From Brachypterus glaber (lineage: Eukaryota > Arthropoda > Insecta > Coleoptera > Kateretidae): DNA of 64,000 nucleotides. Below are positions 1 to 64,000 of this stretch, piece by piece (position 1 is the stretch's first letter; each line of letters opens with the position of its first letter). The stretch lies in NCBI GenBank assembly GCA_958510825.1, contig OY294051.1, positions 4,558,353-4,622,352 of the forward strand, in the 5' to 3' direction. A program made the position numbers and the translations under genes. The notes beneath the pieces were generated by a model. That model worked only from the letters and a program-made list of their open reading frames with translations. It was not told the DNA's origin and did not search any database.

Positions 1-733
1 TGTTTCCAAATGCAAATGTGTACTTATTACCAAAGACAAAGTACAAAAGAGACAATAAGGGAAAGACGCCTAATTTCGGATAGTTTCCCAATTTCGGCAC
101 CATGAGAAATATAGCTTAAAAATTATGGGCTTAAAATCGAGGGGTAAACCGCTGAAAAAATTTTGTACACCCGAATTCCTTTTAGAAGGAAATCTTTAAA
201 GATTTCCTCCAGATTACGTCCAAAGATTTCCTTCAGATTACCTCTTAACTTTCAAAGATTTCCTCCAGATTACCTCTAATTTGTACACCTGAATTGAAAA
301 TGAACACTAGTAGTCGTACAAAGAATGTAAATATATGGACGGACGTACATAGTACATTCATTATTAGTCCGTGGACCAATGTTCTTAAAAGGGATCTAAA
401 ATGGACGTCCATTGGACGACCGGTACTATATGGGGTAATTTTCAGTTGTCGTAATTTTTATATTATTAACATTTTTATTTAACTAAAATTAAAATAAATA
501 ATTATTGTTATTATTAAGTGTTTTAAAATTAATAGTAATAATAATAATGCCAAAGGTAGCTAAAATAAAATAAAATTTAAAAATAAATACAAACATTTAC
601 ATAAAGCCAAAATACATATTATACTATTATTTGCAGTATGTTTAAAAAAAATAATAGTAAACAGTGTGTCGCAAAATAAGCGGATATCACAATTTTTTTT
701 CCTATTTTTTTCATAGTTAATATAACAAGACCG
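1..733. other. AT-rich non-coding stretch
   Basis: No coding signal is seen. Between about 195 and 280 there are three imperfect copies of a 23-base phrase beginning AAAGATTTCCTCCAGATTAC, flanked by two similar phrases containing TTGTACACC. The remainder is AT-rich sequence with short homopolymers. Confidence 0.5.
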
Positions 734-734
734 A

Positions 735-924
735 GGGATTTTTTCGGCTAATTTTGATGTTTGTATTTACGAAAGCTTTTTTGCTTAGCAACGCACGAGA
801 CACAGTGAATGCATATAAAAACCACGACCGCGTAGCGGGAGGGGTTTTTGCATTCGCTGGGTCGAGTGCTTGATAAGCAAAAAGGTTTTCGTAAGTACAA
901 ACAGCAAACTTAGACGAAAAAAAC
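735..924. repeat. GC-centred imperfect palindrome
   Basis: The left arm (about 735-818) pairs imperfectly with the right arm (about 836-924) around a GC-rich centre containing CGCGTAGCG. Matching parts include GTTTGTATTTACGAAA on the left and TTTCGTAAGTACAAAC on the right. It lies just downstream of the recombinase stop codon and may be part of that element or an independent insertion of the GC-centred palindrome class seen elsewhere in this window. Confidence 0.7.
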
Positions 925-1053
925 ATGAGGTTGCGTTGTATTTGTTAAGAAAAATTCACAATTCAAATAAACAAAATTATAAACTTTAATTAAAAATGAA
1001 AATAACCACAAGAACAATTTTTAAAACGTTTCTTTATAATATATTATATTAAG

Positions 1054-2328
1054 CTAATTAAAAGTACAATTGTGAAACACACAATTTTCAAATTTTAGTC
1101 CTTGTTTTGTATTTGGTGCAATAATGCTGGAAGATGAACTAATGGTTGTTGTTGCCCTATCTTGTGCTAAATTCTTGTCTTGTACCAAAGGTAGTACTGG
1201 TGCTAAATTAGATTCTATATTAGATGAACGAACTTTATCTAATATGGTGGTATGATGTTCTTCATTTAGTTGTAAATATGGCTTTATAGATGAGGAACTT
1301 GAGTGGCCACTAATTTTTATTAATTCTTGCTCTTGTACTCCTTGCCTAACCATATTTGAAATGACTGTGGCGCGACTAGAATGATTTGTAATTTTTCTCT
1401 TTTTTGTGTCCAATCCAGCCTTTTTCGCAGATATTTTATTCCACTTAGAAAAAGTATTTTTTCCAACTGGGCTATTCTTGTACCATATTCCGGTTTCTTT
1501 CCAGTTAGGATTCGCAGTTAAAAAAAATCGATTAGTAATTATATTTTTAATCCGTTTTTCTACCAGTTTTTTATATAATCGAACAGGACATTTATCAGCA
1601 TTCTGGGTATTTGGTGTAAGCCATTTATTGTCACTACATTTTTGATCTCCTCCTTGACAAGTTTTCGTAAATACCGGATTGTAAATAATTCTTCTAGATT
1701 TCTCACCGTTATTTTTCATTTCTTCTTGAAAATGCCCCAATAAACAATTTACACCTTCGCCGCCGCGCCAAGCTAATTCAACAGACGCGATGTGAAAAAA
1801 TTTCATCTGGAGCCCACTAGGAGTATTTTCATCATTTGCGTTAATCATTAAATGGTACTCGTCCACCTCCATAGCAGATGCACTTAATTTTCTTTTCGCT
1901 GGGTTTGATTGGAGTTGCTTTCTAATTGCGTTTTTAGCCATTCTAGCGTTCGAAAACTCTACATCTATAAAAGGATTAAAGCTTCTTTGGTATTCGGTAA
2001 AATATTTTTCCTGTAAAATTTTTGCCGTCGTATTCCATATTGTTTTTAAGGAACACTCTTTGTATTCTTCCCCGTTAACTTTCCTCATATTTATAGCCCA
2101 TGTTTTTAATACTGATGCTATTTCATCGATTGTGGTTGTGCTGTCCAATAAATAACCTTTTTCCTCGCAAAATTCAGTAAACTGCTTCCATATGGAATTT
2201 TTCGTCCTCACAGTGTTAACCGGCACAGCTGATTTTAAAATTATTTCCACATTTTCTTCAGAAATACTAGCAAATCTATCGCCCATTTTTAAAAGTTTAC
2301 TATGAAGACGCGCAAATGACTTATTCAC
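1054..2328 (-). CDS. Crypton-type tyrosine recombinase (transposase)
   Basis: A 424-residue uninterrupted frame with the signature of a eukaryotic Crypton tyrosine recombinase, related to the domain captured in vertebrate KIAA1958 and ZMYM-type proteins. The catalytic set is visible: Arg188 in AWRGGEG, His316-x-x-Arg319 in NHSSRAT, His342 in SGHSSSSS and candidate nucleophile Tyr351 in KPYLQL. The N-terminal part (about 20-110) resembles a SAM-like core-binding domain with KSAVPVNTVRTKNSIWKQF. The C-terminus ends in FENCVFHNCTFN, a Cys-rich tail seen in this family. The enzyme would cut and rejoin DNA through a phosphotyrosine link to move the element. The start at 2328 is the first Met; Met15 (KMGDRF) is an alternative. 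The frame is intact and every key residue is kept, so the copy is young or has been retained. Confidence 0.85.
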   Translation of the reverse strand: MNKSFARLHSKLLKMGDRFASISEENVEIILKSAVPVNTVRTKNSIWKQFTEFCEEKGYLLDSTTTIDEIASVLKTWAINMRKVNGEEYKECSLKTIWNTTAKILQEKYFTEYQRSFNPFIDVEFSNARMAKNAIRKQLQSNPAKRKLSASAMEVDEYHLMINANDENTPSGLQMKFFHIASVELAWRGGEGVNCLLGHFQEEMKNNGEKSRRIIYNPVFTKTCQGGDQKCSDNKWLTPNTQNADKCPVRLYKKLVEKRIKNIITNRFFLTANPNWKETGIWYKNSPVGKNTFSKWNKISAKKAGLDTKKRKITNHSSRATVISNMVRQGVQEQELIKISGHSSSSSIKPYLQLNEEHHTTILDKVRSSNIESNLAPVLPLVQDKNLAQDRATTTISSSSSIIAPNTKQGLKFENCVFHNCTFN

Positions 2329-2448
2329 AAACTAATTTGACAGTACTTTTCATAGGTGCTGTGATATTGTTCAAATACTATTTTCTTGGTTACCCGCAAC
2401 TAAAATTCATAGTAACGGAAAAAATCCTCAGTACCAGGGATTTTTTCG

Positions 2449-3202
2449 ATTTAAAAATAGGTGATTCGCTGAAAAATGTACCCGATTCGTGACTGGATTG
2501 GTTGAATGACATAATAATAATGAAGTGTGAATTTTTCGGTAAAAAATGTAATTGTAATCATATGGCCTGTTTGTTTTTGTTTGTTTTATTTTACTTTTAT
2601 TGTATAACTTTCCGTTACCGATATATTGCATTTTTTGTAAAATTAGTGTGTAAAAATGCGAAGAGAAAGGATGACATTTGTGTCCAACAACCTAAACCCA
2701 CCATAGTACAAAATTTAATCATGGTAAAGTAAACTTAAGGCTTAATAATAAAAGCTTTATTTATGTTTTAGCAAATTGTTTCTGTCACATGTGGAGAACC
2801 GCATGTGACCGAAAGTTATCCGGAAATAATTTAATTTTAAGCCTGTTTTAAAATAAGTGTTGTGTAAACAAGATGTATTTCCCCAAAAGGAAAGCCCTCT
2901 ACCGCTATAAACACTGTTGCCAACCAAAGAATGATTTTCCTTATTGTACTTAATAGTACTTTTTTCGAATAATTTTTTTTTTGTAAAAATCCATTATTTT
3001 TTTGGATTTAACCTCATTGGTCCAAATTTGAAGTCGTTTTAGAGTTATCGTTGTAAATAATTTCCCAAACAGACAGACAGACTGAATTAAAGTAATTGTT
3101 TTATGGTTTCCACATCACGTTAAATGTTCTCTGAGGACCAGATTTGCCTGTTTTTCTTTTGTGGTAACGCACCATCTATAAAAACAATAAATACCACAGA
3201 AT
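2449..3202. other. Non-coding stretch
   Basis: No supported gene. A short run of GACA units (CAGACAGACAGAC) sits near 3069-3082, a phrase common in dispersed repeats of this genome. Confidence 0.45.
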
Positions 3203-3575
3203 TACTACTATATTACAGGGGTCCTCATGGGTTACTGTGGACTAGAAAGGCACCTGTTCAAGATGAAGGTCGGTAACGACCCCGTCTGTCGGGTTGCGGG
3301 ATGGACGAAGAATCGCCCTTCCACTTCCTAGGACAATGCGATCGGTTCGACAGAATACGACAGGAGATCTTCGAGTGGCAACGCTCCGAAGAGAGGAGTT
3401 GCGTACCCTTGCCTGGACAGATATCGCGACCTTTATAAGGAGGTCCGGTAGGTATAGGCAGGCAGTAGGGTACATTTATAGCTGGGACAGCTCGGGGCTG
3501 GCAAAAAGGGCTATAATGGCCTAGTTGCCTGGCTTGTAACCTCCCCCCCTTACTACTACTACTACTACTATATTA
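3203..3575 (+). mobile_element. 5'-truncated LINE 3' end with 13-bp target duplication
   Basis: The insert is bounded by TACTACTATATTA at 3203-3215 and 3563-3575. Translation from about 3217 reads TGVLMGYCGLERHLFKMKVG, then, after a frameshift near 3296, CGMDEESPFHFLGQCDRF. Together these give the Cys-rich CCHC tail that follows RNase H in many insect non-LTR retrotransposons. It ends in TAC repeats (3551-3570) that run into the target duplication. The coding remnant is broken, so this is a dead copy. Related copies lie at 14869-15743 and 22754-23050. Confidence 0.75.
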
Positions 3576-4765
3576 ATACAACGGGTTCTATGCTATTCCG
3601 CCCCCTCCCATTCTGCCCCAATTGTATACGACAGCCAAAAGTGAACCAAAACTTATTTACTCAACACGATCAGCATTTCTGCACAATAAATACTTGAAAC
3701 AATATTTTACGAACTTTCCCAATAGGTATCATAAATATAATCAATAAAAATAACAGGACACCTCGAATTAATATTCATAAATATTATAAATGTACGCGAA
3801 ATTTGACACCTGTAAAAATCCCAGAAACCGCAGAGCTACACAAAAAATAAGCACGCCAATCAATGCATTGTAGCTCACTGAATGTTTAAATATGATTATC
3901 TTAACTTTGCCACGATAAACGCTCCATACTGTTCCGCCCGGTATCCCGTTCCACCCCGGGTTCCCCTATAGACCCTCAAAAATATCGCCATTCGTCTGGA
4001 AATGGCAAATTTAACTGGTACAGTTTTTTCTTTTAGAGAGAGATAACTACATGCATATTTAAGCAAAATAAATTTCATCCTCCTTTTTCAGAAACACATT
4101 TTTTCAGCTGTTTATCTCCAAAAATGCTTATCAAGATTTTCTGCGCAAATGGCTCTTCTTTCAGTAAAAGCTTCATGAATAATCAAACAACGTTGATAAA
4201 AATGCAGAACTCGAAGGGATAAAGAAATCATTGTGATAAATGCATTGAACTGTATTTTCCAGTTTTTATTATAAAAGCCTGAAAAGCCTTTGTTTAAAAA
4301 AAAACAAAATAATTTCCTCAATATTATTATTTTTGCTCTTGATAGGTTGGTCAGTAATTTTTTTTTCGAAACAACAAAATTGTATTGAAAAATACTGCTG
4401 ATAACAAAAAAATACTTTTTTATATAGGGGAACATAAAAAAATCAGTTCTTTCTTTCGAAGAAAAAAAATTATGTTTAGTTCCCTTACCACACCCCAATT
4501 TTTTAATTAAAATAATCCTAGATTATAGCCATGGATAGGGAACTTATGGTCTAAATTTAAAGTATTTGTCTCAAAACTTCATTAACCCCTTCCGCTCCAT
4601 TGTATCCACGTATGGATATGGATAGGTATAGCAAAATTTACCACAATATCCATAGTTGGATATTTGTTTACAGGATTTTCCATATACATTTTAATCTGGT
4701 GTGGGGACCTGTACCTTAAAAAACTGGCTGGAGCGGAGTGGGTTAAGTTTTTGTGGTCGAAAATT
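3576..4765. other. Non-coding stretch
   Basis: AT-rich, no gene supported. A 128-residue open frame at 4112-4498 (minus) is rich in Phe, Lys and Ile with no family resemblance and looks like chance. GC-richer patches near 3595-3620 and 3925-3970 share phrases such as TGTTCCGCCC and may be remnants of one repeat. Confidence 0.4.
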
Positions 4766-4769
4766 TCCC

Positions 4770-4857
4770 GAACAGATAGACTGACAGACAAACCGAGAGA
4801 CAGACCGACCGATAGAGAGACCGACAGACAGACCGACAGACAGAGAGAAACAGATTA
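4770..4857. repeat. GACA/GACC microsatellite
   Basis: A degenerate tetranucleotide run of GACA, GACC and GAGA units follows the phrase TTTCCCGAACAG. The same context, a phrase like TTTCCCGGACAG leading into GACA repeats, recurs in dispersed repeats here, so the run is probably part of a transposon. Confidence 0.8.
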
Positions 4858-4861
4858 ACGC

Positions 4862-6469
4862 AAGACTTTCCTGGGGGGAGGGGTAGGAAGTAAACCATTT
4901 TTTATAGATAGAGGCAGCTAAAAAAATTCATACAATCAATCAATCGAGGTCCAAAGTATTCCCAGATTTTTCTAAATGACCCTTGTCAAAGTTCTAAGTC
5001 ACACCTAATTGATGAGCTCTTTGAAGGACTCCCTTAAGAGCTTGCAGAAAAATCCCATACAAACACTGAAATAATACACAGGAGGAAAATGCGAATTTAG
5101 CGAATTGAGTATTAAGGTTGATTACGGCTGTTTTTTACATCTTACAAAGGAGGTTATCGCATTTTGGGCTAAATCGCCTGCAACGATAAGACTTTACATG
5201 CTTATAGATACATAAAAAATAAATACTTAGCCAAATTTTCAGCCCTTTTTACATCCCGGAACATACTTTAATTAATTATTTTAATAAGGAATTTGTCAAT
5301 GTACGATTTGGCAACATTGCACGAAACTTCAAGTGTCAAATGACATCTCGTCAAAATAAAAATAAATTTGCAACTACTACAGTGGGGCGAAAGGAAAGGG
5401 TCTGTGTTGTGTTCACTGCTCTTGACTATAATATTAAAATATTTTGTTGTGTTTTATTAGTTTTCACGGATTCAGTATACTGTAATTCAATGTGTAATTA
5501 GGCTGGACTTATGTGACTAGTTTCTTATGTTTCAGTATGATTATGGAGTTATTTTTGAGGTATTTATACTATAATAACACTGTAAGCAAACCAGTTGTTT
5601 CAGCGATAACCCAAAGCATGTAGTTCCTTGGGACAGTGTTACCCAAGACAAGTAATTTAATGTGGCTTTCAACATGTTAAATTACTTTATTTCCATGATA
5701 TGATTCAAAACTAGATTATTATTAATATTGCTTTTTTTCAATATGATATCACATTTAGCGCAAGAATAATGTGATGTTGTCGGGTTTACAATAACAAATA
5801 ATTCCTGAGTTTTTAATTTATTTTTTCATTTTGTTCTTTATTAACAAACAACACAGTTTTTTTATCATTTCTTTTCATCATTTGGACTTTTTTAAACAAA
5901 AACATATTTTTCTTATTTAGCCCAAAACTCCTATTTAAAACGATACCCTTCTTTCGATTTACGAATTAAAATGAAATTGTTTTATTTTGACAAAAATCTA
6001 CCCACTATCTATCTTGACAGAACAAACAAAATACACTTCTTTTGTTTACTACAGTAAATGACAGTGTAACCAATACATTTGGAAGTATTTGTACAGTCTC
6101 AGCTTGGTCTTTGTAAGGGACGGATGTGACCGCTTTGGCGGATTAACTCCAGCATCAGCAAACTATCCTATAGGAAAATTGGAACTTTGGTAAGCAATCT
6201 TAAAAGGCTTTATGAAGCCATATAAAATGGTTACAATGCATGCACCACTTTACTCGTAGCTCCATTAATACACCAACCTGAGCAGGTAATATCACTTAAT
6301 TTACGTGCTGAATAAAAAAAATATTAAAAAGAAATAGATATTTAATAACTTTAAGTCAAGTCAATTTTTAAAAGGATTTACTTTTCTCGGTGCAAAGAAC
6401 CAGTCTTAACCACTCTTTATTTGGATCACGTGTAAGAAATATGTTAACTTTATTTGCATTTGAGATGAG
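4862..6469. other. Non-coding stretch
   Basis: No reading frame or repeat with matches elsewhere in the window was recognised. The sequence is AT-rich but of higher complexity than many neighbours and could include regulatory or untranslated sequence; nothing proves it. Confidence 0.35.
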
Positions 6470-6810
6470 CCTTCCGGTCTCTTTTCCTAGCAATTACACT
6501 AATAGAATGGAATGGAAACCTCGACTACATGCAATAAAGGCATTACTGTTATTACTATTATTACTTTTATCTGCATTCAATTTATTCCAGAGATAAATAA
6601 ATGCAACAATTACATTTAATAATTTTAATTATTATTATCTCAAATAATTTATTTCTCTATTTTCAGTTTTCTGTTTATTGCCTTGAAATTAAACTACACT
6701 TGATTAATAAGATTATTTATCAATGCTATCATTTACAAACGTTACAATTACAATAAACTGCTTTAGGAACCCTTAGCCTGACTTAAGGCAATGTGCAAAG
6801 GCAAAGTATA

Positions 6811-7258
6811 GTTATTTATGGTACTAGTGGGTAAAGTAAGATATTAACCTGCGAGGCGTCAGCCAAGCGGATTAATTTTCGAGAGGGCAATATCGGTTTA
6901 CCCAAATATTTATCTATTTAAAATATTTTATCCAACACGTACAGATAATAACACAATTACCAGCTTTATTTTAAATAGATAAACTCAATAATAACCCCCG
7001 CGTGGCTTTTACTTTATTGAGTGGATAATTATTTATTTTACCCACTCAACTGTCACTTGTCAAATTATTTTCTGGTCATGTCATTAAAATTTTTAATAAA
7101 AATATGAATTTCTAAGCTATTTATTGGATAAAACCTTGTATGGCACTCATGTGTAAACCGATATTGCCCTCTCGAAAATTAACCTGCTTGGCTGACGCCT
7201 CGCAGGTTAATTTTCTCATGGGCAATACCTTACTTTACCCACTAGTACCATAAATAAC
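6811..7258. mobile_element. Family A element, two-ended copy
   Basis: Both ends carry the terminal inverted repeat GTTATTTATGGTACTAGTGG, and each end has the subterminal hairpin AACCTGC...GCAGGTT. It is the only one of eight family members in the window with this end on both sides; the other seven have it on one side only. A near-identical phrase of about 92 bases beginning TTTATCAATGCTATCATTT lies just outside both ends (6717-6808 and 7259-7354), so the element sits at the junction of a short tandem duplication. It has no coding capacity. Confidence 0.85.
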
Positions 7259-7451
7259 TTTTATCAATGCTATCATTTACAAACGTTACAATTAAAATAA
7301 ACTGCTTTAGGAATCCTTAGTAAGGATGCCTTACTTAAGGCAATGGGCAAAGGCAAAGTAAATATTTTAACGTTTCCATTTGAGTTTTTTTATACAATGT
7401 TATATTTTAAAAATTAACGCTATAGATAAAGTCACTACACTGACTTACATA

Positions 7452-8169
7452 CAGAGCGGTCCAAAAGTCACCCCCCCCTCTTAACTTTTGAACCAGTTGA
7501 GATATCGACTTCAAATTTGGAACTTTTAAATAAGACCACTTAAACTATCTTTTAGCATATATTTAATACTTTCAGCTCTTAAAATGTGGGCAGGGGGCAT
7601 GGGGGCACATTTTTTTAAATGGAAAGGGGGGTCGTGTAATACATCATTTTAAAGCTTATAAAATTCTCCATTTAACTCCATATTTTTAAATTAAAAAAAA
7701 AATTGGGTTTAAAATGGGGTTGAAAATGGGTATTAATGTCAAAATTCCTCTAAAAAAAAAAACAAATAATTTTTTTTAAATGCCTAATTTCATCATAAAA
7801 AATGTTAATTATACTTTTAAAAATATTTTAGTTGACATAAATAAAATTTTATAAAAAAAAACTTAAAAATCGAATGTTTTAGCACAAAAAATTAAAAAAT
7901 CAAAACCTTAAAAAACATTTTTAAAAAATTTAAAAATGTTAGTTTAAATAGAGAATTTTATAAGCTTTAAAATGATGTATCACACGACCCCCCATTCAAT
8001 TTAAAAAAATGTCCCCCATGCCCCCCTGCCCACATTTTAAGAGCTAAAAATATCAAATATATGCTTAAAGATAGTTTAAGTTGTCTTATTTAAGAGTTCT
8101 AAATTTGAAGTCGATATCTCAACTCGTTCAAAAGTTAAAAGGGAGGGGGGTGACTTTTGGACCGCACTG
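7452..8169. mobile_element. 718-bp palindromic foldback element
   Basis: The ends are inverted copies of CAG(A/T)GCGGTCCAAAAGTCAC and the two arms pair for over 200 bp each. Arm landmarks include a C-run (CACCCCCCCCTC), GATATCGACTTCAAATTTGG and a matching GGGGG tract. TA flanks both sides (ACATA|CAGAG and CACTG|TATA), fitting a Tc1/mariner-type TA target. A half copy lies at 21467-21684. There is no coding frame, so it must be mobilised in trans. Confidence 0.85.
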
Positions 8170-8363
8170 TATAATATATTATAACTAGATGTTAGGCGTC
8201 ATTATGCCAAAATTATTCCTTTATAAATCTTTAAATCCCGAATTGATTTTAGAGTCAAAAGCTATAATTGCAATGGGAAAATTCAAGATTGTCAAACCTT
8301 TCATTCCTCCGTTCCATGTTCTAAGAAATGACATTAATAGAATATAATAAAAACCTCGGCTAT

Positions 8364-8513
8364 GGGAACGTTTAAGTGTTACGTAACGCTCCTAGGGGGG
8401 GGGGTCATTTTGGAGTACTACGCCCATGTTAATGGTATAGAAAAATAGCGTTACAGGGGGGGTGGGGGTCCAAAATGATCAAAATTTGCGTTACGTAATA
8501 CTTGAACGTTCCC
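8364..8513. mobile_element. Family D MITE (GGGAACGTT ends)
   Basis: The inverted ends GGGAACGTTTAAGTGTTACG and CGTAATACTTGAACGTTCCC enclose G- and C-run sequence. The older duplicate near 6525 gives the empty site: CTCGACTACATGCAAT corresponds to CTCGGCTAT|element|TATATGCAAT, suggesting a TAT or AT target duplication. Other copies are at 12911, 25577 and 32365. Confidence 0.85.
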
Positions 8514-8840
8514 TATATGCAATAATGGCATTACTATTATAACCTTTATCTGCTTTAAATTCCAGAGAAAAATATATATAACCATTAGATTTATTCATTT
8601 TAATTATTATTATTATTATCCCAAATAGTTTATTTGTCTATTTTCAGTTTCGAGTTGAAAGTTATTACACTTACGTTTTATTTCACATTCAATTATGCTT
8701 CTATTAAAGTACTTATTTTAATTAAATAAACTGGTTTGGACTACTTAAAGCAGAGGAAAAAGTGAAGATTTCAATGATCCCATTTGAGTTTTTATACAAT
8801 GTTAAACTTTAACATGCAAAAAACAACACCATTAATGTAA

Positions 8841-9323
8841 AAAGTCAATATTTCAACATTTAGTGTTCCCAACTGAGTTATTTATTCAGTAATATGCCCT
8901 AAAAATTGAAGTATAATCGGTACAGTTTAAATTCACTAAAACTTTTATTAAATAAAAGGGTTTTTTTTTGTATCTTTTTAACACAAATTCTTTTATTATT
9001 GCTACTTTTTAGTTGGTTAGATGACTCGCTGAATATCTTTTCATTCATTAAAAATGTCCCTAAGTAATATCAAAATAAATTACTATACAATTGCTTCACA
9101 TTTTAAAGTATAAACTGAATCATTTATTTTACCACAAATGCAACATTCTTTGTTTTAAAGAGAAAATAAACTTAAAGATTACTTTTTATCCAAAAATTAT
9201 ACTTTATCTGAAATCAAAAGGCCAGAAATCAACAACGTTATTAAGTGATCTATATTGTAGATAATTTAAACAAAAATGGTGGATATAATAGTAATTATAC
9301 ACCAAGATAGAGAAGACATTTTT
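8841..9323. other. Non-coding stretch
   Basis: Nothing recognised; AT-rich with short homopolymers. Confidence 0.4.
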
Positions 9324-9387
9324 TATAACCGAGCGTATTATATCCCGAGATGCGTAGCATCAAGGGACATAAGAGTGCGAGGCTATA
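9324..9387. repeat. GC-centred short palindrome
   Basis: TATAACCGAGCGTATTATAT on the left pairs imperfectly with ATAAGAGTGCGAGGCTATA on the right around GATGCGTAGCATC. It belongs to the same class as the palindromes near 735, 27325, 28340, 35845, 41345, 50640 and 56849. Confidence 0.65.
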
Positions 9388-9821
9388 ATAGTATTTTCCA
9401 CCGTACTTTATATATAATTTTTTTCACTGCTAGCATATTTGTTTTTATCATTTAAACATTTTTATATCAACAATAAAGTAAAATGTTCGTTGGATCTTAA
9501 TTAACCGAAAAAAAAACAAGTAGCCTTTGACATCACCATTTTTAAAAACAAATTAATAAATTAATGTATCCACTAATTGACTGTTTTAGTAGGTAGCGTT
9601 TTTATATTTTTAAAATGTGTGAAAACATATGGGTAAGTACTTATTTAATAAATAATTTTATATTCCCCTATAACTTATTAATCTGTAATGTTTGCAATGT
9701 TATTTTTTTATCCAATGGCAAAATATTATTGAATTTTGTCCAACACAAATTATTAAGCAATGTAATGTGCAATTTCAGGAAAATCAAGTGACAGTTATTA
9801 ATTGTTTATAAAATTAACACC
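9388..9821. other. Non-coding stretch
   Basis: Nothing recognised. A donor-like ATGGGTAAGTAC lies near 9630, but no exon can be supported. Confidence 0.35.
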
Positions 9822-10257
9822 TACTAAAGTTCATTTTTTTAAGGTATAGTTATTTTAAACCTTCCCGCTTGTAAACAATCTCGAAATTACCATAGCAACG
9901 TAAGATACGCATGCGCCGTAAGCGAAATGACTAGGGCCAGTTTACACAACCGTAAAACGTTGACGTGCCATTAACGAGAACAAAACAATGGTTTGTTCCT
10001 CTAAATTCTTGGAATAAAAGCGATTTTATAAGCAAATTTTGTTTCTACAGGAATACAAAAGTGTTTTTAGCAACAGCTTTATCAATTCTCTTTTTTTACA
10101 TCAAAACATCATAAAAACAAAGTAAGTAAACAAAAATTATAAATTTTGGTTATGTTGACATTCAAAACAAGCCACATGCTTCAGTGTAAATCGAACTTTA
10201 CGGAGTATTTAGCGGCAAATTTAAAATAACTATACCTTAAAAAATAAACTTTAGGAG
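9822..10257. mobile_element. Inverted-repeat transposon related to the 171-bp satellite
   Basis: The inverted ends are about 38 bp (left AAGGTATAGTTATTTTAAAC, right TTTAAAATAACTATACCTT). The interior holds CCGCTTGTAAACAATC, GCATGCG, GGAATAAAAGCGATTTTAT, GCAAATTTTGTTTCTACAGG and GTGTTTTTAGCAACAGCTTTAT. The same phrases occur in order at 50878-51000 and 51700-51800, where the last ones became the repeating unit of the satellite at 51710-54690. It is non-coding. Confidence 0.7.
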
Positions 10258-10876
10258 AGAAAAAATGATTAATGCTCTAGAGATTTAATTTCTCGGATTA
10301 AATACATAATATATACGTTCTAAAGCTAGAAGTGAAAATAAAATATTCTTCTGTATATGCGACGATTATATTAATATAAGTTGTCGTATTGTTGGAACAA
10401 AATGCTTTTTAACTTAATGTTTTCGTTTATGTTTTGCCTAACAGGAAATGTTAACAAAGAAACCTGTGACAATGAGATATGATTGATAAGTTGAATTTAA
10501 ATGAAAATTTTGTGTATTAGAGACATAAATTATTTTTGGAAAATAAATTAAATATTATAAATTGTATTATGTTTTGATTACACAAAACATTGATGTATTC
10601 AAAAGTAACACCCTAAATGATAATTATAATTAACTTTTATTAGCAGATCCAATAAGGTTTTAATGCTCTATCTTAATAACGTAAAACGTGTAGTTAGACA
10701 GATTTATTATTTTCTTTCTAGAATTAGCCAATTTTTATTAGTTTACTTTTAAAACAACTTATTGCAATGGTTTATTAAAAATTATGAATTTGTTAAAAGC
10801 TATAAATTATTTATAATTAAGATAAGAAGACGGTAACCTGCAACTTGCAGGCTGCAAGGATCTTGCAGCAAGATAT

Positions 10877-10878
<2 letters not shown>
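10258..10878. other. Non-coding stretch
   Basis: AT-rich, nothing recognised apart from a small hairpin-prone GC patch (ACCTGCAACTTGCAGGCTGC) just before the TA microsatellite. Confidence 0.4.

Positions 10879-10944
<66 letters not shown>
10879..10944. repeat. (TA)n microsatellite
   Basis: About 33 uninterrupted TA units. Such tracts are targets for the TA-specific transposons common here; an element at 37946 is inserted in another TA tract. Confidence 0.95.
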
Positions 10945-10947
<3 letters not shown>

Positions 10948-11056
10948 ATGTAATATATACATATATGTTATTCTTAGTTTTTCTGAGCTCTAATCTCTTT
11001 TTACTGTCAATTTAGAAACTTAACTACAGCCATGTTCAGCCACGTTCTTTGAATAG

Positions 11057-11203
11057 TTGTTGTTTGGCGTTCGACAGATTTTATTAAACCAGTGTAGGAA
11101 AACGCAATCAATGCATAAGCTAAAACTTTTCTCAAAATATATAAATTATTGTGGTAAATATATACTAAAATTTAAATAAAATCTGTCGAACGCCAAACAA
11201 CAA
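11057..11203. mobile_element. 147-bp MITE
   Basis: Perfect inverted ends of 29 bp: TTGTTGTTTGGCGTTCGACA onward on the left, and its complement ending CGAACGCCAAACAACAA on the right. The interior is AT-rich and non-coding. Perfect ends suggest recent insertion. Confidence 0.85.
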
Positions 11204-11805
11204 TGGTGAACTTTATAGTAGGAAATGCACTGTTTTTATTTTTTCAAGTAATTGAATTTTTGCCACACAATGTATTAAGATTTCTGCAAAATAATGTATT
11301 AAGATTCCGCCTTATCTTATTTAACAATATTTAACCTAAACAAGTTTTCCTGAACTTTATTCTTGTTACTGTCAATTAAGGAACTTGACTTTAGCAAATT
11401 TCTTCCTGCTTAGTTGCATTCAACTGTCAACAGCAGGGCAACTTTACCGCAGGAGAAATGCAATCTGCCTGTAAGTTATCCTGTTTCTACCTTTATCGGA
11501 TCATTAGGGCTTTTGCCACTGAAAGCATTTTCGGGGCCACGAATTCGTTAACCCTTACTTGCATAGTGTTTCTAGAACACAGTGTTATTTTTTTAAAGTA
11601 CAGCATTTATAACTTTTTTACTTGTAGAATAAGACATGTATTTCTTCTTCAGAATTTTATCTTAAATCAAGTTATGGCAATTTTTCTCTTTCAGTTTAAT
11701 CCAAGTGCGTACTACTTGCGGTTTAAAATTTGAAATTAATGTTAGAGCCCCGCGATAATTTAGCCTTAATATACATAGTGATTAATAATATGCTAAAATT
11801 AAAAA
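11204..11805. other. Non-coding stretch
   Basis: No gene supported. An open frame at 11458-11733 (plus, 91 codons) has no recognisable family signature and an ordinary AT-rich composition. Confidence 0.35.
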
Positions 11806-12316
11806 GGGTGATTCTACATACAAAAATATCAAAAAAAGTTCCTATAAAGTTTGGTTTGGAAATGAGCCCTAAGGGAGGTAAGGCCCTTTAAAATTGTAAT
11901 AAATATAAGGTTTTTAATTAATTACTCTGGAACCCTTTAAGCTAGAGCGACGAGCTTTTGCATATATACTAGTATTAATAAGGGCAATAAGTTTATGTTA
12001 TTTTTTTTTAATTTATCCAGATGCGTGCCTAGACAGACAAAATATATGAGGCTTAACACATTTTTGCCCCAAACTTTTTTGTGTGTATTTTTTTTTAATT
12101 TTTTTGTAAAAAGTATAGACCCCTTGAGTAAAAATACATAAAAAATGTCATATAGTATAACACTGTAGGATCGTTTAAAAAAAATGAAATTCAGAGGAAG
12201 TAACATTTTTTGCCACCAAAAACCTTACTTTTTAAAAGGCTAAAATCCTTTAATATTACATTTAGTTGTTTTGGTGAAGAATACTTTTTTGCTTAGTTTT
12301 AAATAAAGAATCACCC
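11806..12316. mobile_element. Element with GGGTGATTCT ends
   Basis: Starts GGGTGATTCTACATAC and ends AAAGAATCACCCC, an inverted pair. The left part (AAAAAAAGTTCCTATAAA, then a line ending GGAACCCTTT) matches the arms of the large palindrome at 30011-31463, so both belong to one dispersed non-coding family. Partial relatives start near 21131 and 26640. Confidence 0.55.
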
Positions 12317-12910
12317 CGCAGCATTAAAATTGTATTGATGCTTTTTTTTGTTCCCCAAGAATCAAGATTCTTGAGTCTTGGTTGTGGTCACTTTTTTCTT
12401 TATTTTGTAACAAAAATAAATAGTAAGATCTCTAAACTTTAAAGACCAAAGAAAATAAAAAGCCTTGGTCTGTTCAAAAATTTTGCAATTTTTTTTATAT
12501 ATCTCGATAGGTAATTTATGACAAAATATTTCAATACTTTTCTATACCTATTGAAAATACAAGACCAAGAACATAAAAATTGAAATTTTAGGTCCATTAC
12601 TAGAATTTCTTTTACGATAAAGTAAAAGGAACGTTATGCAATAGAGGGACAAGACCTGTGTGACTGAAAGCACTTTCGGGGACACCCATGGACATTAAGA
12701 AAGATGTTTGTATCTTAATTTGGAACCAGCACGCTATAATCCTATTAAGAAGATTTAAATTGAGTCCTGTTTTCTTGAGAATAATGGAATTGTGCGTAAA
12801 GGATTGCAGATTTTTGGTTTCTAAATTATAGGAACCTAAAGAAACTCGTCGTCATTGCATAAAATTATCCACGTATAAAATGCAATACACTGATAAAACA
12901 GTTTATTTCT
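12317..12910. other. Non-coding stretch
   Basis: AT-rich, nothing recognised. Confidence 0.35.
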
Positions 12911-12949
12911 GTGATCAAAATTTGCGTTACGTAATACTTGAACGTTCCC
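12911..12949. repeat. Solo end of family D MITE
   Basis: Matches the right end of the 8364-8513 element (GTTACGTAATACTTGAACGT then TCCC) with no partner end nearby: a truncated copy. Confidence 0.8.
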
Positions 12950-12990
12950 TTATATACATTTATTTTCTCTAAGACTATCTAAATAATTAT

Positions 12991-13014
12991 CTTTTCTTTT
13001 TTTTGCAGGTAAGC
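12991..13014 (+). promoter_or_regulatory. Recursive (ratchet) splice-site-like motif
   Basis: A 14-base pyrimidine tract (12991-13004) leads to GCAG at 13005-13008, followed immediately by GTAAGC at 13009-13014. An acceptor fused directly to a donor, with no exon between, is the form of the ratchet points that split long introns in Drosophila and other animals. A CTAAAT branch-like phrase lies just upstream. It would imply that the window is intronic to a plus-strand gene. A chance match in AT-rich DNA is possible, because AG|GT alone is common; the long tract plus GTAAGC is less so. Confidence 0.4.
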
Positions 13015-13223
13015 ATCAAAACACTGGTTGCGATTTTTCACAAATTTCCGTAAGTCACATTTTATTATACTTTTTTATCCCTAGGGATTAAATTTTTTTA
13101 CCGTGTCTAGTAATAGATGGCGGACAAATACAGGTACTTGACTACGTCTAAAGCGAATAAATGTTTTCTCAATCAACGTACAGGGAAGATTTTTGGTACG
13201 GACGAGGTCCACCAGTATTACTC

Positions 13224-14183
13224 CCCAGGTAGCAAAATAACATGACATTCACGTGAAAGCCACGTTAATATGTGACATGTGATGTTAAGATTGTAGTCAC
13301 ATTTATCAAGAATGTAGCATAGTGGGGATGTCCGCCCCTAATAACATCACACATTGACATCCCAAAAATAACGTGTTTGTGACATCATAAATCCACATTA
13401 AAAACGCCATAACCCTATAAAAAAAATCGGACTTAAAATCAATCAGTAATTGAAAAAATCAGATTGAAACAATCACAGATTAAAAGAGATAGATTCTAAA
13501 TACGAAATTGCAGATTAAGCGGAGAATATATTCCTTTAATCCGTGTCCGTGGTCTTGAGAAGCCCGGCATAGCCCCCTATCCATTGGAAATCGTATAATG
13601 TGTATACAATTTCCTTATAATAATTTACTCTATCAACATAATATTTTTGCTTCGAACGTGGGTGAGAAGCAAAATAACATGACATTCACGTGAAAGCCAC
13701 TTTAATATGTGACCTGCGACATATTCACAGCGTTGCTAAATATTTGTTATTAAATAACATGGTTATCACATCTCACGTGTTACGTTGCAAATGTGATGTC
13801 AAATAGTTTTATGTTTTATGTTTTATGTTTATTTTTAACCTCGTACTATTCTACTTAATTAAGCATCCCCTAAGTCCAGGACTTGTGTGGGCTAGTAGTA
13901 GAGGGAACCACCGGCTTTAATTGACTTTCGAACCAATATATCTAGGGAGTACGCCTTCGCCAAATTTCAATTATTAATTAACTGAAAAAGGCAATCGGCG
14001 CCAGTGGTTTGAACTCACGATCATAGCTCAGTGTCAACGCTATATCGATGCCTTAGACCGCTGAGCTAATCTCCCAGTACATGTTATTTTTCAATATTAT
14101 GTGATGTTATGATTTAGTTTAAAAATACACCCAAAAGTAATGTTAATTTCTTGTAATATGTATAACATCCCTTGCTACCTGGG
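13224..14183. mobile_element. Transposon with CCCAGGTAGCAA ends, carrying a nested SINE
   Basis: Left end CCCAGGTAGCAAAATAACAT and right end CTTGCTACCTGGG are inverted. The subterminal phrase AGCAAAATAACATGACATTC occurs twice (13231 and 13669), so a second partial copy seems nested inside. A tRNA-derived SINE (13806-14075) interrupts the right half. Repeated GTGATGT phrases fill the interior and no coding frame remains. The superfamily is not recognised. Confidence 0.75.
13806..14075 (-). mobile_element. tRNA-derived SINE
   Basis: Read on the minus strand from 14075, the head starts GGGAGATTAGCTCAGCGG, which contains an RNA polymerase III A box, followed by a B box GAGTTCAAACC. A tRNA-unrelated body of about 160 bp follows. 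The 3' end is a tail of ACATAAA units (about 13806-13837) rather than plain A, typical of LINE-mobilised SINEs. A second, truncated copy of the body lies at 44943-45030. The element would be transcribed by Pol III from its internal promoter. Confidence 0.85.
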
Positions 14184-14855
14184 TCTGTACGAGGATTGAA
14201 AACATATAATAATGGAATATGTAATAAATAAATAAACTAAATATAGGACCGACAAGCTTAAAAAAAAATTAATAAAACTTTTAAGTAAAGTTTGAAATTT
14301 ATATTATTATAAGTATTTAATAACTTGTCCAACAAGTTAAAAGTTTATATATTATATAAAAGTAGCTACATACTATAGTATTTTTTGTCTTTAAATTAGG
14401 GATTTTAGAATTATGAAAGTAAACATCATGTAAAAGCCGAAAAAGATAATAAAATAATGTTTTTCCAGTAAAAATCTCCCCTGCTAAAATTTAGATAAAA
14501 TATAAAACCTTGTCTTTATGTGTTTAATAAAAATGATTACTTTTTGCATAAAAGAGAGTGTTAAAATTAAATTATCCTTATGAAATATGCTGACTAGGGA
14601 TTTATTAACATTTTTCTTGTTTTTGATAGGTCACGATTAAATTTTAAAGGAGAAATATTATCTTTTTAAATAAGTAGGTATTGTTTTTATTCGACTTTTG
14701 TGTCAGAACAAGCCTTTATGCGCTTGATTATAATAAAAAAAACTTTGAGAATTACTTTTTTCACAGAAAATTAATGTGTAATGTTTTCTTCGGAATTTTA
14801 AATTAACACAATTCTTTTTTGTAAAAAATTCGTCAAAAAAATGACAGTTCCAAAT
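14184..14855. other. Non-coding stretch
   Basis: AT-rich, nothing recognised before the LINE target duplication at 14856. Confidence 0.4.
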
Positions 14856-15756
14856 TAAGTTCAAGGTCGAGATGAACTTGCAAGACTCGGGATCAGGGAT
14901 GGCCTGCACGGGACCGGAACCTATATTGGGTGTTACAAGCATTATTAGGAATAAATTCAGTTATGACTCATCAACGTTGAAAATAAACAGAGAAACATAG
15001 GCTTACGGAATAATTTTGCCGAATTATGAGGGAAATTTTTATAAAGGTCACTAAATCGAAACATTTGACGACTAATTTGTTACACACAACAATATTGAAT
15101 ATACATATTAACTATAAATATGTAAATATATCGGTGTTTTTCGAAGAAAATAAAAATGTAAATATTTAAAACCTCGCGTCAACGATAGAATCGACGCGGC
15201 GCCTATGTGAGCACTGGAAATTCGCCGATGAGTGGTTACAAGGAAGCAGGTAAAGACCGCTCTCGATGAGTGAGCTTATACATAGCTAAAGGGGCAATGG
15301 AGGGCAGTCGACGGTTGCCGGCAAGCTAGGGACTTCCCGGCTGGCCCAAGCAAATCAAAGACCGACTGGTTGCTGGAAAAAGGAAGAACTGCACTCAGAC
15401 AACTTTTAGGGGTCCTCACAAGCTAAGGAAGTACCTGGCAACAATGCGGACTCTAGAGAGTCCGCTATGCCCAGAGTGCGGAGAGGATAAAACATCCTCT
15501 CATTATTTAGCCGAGTGTGTCAGATACTACAGGATCAGGTTGCAAGTCTTTAAAACTCAAAGACTCAACCAAGAGGAACTAAGAGGTCTTCCCTGGGCCA
15601 ATATCCTGACCTTTATTGAAAGGACGGGTAGGTTCAAGGAGGACTCAAATTAGTAAATGGCTGGGATTGCCTGGGGTGACAAAAAGGGCCAGAAATGGCC
15701 TAGTTGTCCGGCTTTGGCCAACCCAAAAATTTACTACCACTACTAAGTTCAAGGTC
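14856..15756 (+). mobile_element. LINE 3' end with 13-bp target duplication and internal nested repeat
   Basis: TAAGTTCAAGGTC occurs exactly at 14856-14868 and 15744-15756, flanking the insert. From about 15290 a frameshifted translation reads like the end of an RNase H domain (GCRQARDF-like, then RQLLGVLTS and KLRKYLATM). An open part at 15444-15653 follows with the zinc motif CPECGEDKTSSHYLAEC and LRGLPWANILTFIERTGR. The tail is TTACTACCACTACTAAG, matching the TAC tails of the copies at 3203 and 22754. A separate repeat (14951-15235) lies within the insert. RNase H plus the CCHC tail points to the R1/I/Jockey assemblage; the clade is not certain. It is broken and inactive. Confidence 0.7.
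14951..15235. repeat. Interspersed repeat E, copy 1
   Basis: Inverted match to 61196-61613: shared phrases include CATCAACGTTGAAAATAAAC, CGACGCGGCGCCTAT and GGAAATTCGCCGA. Non-coding; nested in the LINE insert. Confidence 0.8.
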
Positions 15757-16247
15757 ACTTTTTTTTTTAATTTGTGGCTCTACCCCTACCAAATAAACCC
15801 AAAATCAAAACTCCCTGAATTATTTACAGGTAAAACTACGTGACCTCTGGGCCATAATTTCACCTTATGAATTCTATTAAACTACCAGTGTACAAGTATT
15901 TAAATTTAAATTTATTGTTACTGCTGTTTCAACTACCTTAACCTGGCATCAGCATCAAACATTCAACTGATAAGACCTCTGAGGAGTATGACTTTAAGTG
16001 GTAGAACATAATTTCCATACGTACATCTAAGAAATATTTAATTAAAGTTTCTGGAACAGGAAGCAAATGTGTTTTAATTTAAATTTTAATGCTTCATTTA
16101 CAGTGATTAATATTTAATGGATGTTACTTTGGCCATATACTGAATGCTATTTACTGAATGGTTTCATTTATCTTACACTGAAAAATACACTGCCCAGTAA
16201 AAAAGCTTTTCCATTTTTTCAACCCCGGGCGTAGAGATGGATTTTTT
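15757..16247. other. Non-coding stretch
   Basis: Nothing recognised. Confidence 0.4.
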
Positions 16248-16931
16248 ACATCGGCACTTAGTGCTACTAAGATTGCCGATGGATTGAAATCTTCGCCGAA
16301 AAGTCAAAATCTTTGACCACGTTTTTTTCACATTTCTCGACGTTTTAGACCATTCTCGAAGTCGAAATCAGTAAAAAAAAATTTGCGTCCGTCTGTCTGT
16401 CTGTCTGTTTGGGTGTAAACTCTCTCTCCATTTCTTCATGAGATATCGACTTGCGGTTTTTTGCATATTGTTTCTTATCGTATTCCGAAGAGCTGATTAG
16501 ATTTTGGGGGTAAAAATAGGGTAAAACTTCTAATTTTAGCGTTTTTTGTTTATAATTAAGGCAATTATTATTGTATTTGGTTAATTTAGCACTTATATAA
16601 AAGATAATTTTAAATTGGTCAAAAAATGTTATAAACAACGTTTTCCTAAAATGCATTGTTTTCGAGATATTAGCGTTTAAAGCAGTAAAAGGTTTTTTTA
16701 GCATATCTCACATATTTATAACCCGATTTCAAAAAATTATATTTTAAATAAAAGCTCTTTTTAAGCCATATAAAAAATGTTATGTACAGTTTTTTGCTAG
16801 AATATAATGTTTTAAAGATACAGAATTTAAAATCAAACAAAACACTTAGTTTGAAATTTGCAAACTAGATGGCTCTAGTGTATAATAGTGCCGATGTTTT
16901 CACAGGGTGCTTGCAACGTTTCATCTAGTTT
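16248..16931 (-). mobile_element. Family B element, copy 1
   Basis: One end is a stem-loop built on ACATCGGCACTTAGTGCTAC; the other has a nested pairing (CTAGATGGCTC against GTTTCATCTAG) around GTGCCGATGT. The interior includes a GTCT microsatellite (16385-16408) and a minus-strand frame (16345-16704) starting MLKKPFTALNANISKT whose first half is also open in the other two copies (25820-26529 and 55199-55916). That frame resembles no known protein and runs through the microsatellite, so it is probably not coding. The element is non-autonomous and of unknown class. Confidence 0.75.
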
Positions 16932-18439
16932 AATATTAGAATCAGGTTTTAGCCTCCATAACAACCCTAATATTCCAATTTGCCCCCTGCACCACGGAGT
17001 TAAAGTTAGACCATTTTTATTATCAGATTCCCTTTTAGCAACCTCAAAATCCCATTATACACCAATTTTCACGAAAATGGATTTACATCAAAATATCATT
17101 ATTTTTGGAACTTCACTCAAACTCATACTAATTTAATACCTTTACAAGTAAATGATTATATTAAAATTGGCCATTCATTTGAAATATTTCAAAAGCATAA
17201 TTCATTTAAGTATGTAACTGCCATATGCATTTGGTTCAAAGAATCTGTTTTTTTTTTAGTGTAGTGTTCCAGCTCAGATATCTGGCAAAACTATACTATT
17301 CATGGTTTGTTATGGTTATATAACAAGTGCAATGGCTATTGCCGATGTTATTAATTCATTTGGTTTCTTAGTTAAAGCTCTCATTTGGGATATATATGGC
17401 ATATATTTATCTCTAGATATGTGTTACACTAAAGCTTAAACTTAAACCCTTTCTAGATGGTTGGCAATATATTTTTTGTTTTATATGGGAAATAAATGGT
17501 GCTAAAATTTATATAACAATGAAAAGAATAAGGGGCTTCTTTTCCTAAAATGTTAAATTAGAACAATTTTCTTGGTTAGCTGAAATAATTCGATTTATAT
17601 TTTCCGATAACCCAAGAAATTTTTTCTAATGAAAATAATGCACAGGATGCTGAGAAAATGAAGAAGCAGGTAAAGAAGAATTAGGAATTATTAAGGATTA
17701 AGAATCAGAAGAAAGGGAAATAGAAGATGATAAATAAGAATAAAAGAATAAAATAATAAGATATACAAGATATATGCAGTAATTTCAAAAATATTTTTCA
17801 TATATTTCATATTATTTTCATATATTTCATATTATTTTCATTGAAACAGGATAATTAAAATCGCTTTCATAAAACGTATATTATGTAAAATGCTACCATT
17901 CTAGAATTATTCTGGTTGAAAAGATAAAAAGCCCTTTCAGAATTAAATAATATAAACTCAAAGGTATGTTATTCAGTTTGTGAACATATATTCATTAATT
18001 CTCTAAATATAATGACAAAAGAAAATCAATTCATATACGTGTTTACTAGGGTTCCCAGAGTTTTGAATTTTAAAACTTTTTTCAGAAATTAAAAAAAATA
18101 TTAGGGATAGCCGTTTTATGTAATACAAATCGTTTTTCTAGATTTATTTTTTTAGGTAATATTAGAAAAAAATAAAAAAGCGTTTTGCGATCTAGATCTA
18201 GAATAAAATTTATTTAATAATAATGAACCGTGATTTTTTTAAAAATTTGTCATTAACAAATTGTTGTGAGATTAAAAATCCAACGTTTCAATGTTGTTCC
18301 AACTTTAGGGGGCTAGAAATATCACTTCGATTCCGAAGAAAAAAAAAATCAATTGCTTTCCCATTTTAAAAATTTTCAAAATTAAGGGAAAGTCGTTTGT
18401 TGTATTCGTGCAAAAAATTTCAATTTTTTTGTATATTTT
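16932..18439. other. Non-coding stretch
   Basis: AT-rich with no gene. A purine-rich patch spans about 17645-17760 and a 21-bp unit with TTTCATATATTTCATATTAT is tandemly repeated near 17795-17845. Confidence 0.4.
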
Positions 18440-18930
18440 TGGGTTTTATGACGTTTTATGTCGATATAAATCAATTTCGTTCTGTCCGGGAAATCTTGTA
18501 AGCACGATAACTTAAGAACACTTTAAGTTGGAGACTCCAAATTTGGCATACTGGTATGTTACCAAAAGTTTTCGCTCGGAATTGTTTTTGGTGAACATTG
18601 GGGTGCGGCAAGGGGGGCAAATGGGAAAAAATATTTTTTTTTTTTACAAAAAATTGAAAATTACTATAAGGTTGCTGAAATTGAATCTGATATTAAAATT
18701 TGTCTAACTCCACTCCCGAGGGGTGAGGGGTTAAATATTTTTAAATACTTTTAATATTTTCGTCAAAATTTGTATATAGGGGTTTTTGGGGTCGACGAAT
18801 CTGAATCTGAATAGTTTTCGTGAAAATTGGTATATTAAGGTTTTTGAGGTTGCTGAAAGTGAATCTGATAATAAAAACAAAATTCTTACTCCACCCCCTG
18901 AGGGGTGGGTTTAATTTTTAATAAAAAAAA
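18440..18930. repeat. Dispersed repeat with GGTTGCTGAA phrases
   Basis: Contains CTGTCCGGGAAATCTTG and GATAACTTAAGAACACTTTA, then several spaced copies of a phrase like GGTTGCTGAAATTGAATCTG. The same vocabulary recurs at 19560-19915 and 45300-45500. It is a non-coding transposon body. Confidence 0.5.
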
Positions 18931-19559
18931 TAAAAAAATTGTCAATAAAGCAAACATTTTTTATTTATTTTTTTTTATTTTTACTCTTTATTTGTTTTTT
19001 TTTTTGATGAATTTTTCTTTTGTGGAAAGCAATATTTTATTTTGTAAACAAGGTCTATTTAAATAATATTACTTATCTATACATGTATTAAAATCGATGA
19101 GGTGTCTGTCTGTGGGTCTGGATGTCCTTCCAGAAGTTTTTTATACTTCCCAAATTGCAGGAAATCTAAAACTTGTGATGCACGTCTATTTTTTAAGAAG
19201 CGCATGAAGGCGTCTGTGGGACAAAAAAAATTAAACAATCATTTAAAAAAATGGAGAAGTCGTCACCATTGAAAACTGCCCCCGGGCTTTCATGTAAAAA
19301 AAAAACAACTAGCCTCCAATAAAACAGATAAAAAAATATATTTTTATTTTAGAGTTTCTTGTGCTGTTTTTTTTTTTTCATTAATTTATTTTTATTTTCT
19401 TAATGTGCCCAATGCCCAAGAAAATAAATATGGATAAAAAAATATCTCCACATTGTAAATTTCAGTAAAAAGGTTCTTGAATTTTAGTTATGGAATATCC
19501 ACTTTAGCCGGACTCTCGAACTGAAATATTCCGCAGACAAAAGATTCTTAATTTCAGCC
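18931..19559. other. Low-complexity non-coding stretch
   Basis: Long A and T runs. The phrase CCATTGAAAACTGCCC near 19268 also occurs near 62338, so a second dispersed repeat is present. Confidence 0.4.
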
Positions 19560-19915
19560 GACGTTGCAGTCGTTTTAAGTATATGAGCCTGAAAATTTGT
19601 GTACTTATGTCAGAAAGCCCTTGTTTGACGGTATGGTGTATTGCTTTCCCCAAGAAAAGTCTTGGGTTAGTAAAAAAAATCGAAAATTTTTATTGCTTTT
19701 TTTACGTTTCTGGACGGTTTATATCCAAAGTATATGATTTCTGTAAAAAAAATCTATCTGTCGGTCTGTCGGTGGGTCTGTGTGTCCGGGAAATTTTTGA
19801 CCACGATTACTCAAGAACGCTTCGGGCTAAAGACTTTAAATTTGAACCATAGGTTGATTATTCAAAGTTTTAGGCTGGGATTGTTTTTGGTAAAAAATCT
19901 GCTGGTAATGGGGTG
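19560..19915. repeat. Dispersed repeat containing degenerate GTCT run
   Basis: TTTACGTTTCTGGACGGTTT, a short run of GTCGGTCTGTCG and GTGTCCGGGAAATTTTTGAC match the pattern of GTCT-containing repeats at 4740-4857 and 18440. Two overlapping short open frames here (19583-19852 and 19734-19916) follow the repeat and are not taken as genes. Confidence 0.5.
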
Positions 19916-20153
19916 AAAACATTTTTTCCAAAAAAAATTTTTTTTTAATTTATTTTTCGTTTTACGAAAAAAGAAACTTTTTTAGATTTTTTTTTAATTT
20001 TTTTGATTTTTTTTTTAATTTTAATGAACCTAGGGGAAAGTATTATTTTGTTGGCAGCAGTATTTTACTTTCCCTTAGAAAAGTCCTTCTGATTTATTAA
20101 ATAAACTAAAAATGTACGGTTCCACCGTACTTATTTTCTCGCGAATATATGCC

Positions 20154-20284
20154 GATAAGTTTTGAGATTTTGATTATTTTGTTATTATTAAAATAATAAT
20201 ACCCGACACCTAACGGTACCATGGGTTAACGGATAACTAACTAACTAAAATAATAATAAAAAATCAAAATCTCAAACTTATCAT
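20154..20284. repeat. Inverted repeat
   Basis: GATAAGTTTTGAGATTTTGA on the left pairs with TCAAAATCTCAAACTTATC on the right, about 50 bp per arm, around a centre containing GGTACCATGG. Confidence 0.75.
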
Positions 20285-20396
20285 AAATATGATCAGTTTG
20301 AATTTATTTTTGGTGATTATGAAAAAGTAGACCAGTAGACCAAATGTTTCAAAGCGCCTTCGCCAAAATAATAAAAAAAGTATTGACATATATTCG

Positions 20397-20970
20397 GCGC
20401 ATTATCTATCTGAGTAACAAATTGGATCAAGGAAGCTATGATTAGTGGTTTAAAAATGACTTTTAGTAATATTTTTGTAGCCCATTGTGCTTTTGATAAT
20501 TTTTAACATTTAGGTTAAATTGACTGTCATTTTACGTCTTACAAATAATAACAAAATCTGTTTAAAAAGTAAAACTTTGTTCAAAATTATAATAAAAGTA
20601 AGTTTTTATTCATAAAGTGCTATTATAAACTTAAATTTAACATTACCTGAATAAAATTACGGACCAGTATTATTTTAACCAAAAAATTCTCTGTTATAGT
20701 GTTTACTTCAAAAATTTATAGAGCACTGCATTATATTACTTCATTTAAACAAAATGTTTATAGATTCATGCTTAAGTTTTCTTTTTATGCACTTTTCTTG
20801 TTATTTCTTCTTGCTAAAGCAAATTATTTGGATTTTTTATAAATGTCAAAATAGAGTCTTGATTGACATAAATTTTAAACAAGATGAAAACCTTAAATAA
20901 GGAACTAAATATATTCTGCCAACCAAATAACAAGAAACAAATGACCATCAACTCAGATAGATAATGTGCG
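20397..20970. mobile_element. Putative MITE with 18-bp inverted ends
   Basis: Left end GCGCATTATCTATCTGAGT and right end ACTCAGATAGATAATGTGCG are inverted. The 540-bp interior is AT-rich and non-coding. No second copy was found in the window. Confidence 0.55.
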
Positions 20971-21466
20971 GAGTTTACATAATGCTTATAGTTTACTATT
21001 AATGTACAAAATTCGCAAAAAATCGTTTTTAAGAAAATCAAAAAAATTTTAAGAAAATCGAATTTTTAGATTTTTGTTTATCAATAAACTCCACTTTTAC
21101 ACGCTGTTTGCAGTCTTTTGTCATAAAATAAAAGGGATGATTCTACATCACAAAACACGAAAAACCAGCATATAAACATAGGTCCGGAAACGAACCCTAA
21201 CTTAAATTTTACTGATAAACAGGGTCCTTTTTTATGTGAGTACAAATAAGAGAAAATTTTTGTGAAATATACTGTTGACGGTGAAAATTTTTGCAGTGTT
21301 TGCTAAAATACTCGAAATTGGAAATTCCTTTTTAAAAATGCATTTTTAACATCCTTACTGAAAAGTTAAAATGGAATAAATCAACATTATCGATAAAGTT
21401 TTTTGTAAAAACTGATTGCTTCACGCTTTTTTAAAAAAATATATATATGTATATGTATATGTATAG
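20971..21466. other. Non-coding stretch with partial repeat
   Basis: A partial relative of the GGGTGATTCT family begins near 21133 (GATGATTCTACATCAC, CATATAAACATAGGTCC). No gene. Confidence 0.45.
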
Positions 21467-21684
21467 TTAAATAGAGCAATTTATAAGTTTTAAAATTATG
21501 TTTCAAACGGCCCCCCTTCTATTTAAAAAAATGAGCCCCATGCCCCCCTGTACGCAATTTAAGAGCTGAAAATATAAAATATATTCAAAAAGACAGCTTG
21601 TGTTGTCCTACTAAAGTACTTTTTGAATTCGATATCCCAACTCGTTCAAAAGTTGAGAGGGGGGGTAACTTTTGAACTGCACTG
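21467..21684. mobile_element. Half copy of the 7452-8169 foldback element
   Basis: Matches the right arm of the 718-bp palindrome, ending in a diverged form of its terminus (TTTTGAACTGCACTG) followed by TATA. The left arm is missing. Confidence 0.8.
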
Positions 21685-21767
21685 TATATTAACACAATAC
21701 ATTTTATTTACAACTAAAACACGAAAACTGTGTAAAAAATATTTGCAATAAATTATAATTATTTGTA

Positions 21768-22082
21768 AATAAAAAAAAATAAAAGCAAATGAAAGAAAAA
21801 ATTAAAAAGGAAAAAAATGAGAAGAAGCAAAAAAGGAAATAAGATAAGGAAGAGGGAGAAGAGGAAAAAGAGGAAGACAAGATAGAGAGAAAGAATGGGA
21901 AGAAGAGGGAAAAGGAGGAGAAGAATTGGGAAAACGAGATGAAGAAGAAGGAGAAGAAGAATGAGAAGAAGGAGAATAATTAGAACAAGGAACAGAAGGA
22001 GAAAAAAAAAGAAGAAGGAAAGGAAAGGGAAGGAGAAGAAAAAGAAGAACAAGAACAAGAACTAGAAGAACAAGAAGAAGAC
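21768..22082. repeat. 315-bp purine-only tract
   Basis: The plus strand is almost wholly A and G (AAAAAG, GAAGAAG, GAGGAGAAG and similar), with very few pyrimidines over about 300 bp. An open minus-strand frame of Leu/Phe codons is a by-product of the composition and is not a protein. Such homopurine mirror-like tracts can adopt triplex (H-DNA) structure. Confidence 0.9.
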
Positions 22083-22753
22083 AAAGACTATGTTGTAAAA
22101 TATTATGGCGAAGAAAAAACCTCTTCTTTTATAAAAAACATGTTTTTTATAAATAACGAAATTTATAGAACCTATCAATATTTTCCTTGTTTCTTCCCTG
22201 CATCGACCTTTGATGCGCTCACTATCATTTCGAAGGTAAACATTATTCTAAGGATATTGAAATATATTTTGAAAGATTGATGTATCGCATTCGGCTAAAC
22301 GTAATTCTGTGATTGATTTTCGAATATGTCAGATTTATTGAAACGTATTTTGAATATTTTATGAACTGAACAACGGAAATTGCTCTATCCGGACATATTT
22401 ATTATATTTTTGCACATTATACACATTGGTATAAACGATTTTAAAATTTGTTACATTATAAATTATATTCATTAGTAAAGGCCCAGTTTATAGGTTATGC
22501 AGGAATTTACATTCCAAAAAAACATTAAATCAAACCGTTTTTCTCAAAATTGACTTTAATTTATTTATTTCCAAAACTGGCATCTGGTTTGTAGCTATAG
22601 TGAATATGCTCTAGAGCTGATACAACCAAACCGTTTTGGATTTAGCGATACAAATACAGCACATATACTCAAAAATAATTCTTAACTTAAAAAACTCTTA
22701 ATCTTAATTTAAAAAACCTATAATCAGAAAATTATTTTTAAGGTTTGCTAACA
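22083..22753. other. Non-coding stretch
   Basis: AT-rich, nothing recognised. Confidence 0.4.
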
Positions 22754-23050
22754 TGTAGTAGTACTAGTAGTGAGGCCCTCGCCCTCACACTCACTGTGAG
22801 GGTGATGACAATCTCACTACCCTGCCCATTTTATGAACCCACTGGACCTCCCTATATGTCCAAACAAGGGTAGTTCCTATTCTGCCAAACTGATCGCTTT
22901 GTCTTAGAACGTACATAGAAGATTCTTCGTTCTTTATGCAGCCCAAGCTGGATCCTTTCCAATTTACATCCTAAAAAGGTACTTTCTTAGGTCCTGAGTT
23001 TTGCCTGTCTGTAGTGTTTAATTAGATTGATTCCAGTCCACAAGTTTAGG
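22754..23050 (-). mobile_element. LINE 3' fragment
   Basis: Read on the minus strand, a diverged coding stretch (SDQFGRIGTTLVWTYREVQW) is followed by an untranslated region and a tail CACTACTAGTACTACTACAT, the same TAC-type tail as the LINE copies at 3203 and 14869. The coding match is weak; the tail and length support the assignment. Confidence 0.45.
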
Positions 23051-23392
23051 GTCTCTGATACTTTTTTCACGTCTCAAGCAACCCATTTACAGCTAGAACT
23101 AAAATCACTTTTACCCCATATAATTCTTATGAAGTCTTTGGACAATTTAAAATTTTAAAGTAATTTAAAAGTTTTAGATCTAGTCAATTATATTCCAGTT
23201 TTATTTTCAATTTACTAACAGGAATTGTTTTCGAGGAAGGAACTATTAAATGCCCTATAAAATTGCACGTTAGCTATGAAAAGAACAATTGAAGAGCTAA
23301 TAAAAAAATCACAAATGTCAGGAATCGTAAAATAATACTTAACATTTAATGTAGGTTTTGGAAGTAAAGCTACCATTTAACATAATTTAATT
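23051..23392. other. Non-coding stretch
   Basis: AT-rich, nothing recognised. Confidence 0.35.
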
Positions 23393-23943
23393 GGCAGACT
23401 AACATCTCTACTCTAAATTTCTCTACTCCCTAACATCCCTACTCCATAACATCCTTACTCCATAACAACTCTACTCCGTAACATCTCTACTCCATAACGT
23501 CTCTACTCCTTAACAACTCTACTCCACACTATATGCACTTTATTAGCCACTTAATAATAAATGAGCAGTTAAAAGAACAAAGAATCTTCTTCTTCTAGAT
23601 TATTTAATTTTTTTCCTAGAAAACGTTTATCTTTAAATGTAAATTTAGAACAATCATAAATTAATTATTCTAAAAGCAGCAATGACCGCGTACTCTTAAC
23701 ATGCACTAATATGTAAGTAATTAATAAACTGAATTCATTTTTGACACTGACTTAGCATGACAAATATTCTTTTGAGTTAAGACAAGTGGCTAATCGAGTG
23801 TCTATAGTGTGAAGTAGAGTTGTTACGGAGTAGAGATGTTAAGGAGTAGAGATGTTACGGAGTAGAGTTGTTGTGGAGTAGGGATGTTATGGAGTAGGGA
23901 TGTTAGGGAGTAGAGAAATTTAGAGTAGAGATGTTAGTCTGCC
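23393..23943. mobile_element. Foldback-like element with tandemly repeated inverted arms
   Basis: Inverted arms of about 165 bp (23393-23562 and 23784-23943) begin GGCAGACTAACATCTCTACT. Each arm is built from about seven degenerate 17-18 bp units of the form CTCTACTCCATAACATC. The inner arm edges pair too (TTATTAGCCACTT against AAGTGGCTAAT). Short tandem repeats making up the inverted arms are the defining feature of Drosophila FB elements. The central 220 bp is AT-rich and non-coding. The flanks share an ATTTAATT-like phrase that may be a target duplication. Confidence 0.8.
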
Positions 23944-24008
23944 ATTTAATTTATTAAACATAAACCAATTTATTAGAACACTTAAACAAATAACCTCTTC
24001 ATATAATA

Positions 24009-24331
24009 GTTATTTATGGTACTAGTGGGTAAAGTAATGAGAAAATTAACCTGCGAGGCGTCAGCCAAGCAGGTTAATTTTCGAGAGAGCAATATCGGTT
24101 TACCCATGAGTGCCATACAAGGTTTTATCCAATAAATAGCTTAGGAATTCATATTTTTATTAAAAATTATAATGACATTTACAAGAAAATAATTTGACAA
24201 GTGGCAGTTGAGTGGGTAAAATAAATAATTATCCACTCAATAAAGTAAAAGCCACGCAGGGGTTGTTATTGAGTTTATCTATTTAAAATAAAGCTGGTAA
24301 TTGTCTTATTATCTGTATGTATTGGATAAAA
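24009..24331 (+). mobile_element. Family A element
   Basis: Starts GTTATTTATGGTACTAGTGG, includes the hairpin AACCTGC...GCAGGTT, and ends TGTATTGGATAAA. An inner pair (TTTTATCCAATA near 24124 and TATTGGATAAAA at the end) brackets the second half. Confidence 0.9.
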
Positions 24332-25576
24332 TATATTATGGGGTGTTATAGAAATTTGTAAATTTAAACAAATAGATATGCCTAAATTAAAACAGATATC
24401 TAAATCTTGTGCTTTTTGGGCAAAAGTGTTAATGCTTTAATCATCATCAGTAGTTTGTTTGGATCTTTAAGAGACAGGCGCAGTGCCTATGGCTCATTTG
24501 TCTAAAATAGAATTAGTTTGAATGGATAATTGGGGGAGTGAGTCTTTGCTCACTGATGCTGGAGTTGCATCTGTCATAAATTGGCTTTGGGGCGGGGGAA
24601 GAAGTGGGAGGGGGATGAGGAGGGATGGGAGCTTAATGCTTTGAACTGATGTATTATACGGCCAGGGAGGTTCCATTTAAAACAATCCCCCCTACGCTCC
24701 CTGGTCATTGTATACTGATTTATTAGGACAAAAACTGGTCATCATGTGGTGTGTCTGTGGGATTTACTGACCAGAGATTTAGGAAACTTTTTTGAAGAGT
24801 AGGTGGTACTATATAAAGGCTACGCTGATAAGAAAAATATAAAAATAATATAATCAAACGTTGTTGTAACAAGTTTGAGGTATATAATACCATTTTTACG
24901 ATTATTGTAAAACATTATAACATTATATTAAATACACTATTAAAATTGTAGATTCATATTGTTAAATAATACAACAACATTGTTCTAGTTTTTGAGAACG
25001 GGGCAGCTGTATTGCCTGCGGTTTTGAAGCGAGGATCCGACCCTGCGGATTTGTGGACCCCACCTACCTAATTACACAACTTTGAAAATCTTCATCTAGC
25101 TCGTCCAGTGTTTTTTTTTTGCAGTTTTTTGGAAAAGTTATGGGGCAGTGAGTTTTTTCACTATAAATTCCTTTTAAGCACACAAAACTAAGTAAGAAAA
25201 ATATAGTCTGATTAAGAGTAACTGACTTTATTTTTCTGTGTCTCTGATATTAGATCTCTTTTAAATAATACCCTTCAATTGTAAAACTAATCCCAACCAC
25301 TTGGCATTTAGTGTTCCATGGAAAAGTGTTTTACCGGAGTTTACCTTACCGGAGTTTGAGGGTAAAACTTTCGTATAAAACTCTTTTTTTTTCATGTTGA
25401 CACTTATTCTCTTACAAATAATTTATTGGATTTAATTTCATGGACTTTTTTGTACTTACGCAAGGAATGGAACCTGTTTGTAGGTTATGGTCTAAGAAAT
25501 GAACCGACTTTTTAAGATCGAAATTACACCCTTGATGTTTTCCCCGATTTCAATTTTTTTTAAATCTATCTGCCTA
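24332..25576. other. Non-coding stretch
   Basis: No gene supported. A GC-richer phrase near 25020-25075 (GAGGATCCGACCCTGCGG) may be a transposon scrap. The Pro-rich frame at 24494-24676 (minus) follows a G-rich plus-strand patch and is not convincing. Confidence 0.4.
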
Positions 25577-25730
25577 GGGAACGTTTAAGCATTATATTAT
25601 ACCCCCCCTAATAGGGGGTGTATTAGGGGGGGTAGCCAATATATGAAATCAGTCTTGAATAACGCGAGAACCGAGGTATGAAGTGTATGAATTTTGCTAC
25701 ATTTTGCGTTACGTAATACTTGAACGTACC
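25577..25730. mobile_element. Family D MITE
   Basis: Ends GGGAACGTTTAAGC and TACTTGAACGTACC with GC-run interior; diverged relative of 8364-8513. Confidence 0.75.
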
Positions 25731-25819
25731 TCTACAAATTTAGTGTAAAAGAAAATAAATGTTCTTTTTGGCGGTATTTAAGATAGTCCTGTGGATCTTT
25801 TAAAATATTTTTTTTTTTG

Positions 25820-26529
25820 AAACTAGATGAAACTCTGCAAGCACCCTGTCAAAACATCGGCACTATTGTACACTAGAGCCATCTAGTTTGCAAATTTCAA
25901 ACTAGGTGTTTTGTTTGATTTTAAATTCTGTATCTTTAACAAATTATATTCTAGCAAAAAAATGTATATAACATTTTTTATAGGGCTTAAAAAGAGCTTT
26001 TATTTAAAATATAATTTTTTGAAATCGGGTTATAGATATGTGAGATATGCTAAAAAAACCTTTTACTGCTTTAAACGCCAATATCTCGAAAACAATGCGT
26101 TTTAGGAAAACGTTGTTTATAACATTTTTTGACCAATTTAAAATTATATTTTATATAAGTGCTAAATTAACCAAATACAATAATAATTGCCTTAATTATA
26201 AACAAAAAACGCTAAAAATAGGAGGTTTACCCTATTTTTACCCCCTTACCCCCAATCGGTTACCCCCAAAATCTAATCAGCTCTTCGGAATACGATAAAA
26301 AACAATATGCAAAAAACCGCAAGTCGATATCTCATGTAGAAATGGAGTTAGAGAGTTACACCCAGACAGACAGAGACAGACAGATGTACGCAAAATTTTT
26401 TTTTACTGATTTCGACTCAGAATGGTCTAAAACGTCGAGAAATATGAAAAAAAACGTGGTCGAAGATTTTGACTTTTCGGCGAAGATTTCAATACATCGG
26501 CACTCTTAGTAGCACTAAGTGCCGATGTT
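25820..26529 (+). mobile_element. Family B element, copy 2
   Basis: Opposite orientation to the copies at 16248 and 55199. Begins AACTAGATGAAAC, CAAGCACCCTGTCAAAAC, ATCGGCACTATT and ends in the stem-loop TCGGCACTCTTAGTAGCAC...GTGCCGA. The frame MLKKPFTALNANISKT (26047-26298) is open here too, but diverges after the middle. Confidence 0.8.
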
Positions 26530-26740
26530 ATTCGAAAATACCTAAAATTGATAAATAACTTTTAAGTTATTAAAAGATACAACCATAAATACCAAACGTT
26601 TTTGTATACGCGGTGATTTAGAAATGAGGTAAACAATTTTAAGGACTAATTCTAGGTACAAAAATATGAAAAAAAGTTCCTATAAAGGTTGGTCCTTAAA
26701 AGCAAGATTAAAATCGATATTTAAATTATAAGTAATGAAG

Positions 26741-27344
26741 AAAAATTTTTTTCTACGACTGCTTTAGAATGTAAGCAAATACACACACTTTTCAAACACA
26801 GAAAAATCCATTCTAGCTCTAGATATGGTATGAATATTCCGTATCAAGTGTTAGAATGAGCACATGTAGTGTCATCTGTTGTTTATAAAATTAAAGAAAA
26901 CTGTAGCAAAATTAGAAAAAATATATTTATTTTACCATAAAATATTGAATAATTTAATGCAATTAAAAGTTTTGCGTTAAAATTACATAAAGTTTATTAG
27001 TGTTTCTTAATATTTGACCAGTTTTTTATCAATTTAGTTCAAAAAATTAAAACTGCTCCATCTATTGTTAAATGTTTAAATATCTGTCACAACAATCTTA
27101 CATAACCTTCAATTTTTGCATTATAATTTGTAAATATGTGCTAAAATTAAATAAAAATCTGATTTGATAAAATTATTAAATAACATGAATTACTTTATTT
27201 AAAAATATGTGTGTGTTGCATTTAGAATGTCGAGTCACAAAAAACATTGTTTTTAACCTTGTCCGCAGTTTAAAGCCATACACTGTTTCATATTTGCAGT
27301 CGAAGAAAAAGTGTAGTCTACAACACGTATGGAATAGTCATTCC
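26741..27344 (+). repeat. Interspersed repeat C, copy 1
   Basis: About 600 bp matching 43913-44523 in inverted orientation, from TTCTACGACTGCTTTAGAAT to CACGTATGGAATAGTCATTC. A third, partial copy lies at 29007-29175. The short frame starting at 27207 is open through this repeat and the adjoining palindrome and is not accepted as a gene. Confidence 0.8.
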
Positions 27345-27427
27345 GCGCTCGCGGGACCGTCATACTCGCCTGCCGGCTCGTATGACAAACTTTCCGCTCG
27401 CGCGGAATATTGTTTATTCCATACTAG
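27325..27427. repeat. GC-centred palindrome
   Basis: ACGTATGGAATAGTCATTCC pairs with GGAATATTGTTTATTCCATA; the centre contains CGCGCTCGCGGG and CCCGCTCGCGCGG-like arms. It overlaps the end of repeat C; the sibling copy at 43913 lacks the GC centre. Confidence 0.75.
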
Positions 27428-27661
27428 TTATAGAATATACTATTCTTTATTTTCCCTGTATATTTTCTATCTTCCTATTCTAAACTTTTTGCGCATTGTA
27501 ATCACAATTAATTTAATAAATTCCTTTTCTACATACACTTTATTGGTAAAACCAGTTTATCTCCCGTAATGTGAATTACATTCGAGAGATCTTACTGATA
27601 AAATATGCGTGTTTTAATTACCGCCCTTATGATTAAACTAATTTTGTTCCTTTTGTTTCAG

Positions 27662-27686
27662 AGATACGCCATTTGAAGATTATCAG
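27662..27686 (+). other. Possible 25-base microexon
   Basis: A branch-like ACTAAT (27637-27642) and pyrimidine tract TTTTGTTCCTTTTGTTTCAG lead to 27662. The next 25 bases, open in one phase as DTPFEDYQ after one base, end in CAG followed by GTAATT. Acceptor, branch site and donor are all close to insect consensus. Short candidate exons arise by chance, and no neighbouring exon was found to test the phase. Confidence 0.3.
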
Positions 27687-28339
27687 GTAATTAATTAAAT
27701 ATACTTTTTTATTCGCTTGATTCCAAAAGCGACACTTTTGGTTCATGTTTTCCGAGCGAAAAGTTGAAACTTCGTAGACCTAGGGCCAAAAAGTTTTTTT
27801 CGCCCGCTAACTAAAACTTGTTATTTTTAAGTTTTTTAAAAGAAGATGCTTTACCTTTACTGTAATATTTATAAAGAAATATGACCTTTTGGTCAATTTT
27901 GGTCTTGAACTAACCGTTCTTTTTGACCAGATATGGTTATTATAATCATTTCATACAAAATAAATTTGTTTCCATAACATAACCTCAAAATATAACTGAT
28001 TAATCTGTATTCACCCACTAAAATAAATTAAAAACACAAAATTTCAATTGTAAAATCACTTTCAATATTTATAATAGTCATAGAATGGTTTCACAAGTAT
28101 TATTTCCACAACAGACATATTTTAACAAAAATTAATCACCTATCTATAGCTTTTTTAATTTGAAAATGAAACCGCAAGCAAAAGAAACGATTCAATTGTT
28201 TTTGTAGCAATTTGATTGGACAGCAATTTGTCATGGATAACTAGATAAGTAATAAGAGAGTAAAAAGAAATATTTTTTTGCACTTTAAAATTAAGTATAT
28301 TTTAATAATTTATTATAATTAGTAACAATCGAATAATAA
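27687..28339. other. Non-coding stretch
   Basis: AT-rich; nothing recognised. Confidence 0.4.
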
Positions 28340-28492
28340 ATATTGTATAATACACGGGAAAAAGTTAAATAATGATTTCGTAGGTTTATTACCCTCGGGC
28401 CGGCCCTATCGGCCGGCCCTCAGCTTCTAAAAACCTACTCAATCGAAAAAATTTTTCGCCCTTGTATTATAAATAACTATTTTTTTCACTTA
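28340..28492. repeat. GC-centred palindrome with GGGCCGGCC core
   Basis: Arms of about 66 bp: TATTGTATAATACACGGG pairs with CCCTTGTATTATAAATA, and TCGTAGGTTTATTA with TAAAAACCTAC. The centre carries two inverted GGCCGGCCC blocks. Confidence 0.8.
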
Positions 28493-29006
28493 CTGACCTA
28501 GTGATATTCCTGGCCTAAATTTTTTTTTATTAACAATAATTAATTATTTTTGTAACTTGTTTGTAAAATTTTTAAGTATATAAAAAGTACAAAAAGTTAT
28601 CCAAAAGTCGGGAAGTCTCGATTCCCTTTGCCTTGATACCTACACTAAGGTCAAATCTTTAAAATGAAGAATTTAAAAAGTTGTTTTTTTTTATTTAATA
28701 AATTTATTATGCAATATGAAGCATAAACTTGATATATCTTTCAATAAAATCGCGAAAGAAAAATATTTTTGTGCAATAAATTTCCCATACTTTTTAGTTT
28801 TATCTTGATATATTTTGCCTTCGATCTTGAGTATGCACCCTCGAGCTGAAATGTTTTTATATTAAGTTATAAGCAAAAGATACTTGTTTTTTAAGACGTG
28901 GATAATCTTTATTTTTTGTTTCTATTGATATCAGAAACTTGTAAATTTTCAATTTATCGATGCGTATTAAGCAAAAGAAAACTGGTTGCTGAATATATTT
29001 GTTTTT
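28493..29006. other. Non-coding stretch
   Basis: AT-rich, nothing recognised. Confidence 0.4.
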
Positions 29007-29175
29007 TCTACGACTGGATTAGAACGTAGGCAAATACACATACTTTTTAAACATGAAATGAAGCCACTTTAGTTCTAGATATAATACGGTATGACTATAT
29101 CATATCAAGTGTTAGAATGTTTTATTTCTTGTCTATAAAAATAAAGAAAACTGCAGCAAAATTAGCATATCAAAC
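29007..29175 (+). repeat. Interspersed repeat C, partial copy
   Basis: Begins TTTTTCTACGACTGGATTAG and follows the first 170 bp of the 26741 copy, then stops. Confidence 0.7.
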
Positions 29176-29210
29176 ATAATATTTTTTTTGTAGTAAATAT
29201 TCTATAAAAT

Positions 29211-29331
29211 ACCTAATTAGTAGTGACATACAATATATTTTTTCTACGACCTAATTAGTATTTAGTGCCTTTTTTTTCCTAATTAGTAGTTAGTGCCTAT
29301 TTCCCTAATTAGTAGTTAGTGCCTATTTCCC
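29211..29331. repeat. Short tandem repeat, unit about 30 bp
   Basis: Four decaying copies of CCTAATTAGTAGTTAGTGCC with a pyrimidine spacer; the last two are nearly identical. Confidence 0.8.
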
Positions 29332-29638
29332 ACCCGTTGCCAAATATCCAAATGGGAAGTGACAATCATCTGATTTTACATATCTGCTGTCAGAAAATTA
29401 GTAAACGTCAAACACATAACCTCAAATTGACAAACAAATTTTAAGATTATTTTTGCGTTTTTTTGATGTTTAGGTGTTAGGTCGTAGGAAAAATAGTATA
29501 ACACCTCGACGCAAACCATTTCAGTGCACATCGAGTGCTGTAATACAAAGCTTCGATATACATTTATGGCATAGCTGTTACAGTATTTTATACTGTAAAG
29601 TATATAATAGTATAACAACAAAATTTGTTGTGTTTAGT

Positions 29639-29884
29639 ATATCGACCATGAACTTGCAATACCTTCTAAGTGTGAAAGGATAACTTTTTCAGGAGCGACG
29701 AAAAACATTTTAGAGTCGCTGTTTACTCTTTTTTTAATATTTATAGCAATATAAATAAAGTGGTGTAAGGTTACTTATGTTTTAGTCTTACATTTGAACT
29801 ATTCTAGCTTGTATTGCAGACTACATGTAGTTAGGAGGTATTTGTCAAAAATGTCAGAAGGTATTGCACGTTCATGAACGATAT
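29639..29884. mobile_element. 246-bp MITE
   Basis: Inverted ends of about 28 bp: ATATCGACCATGAACTTGCA on the left pairs with TGCACGTTCATGAACGATAT on the right, both extending into the phrase ATACCTTCT or its complement. Non-coding. Confidence 0.7.
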
Positions 29885-30010
29885 TTGATTTTATATTGAT
29901 GATGAAAAGCAAAACAAAATTGTACATTTATTAATCAAAACAATAAAAAATATTAGTTAAACCACCCAAAAATGTCTTGTTTTGTGTTAAGTTTTTCTAA
30001 AAATCTTATA

Positions 30011-31463
30011 CACGGTGTATTTGAAATAGCGTAGGAAATTTTAACAGATGATTCTACATCATAAAATATGACAAAAAGTTCCTATAAACATATGTCTAAA
30101 AATGCGTCATAATGGAGCTACGCCCCTTTGAAAGTGGCTAAAAAAAATCGGTTTTTATTTAATAACTCAGGAACCCTTTGAGATATATCAACGAGGTTTT
30201 GTACGTCAACTAACCCTATCAAGGCCCGTTTTTATGTGTTATTTTCATGTACTTATTTCAACCAGGGGTGTGCGAAACGGGGGGGGCTTATCAGTTTTTT
30301 GTCCCAAACTTTTTTCTGTGTAACTTTTTTGCAATTTTATTTTTGAAATATGATTCCTCAGGTCAAAATATACAAAAAAGGTACTCTTGTTCTAATACTG
30401 TAGGATTAACCGTTTTCAAGAAAAATTCATTTGAAGGTGAAATTCCACGGTTCGAGGACGAAAAATTAAATACTAAAATGTTGAAAACCAAAATTTGAAT
30501 GATGCAGAGCGAATGTACATTAAAAACTAAGAAAAAAAACCTCATATACAGGTACTTCCAAAAATCAATCCTAATGGAGCTATGGTCTCCTAAATTTGCA
30601 CCATTTTTAAAGGGCTATGCTAGCTTTAAAAGCGTTTTTTCGACCTACATGTATGGAAACTTTTTTTCTTAGTTTTTGATGTAGAAGAACATTGCATCAT
30701 TAAAATTTTGGTTTTCGACATTTTAGTATTTAATTTTTCGTCCTCGAACCGTGGAATTTCACCTTCAAATGAACTTTTCTCGAAAACGGTTAATCCTACA
30801 GTATTACAACAAGAGTACCTTTTTTGTATATTTTGACCTGAGGAATCATATTTCAAAAATAAAATTGCAAAAAAGTTACACAGAAAAAAGTTTGGGACAA
30901 AAAACTGATAAGCCCCCCCCGTTTCGCACACCCCTGGTTGAAATAAGTACATGAAAATAACACATAAAAACGGGCCTTGATAGGGTTAGTTGACGTACAA
31001 AACCTCGTTGATATATCTCAAAGGGTTCCTGAGTTATTAAATAAAAACCGATTTTTTTAGCCACTTTCAAAGGGGCGTAGCTCCATTATCATCCTTTTTT
31101 ATGTATTTTGACCTGAGGAATCATATTTCAAAAATAAAATTGCAAAAAAGTTACACTGAAAAAAGTTTGGGACAAAAAACTGATAAGGCCCCCCGGTTTC
31201 GCATACCCCTGGTTTAAATAAGTAGGTGAAAATGATATACAAAGATGGGCCTTATTGGGATTAATTCACGTGCAAAACCTCGTTAATATATCTCAAAGGG
31301 TTCTTGAGTTATTAAATAAAAACCGATTTTTTTAGGCCAATTTCAAAGGGGCGTAGCTCCCTTATGACGCATTTTTAGACATATGTTTATAGGAACTTTT
31401 TGTCATATTTTATCATGTAGAATCACCTGTTAAAATTTCCTATGCTATTTCAAATACACCCTG
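30011..31463. mobile_element. 1.45-kb palindromic element with duplicated right arm
   Basis: Ends CACGGTGTATTTGAAATAGC and GCTATTTCAAATACACCCTG are inverted, with TA just outside. The left arm (30011 to about 30520) pairs with two successive right-arm segments, because a segment starting TTTTGACCTGAGGAATCATA is present at 30831 and again at 31106 (offset 275, with several differences). Short frames on both strands (such as 30247-30498 and 30626-30952) are mirror images created by the palindrome and are not genes. The GGTGATTCTACAT phrase ties it to the 11806 element. Confidence 0.85.
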
Positions 31464-32364
31464 TATAATGCCTAAAGGATGGTTTTGCACTAAACACGTC
31501 TATAAAGTAGCACGGTATTTATTTGCATGCCATTAGAGCTTTTTGTTTCACATAAAAGTCCTTCTTTTTCAATAAAACTTTATTGTTATTTTCTTCCCAA
31601 GTAATATTGACCTACAACTTTAACATAAATTTTTATGTGTTATACTCTTCACAGCCCGTAAGTGCTAGAATAGTATAATAAGGTAGTTTAGATTTTTCCA
31701 AATCATCAAAAAACAAATCCATAAAAAAAATGAAAAAAAAAAAAATTTAAATATTTATTTTTTTTTTTTTAAGATAACTTGATTTTTTTTTTAATAAACC
31801 TAGGCCTACAGGATAAGTATTTCTTTATTTGCAGCAATATTTAATTTTGCGTTTAAAATAATTTTAACTTGGGTTTAAGTATTAGGAAAAACGCAATATA
31901 CCATCCACTGTAAAGAGTATATAATGAAATGCGTAGCATTACATGTCTTCTTATTTTTATTGTGAAAATATAAAAAAATGTTTGGTTATAAAAAATTATA
32001 TCGTACTATTTCTATTCCAATGTATACTGTTTAATTCAAAGACGTTGTAAAAGTTATTGGATATTTCTAGAGGGTAGCCAAATGGGCTCCTGTTTCCTGG
32101 GTTTTATTTTTAAGTGATAACTTTATTATCCCAATTCTCACGAACCCCATATTTTAGTTTTATTTCGTATGCTTTTACTACTTCACGGCTCATTACCTCA
32201 ATTATTTTTATTTTTTAAAATACGATAAAATTTTTGATTTTAAAGAAAAAGTAGAGCTAGTCTATTTAAAATTCTGCATAAAAAATATAAAAAGAGTTTC
32301 AAAAAACATAGGTCCTAAAGTTTCTCCTTGCAAAGCTATTTTTAGGTCTGTAGTTTCCTTATGA
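31464..32364. other. Non-coding stretch
   Basis: AT-rich with poly-A and poly-T runs near 31720-31790. Phrases TATACTCTTCACAG and CTGTAAAGAGTATATAATG (near 31643 and 31909) form a loose inverted pair that may bound another small element. Confidence 0.4.
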
Positions 32365-32503
32365 GGCAACGTTCAAGTATTACATAATGCAAATTTTTAC
32401 ATTTTGAACCCCCGTACCGCTATTTTCCTATACAATTAACATGGGCGTAACACTCCAAAATTACCCCTCCCCTAGGAGCGTTACGTAATACTTGAACGTT
32501 CCC
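32365..32503. mobile_element. Family D MITE
   Basis: Ends GGCAACGTTCAAGTATTACA and CGTAATACTTGAACGTTCCC; 139 bp, related to the copy at 8364. Confidence 0.85.
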
Positions 32504-32626
32504 TGACTAAATATTAAACCTTTTTATAAGTTTAGAGTTACCTAATAATTATATACTTAGTATGTAGCATTGCATAGAAGATTTTTTTATTTCCAATATT
32601 TAAGTCCAATAAAAAAACAAATAATA

Positions 32627-32960
32627 GTTATTTATGGTACTAGTGGGTAAAGTAAGATACTGCCCATGAGAAAATTAACCTGCGAGGCGTCAGCGAAGCA
32701 GGTTAAATTTCGAGAGGGCAATATCGGTTTACCGATGAGTGCCATACAAGTTTTTATCCAATAAATAGCTTAGAAATTCATATTTTTATTAAAAACTTTA
32801 ATGACATTTACAAGAAAATAATTTGACAAGTGACAGTTGAGTGGGTAAAATAAATAATTATCCACTCAATAAAGTAAAAGCCACGCGGGGGTTATTATTA
32901 AGTTTATCTATTTAAAATAAAGCTGGTAATTGTCTCATTATCTGTATGTATTGGATAAAA
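32627..32960 (+). mobile_element. Family A element
   Basis: Starts GTTATTTATGGTACTAGTGG and ends TGTATTGGATAAAA; same one-ended architecture as the copy at 24009. Confidence 0.9.
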
Positions 32961-33077
32961 ACTTTTTGCCTTTTTGATGGACTTCAATTCTTCCATATGT
33001 ATAACCCTAACTAAGGACTAGTATTGAAAACAGATTAAGTACAAAAGTTTGTATTAGTAGCTCAAACTAGTAGCTTA

Positions 33078-33182
33078 AACAGTTACTGTAATACTAAATG
33101 TGGCAATGTTTATATAGGAAAAACAGAAAGAGCAATATCAACAAGACAAAAACAAAATAAAAAAAAAACGTCGCATTTTTAA
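33078..33182 (+). pseudogene. Penelope-like element GIY-YIG endonuclease scrap
   Basis: Translation from 33078 reads NSYCNTKCGNVYIGKTERAI then STRQKQN before an A-run. The pattern C-x3-C-G-x-VYIGKT-x-R-x4-TR matches the start of the GIY-YIG endonuclease that follows reverse transcriptase in Penelope-like elements: the Y-IG segment and the catalytic Arg are visible. Nothing upstream or downstream continues the domain; the Tc1/mariner composite starts 52 bp later. It is a short relic, but shows that Penelope-like elements have been active in this genome. Confidence 0.55.
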
Positions 33183-33657
33183 TATCCAAAATTAATAAAA
33201 TCCACTTTGTATTAAAACCAAGTTGTTAATATACAGGGTTATTCACGGAAGTGGCCTATTAAACGTTTATGGAGAACCAATAACTTTAAAAGTCTGCTAA
33301 TTTGCACTTTGGGGTTTTTGAATATGGCCTATCGATTAAAAATATTTTCATGCTTGTGCCACTTCCGGTTGTACCGGAAGTGGCACTTAACTTTGAGTTT
33401 TTAAATGGAACACCTCATATATTTTTTAATTTTTAAAATTTGCATTAAATTTGCTTTATTTTGATGTATAATACTTCATGTCTATCTTCAGTAGTTTTTG
33501 AGTTATTCAAGTTTTTAGCGAAAAATAAGTAAATTCAAGCACCCCTAAAAACAATAATTTCTCCTTGATTTTTTCAATTGGAGAAAAGATGTTTTGTGTT
33601 TTGCTCAATGATGCTTAAACGAATTATCCTATGCTAAAATGGAACCCAAAAATTATA

Positions 33658-34790
33658 CAGGGTGTCTGAAAAAGCAGGTCAAATCTAACAAATTTAATAT
33701 AGCCATAACTCATTTTTTTTAAATGGCACCCTACATTTTTTTTTATTTGGTTAAATAGAGAATTAAATTTGCTTTAAAATAAGTATAGGATACCCTATAC
33801 CTAACTTTAACCGTTTTTGAGCTATTTGCAAATTATTGTGAAAAAGCCGTATTTCTGTTAAAATTTGTTATATTTTATAAAATAGGCCAGAAAAATTAAT
33901 CGATTTTTATTTATTTACCTCAAAGATCATTATATTTACCTTAAAACTGGATTTTCATGCGCCCAGTAGTGTACATTTCTTCTGTTAAAAATACCCTGTT
34001 GAGAAAATTTAGCCTCGTCCGTCCAAATTATTCTTTTTAAAAAGTTTTGTTTTTCTTGAATATTTATCAAAAGATTTTCACAAAAGTCCACTCTATTTTG
34101 AAAATCATTAGGTTTTAAGGCCTGTATTTTTTGCTTTTTGTAATCGTGCATCTTGTGGTTTTTTAAAATTCTTTGGATGCTTGAATAGGAAATTCCCAAG
34201 TCGTAACTAGCTGCAGGAATTGAGGCATGTGGATATGCATAAAAGTAACCCAAAACATTGACTTCGTTATCTTCGTTGTTTGTAATTGGTTTCGTAAGAG
34301 ATTTCACTGCATTTTCTTTTCCAAATTGCGAAAAATTTTTGTGTATTCTTCTAAACTTTTTACATGACATTCTTGGTAAATCAGGATATTTTGTATTAAA
34401 GTTTCTGCAGGTTCTACTAATTATTTTATCATTTTCACCAAAAATAGAAAATAAATCCAAAATAACAGGGTAAGAATAAGCCTCTGCCATTATTTTACAC
34501 TAATTTATCACGATAAGAACGATAACATTTAGGTTAAAAGAAATAAAAATACAATACAATTTTAAAAATTTACGTAATTGCAGAAATACTGCAAAATACT
34601 TCTTTTTCACATTAATTTGCAAATAGCTCGAAAACGGTTAAAGTTAGGTATAGGGTATCCTATACTTATTTTAAAGAAAATTGAATTCTCTATTTAAACA
34701 AATAAAAAAAAATGTAGGGTGTCATTTAAAAAAAAAGAGTTATGGCTATTTTAATTTTGTTAAGTTTGACCTGCTTTTTCAGACACCCTG
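33658..34790 (-). mobile_element. Inner Tc1/mariner element (1133 bp)
   Basis: Inverted ends start CAGGGTGTCTGAAAAAGCAG and extend about 215-225 bp, with TA at both junctions. The interior encodes a truncated transposase (33936-34490). It is shorter than an autonomous element because the catalytic half of the gene is missing. Confidence 0.9.
33936..34490 (-). CDS. Truncated Tc1/mariner transposase, copy 1
   Basis: A 184-residue frame. Residues about 10-55 and 85-118 look like the two helix-turn-helix DNA-binding units (CRNFNTKYPDLPRMSCKKF and YDLGISYSSIQRILKNHKM). The first catalytic Asp is at 158 in IIWTDEAKFSQQGIFNRRNV, followed by HYWAHENP. The protein then ends at residue 184, so the second Asp and the final acidic residue of the DDE/D triad are absent. 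It could bind element ends but should not cut DNA. The equivalent frame in copy 2 differs by one residue (Arg153 to Ile). The downstream DNA before the inverted repeat contains no remnant of the missing half. Confidence 0.8.
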   Translation of the reverse strand: MAEAYSYPVILDLFSIFGENDKIISRTCRNFNTKYPDLPRMSCKKFRRIHKNFSQFGKENAVKSLTKPITNNEDNEVNVLGYFYAYPHASIPAASYDLGISYSSIQRILKNHKMHDYKKQKIQALKPNDFQNRVDFCENLLINIQEKQNFLKRIIWTDEAKFSQQGIFNRRNVHYWAHENPVLR

Positions 34791-35214
34791 TATAAATTTT
34801 GGATTCCATTTTAGCTTAGAATGATTCGCTTAACCATCATTGAGCAAAATACAAAACAACTTTTCTTCAATTTAAAAAATCAAGGAGAAATTATTGTTTT
34901 TAGGGGTGCTTGAATTTGCTTATTTTTCGCTAAAAACTTGAATAACTCAAAAACTACTGGAGATAGACATAACGTGTTATACATTAAAATAAAGCAAATT
35001 TTATGCAAATTTTAAAAATTAAAAAATATATGGGGTATTCCATTTAAAAAATTAAAGTTGAGTGCCACTTCCGGTACAACCGGAAGTGGCACAAGCATGA
35101 AAACATTTTTAATCGATTGCCCATATTCAAAAACCCCAAAGTGCAAATTAGCAGACTTTCAAAGTTGTTGGTTCTCCATAAACGTTTAATAGGCCACTTC
35201 CGTGAATAACCCTG

Positions 35215-35844
35215 TATAACAAAAATATTTTTTAATTAGAGTTTTGCGATAAAAGTATCATAATATATTAGTGTGATACATACGTGTACAATACATTTTA
35301 CGTAGGTAGTCCAAAAAGCAGAAGAGCATGATAAATGCTAAAGTCAAAAGAATAAATCTGATTTTAATGAAATATTAGTGTTCGTATTAAAACGGAAATT
35401 TCGTGCATACATATACATGTACATCATTTTAAATTATTGTCTGCTTCATCCCAAGAAATAATTGTGTCAAATGAATTATTATCTTAAAATAGAAACCATT
35501 CGAAACGTAAAAAAATTACGTAATATTCATTTTAAGTTTGTATGTCCTTAAGTACTTTTAAGTACTTTTAAGTACTTAACTTGAAGTCGAATATGTATCT
35601 CACTTAAAGCAATAGGTAAAAACTTGAATTGAGTAAAAGTGCTTGGTTTGAATAAAACGTTTTCTTGTAAATAGTTTTATTTTATATGAAAGATGACAAG
35701 GATATATTTGTACTGAGAATTTATATATAAATTAACCAATCACAAATAAAAGTTTTGACAACAGAAAGATAATGCTAATATGCACTTAACAGAAAAAATA
35801 AATGATTTCTATATGATATCATCTAATAGCATATTAAAGTACTA
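35215..35844. other. Non-coding stretch
   Basis: AT-rich; a short triplicate of TTTAAGTAC lies near 35553-35578. Confidence 0.4.
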
Positions 35845-35947
35845 GTTTCATAACATACGTTTTTAACACACGAGTACAAGTTTAGAAAACGAGTCGCTTG
35901 CGGCGAGTTTTCTAAAGTACTAGTGCGCTAAAAACGTGTTATGAAAC
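35845..35947. repeat. GC-centred palindrome
   Basis: GTTTCATAACATACGTTTTT pairs with AAAAACGTGTTATGAAAC; the centre reads AAAACGAGTCGCTTGCGGCG. A diverged half copy lies at 48940-49005. Confidence 0.85.
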
Positions 35948-36469
35948 AAATGCTTTATACAATTTTTTCTATTTTATTCTAAAATTTAAAAAAACTTACA
36001 TTTAAATTGATGACTGATATAGGGATTTTTGTTTTGGATTGGCATTACAGTTTACACCATGTTTAAAATTCTAAGAACAAATGATATTTGGATATATTTT
36101 ATAGTCATCTCTTCTCATTTTTACTGCACAATTTTAACATGGTAAAAATAACCTAAACACAAAATTTTGTAGAAAATTCAACTTTAAAGCGACATTGACA
36201 TTTGTACGGAAAACGTCAAGCCCAGGTCTGTTGCCAACCCAAAAGAACAAAAAGTACAGACCTCTTATGGGCCTATAAGAACACGCAAAATGCGTATGAT
36301 TATGAGCTTATAAGAGCCGCAAAATAGAAAAATAAATTTTTTGTTTATCTTAACCCTGCATACATATGTGAAAAAGCCACAATGAATAAATATCGCACGA
36401 GATAAATATGCATATAGTAATAATTTAATTATAAAAAGTACACGTTTCGCGTAATTTACGGAAACTCGT

Positions 36470-37495
36470 TTGGAACGAGAGAAATAAAAAAATCTAATAA
36501 ATCTGGTCACGATACAGTGTATATCTTTTTTATTGCCTAAAACGGCAGACCTTAAACGCACCAATAAAAAACAACATAAAACATAAATGTATTAATTATT
36601 TTAGGGTATCAGATTATTTTTTTAGATTAGGAAAATCCGGGAAAATCATTTTAATTACTTTTCTAACATAATAAATAAGCTTTATCCAATACATACGGAT
36701 AATGAAACAATTACCAGCTTTATTTTAAATAGATAAACTCAATAATAACCCCCGCGTGGCTTTTACTTTATTGATTGGATAATTATTTATTTTACCCACT
36801 CAACTGTCACTTGTCAAATTATTTTCTTGTAAATGTCATTAAAATTTTTAATAAAATATGAATTCCTAAGCTATTTATTGGATAAAACCTTTTATGGCAC
36901 TCATGGGTAAACCGATATTGTCCTCTCGAAAATTAACCTGCTTGGCTGACGCCTCGCAAGTTAATTTTCTCCTGGGCAATATCTTACTTTACCCACTAGT
37001 ACCATAAATAACAATTCTTTATACTTAAATAATAAATATTAAATGGAAATATATATTTTTTTAATTTTATTTAATTATTTAAAACGTAAAATTTTATAAC
37101 ACAAATTTAATCTAAAATGTTAAACATTAAAAAAAGCATTTATTTTTTTACGTTCAAATTTTTAATGCCCCAGGTTATTTCATTACTTAATTATAACCTT
37201 AAGAATTTAGACGTTATAATGATGTTTTTTAATGATCATAAAATGAATTAACAAAATTTTTCTTTCATATTCAAGATTACTAACTTAATAATTTAATTAA
37301 ATTCTTAGGATTATACTTAGAAAACGCACTAACTTGGCACAAAATTTTATTTGGAACGAAATAAATAAAAACCATAATACATCTAGTGAAGAAAATACAG
37401 TGTATAACTTCTATATTTCTCCAAACGGCAGACCAATAAAAAAACGACAAAAAACAAAAACGTATTAATTATTTTAGAGGTTTCAGATTTTTTTA
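36470..37495. repeat. Local direct duplication interrupted by a family A element
   Basis: 36470-36625 matches 37350-37495 (shared ATACAGTGTATA, AACGGCAGACC, CGTATTAATTATTTTAG-like phrases). 37150-37345 matches 40355-40565. The block was duplicated before the Tc1/mariner composite and the family A copy arrived. A 99-codon frame at 36265-36564 (minus) lies across it and is not supported as a gene. Confidence 0.55.
36681..37012 (-). mobile_element. Family A element
   Basis: Reverse orientation: starts TTTATCCAATACATACGGAT and ends CTAGTACCATAAATAAC. Confidence 0.9.
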
Positions 37496-38369
37496 ACAAA
37501 TACAATCATTAGAGCATGCAGCTTAAGGTTATAATGAATGTATAAAAAAATCATACTTTAAATTTTTATATTATTTAAAATATATCGTCATCTAAAGGCT
37601 CTAACGGTCTAACTCCAAAACGTCATATTTTTCAGGAGACGTAAAAAACGATTTAAAACTTAATTATAGCAATTTAGAACTTTAAAACTAGCTTGTTCAC
37701 AGGTAAAAATGTTTGAAATGTGTTAATGTATTTAAAACTTTTCATTGTTATCTATTTTATATAAATTATTTGAAAATTAAATTTTAACCACAGACTCTAA
37801 ATTCACTAATGGTCTAACTCCAAGGGAGGATAAAAGAGGATACCTATCGTATTATATCGCGTAATATTATTACAAAAAATTTATATTTTTATATTTAATA
37901 TATAATATTACTACTAGGTAGGCATAATATATATATATATATATACAGGGTTATTCACGGAAGTGGCCTATTAAACGTTTATGGAGAACCAATAACTTTA
38001 AAAGTCTGCTAATTTGCACTTTGGGGTTTTTGAATATGGCCTATCGATTAAAAATATTTTCATGCTTGTGCCACTTCCGGTTGTACCGGAAGTGGCACTT
38101 AACTTTGAGTTTTTAAATGGAACACCTCATATATTTTTTAATTTTTTAAATTTGCATTAAATTTGCTTTATTTTGATGTATAATACTTCATGTCTATCTT
38201 CAGTAGTTTTTGAGTTATTCAAGTTTTTAGCGAAAAATAAGTAAATTCAAGCACCCCTAAAAACAATAATTTCTCCTTGATTTTTTCAATTGGAGAAAAG
38301 ATGTTTTGTGTTTTGCTCAATGATGCTTAAACGAATTATCCTATGCTAAAATGGAACCCAAAAATTATA

Positions 38370-39502
38370 CAGGGTGTCTGAAAAAGCAGGTCAAATCTAA
38401 CAAATTTAATATAGCCATAACTCATTTTTTTTAAATGGCACCCTACATTTTTTTTTATTTGGTTAAACATAGAATTAAATTTGCTTTAAAATAAGTATAG
38501 GATACCCTATACCTAACTTTAACCGTTTTTGAGCTATTTGCAAATTATTGTGAAAAAGCCGTATTTCTGTTAAAATTTGTTATATTTTATAAAATAGGCC
38601 AGAAAAATTAATCGATTTTTATTTATTTACCTCAAAGATCATTATATTCACCTTAAAACTGGATTTTCATGCGCCCAGTAGTGTACATTTCTTCTGTTAA
38701 AAATACCCTGTTGAGAAAATTTAGCCTCGTCCGTCCAAATTATTATTTTTAAAAAGTTTTGTTTTTCTTGAATATTTATCAAAAGATTTTCACAAAAGTC
38801 CACTCTATTTTGAAAATCATTAGGTTTTAAGGCCTGTATTTTTTGCTTTTTGTAATCGTGCATCTTGTGGTTTTTTAAAATTCTTTGGATGCTTGAATAG
38901 GAAATTCCCAAGTCGTAACTAGCTGCAGGAATTGAGGCATGTGGATATGCATAAAAGTAACCCAAAACATTGACTTCGTTATCTTCGTTGTTTGTAATTG
39001 GTTTCGTAAGAGATTTCACTGCATTTTCTTTTCCAAATTGCGAAAAATTTTTGTGTATTCTTCTAAATTTTTTACATGACATTCTTGGTAAATCAGGATA
39101 TTTTGTATTAAAGTTTCTGCAGGTTCTACTAATTATTTTATCATTTTCACCAAAAATAGAAAATAAATCCAAAATAACAGGGTAAGAATAAGCCTCTGCC
39201 ATTATTTTACACTAATTTATTACGATAAGAACGATAACATTTAGGTTAAAAGAAATAAAAACACAATACAATTTTAAAAATTTACGTAATTGCAGAAATA
39301 CTGCAAAATACTTCTTTTTCACATTAATTTGCAAATAGCTCGAAAACGGTTAAAGTTAGGTATAGGGTATCCTATACTTATTTTAAAGAAAATTGAATTC
39401 TCTATTTAAACAAATAAAAAAAAATGTAGGTTGTCATTTAAAAAAAAAGAGTTATGGCTATTTTAATTTTGTTAAGTTTGACCTGCTTTTTCAGACACCC
39501 TG
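38370..39502 (-). mobile_element. Inner Tc1/mariner element in copy 2
   Basis: Same 1133-bp length, ends and TA junctions as 33658-34790. Confidence 0.9.
38648..39202 (-). CDS. Truncated Tc1/mariner transposase, copy 2
   Basis: 184 residues, identical to the copy at 33936-34490 except Ile for Arg at position 153. It has two helix-turn-helix units and the first catalytic Asp (158), but no second or third acidic residue. The intact frame is more easily explained by recent copying than by selection, though an inhibitory role is possible. Confidence 0.8.
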   Translation of the reverse strand: MAEAYSYPVILDLFSIFGENDKIISRTCRNFNTKYPDLPRMSCKKFRRIHKNFSQFGKENAVKSLTKPITNNEDNEVNVLGYFYAYPHASIPAASYDLGISYSSIQRILKNHKMHDYKKQKIQALKPNDFQNRVDFCENLLINIQEKQNFLKIIIWTDEAKFSQQGIFNRRNVHYWAHENPVLR

Positions 39503-39926
39503 TATAAATTTTGGATTCCATTTTAGCTTAGAATGATTCGCTTAACCATCATTGAGCAAAATACAAAACAACTTTTCTTCAATTTAAAAAATCAAGGAGA
39601 AATTATTGTTTTTAGGAGTGCTTGAATTTGCTTATTTTTCGCTAAAAACTTGAATAACTCAAAAACTACTGGAGATAGACATAACGTGTTATACATTAAA
39701 ATAAAGCAAATTTTATGCAAATTTTAAAAATTAAAAAATATATGGGGTGTTCCATTTAAAAAATTAAAGTTGAGTGCCACTTCCGGTACAACCGGAAGTG
39801 GCACAAGCATGAAAACATTTTTAATCGATTGCCCATATTCAAAAACCCCAACGTGCAAATTAGCAGACTTTCAAAGTTGTTGGTTCTCCATAAACGTTTA
39901 ATAGGCCACTTCCGTGAATAACCCTG

Positions 39927-41344
39927 TATATATACATTATTAATGGCAATAATTATAATTATCATCAAACAGTAAATTAACAAATATTTGAAACGGGATC
40001 CCCTGTTGTCGAGAAATAGTTTGACATTAGTGACAGTTCTCATTTAATTGTTTTCTCACAATTATATGATAGAGTTAGACACTTAGCGACCTAAAATATT
40101 TACATTTTTGCATTTTTTGAGGCTGATATTGGTTTAATGCAACTTTTTTTTTTTTTGAAGTATGTTGGTAATCAGACAATGAAGCAAATTTGATAAAAAT
40201 CTCATTTTTGAAAAATTTGGAGTTAGACAACTAGAGCCTTTAGTGGACGATATATATAATACAGCATGCCATAAATTCGAGAAATGTTATTTCTTAATTC
40301 TAGTTAGGAAATTAAAATGCCAGAAGTAAAGAAACGTAGGTAGTTATATTTTTATGTTTAAAATTTTAATGTCTCAGGTTTGTTCTTTATCTAATTATAA
40401 TCCTAAAAATTTAGACATTAGTTAATATTTTGAGGATTTTGAAATTGCAATATAATATAAATCTTAGTAAATTACGCAATTCTTTTTTAAGTTTACTACT
40501 TAATACAAGGTAATTAAATTCATAGGACTATTCATCGACAAGGCACCAACCTGGCATCCTTAAATTTAGCATAAAAGAAATGTTAAGAGTGTCTCCAATT
40601 AGATTTTAGTCTTGTAGGTAAACTTTTCAAAAACATTGACTAAAAAGTGTCAAATTTTCTAAAAAATATTTTATGTAAGATGTATAATAAGTTTAAATTA
40701 GGCACTATAATATAGTACAATTAAATATAGATTATGAGGTTTAGGGAATATCCTACTTTCAGAAAAGATTAGGAATAAAAATGGGAGATAAAAGTAAAAT
40801 TCTAGATTATTATGCTATTATAGTACAATTTTTATTTTAAAATGTCCATGATTTATCAAGTTTAATTTAATCTGAAATATAGTTTTTTAGTATACTATGT
40901 CAGCGTTACATGCAAGTATATAATAAAAAAAAATCAAAAACCAGCACTGAAAATAATTCTTTATTCAAATGGAGACCACAGCAAAAAAGCGCTTAGATTC
41001 CTGCTGTTGAAATGCTGCAGAACTCTCCTGTAATCGTACCCACATTAATCAAAATTACTTGAATAGTCGGTGACGTTTGGCATAAAAAGAAACATCACAT
41101 ATACATAAGCATTCTGAAACGTATTTCTTATCAATTGAATTAGGTTTGAATCAAATCGTATTTTCAGTAGGATTACTCTATCTAGCGGCGTAAAAAATGG
41201 ATTTTTTATAGAAAAAAACAATAAAAAAGTATAAAAAATACCAGATACAATATTTAAGAAAATTACGATCATTTTTATTCAAAAAATTAGAAATGTCAAA
41301 TATGAATTTATTGTTTCAATAGTATATTATTCAATGAGCTTATA
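39927..41344. other. Non-coding stretch
   Basis: No gene. GGAGTTAGACAACTAGAGCC with TTTAGTGGACGATAT (about 40218-40254) is an inverted match to a phrase at about 37588-37622, so the second composite sits inside an older inverted-repeat element of about 2.7 kb. The part at 40355-40565 is the direct duplicate of 37150-37345. Confidence 0.5.
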
Positions 41345-41430
41345 ATAATCAATGAGGGTGAATTTTGGGACACGAGCCGAAAGGCGAGTGACCTAATCAC
41401 CCGAATGATTAATAGCTATTATACGCGAGT
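41345..41430. repeat. GC-centred palindrome
   Basis: ATAATCAATGAGGGTGAATT pairs with AATCACCCGAATGATTAAT around ACGAGCCGAAAGGCGAGTG. Confidence 0.7.
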
Positions 41431-41488
41431 AGAATACTATACTTTATCCATGGTCGTTTTAAATTTTCGCCGATTTATTTTTACAGAC

Positions 41489-41516
41489 CCGTGATTAATA
41501 GGCCTATTAATCACGG
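41489..41516. repeat. Perfect 14-bp-arm hairpin
   Basis: CCGTGATTAATAGG is followed directly by its complement. An outer pair (TTTATCCATGG and CCGTGGATAAA) extends it imperfectly to about 41445-41528. Confidence 0.75.
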
Positions 41517-41530
41517 CCGTGGATAAAATA

Positions 41531-42072
41531 AATTAACATCAAATTAATTATTATTAATTATTTATTCAAATTACTTTTGAAGATTTAAATTGTTAAAAAA
41601 TTGTTTCAAAAAATAGTCCTGCAAATACACCTCCAGATTCGGTGTATTACATATGAAAATAGCGTAATCTGAATGTAATAAATGTAATTTATAACTTTTT
41701 GAGTTTCTAGAATCCAAATCCGCCAAAAGATAGAGCGACTCTAATTTTAAGACGTGATATCAAGATAACTGAAATACCCAGTTTGGTTGAATATTTGATT
41801 AATTTGAGGAATTTAATTTATAATTTTTTATGTGATTTTTTTGCTTTTGTTAAATATCATTTATCATCTTACAAATATATACGTATAATAATATAGGTCC
41901 ATCAGAAAATGTATAATCTATTGATATTTATTTGTTCAAATATGAATGGAAAATCAGTATCAGCTTGGATTTAGGGAAGAAAAGCTCCGTTAACATAGAA
42001 CAAAATAAATGCTATGTTTTCTACGCACTATTTTTTTCGCCAAACTACACAAAGCTTTGTATATTATGAATC
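41531..42072. other. Non-coding stretch
   Basis: AT-rich; nothing recognised. Confidence 0.4.
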
Positions 42073-42346
42073 AAAAAAAAAAAGTTGTCTGTGCTGGGGT
42101 TAAGACCCACCTATTCTTATGTATTTTGGGATGCTGAACACGAATTTGCCATAAAAAAATGCAACTCATGGGCTCATTTTTGGCTACACTGAATATACTG
42201 TCTAAAATGGTAAAAATCTCATATTATTACTGTACAATTTCAGTGTTAAAAAAATGAGGCCATGAAGTGCCTTTTTTATGACAGATTCTTGTGCATCATT
42301 CCAAAATACATAAGATTAGGTGAGTCTCAACCCCAGCACAGACATT
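42073..42346. mobile_element. Palindromic MITE, copy 1 of a tandem pair
   Basis: Inverted ends carry GTTGTCTGTGCTGGGGTTAA and CTCAACCCCAGCACAGAC; the arms continue through TTATGTATTTTGGGATGCTG. Non-coding. Confidence 0.85.
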
Positions 42347-42365
42347 ATAAAAGCTTTTATAAAAG

Positions 42366-42640
42366 CCCACAAAAAAAAGTTGTCTGTGCTGGGGTTGAGA
42401 CCAACCTTTCCTTATGTATTTTGGGATGCTGAATAAGAATCTACCATAAAAAAAGGCAACTCATGGGCTCATTTTTGGGCTACACTGAAAAAACCGTCAA
42501 AAATGGTGAAAATCTCATCTGCCATTTCAGTGTAGCAAAAAAATTATGTGCCTTTTTTATGACAAATTCGTGTTCAGCATTTCAAAATACATAAGAATAG
42601 GTGGGTCTCAACCCCAGCACTGACAACTTATTTTTGTGGG
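42366..42640. mobile_element. Palindromic MITE, copy 2 of a tandem pair
   Basis: Same family, same orientation, starting 293 bp downstream; ends CCCACAAAAAAAAGTTGTC and GACAACTTATTTTTGTGGG. Confidence 0.85.
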
Positions 42641-42947
42641 CCGGTGTAATTTATCAAGGAAATATGACTTAATATGTCATATTATTTAGAAGGGCGAGGT
42701 TAGCAACCGTAAAGGTCCCAAAAACCGTTTTTGTCCGTGTATCACTATTTTTATTTGATTGTAACATCTTAATAATTAAATTAGTATTTTTGATAAAAAA
42801 ATTAAAGTTTAAATGTCAACAGTTCCAATATCAGTCAACCAATCAACGTCGACAATTTAACTTTTCACAGTAGTTCGAAAAACCAAACTTTTCAAATAGA
42901 TTAATTATAAAAAAAATGGCGCTATTAGATAAAATCTAATAAAAATG

Positions 42948-43265
42948 TTTTATCCAATACATACAGATAATAAGACAATTACAGGCTTTATTTTAAATAG
43001 ATAAACTCAATAATAACCCCCGCGTGGCTTTTATTGGGTGGATAATTATTTATTTTACCCACTCACTTGTCACTTGTCAAATTATTTTCTTGTAAATGTC
43101 ATTAAAATTTTTAATAAAAATATGAATTCCTAAGCTATTTATTGGATAAAACCTTGTATGGCACTCATGGGTAAACCGATATTGCCCTCTCGAAAATTGA
43201 CCTGCTTGGCTGATGCCTCGCAGGTTAATTTTCTCATTACTTTACCCACTAGTAGCATAAATAAC
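42948..43265 (-). mobile_element. Family A element
   Basis: Reverse copy, TTTTATCCAATACATACAG to TAGTAGCATAAATAAC, with a few small deletions. Confidence 0.9.
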
Positions 43266-43606
43266 TATTTTTTCCTTATAAGAAGTCTATTTTTGCTTTT
43301 ATAAAACCTCGACAATGAAAAAACATAAGCATAAAATCTTTTAAGTATGTAAGGGGAAAATGTAACTTAAGAAAGATATAGAGTTTTCAGAAGTATTTCC
43401 TCCTTACCAAAAAGTACTTAATAATAATAAAAAATACCTTCTTTAATACTCGGTTGTACTTAAAACCTGTTTATATTAATATTAATTCAACAGCATAAAA
43501 AATGCGTTAAGCAGCTGAGCTCTTTACGTTTTAAGCCCACGTAAATTTGGACCTATGCCAGAAAAGGTCCTTTATTGTGGCTGTTTACGAGATATAAACG
43601 ATTTTA

Positions 43607-44695
43607 GAAATTGATGTCAAAATTTATCATTTTTGCTGCACCACCTTTTTTTATTGGTGTATTTTGTAGTCTAGAGCTTACTGAGTAAACCATGGCCAAA
43701 ATTAGGATGATGCTTAGAGCTTAAATATTCTTGATACATTATAAATATGTTTTATTTTAAAGTAGCCGTAATATGTTTCTAAGTGCCAAAAACAAAATAT
43801 TTAAATTAAATAAAATAAGCTGGCCTTGATGGTTAAAGGCTCTAGGTTAGGGCGATTTTTAATTATTTATTTACAGATGCTATTCTATGTTATTATTATT
43901 TTTTTCATATGACCATTCCATACGTGTTGTAGACTATATTTTTTCTTCGACTGCAAATATGAAACACTGTATGGCTTTAAACTGCAGACAAGGTTAAAAA
44001 CAATGTTTTTTGTGACTCTACATTGTAAATGCAACAAAACACATATTTTTAAATAAAGCAATTAATTTTATTTAATAATTTTATCAAATAAGTACTTAAA
44101 AAAGATTTTTATTTAATTTTAGCACATATTTACAAATTATAATGCAAAAATTGAAGGTTATGTCAGATTGTTGTGACAGATATCAGGTTTAAATATTTAA
44201 CAATAGATGGAGCAGTTTTAATTTTTTGAACTAAATTAATAAAAACTGGTCAAATATTAAGAAAAACTAATAAACTTTATGTAATTTTAACGCAAAACTT
44301 TAAATTGCATTAAATTATTCAATGTTTCATGGTAAAATATATATATTTTTGCCAATTTTGCTACAGTTTTCTTTACTTTTATAAACAAGAGATGGCACTA
44401 CATGTGCTCATTCTAACACTTGATATGGAATATTCATACCGTATCTAGAGCTAGAATGGATTCATTCTTTGTTTGAAAGGTGTGTGTATTTGCTTACATT
44501 GTAAAGCAGTCGTAGAAAAAAATACATTCTTTCGATATCCCAGTAAAAATTTAGCATACACTGAAAAAATAAATAAAAAAGTTTTCTATTACAGGATGAT
44601 TTTAATTTTGGCCATGTTTTAGTCAGTAAGCTCTAGACTACAAAATCCATCAATAAAGGTGGTGCTTCATTTTTCATTTAAAAAATTTTAAAGCC
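43607..44695. mobile_element. Inverted-arm element interrupted by repeat C
   Basis: Arms at about 43607-43706 and 44600-44695 are inverted (GTAGTCTAGAGCTTACTGA against TCAGTAAGCTCTAGACTAC; CACCACC against GGTGGTG). The repeat C copy at 43913-44523 lies between them, so it was probably inserted into, or carried by, this element. Confidence 0.6.
43913..44523 (-). repeat. Interspersed repeat C, copy 2
   Basis: Inverted match to 26741-27344; CCATTCCATACGTGTTGTAG at the left and AAAGCAGTCGTAGAAAAA at the right. Lacks the GC palindrome attached to copy 1. Confidence 0.8.
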
Positions 44696-44942
44696 CACCG
44701 TGTATACCCATATCGGTATATCCATACCGACAATAAGGGCGCTTTTCTGGCGGGAGTCCATAAATATCTCTCTAATCTTGTAAGATTAAGATCTTTTTTT
44801 CGCAGGATAAGAACACCGTTTCTTATGTTTACAAAGCTTACCTTAATCAATGGTGGAAAGAAAAAAGGGAAGAAACAAAAAACGAGAAAAAAATCTAGTT
44901 AGATTTTCAAGTATGGTTAAGTAGATAAAATTACATGTTTGT
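44696..44942. other. Non-coding stretch
   Basis: Nothing recognised. Confidence 0.35.
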
Positions 44943-45030
44943 TTAACCTTGTAATATTCTACTTAATTAAGTATCCCCTAAGTTTAGGACATGTGGGCTA
45001 GTAGTGGAGGGAACCACCAGCTTTCACTGA
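44943..45030 (-). mobile_element. Truncated SINE copy
   Basis: Matches the 3' body of the SINE at 13806-14075 (ATTCTACTTAATTAAG, ATCCCCTAAGT, GGGAACCACC). The tRNA-like head is absent. The frame starting at 44991 runs out of this fragment and is not supported. Confidence 0.75.
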
Positions 45031-45263
45031 ATTCTTTAGTTCAAAGCGTTCTACAGAATCAGGTTCCAACGCTGGGGAAGTATTGTGGCGAGCACGACAG
45101 ATTTTTAAATATCAATTTTTTCTTGATTTTTAGCTTTTCCCTTTCTGCCGATTATCTGGTCTTCCTAACAAGCAGACTCATTAATTGTGATATAACAAGA
45201 AAAGTTGTCTGATACTATATAGGATTATAGCCTAAAGAAAAGCGGAAAAGAGATGTTTTAATA

Positions 45264-46391
45264 ACACTAGGCAACACGGTTTCTTGCCCCGGTTGGAGTC
45301 ATATGTTTTTTAACTAATTTTGGGTTGCTGAAACCGAATCTGGCCTCAGAATATTTCTATTACCTAAGTTTTCTGAGAAAAATAAGATAAAAATGTTAAA
45401 AAATCATTATTTTATCCCATTTTGTTCTAAAATCATGGGAGACAAAAATATTCCAAGGACAAATTTGGATTCGGCGACTCAATTTTAGTTACAAAACACC
45501 CAACTTAATACATAGAAACTTTAAATTCATAGGTAGAATAAATAGGGATATTATGAAAAAAAAATTAAAAAAAAATGGATAATGTGACAAAACTAAGTAG
45601 GGGTGGAGGGTAAGAAGAAGGGTGCATAAGGGAATAAGCTTATCGCCACGTACTCATGCTAAAAATTGTCAAAAATCATTACTAGGGGATCAAAAATGAA
45701 CTAAAAAAATGTTACGTATTATGGTTCTTATGTAATAAAGTAACATTTTTATGATGTAGAACCATTAAAAAAACAAACAAAAAATACACCATATTTTGTT
45801 TTATAAATTATTTTTAAATTGGCATAATTGCATGTACTAAAATTTAAAAAATAAGACGTGCTGATTTTTTTTAAGGTCAAATTTGGATTCTGCGCTTTTA
45901 AATTGATAAGAAAAATATATATTTTTTGGGCTCGGAAAAAAAGTTTACACTGTACTTTAATTTTATATCTTTTTCATTTATTTACTTTTTAGAAACAAAC
46001 TAAGCAAAATAAAAAAATATTTGTATAAATATTTTTGTAGAGAAATTTATAATCTACAAATTTAGTTTTTAAAAAAGTTTGATGGTTTTGCCACAAATGA
46101 GCAATTAAGTAAACTCTGCACTTTCATTTTAACCTTTTTATTTTTTTTCGCGTACTTACTCTGACATTAGGTTCTTGACATATAGATTTTTGAATTCCTC
46201 GTATTTTTTTTAATATACACTAAAATTTTCAAAATTCTACTCTTTTTTTAAAGATTTTGAAAAAAAAACGTCATTATTACCTGAACTTATATCTCAAAAA
46301 AGGTCAGATTCGGATACTACGCCCTCGAATTAGTAAGAAAAATTACTTTCCGATCGGGGCAAAAAAAAAGTTGCGATTTGTTGCCTAGTGT
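45264..46391. mobile_element. 1.13-kb element with ACACTAGGCAAC ends
   Basis: Left end ACACTAGGCAACACGG and right end TTGTTGCCTAGTGT are inverted, with a second matching block (TTGCCCCGG against CGGGGCAA). The interior repeats phrases such as GGTTGCTGAAACCGAATCTG seen at 18660-18870. Non-coding. Confidence 0.6.
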
Positions 46392-46593
46392 AATATATTG
46401 ATTATAATTAATTATTTCAATTGGTTAGATTAAGTAAATCTGACAAACAATTTTATATTTTTTAAAAATATTAGATAGAAAAAGTAAAAGGATTAAAAAT
46501 AGCATTTTTAAAATACTGAAACAAAAACAAGTTTGTTATCATATAAAAACAATAAATAAGGAAGCATAAAATGTACTAATTTAATTTAAAAGT

Positions 46594-47190
46594 TTTTATT
46601 TTTTATTGTTTTGAGCTAAAATATGGCAGAATCTTGTTTTCGGTTGAAAAATAGTTATTTATGGTACTAGTGGGTAAAGTAAGATATGGTCCATGAGAAA
46701 ATTAACCTGCAAGGCGTCAGCCAAGCAGGTTAATTTTCGAGAGGGCAATATCGGTTTACATATGAGTGCCATACAAGGTTTTATCCAATAAATAGCTTAG
46801 AAATTCATATTTTTATTAAAAATTTTAATGACATTTACAAGAAAATAATTTGACAAGTGACAGTTGAGTGGGTAAAATAAATAATTAATATAAAATAATA
46901 ATTTATTTTTTATTGTTTTGAGCTAAAATATGGCAGAATCTTGTTTTCGGTTGGAAAATAGTTATTTATGGTACTAGTGGGTAAAGTAAGATATGGTCCA
47001 TGAGAAAATTAACCTGCAAGGCGTCAGCCAAGCAGGTTAATTTTCGAGAGGGCAATATCGGTTTACATATGAGTGCCATACAAGGTTTTATCCAATAAAT
47101 AGCTTAGAAATTCATATTTTTATTAAAAATTTTAATGACATTTACAAGAAAATAATTTGACAAGTGACAGTTGAGTGGGTAAAATAAATA
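46594..47190 (+). repeat. 307-bp tandem duplication including a family A end
   Basis: The phrase TATTGTTTTGAGCTAAAATA plus the following family A sequence is present from about 46594 and again from about 46901, nearly identical. The duplication is recent and copied flank and element together. Confidence 0.85.
46654..46887 (+). mobile_element. Family A element, truncated
   Basis: First half of the element as in 46961-47286; it stops at GGGTAAAATAAATAATTA where the tandem duplication begins again. Confidence 0.85.
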
Positions 47191-47286
47191 ATTATCCACT
47201 CAATAGAGTAAAAGCCACTCGGGGGTTATTATTGAGTTTATCTATTTAAAATAAAGCTGGTAATTGTCTCATTATCTGTATGTATT
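46961..47286 (+). mobile_element. Family A element
   Basis: GTTATTTATGGTACTAGTGG to CTGTATGTATTT; the last bases of the usual end are lost. Confidence 0.9.
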
Positions 47287-47399
47287 TTTTATATTTTTTT
47301 TCTCGAAGAAAGTAAAATATTTTATATAATTTTTTATATAAATGGGAAGGTTAATAGAATTAGAACTAACTAAACTGCAAAAAAGCCACACGTACTGCA

Positions 47400-47630
47400 G
47401 AAAGAAAAAAGTTTCGAAGGTACGGAAAGTTCAGGAATCGTTTTGTCTTTGTCCAATTTGCTGCTGAAACTTTCGGCCCTTTGGGTAATAAAGCGCAAAA
47501 ACTTATTTTAGATATTTGCAAAAAAATACCTTGCAAAAACGGAACGCAAACCAAAAATTTAGTTTGGCAGTTCAAAGGAAAAATCCGGTCTTTAAAGAAC
47601 GAGGCGGGTTTGGAAGGGATTTTAAATTTT
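47400..47630 (+). pseudogene. LINE reverse-transcriptase C-terminal fragment
   Basis: Translation in the frame of 47400 reads RFVFVQFAAETFGPLGNKAQ then KLILDICKKI, followed by a basic stretch (LVWQFKGKIRSLKNEAGLEG). The segment ETFGPLGNKAQKLI resembles the ETLG-pWgp-A--li phrase near the C-terminus of several insect non-LTR reverse transcriptases. The usual upstream RT is absent and low-complexity AT sequence follows. Confidence 0.45.
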
Positions 47631-47804
47631 TTATTTTTATCGTTTTTTTTTATATTCTATTTATTTTTAATTTTAATTAATATTTTATTTGGTTATTTTT
47701 TATTTATCGTTAAGTTACTTCTTATAGTAAATAAAAATATGATACACCTAAACACTAAAACTAGATTTTTTTTCTTATTTTCGCAGAGTAATAAAAAAAA
47801 TTAA

Positions 47805-48137
47805 TTTATCCAATACATACAGATAATAAGACAATTACCAGCTTTATTTTAAATAGAAAAACTCAATAATAACCCCCGCGTGGCTTTTACTTTATTGAGT
47901 GGATAATTATTTATTTTACCCACTCAACTGTCACTTGTCAAATTATTTTCTTGTAAATGTCATTAAAATTTTTAATTAAAATATGAATTCCTAAGCTATT
48001 TATTGGATAAAACCTTGTATGGCACTCATGGGTAAACCGATATTCCCCTCTCGAAAATTAACCTGCTTGGTTGACGCCTCGCAGGTTAATTTTTTCATGG
48101 GCAATATCTTACTTTACCCACTAGTACCATAAATAAC
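47805..48137 (-). mobile_element. Family A element
   Basis: Reverse copy from TTTATCCAATACATACAG to CTAGTACCATAAATAAC. Confidence 0.9.
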
Positions 48138-48470
48138 TATTTTTTTAAATAGTCTAACAACTAATGATAAAATTAGGCTGTTAAAATGTATATGAAAATG
48201 GTTGTATTCGCTTAATAATTAATTTTTAAAGTCAAAAAGTATTAAAAAAAACATGATTTAATATAACTTAATTATTTAAATTTGGCAACGAATAAATTTA
48301 AATAAATTAAATAGTCTTTGGATCAAAAGATGAAATAAATACCTCACTTCTTTGCTTCATGTCCATTAAAAAATGAATTTCATAACGGTTAAACAAAATC
48401 GAAATGCTAATGCTCTTTTAAATTTGCATATTTTTTTATATTTAAGGGGTTTATCAAAATTTTAATAATT
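48138..48470. other. Non-coding stretch
   Basis: AT-rich; nothing recognised. Confidence 0.4.
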
Positions 48471-48887
48471 ACACAGGTTTACAAAAAAAAATGACAGGAC
48501 TATTTGACCGGACCATGGTTTTCCTAGGTATTTTGGCGCCCTGAATCAGATCCCGGGGTCAGTTTTGCCCCATCACGTCAGGAAAACGAGATTTCAGGTC
48601 ATTTGAGGTCAAAATGGTGATTTTTTGGGAGCGGCCCCGGGACAATATCTCAAGCGACCTGTTTTCACGGGTAACTGTGTAGGTCTTGAATACTTTCTGA
48701 ACGTTGAGATGTTGTCCCGGGGCCGCTCCCAAAAAATCACCATTTTGACCTCCAAATGACCTTGAAATCTCGTTTTCCTGACGTGATGGGGCAAAACTGA
48801 CCCCGGGATCTGATTCAGGGCGCCAAAATACCTAGAAATACTATGGTTCGGTCAAATAGTCCTGACTTTTTTTTGTAAATCTGTGTT
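48471..48887. mobile_element. 417-bp GC-rich near-perfect palindrome
   Basis: Arms of about 190 bp pair almost perfectly, from ACACAGGTTTACAAAAAAAA on the left to TTTTTTGTAAATCTGTGT on the right, through GGCGCCCTGAATCAGATCCC and GGAGCGGCCCCGGGACAA. A centre of about 35 bp separates them. Much richer in G+C than its surroundings, which suggests a recent insertion. The frame at 48609-48794 lies inside and is not a gene. Confidence 0.85.
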
Positions 48888-48929
48888 ATTTATTAAAATT
48901 TAAATTTTTTAAATGTAATTATATTATGT

Positions 48930-49140
48930 TAAAGTTCTAGTTTCATAACACCTATTTTTGGCGCACGAGTACGTGTTTACAAAACGCGCCGCTTGAGGAA
49001 AGTACAACTACTTTTTTTTTTCTGTTGCCAACCTGAAAGAAAAAAGTAACCTTTTAAGAAAACGCACAATGCGCAAAATGCGGTATAACCCAAAGTAATA
49101 AAACAAGCCGTGGAGATATATAATGTTACGCATTTACGTA
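48930..49140. repeat. Diverged relative of 35845-36420
   Basis: Shares CTAGTTTCATAACA, GCACGAGTAC, TTGCCAACC and AACGCACAATGCG-like phrases with 35845-36300, with internal deletions. Same dispersed family. Confidence 0.55.
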
Positions 49141-49257
49141 TACTATTCACAGTAAATGTTATGTTGCATTTTCCCAAATAGTTAAAACAAATAAAAAAAA
49201 AATTAAAAAAAAACTAATGTCTTATGTAAAAAACCAATGTCAGATTTTTAAGGTAAA

Positions 49258-49304
49258 TGGTTCTTTATAAACGTTAATAGGACATTTTCGTGAATAACCC
49301 TGTA
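49258..49304. repeat. Solo terminal repeat of the outer Tc1/mariner composite
   Basis: GGTTCTTTATAAACGTTAAT, then TCGTGAATAACCCTGTA, matches the right end of 33234-35214. No partner end is nearby. Confidence 0.75.
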
Positions 49305-49885
49305 TTACTCAAAAATTATATTTATTTTTTTGGTAAAATCTTGCGAAAACAAAACAAAAAACACCTAAAAATTAAAAAAAGTGTGAAACTATGTTGTAAG
49401 CACAGATAAAACATGCTCTTAGTCTCCCCTTAATATATAAGTTTTGTTATATGCATACCTAGACCAGTTATTAATTTTAATATTTAAAGTTCGTTCACAC
49501 TGGATTTTTTTTTAGTTAAATATATATTTTTTTACCCTGTTTGGTAACTAAATACTTTATTGATATATTTGATTTTTATTTAGTCCGTTTAGTGCTGTTG
49601 TTTAATTTAGAAGTTTTGTGGACATTTTTGTGTTATTTACCAGGAAATATTCAATTTTACGCAATTTTGGTGAGTTTTATTTTGATTTTTTAAACAGTTG
49701 TTAGAGTAAATTGGCTTTTATGAATTTTAATTTGAAAAATATATATATATATATATATTTTAATTTTATTGTATATACTCATGCAGTAAGGGCTTAATAA
49801 AAAGTGGCAATTATATAGTTAAAAAAAGACAACGGAAAGCAGAAAGATGCTTAAACAAAATCTAGATTACTTGAAGCTTAAATTA
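49305..49885. other. Non-coding stretch
   Basis: AT-rich; a short TA tract at about 49738-49759. No gene. Confidence 0.4.
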
Positions 49886-50595
49886 TTATTATTATTATTA
49901 TTATTATACATTAAGAGCTGAGGTAAGACCTATTATAGCTCAGATACAAATATAAAATGATAGTTTATAGCATAGAGTTCGAAATATGTTTGTCAAAGTG
50001 GTTCTTGAAAGAGTTTACACTAGGGGCAGTTACTACATCACTTGGCAGCGAATTTCACTTGTTGAAGATTCGGTTTGAAAAGAAGTTTTGCCTGATGGAA
50101 GTCTTGAAATGTTCCCTTTTCAGCATATGGGGATGGCCTCGTAAACGAGGGTCTCTATTATCATCCAACAGGCCACTCATTTCTTCATTAAAATGACCAG
50201 CAAAAATCCTGTAGGTAAAGATCATATCACCTCTAGATCTTCTATCTTGCAGAACAGGGAGATTAAGGGTCACTTGCACCAACTTTTGGTCTGGGATTAT
50301 CACAGTTAAACCGAGTTTAAGTTAAAAATGCTACGTTCTGATTGGTCGGCGGTCAATTTAATCCAAGTTTAAAGTTAAACCATAATTGGTGCAAGGTAGT
50401 ATAAGATAGTTAAGACGTTCATGGTACTCTAAGTTTCTAAGGAGCTGTACATTTCGTGTAGTGCGCCTTAGGACATTTTCCAGGGCCTTAATATCCTTAA
50501 TTAAGTGTGGAGACCATGCAAGTGAGGCGTGTTCCAGGAGTGGGCGAATGTAGGATTTAAATAAAAGGGAAAATAATTGTGGTTGTTACTCTCAG
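49886..50595 (-). mobile_element. LINE 3' end (CR1-like reverse transcriptase tail)
   Basis: Read on the minus strand: FKSYIRPLLEHASLAWSPHL, IKDIKALENVLRRTTRNVQL, then after an inserted MITE NLPVLQDRRSRGDMIFTYRI and FFSNRIFNK, a stop where a conserved Trp is usual, NSLPSDVVTAPSVNSFKNHF. This is the C-terminal domain after RT in CR1-type non-LTR elements (RPxLEYAS-x-WSP, RRxRGDMI-x-TYKI, FFSNR-x-x-NxWNxLP). The 3' end is an (AAT)n tail, seen as ATT repeats at 49886-49906 on the plus strand. It is 5'-truncated near 50595 and inactive. The short open frames on both strands here are parts of this relic or its shadow. Confidence 0.8.
50266..50395. mobile_element. MITE nested in the LINE
   Basis: Inverted ends GGTCACTTGCACCAA and TTGGTGCAAGG with inner GTTAAACCGAGTTTAAGTTA against AGTTTAAAGTTAAAC. 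It interrupts the LINE coding sequence between RLNYL and NLPVLQ, so it arrived later. Confidence 0.85.
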
Positions 50596-50639
50596 CTAAA
50601 ATATTTCACTAGTTTTTAATCTATATAAAAAGCGCCACT

Positions 50640-50746
50640 TTTTGTATGATAAACTAGGGACACTAGATCTAGGTCTTCAGTTAGCCAGGCGCCTCGCTAA
50701 CTAAAGACCTAAATCTAGTGTCCCTATAATAAACCCGTACGAAAAG
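50640..50746. repeat. GC-centred palindrome
   Basis: GTATGATAAACTAGGGACAC pairs with GTGTCCCTATAATAAACCC-GTAC, and AGATCTAGGTCTTCAGTTAG with CTAACTAAAGACCTAAATCT. The centre is CCAGGCGCCTCG. Confidence 0.85.
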
Positions 50747-50877
50747 TTTAATTTGTCGCTCTAGGCCGAAAAGTAGAATAGTCGACGCTGATTGGTTGAT
50801 ATTGAAACTGTTGACCTTTGAATTCTAACCTGAAATTTGTGTATTTTTCGTCCTTCTATAATAAACTACTATAGTAT

Positions 50878-51709
50878 CCAAAAAAGTTATACATTTTTAA
50901 AACCTTATCGCTTGTAAACAATCTTTAAGTTACTACAACGCAACTACAATGCAAGACGCATGCGTCGTAAGCCAGTTAGCAAGGTCCAATCAACGAACTA
51001 ATAACTCTTCTTTCTAGAATACGCATACACGGAAAGAAATTAGTGGGCTCTGCGCTATACATTATAAGATATTTGGTAACAGTGGCAAATTATAGTGATT
51101 TAAGCTATAGATTATAAGGGACACAATAACTAATAATGTTAAAAATAAATTGGAAACGATTATATATATTACAGACACGATTATATTTATTACAGGCACT
51201 ATTATAAATTTACAGAAATTTTATTATATTATAAAAATTATTAGCACGGACAATAATTAAATCTATTTAAGCTATAAATGCCATACTATTTGTTATATTT
51301 TATTATTCACTAAACAATTAAAGTATTTCATATAAATTTTTACACAGACTGCCATAATTGTAAGAGAAAGCCTTGTATTTATATAATAAGCGATTATAAT
51401 TTGCTTGGTATGTGTGTTATAGCGCTCCTAGCTATATTTTTTTTTCCGTGTACCGTTAAAATAAAGTATCGCCAACATCTCGGTTTGTTTGTAAACAAAT
51501 AGTAGGTATATTCAGGCCTGAACAATAACAATTACCAGTAACTGGTATTGTTGTCTCTGTTAGAACAAAGATGTGCGAGTAAGACAGACGAATGTTTATG
51601 TTGCCGACGTTTTTGTCGGTTTTATCCAATGAAATGCCTATTCTAGAGAGAAAAGTTATTAGTTCGTTGGGTCAAATTTATTCAACTGCAAAAACGTTGA
51701 CATGTTGAC
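50878..51709. mobile_element. Element flanking the satellite, related to 9822-10257
   Basis: CTTATCGCTTGTAAACAATC and GACGCATGCGTCGTAAGC match the left part of the 9822 element. About 50994-51034 and 51632-51672 are an inverted pair (CGAACTAATAACTCTTCTTT against GAGAAAAGTTATTAGTTCG) enclosing a further small element at 51027-51452 with TACACGGAAA ends. The satellite begins immediately downstream. Confidence 0.6.
51027..51452. mobile_element. Small element with TACACGGAAA ends
   Basis: TACACGGAAAGAAATTAG and TTTTTTTTTCCGTGTA are inverted; the interior has pairs such as TGCGCTATACA and TGTTATAGCGC. Non-coding. Confidence 0.55.
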
Positions 51710-54690
51710 ATTATCGAGAATAAAAGGAATTTTATGGGCAAATTTTGTTTCTTCAGGAATAATTTTTATGCACAAGTATTTTTAGTGAAAGCTTTATTAT
51801 AGAATCCTTAAATATGTACTAATGGTATTGAAAACGTACAGACATCAGATTTCCGGGCTAAATGTGATTCATTTTCAGATATTATCGAGAATAAAAGCAA
51901 TTTTATGCGCAAATTTCGTTTCTACAGGAATAATTTTTATGCACAAGTATTTTTAGTGAAAGCTTTATTATAGAATCCTTAAATATGTACTAATGGTATT
52001 GACAACGTACAGACATCAGATTTCCGGCCAAAATGTGATTCATTTTCAGAAATTATCGAGAATAAAAGCAATTTTATGCACAAGTATTTTTAGTGAAAAC
52101 TTTATTATAGGATCCTTAAATATGTACTAATGGTATTGACAACGTACAGACATCAGATTTCCGGCCAAAATGTGATTCATTTTCAGATATTATCGAGAAT
52201 AAAAGCAATTTTATGCGCAAATTTTGTTTCTACAGGAATATTTTTTATGCACAAGTATTTTTAGTGAAAGCTTTATTATAGAATCCTTAAATATGTACTA
52301 ATGGTATTGAAAACGTACAGACATCAGATTTCCGGCCTAAATGTGATTCATTTTCAGATATTATCGAGAATAAAAGCAATTTTATGCGCAAATTTCGTTT
52401 CTACAGGAATAATTTTTATGCACAAGTATTTTTAGTGAAAGCTTTATTATAGAATCCTTAAATATGTACTAATGGTATTGACAACGTACAGACATCAGAT
52501 TTCCGGCCAAAATGTGATTCATTTTCAGAAATTATCGAGAATAAAAGCAATTTTATGCACAAGTATTTTTAGTGAAAACTTTATTATAGGATCCTTAAAT
52601 ATGTACTAATGGTATTGACAACGTACAGACATCAGATTTCCGGCCAAAATGTGATTCATTTTCAGATATTATCGAGAATAAAAGCAATTTTATGCGCAAA
52701 TTTTGTTTCTACAGGAATATTTTTTATGCACAAGTATTTTTAGTGAAAGCTTTATTATAGAATCCTTAAATATGTACTAATGGTATTGAAAACGTACAGA
52801 CATCAGATTTCCGGCCTAAATGTGATTCATTTTCAGATATTATCGAGAATAAAAGCAATTTTATGCGCAAATTTCGTTTCTACAGGAATAATTTTTATGC
52901 ACAAGTATTTTTAGTGAAAGCTTTATTATAGAATCCTTAAATATGTACTAATGGTATTGACAACGTACAGACATCAGATTTCCGGCCAAAATGTGATTCA
53001 TTTTCAGAAATTATCGAGAATAAAAGCAATTTTATGCACAAGTATTTTTAGTGAAAACTTTATTATAGGATCCTTAAATATGTACTAATGGTATTGACAA
53101 CGTACAGACATCAGATTTCCGGCCAAAATGTGATTCATTTTCAGATATTATCGAGAATAAAAGCAATTTTATGCGCAAATTTTGTTTCTACAGGAATACT
53201 TTTTATGCACAAGTATTTTTAGTGAAAGCTTTATTATAGAATCCTTAAATATGTACTAATGGTATTGACAACGTACAGACATCAGATTTCCGGCCAAAAT
53301 GTGATTCATTTTCAGATATTATCGAGAATAAAAGCAATTTTATGCGCAAATTTTGTTTCTACAGGAATATTTTTTATGCACAAGTATTTTTAGTGAAAGC
53401 TTTATTATAGAATCCTTAAATATGTACTAATGGTATTGAAAACGTACAGACATCAGATTTCCGGCCTAAATGTGATTCATTTTCAGATATTATCGAGAAT
53501 AAAAGCAATTTTATGCGCAAATTTCGTTTCTACAGGAATAATTTTTATGCACAAGTATTTTTAGTGAAAGCTTTATTATAGAATCCTTAAATATGTACTA
53601 ATGGTATTGACAACGTACAGACATCAGATTTCCGGCCAAAATGTGATTCATTTTCAGATATTATCGAGAATAAAAGCAATTTTATGCGCAAATTTCGTTT
53701 CTACAGGAATAATTTTTATGTACAAGTATTTTTAGTGAAAGCTTTATTATAGGATCCTTAAATATGTACTAATGGTATTGACAACGTACAGACATCAGAT
53801 TTCCGGCCAAAATGTGATTCATTTTCAGATATTATCGAGAATAAAAGCAATTTTATGCGCAAATTTTGTTTCTACAGGAATATTTTTTATGCACAAGTAT
53901 TTTTAGTGAAAACTTTATTATAGGATCCTTAAATATGTACTAATGGTATTGACAATGTACAGACATCAGATTTCCGGCCAAAATGTGATTCATTTTCAGA
54001 TATTATCGAGAATAAAAGCAATTTTATGCACAAATTTCGTTTCTACAGGAATAATTTTTATGTACAAGTATTTTTAGTGAAAGCTTTATTATAGGATCCT
54101 TAAATATGTACTAATGGTATTGACAACGTACAGACATCAGATTTCCGGCCAAAATGTGATTCATTTTCAGATATTATCGAGAATAAAAGCAATTTTATGC
54201 GCAAATTTTGTTTCTACAGGAATATTTTTTATGCACAAGTATTTTTAGTGAAAACTTTATTATAGGATCCTTAAATATGTACTAATGGTATTGACAATGT
54301 ACAGACATCAGATTTCCGGCCAAAATGTGATTCATTTTCAGATATTATCGAGAATAAAAGCAATTTTATGCGCAAATTTTGTTTCTACAGGAATATTTTT
54401 TATGCACAAGTATTTTTAGTGAAAACTTTATTATAGGATCCTTAAATATGTACTAATGGTATTGACAACGTACAGACATCAGATTTCCGGCCTAAATGTG
54501 ATTCATTTTCAGATATTATCGAGAATAAAAGCAATTTTATGCGCAAATTTCGTTTCTACAGGAATAATTTTTATGCACAAGTATTTTTAGTGAAAGCTTT
54601 ATTATAGGATCCTTAAATATGTACTAATGGTACTGACAACGTACAGACATCAGTTTTCCGGACTAAATGTGATTAATTTTCAGATTTATT
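51710..54690. repeat. 171-bp satellite with higher-order structure
   Basis: Using the marker ATTATCG, unit starts fall at 51710, 51881, 52052, 52189, 52360, 52531, 52668, 52839, 53010, 53147, 53318, 53489, 53660, 53831, 54002, 54173, 54344 and 54515. Fifteen of these 17 steps... in detail, the steps are 171 bp except for three of 137 bp (from 52052, 52531 and 53010), where about 34 bp containing CGCAAATTTCGTTTCTACAG is missing. From 51881 to 53318 the pattern 171+137+171 = 479 bp repeats three times with shared variants. Later, variants alternate with a 342-bp period (53660/54002 and 53831/54173). The unit has no coding frame. The first and last units are the most diverged, as expected for array edges. 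Confidence 0.95.
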
Positions 54691-54967
54691 TCCATATAAA
54701 TACTATAAACGTTCCGTCGAAAATGTTTTGACCAAGTTTGTTTAAACGTGGCTAGAATATTCAACAGGGTAAAGCTTTAAGCACCTAATTTATTGAACTA
54801 TTTGGTATATACTAAATTATAAATAGGATTTAGTAATGTCAAATTTATAATTGACCTAAATCTCGACGATAAATGCTCTATACATACATATAAATAAATT
54901 AGTAAGATATTATAATATATTAGAATATTAAGAAAGATTTTTTGACTTTGTATACCGTATATAAGAT
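54691..54967. other. Non-coding spacer
   Basis: AT-rich sequence between the satellite and a palindrome; nothing recognised. Confidence 0.4.
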
Positions 54968-55160
54968 TAAACGAGAATTTTTGTATTTCGGTATAGTTTT
55001 TTATTGAAAACATATAAATATCTGCCTAGCGCTTTCGGAGTGTTATTCCATCTTACTTTCAGTGCCAGCCCTGAAGATGGAATAACACTCCGAAAGCGCT
55101 AGGCAGATATTTATATGTTTTCAATAAAAAACTATACCGAAATACAAAAATTCTCGTTTA
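54968..55160. mobile_element. Palindrome resembling a Penelope-type terminal repeat
   Basis: Arms of about 80 bp, TAAACGAGAATTTTTGTATT to its complement at the right edge, pair almost perfectly around a short centre (about 55054-55072). The right arm contains CCTGAAGATGG and CCGAAAGCGC, a pairing common in the terminal repeats of Penelope-like elements. The palindromic layout suggests an inverted terminal arrangement or an independent foldback. Confidence 0.65.
55068..55104 (+). ncRNA. Minimal hammerhead-ribozyme-like motif
   Basis: In order: GCC (55068-55070), CUGAAGA core (55071-55077), stem II GGA...UCC (55079-55081 with 55089-55091), GAA-A core (55092-55095), self-complementary AGCGCU as a loop-less stem III (55095-55100), unpaired A (55101), GGC (55102-55104) pairing with the first GCC. 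This is the layout of the very small hammerheads reported in Penelope-like elements, which need dimers to cleave because stem III has no loop. The mirrored left arm reads AGTAAGA in place of CUGAAGA, so only the plus strand keeps the core. A chance fit within a short motif cannot be excluded. Confidence 0.45.
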
Positions 55161-55198
55161 ATATTAGAATATGTTCTAATTGCCGATGTGAAAATATT

Positions 55199-55341
55199 AC
55201 ATCGGCACTTAGTGCTACTAAGAGTGTCGATGTATTGAAATCTTCGCCGAAAAGTCCAAATCTTTGACCACGTTTTTTTTTCACATTTCTCGACATTTTA
55301 GACCATTCTAGTCGAAATCAGTAAAAACAATTTTTGCGTCC

Positions 55342-55381
<40 letters not shown>

Positions 55382-55916
55382 GGGTGTAAACTCTCTAACT
55401 CCATTTCTACATGAGATATTGACGGTTTTTTGCATATTGTTTCTTATCGTATTCCGAAGAGCTGATTAGATTTTGGGGTGAACGATTGGCGGTAAGGGGG
55501 TAAAAATAGGGTAAAACTTCTATTTTTAGCGTTTTTTGTTTATAATTAAGGCAATTATTATTGTATTTGGTTAATTTAGCACTTATATAAAAGGTAATTA
55601 TAAATTGGTCAAAAAATGTTATAAATGTTTTCTTAAAACGCATTATTTTCGAGATATTGGCATTTAAAGCAGTAAAATGTTTTTTTGCATATCTCACATA
55701 TATATATAACCCGATTTCAAAAAATTATATTTTAAATAAAAGCTCTTTTTAAGCCCCATAAAAAATGTTATAGACAGTTTTTTGCTAGAATATGTTTTAA
55801 AGATACAGAATTTAAAATCAAACAAAACACCTAGTTTGAAATTTGCAAACTAGATGGCTCTAGTGTACAATAGTGCCGATGTTTTGACAGGGTGCTTGCA
55901 ACGTTTCATCTAGTTT
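55199..55916 (-). mobile_element. Family B element, copy 3
   Basis: Same orientation as 16248-16931. Stem-loop ATCGGCACTTAGTGCTAC at the left; GTGCCGATGTTTTGACAGGG and TTTCATCTAGTTT at the right. The GTCT microsatellite is longer here (55341-55382). The related minus-strand frame is open at 55407-55697. Confidence 0.8.
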
Positions 55917-56610
55917 CTTATTTAAAACCCACTAGGATCAAGCTTGCGTGGTGAAATCAAAGCCTATCTTGATTTATGGGTGGATATCATATCTCTCGAA
56001 ACTACCACCAGGAGACCAAATTACTTAGCCTACTCGATGTGTCTTCAATTCTACTTAGTCCAGAAAAAGTATGATTTTATTTTAATTTTGGTTCATGAAT
56101 TTAGATTATAGACCAAACTTTATAAAGTTATTAAGTACTAGTAAAGATTTTATAGATTAGATATGACATGGAAGTAACGGAGCAAAAATACTAAACCTAT
56201 ACCTCCTTAACATCCGTGACATATGTATTGTATAACATCTTAACCTAAAAAAAAGTTTTAAATTATAAAACATTTTGACAAGCTGCCATGTTATATTAAC
56301 TAAAGTACTTTAATATTAATAGGTGTTTTTAAAATTAAATATTTTTTTCTTCAGGCGTACTAAAATGTTCATATTTTATAACTGAACACACTAGTTAGAA
56401 GTGATCTATTTTTTTAAAGTAAAAAAATGAGTTCATTGTTGTACGCTATAAAAAAAGTTAGTTAGCAAAACCACCACTGGTGGCAGCACTCTGACTTTGA
56501 TGACAGCCATACTTCAAACTTGTTTGTTTATTATGTAAACAGGTGGTTGACTCGAGATTCTGTGCAAAAACCTTGTAAGAAATTAATAAAAAATTATTGA
56601 AGAAGAATAT
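55917..56610. other. Non-coding stretch
   Basis: No gene. TTTTCTTCAGGCGTACTAAA with ATATTTTATAACTGAACACA (about 56345-56390) recurs diverged near 59850-59896. Confidence 0.4.
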
Positions 56611-56721
56611 ATGGTTTATACACCTACAAATCTCTCCGAAATTGCAAATGCTACATTAGACAAGTTACCATCGAAATCGCGAAAAGTGTACGATTTAACC
56701 CACGAAAAAAATTTAAAATGA
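56611..56721 (+). pseudogene. Possible tyrosine-recombinase N-terminal scrap
   Basis: A 36-codon frame, MVYTPTNLSEIANATLDKLP then SKSRKVYDLTHEK, has the LP-KS-x-x-Y pattern of the N-terminal core-binding region in insect Crypton-like recombinases. It stops shortly after. It is not closely similar to the intact enzyme at 1054-2328. Too short to be sure. Confidence 0.3.
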
Positions 56722-56848
56722 GCTAAGGAATGTTTAAGTTTATTTCATAAGGGTTTTATTGGCCTATTTTAATAAAACAACGTACTTTATTACTGAATAA
56801 ATTAAATTCAAAAATTAATATTAAAAAAATATATATAGGATTCTTGAA

Positions 56849-57000
56849 GAAAAAATAGTATGTTTCACTCAGAGGAAAAGTGCTTTTTTTACTCGTCTTT
56901 AGTTTCCGAACTCCGCTTCGCGTCGTCCGTAAATTCTACAGACTAGTAAAGACAAACTTCACTTTTCCTCTTAGTAAAAAAATATACTATTTTCTTTCAT
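56849..57000. repeat. GC-centred palindrome
   Basis: GAGGAAAAGTG on the left pairs with CACTTTTCCTC on the right; outer AAAATAGTATGTTT pairs with AATATACTATTTT. The centre is CTCCGCTTCGCGTCGTCC. Confidence 0.75.
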
Positions 57001-57138
57001 GAGATTTTATAAAATAGTTATTTTTTAAAGTAGACATTATTAGGGTCACTCCTTCCAGCGGCGGTTTTTTGACAAAAGTGGTTGACGGTAGCAGTAAAGC
57101 AAAGCTGCTCCTGGGTGGAGTAACACTAGATATTATAT

Positions 57139-57250
57139 ATGTGGCTTGGTTCTAAAAGGGCCAATGTCAATTTGTCAATAGCAGCGTTTTCAAAATATTA
57201 CATCAGAGTTGACGTGAAAACGTTGCTATTGAAAATAGAGCAAAATGTTT
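57139..57250. mobile_element. Truncated MITE (TGTGGCTTGG family)
   Basis: TGTGGCTTGGTTCTAAAAGG and GTCAATAGCAGCGTTTTCAA match the complete copy at 62902-62996; the right end is rearranged. Confidence 0.75.
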
Positions 57251-59302
57251 ATGGAGTGAAGAAGTCAGTATATGACTTTTTATATGTAGAGCAGATGCTG
57301 GATATGTTATACTTCTATAAAGGTTTTAGTGTTTTCTGGACTATAACTTGGCCTTCTTGATGGTTCTTCTGATCTACAGTATATTAGGCCCTACAGATAA
57401 CAGATTCGCATGTGGAATATTCCGAAATATATCATGGAATTTATCAAATAATGGAATTTATCTATTGTATTATAGTAATTAATAGTCTAGTCACGAATGG
57501 GACATGTTTCTATAATTTGATAAAGTCATATTATTAATAATACAGGGTGGGTTGGAATAAAGAGCCTTCATTTAACGTTTTCTGTTGAGGAAAAGAGTGG
57601 AGACAAGAAATTCTGGTAAAAATTGTTATTTGTTAGTTGGTTTGTGATTGGTAACTATGGTTTGGCATTAGATGTCACAAATTACATGTGCGTACATTTT
57701 CAAAGAAAATATTTATTAAATGTTTTATATAAGTCCATTTGGTAATAACAGAATGAAGAAAGAATATCAATAAAATACCTTTGTTATATTAGGTCCCAAA
57801 ATGACAATAAACAATACAATACAATACAACTGAAGAACAAAAAAAGTTTAAAATATACGAGATATGTCAAAGAAGTCTATTTTTGTATAGGACTGTAAAA
57901 ATATATCATGATAAATACTGTTTACTCAATATGGAATGAGAAAAATTCAAGATTGTCTATAGTTTACACGCAAAATTTTACCTCTTCTCTTACTTGCCTC
58001 AGCTCAAAGGTGCCAGTTAGTATTACGACTACATTAACCTTAAAAAATTATTTTGAAACATTTATAAGTAGAAGAGAAACTTGGCGTATCCGGAAAAGAC
58101 TAAAAATAAGTTTGCGGGTTTGCCATTTCCCTAGATTTTAATTAATGTCTCCATTCTTATTCTGGACAGAAAACAACACATTAGGGCACTCTAGCTTAGT
58201 AATAAAAAGCTTGAGTTCCTTACAAATATAGGTGCAAAAATTTTGCATATAATTAATATACTACAAAAAATTAATAATAACATTTACTATCTGGGTTTAT
58301 TTCTTAGAACTTTTTCATGGGTTTTGATATAAAATTATCTTTTACAATTTTGTAACGTATTTCTAAATCCCCTTGTAAAATTACAAACTCTTGATAGCTT
58401 TTAAATTTAACATTGTCAAATCCTTACTACAAATCCAAAATTTACAAGTTTTATATTACCCATTTCCTCATGTATAATAGTTGCTATGCTGGATTGTATC
58501 AAACGCTGTTTTGAAATCAATACAACTAGCTATTTTTTAAGGTAATCTTTCTGTTCCACTTTTGTGCACTTGGAAATTTCAAGGCTCTGACTTTTCTCCA
58601 CCTTTTAGATCTCTTTGAGACCAAATCTGCAAAAATACATGTATCTGCCTATCTATCTGTCTGTTTGCTTATTTGTCTATCTTTCTGTTATCTACCTGTC
58701 TTATTTCTGTTTCAATTTCTAAACCAGATACCACCAATTTATAATGCAACAAATTCTATATATTTAAAAATTATAACGTTTAAAAAATTCAAAATTTAAA
58801 GTATATTTTTAAAAATGCATACAATATATGACATGCATTTTATGGGATCATGGCTCGTAAATTATATAATAAATAATATAAATAACATTTCGGTAAATTT
58901 TAGTCCAATTCCCATATTTATTATTTTAAAAGCGCTTTAAAGCCGTATAAATATCTAGTTAAAAACAGTGTAGGACAGTGGCTATGTATTTTAGCGCATT
59001 TTATGTATTTTTTGATATATCTTTATATAAAATTTTTTCTCAAAATAGATTATTATATAATTAAGTACATGAAAAAATTACTTAGAAGTAAATTTATGTG
59101 ACAGTTCCTTATATTATTTTTTCAAAAATTTAAATAACAATTTTATCAACATTGAAAGAAATTTTAATTTAAAATATAAAAATATGTATATTAAATAACT
59201 TTGATTAAAAAATTTTATATAAACCTGTGTCTAAAAATGCATAGTTTGCAAAATATATGAAGATTTATTTAAAAATAAAAGTAAAAGAAGAGAGAAGAGG
59301 AA
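57251..59302. other. Non-coding stretch
   Basis: AT-rich, no convincing gene. A Tc1/mariner-like end (ACAGGGTGGGTTGGAATAAA) lies at about 57542 without a partner. A degenerate GTCT-type run occurs near 58645-58690. The 77-codon frame at 57908-58141 has no recognisable features. Confidence 0.4.
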
Positions 59303-59473
59303 ATGTCCATATAAACGTAGGTTCTATCTTTCTTTGTTCAGAAGTTATAGTGCTTTTAAAATTATGTTTTGCTAAATCATGGCTATTACGTTTTTTTAAC
59401 TGAAAAATTTTAAAAGCTCTATAACTTCTGAACTAAGAAATATAGAACCTACGTTTATATGAGCATTTGTCCA
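59303..59473. repeat. Inverted repeat of the GGTGATT family
   Basis: CCATATAAACGTAGGTTCTA pairs with TAGAACCTACGTTTATATG and TTCAGAAGTTATAG with CTATAACTTCTGAA. ATCACCCTGTATT near 59523 looks like the outer end of the element. Confidence 0.75.
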
Positions 59474-60108
59474 TAAAATTATATATACTTTTCACTGCCA
59501 AAGTTTGTAACTAGGCTAATAAATCACCCTGTATTAGAGAATGATTTGTTTTCAGTGAAAAGTTTACATAGCCTAATATATACCCAAAAATGCTTAGTTA
59601 TGGGCATTTGCCGGTTTAAATGCACAGCCAGTCCGACGCTGGTTAAAAAGTATGTATATGCTTTTGTTTTATAAAATTTTAAGGTTGTTGTTTTTGTTTT
59701 ATAAAAGCTTGCGGTAGTTTTATTCCCAGTAGTCCTATAAATAAACGTTTGTTTTAACTGTAGGTAAAACTGCTTATATTTATTTCAGTTTGATACAAAA
59801 AGTATTTTATTAAATGAGGGATAATTTAAATCTATTAAGCTAAAAAACCTTTTTCTTCAAGCGTACTGAAAATATTCATATTTTATAACTGAACACAAAC
59901 ATAGAGATTTGATCTAAACAAAATCGAAATCAGGAACAAAATCGAAATCAGGAACAAAATCACTATTAGAATTGTGCAAAAGAAATTACAGTTTGTTACT
60001 GTTGTTTAGCATGTAGTCTGCGGAAGAACTTTTATCACTATTTAACATCTAGTGCTCATTAGGATTTCGTTCTTAGAAGTTTTGAAGTTTACAGACCCTT
60101 TGCTAACA
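59474..60108. other. Non-coding stretch
   Basis: AT-rich; a short tandem CAAAATCGAAATCAGGAA occurs twice near 59918-59957. No gene. Confidence 0.4.
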
Positions 60109-60150
60109 TAATTATTAATGAGTTAGGTATTTCGTGGCATGTTGGACATT

Positions 60151-60236
60151 GAACATTAGAGGGAAAACCGTGTACAGCACTGTTTCAACCTTATTTGGTA
60201 TCATCAGCACAGTATATTCCCAATGGCCTAATGTTC
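60151..60236 (-). ncRNA. Type I hammerhead ribozyme, unit 1
   Basis: On the minus strand: helix I 5' strand GAACAUUAG...GGGAA...ACUGUG; core CUGAUGA (60201-60207); stem II ACC/GGU with a U-U at its base; core GAA-A (60183-60186); stem III ACAG/CUGU with a UG loop (60174-60183); A17 (60173); then helix I 3' strand CACGGU...UUCCC...CUAAUGUUC. Helix I has 6, 5 and 9 bp blocks separated by internal loops, one of the form UAU/U near the core where natural ribozymes make tertiary contacts. Predicted cleavage lies between 60173 and 60172. The mismatch at the base of stem II, where G-C is usual, may slow it. Confidence 0.7.
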
Positions 60237-60467
60237 GTTTTAGTTGAAAAGAAAAGATAAATCACATAAGGTACAAGTGCCAAAAAGATTCAAATTTTCG
60301 TTCATAATATTTCGCTCATATTTTGAGCTTCAAATGTGATTGCGATGGAGAATCCAGCACAAGCACCTTAAATAATTTTTCTGCCGGTATATATGTATTA
60401 CATAAAATTAAGCTATCGCGTCCATAAATATATATTGAGTTAGGTATTTCGTGGTATGTTGGACATT

Positions 60468-60553
60468 GAACATTAGAGGGAAAACCGTGTACAGCACTGT
60501 TTCAACCTTATTTGGTATCATCAGCACAGTATATTCCCAATGGCCTAATGTTC
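60468..60553 (-). ncRNA. Type I hammerhead ribozyme, unit 2
   Basis: Identical to the first over all core and helix bases, displaced by 317 bp; CUGAUGA is at 60518-60524. Two ribozymes in tandem would release a unit-length RNA from a longer transcript. Confidence 0.7.
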
Positions 60554-60757
60554 GTTTTAGTTGAAAAGAAAAAAAAGATAAATCACATAAGGTACAAGTG
60601 CCAAAAAGATTCAAATTTTCGTTCATAATATTTCGCTCATATTTTGAGCTTCAAATGTGATTGCGATGGAGAATCCAGCACAAGCACCTTAAATAATTTT
60701 TCTGCCGGTATATATGTATTACATAAAATTAAGCTATCGCGTCCATTAATTATTAAT

Positions 60758-61195
60758 AGTCATCTAATCTTGCTATTTTTTAAACCTATTTCCATTTGGG
60801 GGGACGTGTGTACTGTGCGGCGCTTACAAATCATATCTTTTAACAAACATAACAATGTTAAACACGCTGTATAACTATTTGATGTATTTGATCAAAAACC
60901 TGCTGATTCAATATTGTCACAAGTCTAATAAAACAGTAGATCTCCAGATAATCCAGAAGACGTGTCCTGGTGTGACATCCGTTTTCCAGGACTAACAAGT
61001 GTGTGCTTTCCCCTTTGGGGGCCCTCAGAGACCTTCTTGACAACCTTTTGACCAATTACCGTGTTTCGCAAGGGTCGACAATTCTAACAGAGTTGTAGAG
61101 TGAGACTTGAATAAAAGTTTAACAATTCAGTAATCGAATACGAATGGCATTGTTATATTTTTCTATGTGGCGACTATTTTAGGCTCATATGCCAG
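60758..61195. other. Non-coding stretch
   Basis: Nothing recognised; the short frames here have no family features. Confidence 0.4.
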
Positions 61196-61613
61196 TACTC
61201 GGCGAATTTCCAGTACTAGTATAGGCGCCGCGTCGAATCTATGGAGTCGCTAAAGCGTTGAGGCGAGGTTTTAAATATTTATCTTTTTATTTCTTTTTAT
61301 CTTGTTTTTTTAATGATTTCATTTAAACGAGTAAGGTGTGAAAAAAGTTATCGACAAATAAAAATTAAACACTTTCGTATTCTTAAAAGATAAAAATCGA
61401 ATGTCGTTTTTTTCTTTAAAAACACCCATATATATACATATGTATAGTTAATATGTATCGTCAATATTGCTGTGTGTAAAAAATTAGTCGTTAAATGTTT
61501 CGATTTAGTGACTGACCTTTATAAAGATTTTCCTCATAATTTGGCAAAATTATTTCGTAAGCCTATGTTTCTGTGTTTATTTTCAACGTTGATGAATCAT
61601 AACTGAGTTTACG
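61196..61613. repeat. Interspersed repeat E, copy 2
   Basis: Inverted match to 14951-15235, longer by internal insertions: GGCGAATTTCCAGTAC, GGCGCCGCGTCGAATC, TTATTTTCAACGTTGATGA. Confidence 0.8.
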
Positions 61614-61639
61614 CCGAATACTGCTCATATGCATGTTAA

Positions 61640-62260
61640 AAGTTTACGGGAGTTTTTGAGATTGCTGATCACGAATCCGAAGTGAGATTTGCAAAATTGA
61701 AGAGGGCGGATCCCAATTTTTAAAAATCAACCGATTTAGGCCAGATTTTGTTAACGGGGGTTTTTGAGCCAATGTGGTCTTGAATTTTGTAAATCTGACT
61801 TCGTATTCGTGATCAGCGACCTCAAAAACTCCCGTAAACGAAATTTGGCCTAAATCAATTGATTTTCGAAAATTTGGACCGCCATATTGAATCCGTCATC
61901 TTGAATTTTGCAAATCTGACTTCGGATTTGTAATCAGCGACCTCTAAAACCCCCACAAACCAAATCTGGCATTAATCGGATGAGATCGAGGTTTTAGCCG
62001 CCATCTTGGATCCGCCATGTTGCTTTTCTCCAACCTACCTTACAAACCTTTTAGGGACGTAAATACCAACAATTTGAGCCCAAACCAATCGAATCAAAAG
62101 CCAATTTTTTTTCTTACAAGCTTTCTGATTCGAACTCTCGATTTTTCTCTGGTTCCCAGCCGCCATTTTAAGCCGCCATTTTGAAATTTTCCAAAACGCC
62201 ACACCAGCCCATATAGAGGGATCAATAAAGAACATTTTGAGCCCAAGGTCAGTAAAATCC
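61640..62260. repeat. Dispersed repeat with CCGCCAT and TCAGCGACCTC phrases
   Basis: Three spaced copies of a phrase like AATCTGACTTCGTATTCGTG with ATCAGCGACCTC, one inverted at 61650-61680, alternate with CGCCATCTTG phrases. This is a non-coding repeat type; the frame at 62035-62268 lies inside it. Confidence 0.6.
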
Positions 62261-62901
62261 ATGAACATGAATTTTGGGCGGATCTGTGTTTGACACAGAA
62301 CGTCCCATATATATTTATAAAATTGGCGAAGGTGCCATCATTGAAAACTGCCCGCTTAACCTGAGCTTTCCTGTTAAAAAAAATGGCTTAAAAGCTAGTA
62401 AAACTATCACCAATTTTAATAAGTTTCTGTCTAATGATTTACAATGTTCATCTGTTCAAAATTAATGCAATTTAATTGATATTAGGTACGTGTACTTTTG
62501 GTTTAGTATTCTAGATTTGAAAACAGCAACGTCTGGTTTCGATCATATCAAAGTTACATTAACATTTATATATCCTGCAGGTATACAGGGTGGCCCAGAG
62601 TTATTATCGTTTAATAATTTTTTTTAATCGGACTTTTCATTTAAAAGTTTTAAGCTTTCCAGACAGACAGACCGATATTTTTCAACAGTCACTTATTTAA
62701 TATTTTCTCGACGTTTCATCGCATTTTAAGACCGAATATGCATTTTTTTGATTTTCTGGTCTGTTCATAAAGCGATAACGCGCTAAAAAAAGATACGCCC
62801 TTTGGCTTTGGACAAACTCATATTTGTGATGTTATGATTATAAATAATAACTTTATTATAATATCTAAAATATACATATATTGAAGTTCGACTACATAAA
62901 A
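62261..62901. other. Non-coding stretch
   Basis: Includes a phrase shared with 19260-19300 (CATTGAAAACTGCCC), a Tc1/mariner-like end TATACAGGGTGGCCCAGAGT at 62581 and a short GACA run near 62662. No gene. Confidence 0.4.
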
Positions 62902-62996
62902 TCTGTGGCTTGGTTCTCAAAAGGCGGATGTCACTTTGTCAATAGCAGCGTTTTCAAAATATTATATCAAAGTTGACTTGAGAACCAAGCCACAGA
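62902..62996. mobile_element. 95-bp MITE
   Basis: Perfect 19-bp inverted ends TCTGTGGCTTGGTTCTCAA and TTGAGAACCAAGCCACAGA. Complete copy of the family truncated at 57139. Confidence 0.9.
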
Positions 62997-63575
62997 AATG
63001 TACATATTATAATAAATTAGAGGAAAGGTAATTAAAGGATCGGCCCGAACTCTTTTTTTTATTTGCATAAATTTCTTTTTATGGTGTGTTTAAAAAAATC
63101 GGGGGTCGGAAACAAAAAATAAAAACATTGCAGAAAACCGCCATTTAAAAGATTTGATTCTTAATCCAAAAATTTATTTTTAGTTTTATTTTTCGTCAAT
63201 TTAAAAAAGGGATGTTTTAACCTGTAAAAAAATGTTTTGTGCCACCTTGTTCCTGAATTACATAGACCAGGTATAAATCAAATCACACGTCAATTAACAG
63301 TTTCTTGTTTTCTTTTCAGCTATTCTGCAGGTAATTTCTGATTGGGAACATAAAACTTATAGTTGTAACGAGCTGAGGAAATATTTATTATTTATTCAAC
63401 TAATAAAACTATATAAAAAACAAGTTTTTAAACCTAAAACCCTTCTATTGATTACGTATTATGTATAACTAAAAAGTAGAAAACAAGATATACCAATTTA
63501 CAAAAACGAATTTTTTAAAAGAAAGGTTTTGGAATGTGTGATTTCTTTATTTTTGCCAACATTTCCAAAACTCTT
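62997..63575. other. Non-coding stretch
   Basis: AT-rich. A splice-like TTTCTTTTCAG, 11 bases, then GTAATT at about 63309-63336 resembles the arrangement at 27662 but is too short to call. Confidence 0.35.
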
Positions 63576-63950
63576 TTTATATTTAATTATTTTGTTAGGG
63601 TAGAAAATCATGTGTACCAAATTTCAGCTCTCTAAGTTTATTCTAAGTAGGTATAACAGAGAGGGCCCTTCAGCCGCATGGGGGGTGATGGGGGGGGGGG
63701 TTGACGGTTGTTTTTTTTATAGTAAAATTTTATTATTATGGGATGAGTACGTAACACAATTTTAATTTTAAATTAACTCACGTGAATAAAAAAAAGGTTT
63801 TTGATATTTTAGGGGTGGGGGGGTTGGGGGTAAATTTTATATTTAATTATTTTGTTAGGGTAGATAAACATGTATACCAAATTTCAGCTCTCTAAGTCTA
63901 TTCTAAGTGGGTGAAAAAGCCTTTGGCAAATTTGAGGACAAATATACCTA
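63576..63950. repeat. 260-bp spaced direct repeat with G-runs
   Basis: TTTAATTATTTTGTTAGGGT and CCAAATTTCAGCTCTCTAAG occur at about 63581 and again at 63842. G-tracts of up to 12 (63691-63702) lie between them. Part of a dispersed repeat continuing beyond the window. Confidence 0.7.
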
Positions 63951-64000
63951 TATACATATATATGGAAGTGAAGTGAATAGAAGGGTTTTAAAAATACATT

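Follow-up and report, generated by a model that had tools for sequence, protein, structure and literature searches.

Metazoan non-LTR retrozymes are the closest described relatives of the locus reported here. In the sections of PMC7229834 on which we draw, they are non-coding, consist of tandem units of a few hundred base pairs with a type I hammerhead and low GC content, and are flanked by target duplications longer than 4 bp. Those sections propose a circular RNA as the template and put Penelope-like elements forward only as strong candidate helpers. An earlier note on this DNA held that few such elements had been described in detail in animals; with accounts from coral, mussel and axolotl in PMC7229834, as far as the text used here extends, they are better described than that implied. 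In plants, LTR retrozymes carry type III hammerheads in their LTRs, a PBS, a PPT and 4-bp duplications (PMC4918200, portions cited).

Penelope-like elements themselves are better understood at the level of the enzyme. For the Anolis enzyme PAc, the portions of PMC11167929 considered here report that reverse transcription starts internally at two adjacent sites, that the cut motif is ATT, that both strands are extended and do not differ in where synthesis starts, and that the two sites are linked to the genomic "tail". For Penelope of the rotifer Adineta vaga, the relevant part of PMC3846280 reports terminal repeats in inverted orientation, one of which bears a 31-bp tail, along with duplications of 8 to 10 bp.

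Here we describe an insertion on the minus strand of a 64-kb stretch of DNA, which was analysed in full and is called the window below. It resembles the metazoan retrozymes in each of the properties listed above, and its genome also has Penelope-like elements. With plant LTR retrozymes it shares the character of a hammerhead-bearing, non-autonomous retroelement with a proposed circular RNA template, but its hammerhead is type I and its duplication is 11 bp. The likeness to Penelope-like elements, as far as they are treated in the cited parts of PMC11167929 and PMC3846280, extends to two adjacent internal starts, apparently AT-rich targets, short duplications, head-to-head terminal copies, an optional "tail" of ~31 to 40 nt and a hammerhead upstream of the start sites; in contrast to them, the focal element codes for no protein and most of its copies are one-sided. 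The fixed start sites, head-to-head copies and Penelope-shared ends of this genome are not described in the sections of PMC7229834 cited, and we found no report of fixed start sites, twin priming or shared ends in retrozymes within the portions of the open-licence literature that we consulted.

Results

The focal insertion

The insertion consists of two direct units of ~317 bp enclosed by exact 11-bp repeats (Table 1), as the earlier note had claimed. Tandem Repeats Finder placed the array at 60107-60757 with a period of 321, 2.0 copies and a 96% match. The tandem pair stands as described, with the correction that 317 bp is not the exact length of both units, the 5' unit being longer by ~4 bases in a (CTTTT)n tract. 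The 11-bp repeats are not extendable: the bases before them are A and T and the bases after them are G and A, and these differing bases rule out that the repeats form part of a longer duplication. The GC content of the insertion is 0.343, and that of the 64-kb window is 0.299.

Table 1. Features of the focal insertion (window coordinates)
Feature	Position	Strand	Basis
Target site duplication, left, TAATTATTAAT	60109..60119		Exact 11-bp repeat, not extendable
Target site duplication, right, TAATTATTAAT	60747..60757		Exact 11-bp repeat
Probable retrozyme insertion, about two circuits of the 317-nt unit	60120..60746	-	Tandem repeat and copy comparison
Predicted hammerhead ribozyme, type I, 3' copy	60152..60224	-	Strict scan; HH9 22 bits, below gathering score
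Predicted hammerhead ribozyme, type I, 5' copy	60469..60541	-	Strict scan; Rfam score
Predicted self-cleavage GUA^C, phase 317/1, 3' copy	60172..60173	-	Core read as hammerhead
Predicted self-cleavage GUA^C, 5' copy	60489..60490	-	Core read as hammerhead
Putative reverse-transcription start site 1 of the insertion, RNA ...CCTAACTC|ATTA	60119..60120	-	3'-end clustering, duplication start
AU-rich stretch after start site 1, internal unit, phases 54-64	60426..60436	-	Sequence
Putative start site 2 position, phases ~87-92	60398..60403	-	Used in copies L020, L021, L023, L043
(CTTTT)n tract, ~4 extra bases in 5' unit	60560..60580	-	Sequence

The repeated unit is non-coding, with a longest stop-to-stop run of 61 amino acids; the element is therefore non-autonomous and not a member of the Penelope-like elements. 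A full Pol III B box was absent from the unit when simple patterns were used. Two classifications were rejected: an autonomous Penelope-like element for want of coding capacity (a frame with reverse transcriptase [RT] and GIY-YIG is absent), and a plant LTR retrozyme on the length of the duplication, 11 bp against 4 bp. The features by which retrozymes are recognised are present, namely, a type I hammerhead in each unit, tandem units within ~150 to 450 bp in dimers to multimers, a GC content below 45 to 50%, the lack of coding sequence and dispersed copies with duplications longer than 4 bp, though not in every copy.

We number positions of the unit as phases in the RNA sense, phase 1 being just after the cleavage site. 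The RNA 5' end of the insertion (60746) has phase ~65 and the RNA 3' end (60120) has phase 53. The 3' boundary is thus ~53 nt past the cleavage, and the earlier observation that the boundaries do not coincide with the cleavage sites holds. The AU-rich stretch of phases 54 to 64 is missing at both ends of the insertion; its copy in the internal unit could pair with the target primer.

The window contains several other repeats and open frames. A tandem 307-bp pair at 46595-47194 is 99% alike, and one strand of its unit folds at -83 kcal/mol; a 275-bp tandem pair (90%) lies at 30818-31365 and an array of 171/137-bp units at 51710-54689. The strict hammerhead scan described below was negative at all three. 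Arrays of a 16-bp unit at 23400-23526 and 23813-23936 have opposite orientations and lie ~290 bp apart. A 425-amino-acid open frame at 1057-2331 (minus strand) has DUF3504 and phage-integrase matches, and we take it to be the gene of a Crypton-like transposon. Near-identical copies of a 187-amino-acid frame lie 4712 bp apart at 33936-34499 and 38648-39211 (minus strand), and the first has a Tc3-like transposase domain match below the Pfam cut-off.

The predicted hammerhead

On the minus strand, the focal unit reads ...GGGAAUAUACUGUG-CUGAUGA-UACC(AAAUAA)GGUU-GAA-ACA(GUGC)UGU-A^CACGGU.... The predicted hammerhead has a stem I of 6 bp plus outer helices, a stem II of 3 bp with U-U at its base and a stem III of 3 bp with a GUGC loop. 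By description only, it can be likened to HHR_Amex2 of the 350-bp salamander repeats, the axolotl hammerhead in which stem II likewise has a basal U-U mismatch and a short stem III is capped by a tetraloop (PMC7229834, cited sections). It differs from the minimal Penelope hammerhead in its 3-bp stem III with a tetraloop.

A strict type I scan of both strands of the 64-kb window (core CUGANGA/GAA, NUH; stem I of at least 5 bp, stem II of at least 3 bp with one mismatch allowed, stem III of at least 3 bp) found exactly these two sites, in agreement with the claim of one minus-strand hammerhead per unit, and 100 dinucleotide shuffles gave none. With respect to background, the predicted hammerhead was clear in this structural scan, but the Rfam cut-offs were not reached: no Rfam family attained its gathering score in the 64-kb window, and the best score was 22 bits for HH9, whose gathering score is 52 (E value of 0.011 for a 1-kb stretch). 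The focal copies were also missing among the 26 matches of a genome search with RF00163 (73 candidates scored).

Unconstrained energy minimisation of the ribozyme stretch retains stem II and the helices of stem I but pairs the core CUG with the stem III strand, and the resulting fold is not exactly a hammerhead. One focal unit folds better than its shuffles (z of -3.8). We also compared the focal hammerhead with nine loci from the RF00163 search, leaving out L078 and the 436-bp family described below. Across these ten loci, pairing holds in 90.7% of the cells and 11 cells have changes on both sides, values that none of 500 shuffles reached; nine of the ten were found by a hammerhead model, so this pairing is partly built in. 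Three pairs have changes on both sides, a number matched by 361 of the 500 shuffles, and the count of further pair types was matched by 499. In the copies chosen by overall similarity, divergence is 2.1% in the ribozyme, 2.3% in the adjacent sequence, 3.3% in the whole rest and 1.1% at the catalytic positions. The ribozyme is barely more conserved than its neighbours; mostly dead insertions would give this picture, and this comparison neither helps nor harms the reading as a ribozyme.

Copies of the element in the genome

Searching the genome (648 Mb, 842 contigs) gave at least 67 matches to the focal element, with 40 of 156 candidates scored. Further copies had been proposed as a check on the earlier reading, and a single occurrence is ruled out. 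Ribozyme cores within three mismatches number 90 genome-wide, and the reversed-pattern control gave 0. The copies are dispersed, and many of their flanks carry AT-rich duplications, 11 bp long at the focal locus and commonly 8 to 18 bp in other copies, as expected of a retrozyme-like element with a target duplication. Their median divergence from the family majority is 2.2%.

We examined 64 segments at 58 loci, 44 chosen by overall similarity and 20 by ribozyme pattern. The latter (L047-L066) were picked by a core pattern spanning the cleavage junction and contain core and junction by construction; conservation figures and split end counts therefore use the similarity-chosen set. Two loci of the core-pattern list were left out of the copy set. 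L024 lies inside L052 and the flanks of L062 are those of L056, and one of each pair was kept.

Full units are mostly 317 to 322 bp (28 units; range, 284 to 336), and loci span from part of one unit to ~8 units. More than one unit is present in 25 of the 64 segments, and copies of 1.0 to 1.1 unit span the cleavage junction. One unit of L013 has apparently lost phases ~311 to 26 and with them the cleavage region. Full units are more similar within a locus (0.986) than between loci (0.946), and the nearest neighbour belongs to the same locus in 14 of 19 cases. With the exception of L015, insertions showed few rare variants that every unit had in common, and segregating sites were used instead. 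At nine such sites, unit pairs from the same insertion agree in 475 of 493 comparisons versus 287 expected, the many-unit locus L010 contributing many of these pairs.

Start sites and target duplications

The 3' ends of the copies are strongly clustered. Phases 44 to 67 hold 49 of the 64 ends and phases 92 to 109 hold seven, with eight elsewhere (Kolmogorov-Smirnov [KS] test versus uniform, 2e-21); for the 44 similarity-chosen segments, the corresponding counts are 32, 5 and 7 (KS, 1e-12). The eight off-site ends include L013 and L015, where the alignment broke up longer chains; the outermost pieces of these chains end at 66 and 59. After shared-word correction, site 1 lies at phase 53 (CCTAACTC|) and site 2 at ~87 to 92, so that the second putative start site is ~34 to 39 nt beyond the first. 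The 5' ends spread over phases 14 to 316 and, when pooled, do not depart from uniform (p of 0.38); within both subsets they are non-uniform (p of 0.004 and 1e-5), partly from how the copies were chosen. The cleavage junction is crossed in 42 of the 44 similarity-chosen segments. Because the copies cross it, the template was either circular or a multimer that had not been cut; copies of this kind cannot come from a self-cleaved linear monomer.

Of 50 simple insertions, 27 share a word of at least 10 nt between their two junctions, versus 4.3% in permutations, and 12 share one of at least 13 nt, versus 0.2%. No shared word of 7 nt or more was found in 13 of the 50. The simple insertions are the 64 segments minus 14 (inverted arms, L035, L009a and L009b). 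For L024 and L025, the scored word belongs to the element itself, and L025 also has an 11-nt target word. Among 26 copies chosen for shared words of at least 9 nt (L011, L024, L025, L058 and L061 were left out), the duplication begins with AT in 17 (ATT in 9, ATA in 7 and ATC in 1), a raw count in DNA whose GC content, at 0.299 for the window, is itself low. Taken together, the clustered ends, the duplications and the crossing of the junction in copies across the genome much strengthen the earlier proposal that a circular or multimeric RNA was reverse transcribed.

Head-to-head copies

Eight focal loci have an inverted arm (L009b, L021, L023, L035, L042, L043, L055 and L066). In L021, L023, L042 and L043, words of 11 to 13 bp are shared at the outer ends; the other four are without a convincing duplication, their outer words being 5 to 7 nt. 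A cross-pair control gave 90 values with a mean of 5.9, all of them 8 or less except two that reach 13. One side lies at site 1 and the other at site 2 in L023 and L043, and in L021 and L042 one outer end is at a fixed site and its partner is at neither. L042 sits in an older repeat, four insertion-free paralogues of which (L115-L118) carry the target once and align through the joined flanks.

A second hammerhead family, with a 436-bp unit, was found through RF00163 and has at least 188 matches (40 of 985 candidates scored). Its minimal hammerhead with flanks folds at -39.1 kcal/mol. We read 29 loci, of which L070-L076 and L081 were chosen by the hammerhead model and L089-L108 by whole-unit similarity, the latter being 20 of the 39 loci among the matches listed, taken in list order. 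Copies are head-to-head in 26 of the 29. Each of these 26 copies has one outer end at phases 63 to 89 and the other at 109 to 116 (4 is to be added for the reset cleavage site), typically ~40 nt apart; the three remaining loci are one-sided and end at 114, 70 and 113. Outer shared words of at least 11 bp occur in 22 of the 26 head-to-head copies (null, 1.2%), and the other four have words of 8 to 10 bp that are individually not distinct from chance (null for at least 9 bp, 12%).

With corrected ends in 25 copies (L081, counted among the 29 loci, was dropped), site 1 is at 65 to 78 and site 2 at 101 to 123, with a spacing of 23 to 56 nt, mostly 37 to 49, and duplications of 8 to 15 bp, most commonly 12. 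Independent choice between the two sites with equal odds at each end would yield 25 mixed pairs with a probability of 3e-8. Arms are longer than one unit in 25 of 50 cases, the site-1 arm is the longer one in 12 of 25 copies, and short overlaps are common at the inner junction. A large array of this family (G000:C2:14170731-14175377, in L087) measures 4,647 bp, or about 10.6 units. From its left end we predicted beforehand a right end near phase 70 with a duplication, and found phase 73 with a 14-bp duplication.

A third family (L067) consists of older copies that are 73 to 93% identical, apart from the query itself. Among the 45 matches listed (40 of 401 candidates scored), 22 end at 244 to 270, 8 at 284 to 313 and 14 elsewhere, and one is the query; the two clusters, ~40 nt apart, may hint weakly at two sites. 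Older hammerhead loci related to the focal one are L067, L068, L069, L078, L082 and L084. L077, L083 and L086 are older loci with another hammerhead type, and L085 is a further older hammerhead locus.

Penelope-like elements of the genome

The genome has at least 125 GIY-YIG matches (150 of 419 candidates scored), several of them in open frames of 777 to 813 amino acids and some in tandem. One Penelope-like unit, read in part, has 600 open codons with GIY-YIG at the end. Pfam did not recognise the RT domain of this protein directly; RT was assigned by homology because relatives carry PF00078, together with PF26215. A PDB search with the protein gave 0 matches. Among the 120 rows of relatives listed, those named to species are insects (Diabrotica, Coccinella, Polistes, Callosobruchus and flies), which makes an insect the probable host of the element.

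Several of these elements are in tandem in L109-L114, where minimal hammerhead-like motifs with a palindromic stem III can be seen by eye upstream of the reading frame; the core in L110 has a one-base insertion. Neither Rfam nor a pattern search found a hammerhead in the leaders, of which five were submitted to Rfam. Of the 44 leader matches listed (40 of 733 candidates scored), 37 end at query positions 175 to 186, two are full length, one ends at 226 and the remaining four are adjacent inverted partners ending at 143 to 158. All four inverted leader copies that were read have ends 64 to 79 nt and 98 to 107 nt past the presumed cleavage, uncorrected. Their outer shared words are 15, 17, 9 and 15 nt; a cross-pair control gave 12 values from 5 to 14, and the 9-nt word is within this chance range. 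A layout with two sites, one per end, is thus common to the Penelope-like element and the 436-bp family and is also seen in two focal copies. PAc differs from these copies in that its strands are alike in start site (PMC11167929, portions cited). Comparison of the retrozymes with the Penelope leader gave only AT-rich matches of 12 nt and 18 nt, with no further homology.

Discussion

We consider it likely that the focal element is a non-autonomous animal non-LTR retrozyme whose insertion relied on target-primed reverse transcription of the Penelope type, with two start sites and a probably circular RNA as template. That the RNA cleaves itself and forms circles, that a Penelope enzyme acts on it and how the overhangs are arranged are points that we infer from sequence. 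A multimeric transcript would cleave itself, and a host RNA ligase would close the monomer into a circle. An enzyme from a Penelope-like element would then cut the two strands of an AT-rich target at staggered positions near AAAT|ATTA, so that ~12 nt overhang at the 3' ends, and one or both of these ends would prime reverse transcription on the circle at one of two fixed sites ~35 to 45 nt apart. Synthesis might run from less than one to about ten circuits; since a circle has no ends, each copy would record where reverse transcription started and how long it ran. Joining of the free end to the other side would give a one-sided, truncated insertion, as in most focal copies. Alternatively, two cDNAs might be joined head-to-head, as in the four focal copies with duplications and in 26 of 29 loci of the 436-bp family.

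An uncut linear multimeric transcript, with circles playing no part, is in our view an unlikely template. A homogeneous tandem array also predicts both unit-to-unit agreement and junction crossing, and hammerhead cleavage is dispensable in the Penelope in vitro system (PMC11167929, portions cited). Such RNA circles are abundant in other animals (PMC7229834, sections cited), an array of about ten near-identical units entered as a single insertion, 25 of the 50 arms of the 436-bp family exceed one unit and the copies of 1.0 to 1.1 unit span the junction; these points weigh against the linear multimer and are not decisive. Duplication at the DNA level, by unequal crossing over or by integration of extrachromosomal circular DNA between chance direct repeats, would account for tandem units in AT-rich surroundings. 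It is extremely improbable given the clustered 3' phase, junction words shared far above permutation, head-to-head copies inside one duplication and the paralogous empty sites for L042, and we rejected satellite formation by unequal crossing over as the main explanation on the shared words, the 3' phase and the empty sites. Duplication of this kind may explain the growth of some arrays.

Twin priming by L1 uses varied internal sites. In 26 of 26 copies of the 436-bp family, the two arms have their outer ends at different fixed sites, and a Penelope-like element of this genome is arranged alike, both of which make it quite improbable that the element was mobilised by a LINE with an APE endonuclease (L1/RTE-like) and ordinary twin priming. 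Long AT-rich duplications and 5' truncation are also LINE-like, though, one outer end of L021 and of L042 is off both fixed sites, and Nematostella repeats flanked by 15-bp duplications have been proposed to move by way of LINEs (PMC4918200, portions cited). The inverted copies could also have arisen by self-priming on an antisense template, as the cited part of PMC3846280 proposes for rotifer Penelope, and the inner junction often shows short overlaps. We find this improbable to a similar degree: self-priming leaves unexplained why the two outer ends, which share words, used different start sites in 26 of 26 copies, and a Penelope enzyme is reported to cut the two target strands and extend each of them in vitro (PMC11167929, portions cited).

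Returning to Penelope-type priming on circles, we lean slightly toward a more specific form of it, in which circles insert by a paired two-strand reaction of a dimeric Penelope-type enzyme that uses one fixed site per target strand and is shared by retrozymes and Penelope-like elements. Such a reaction would begin with a staggered cut leaving 3' overhangs of ~12 nt, with start sites ~40 nt apart, and end with rolling cDNAs joined head-to-head. With two rolling cDNAs joined in this way, second-strand synthesis on an integrated first strand would not be needed. The two-site, one-per-end pattern ties retrozymes to the Penelope-like element and provides a concrete model of how the puzzling inverted copies and "tails" of Penelope-like elements would arise.
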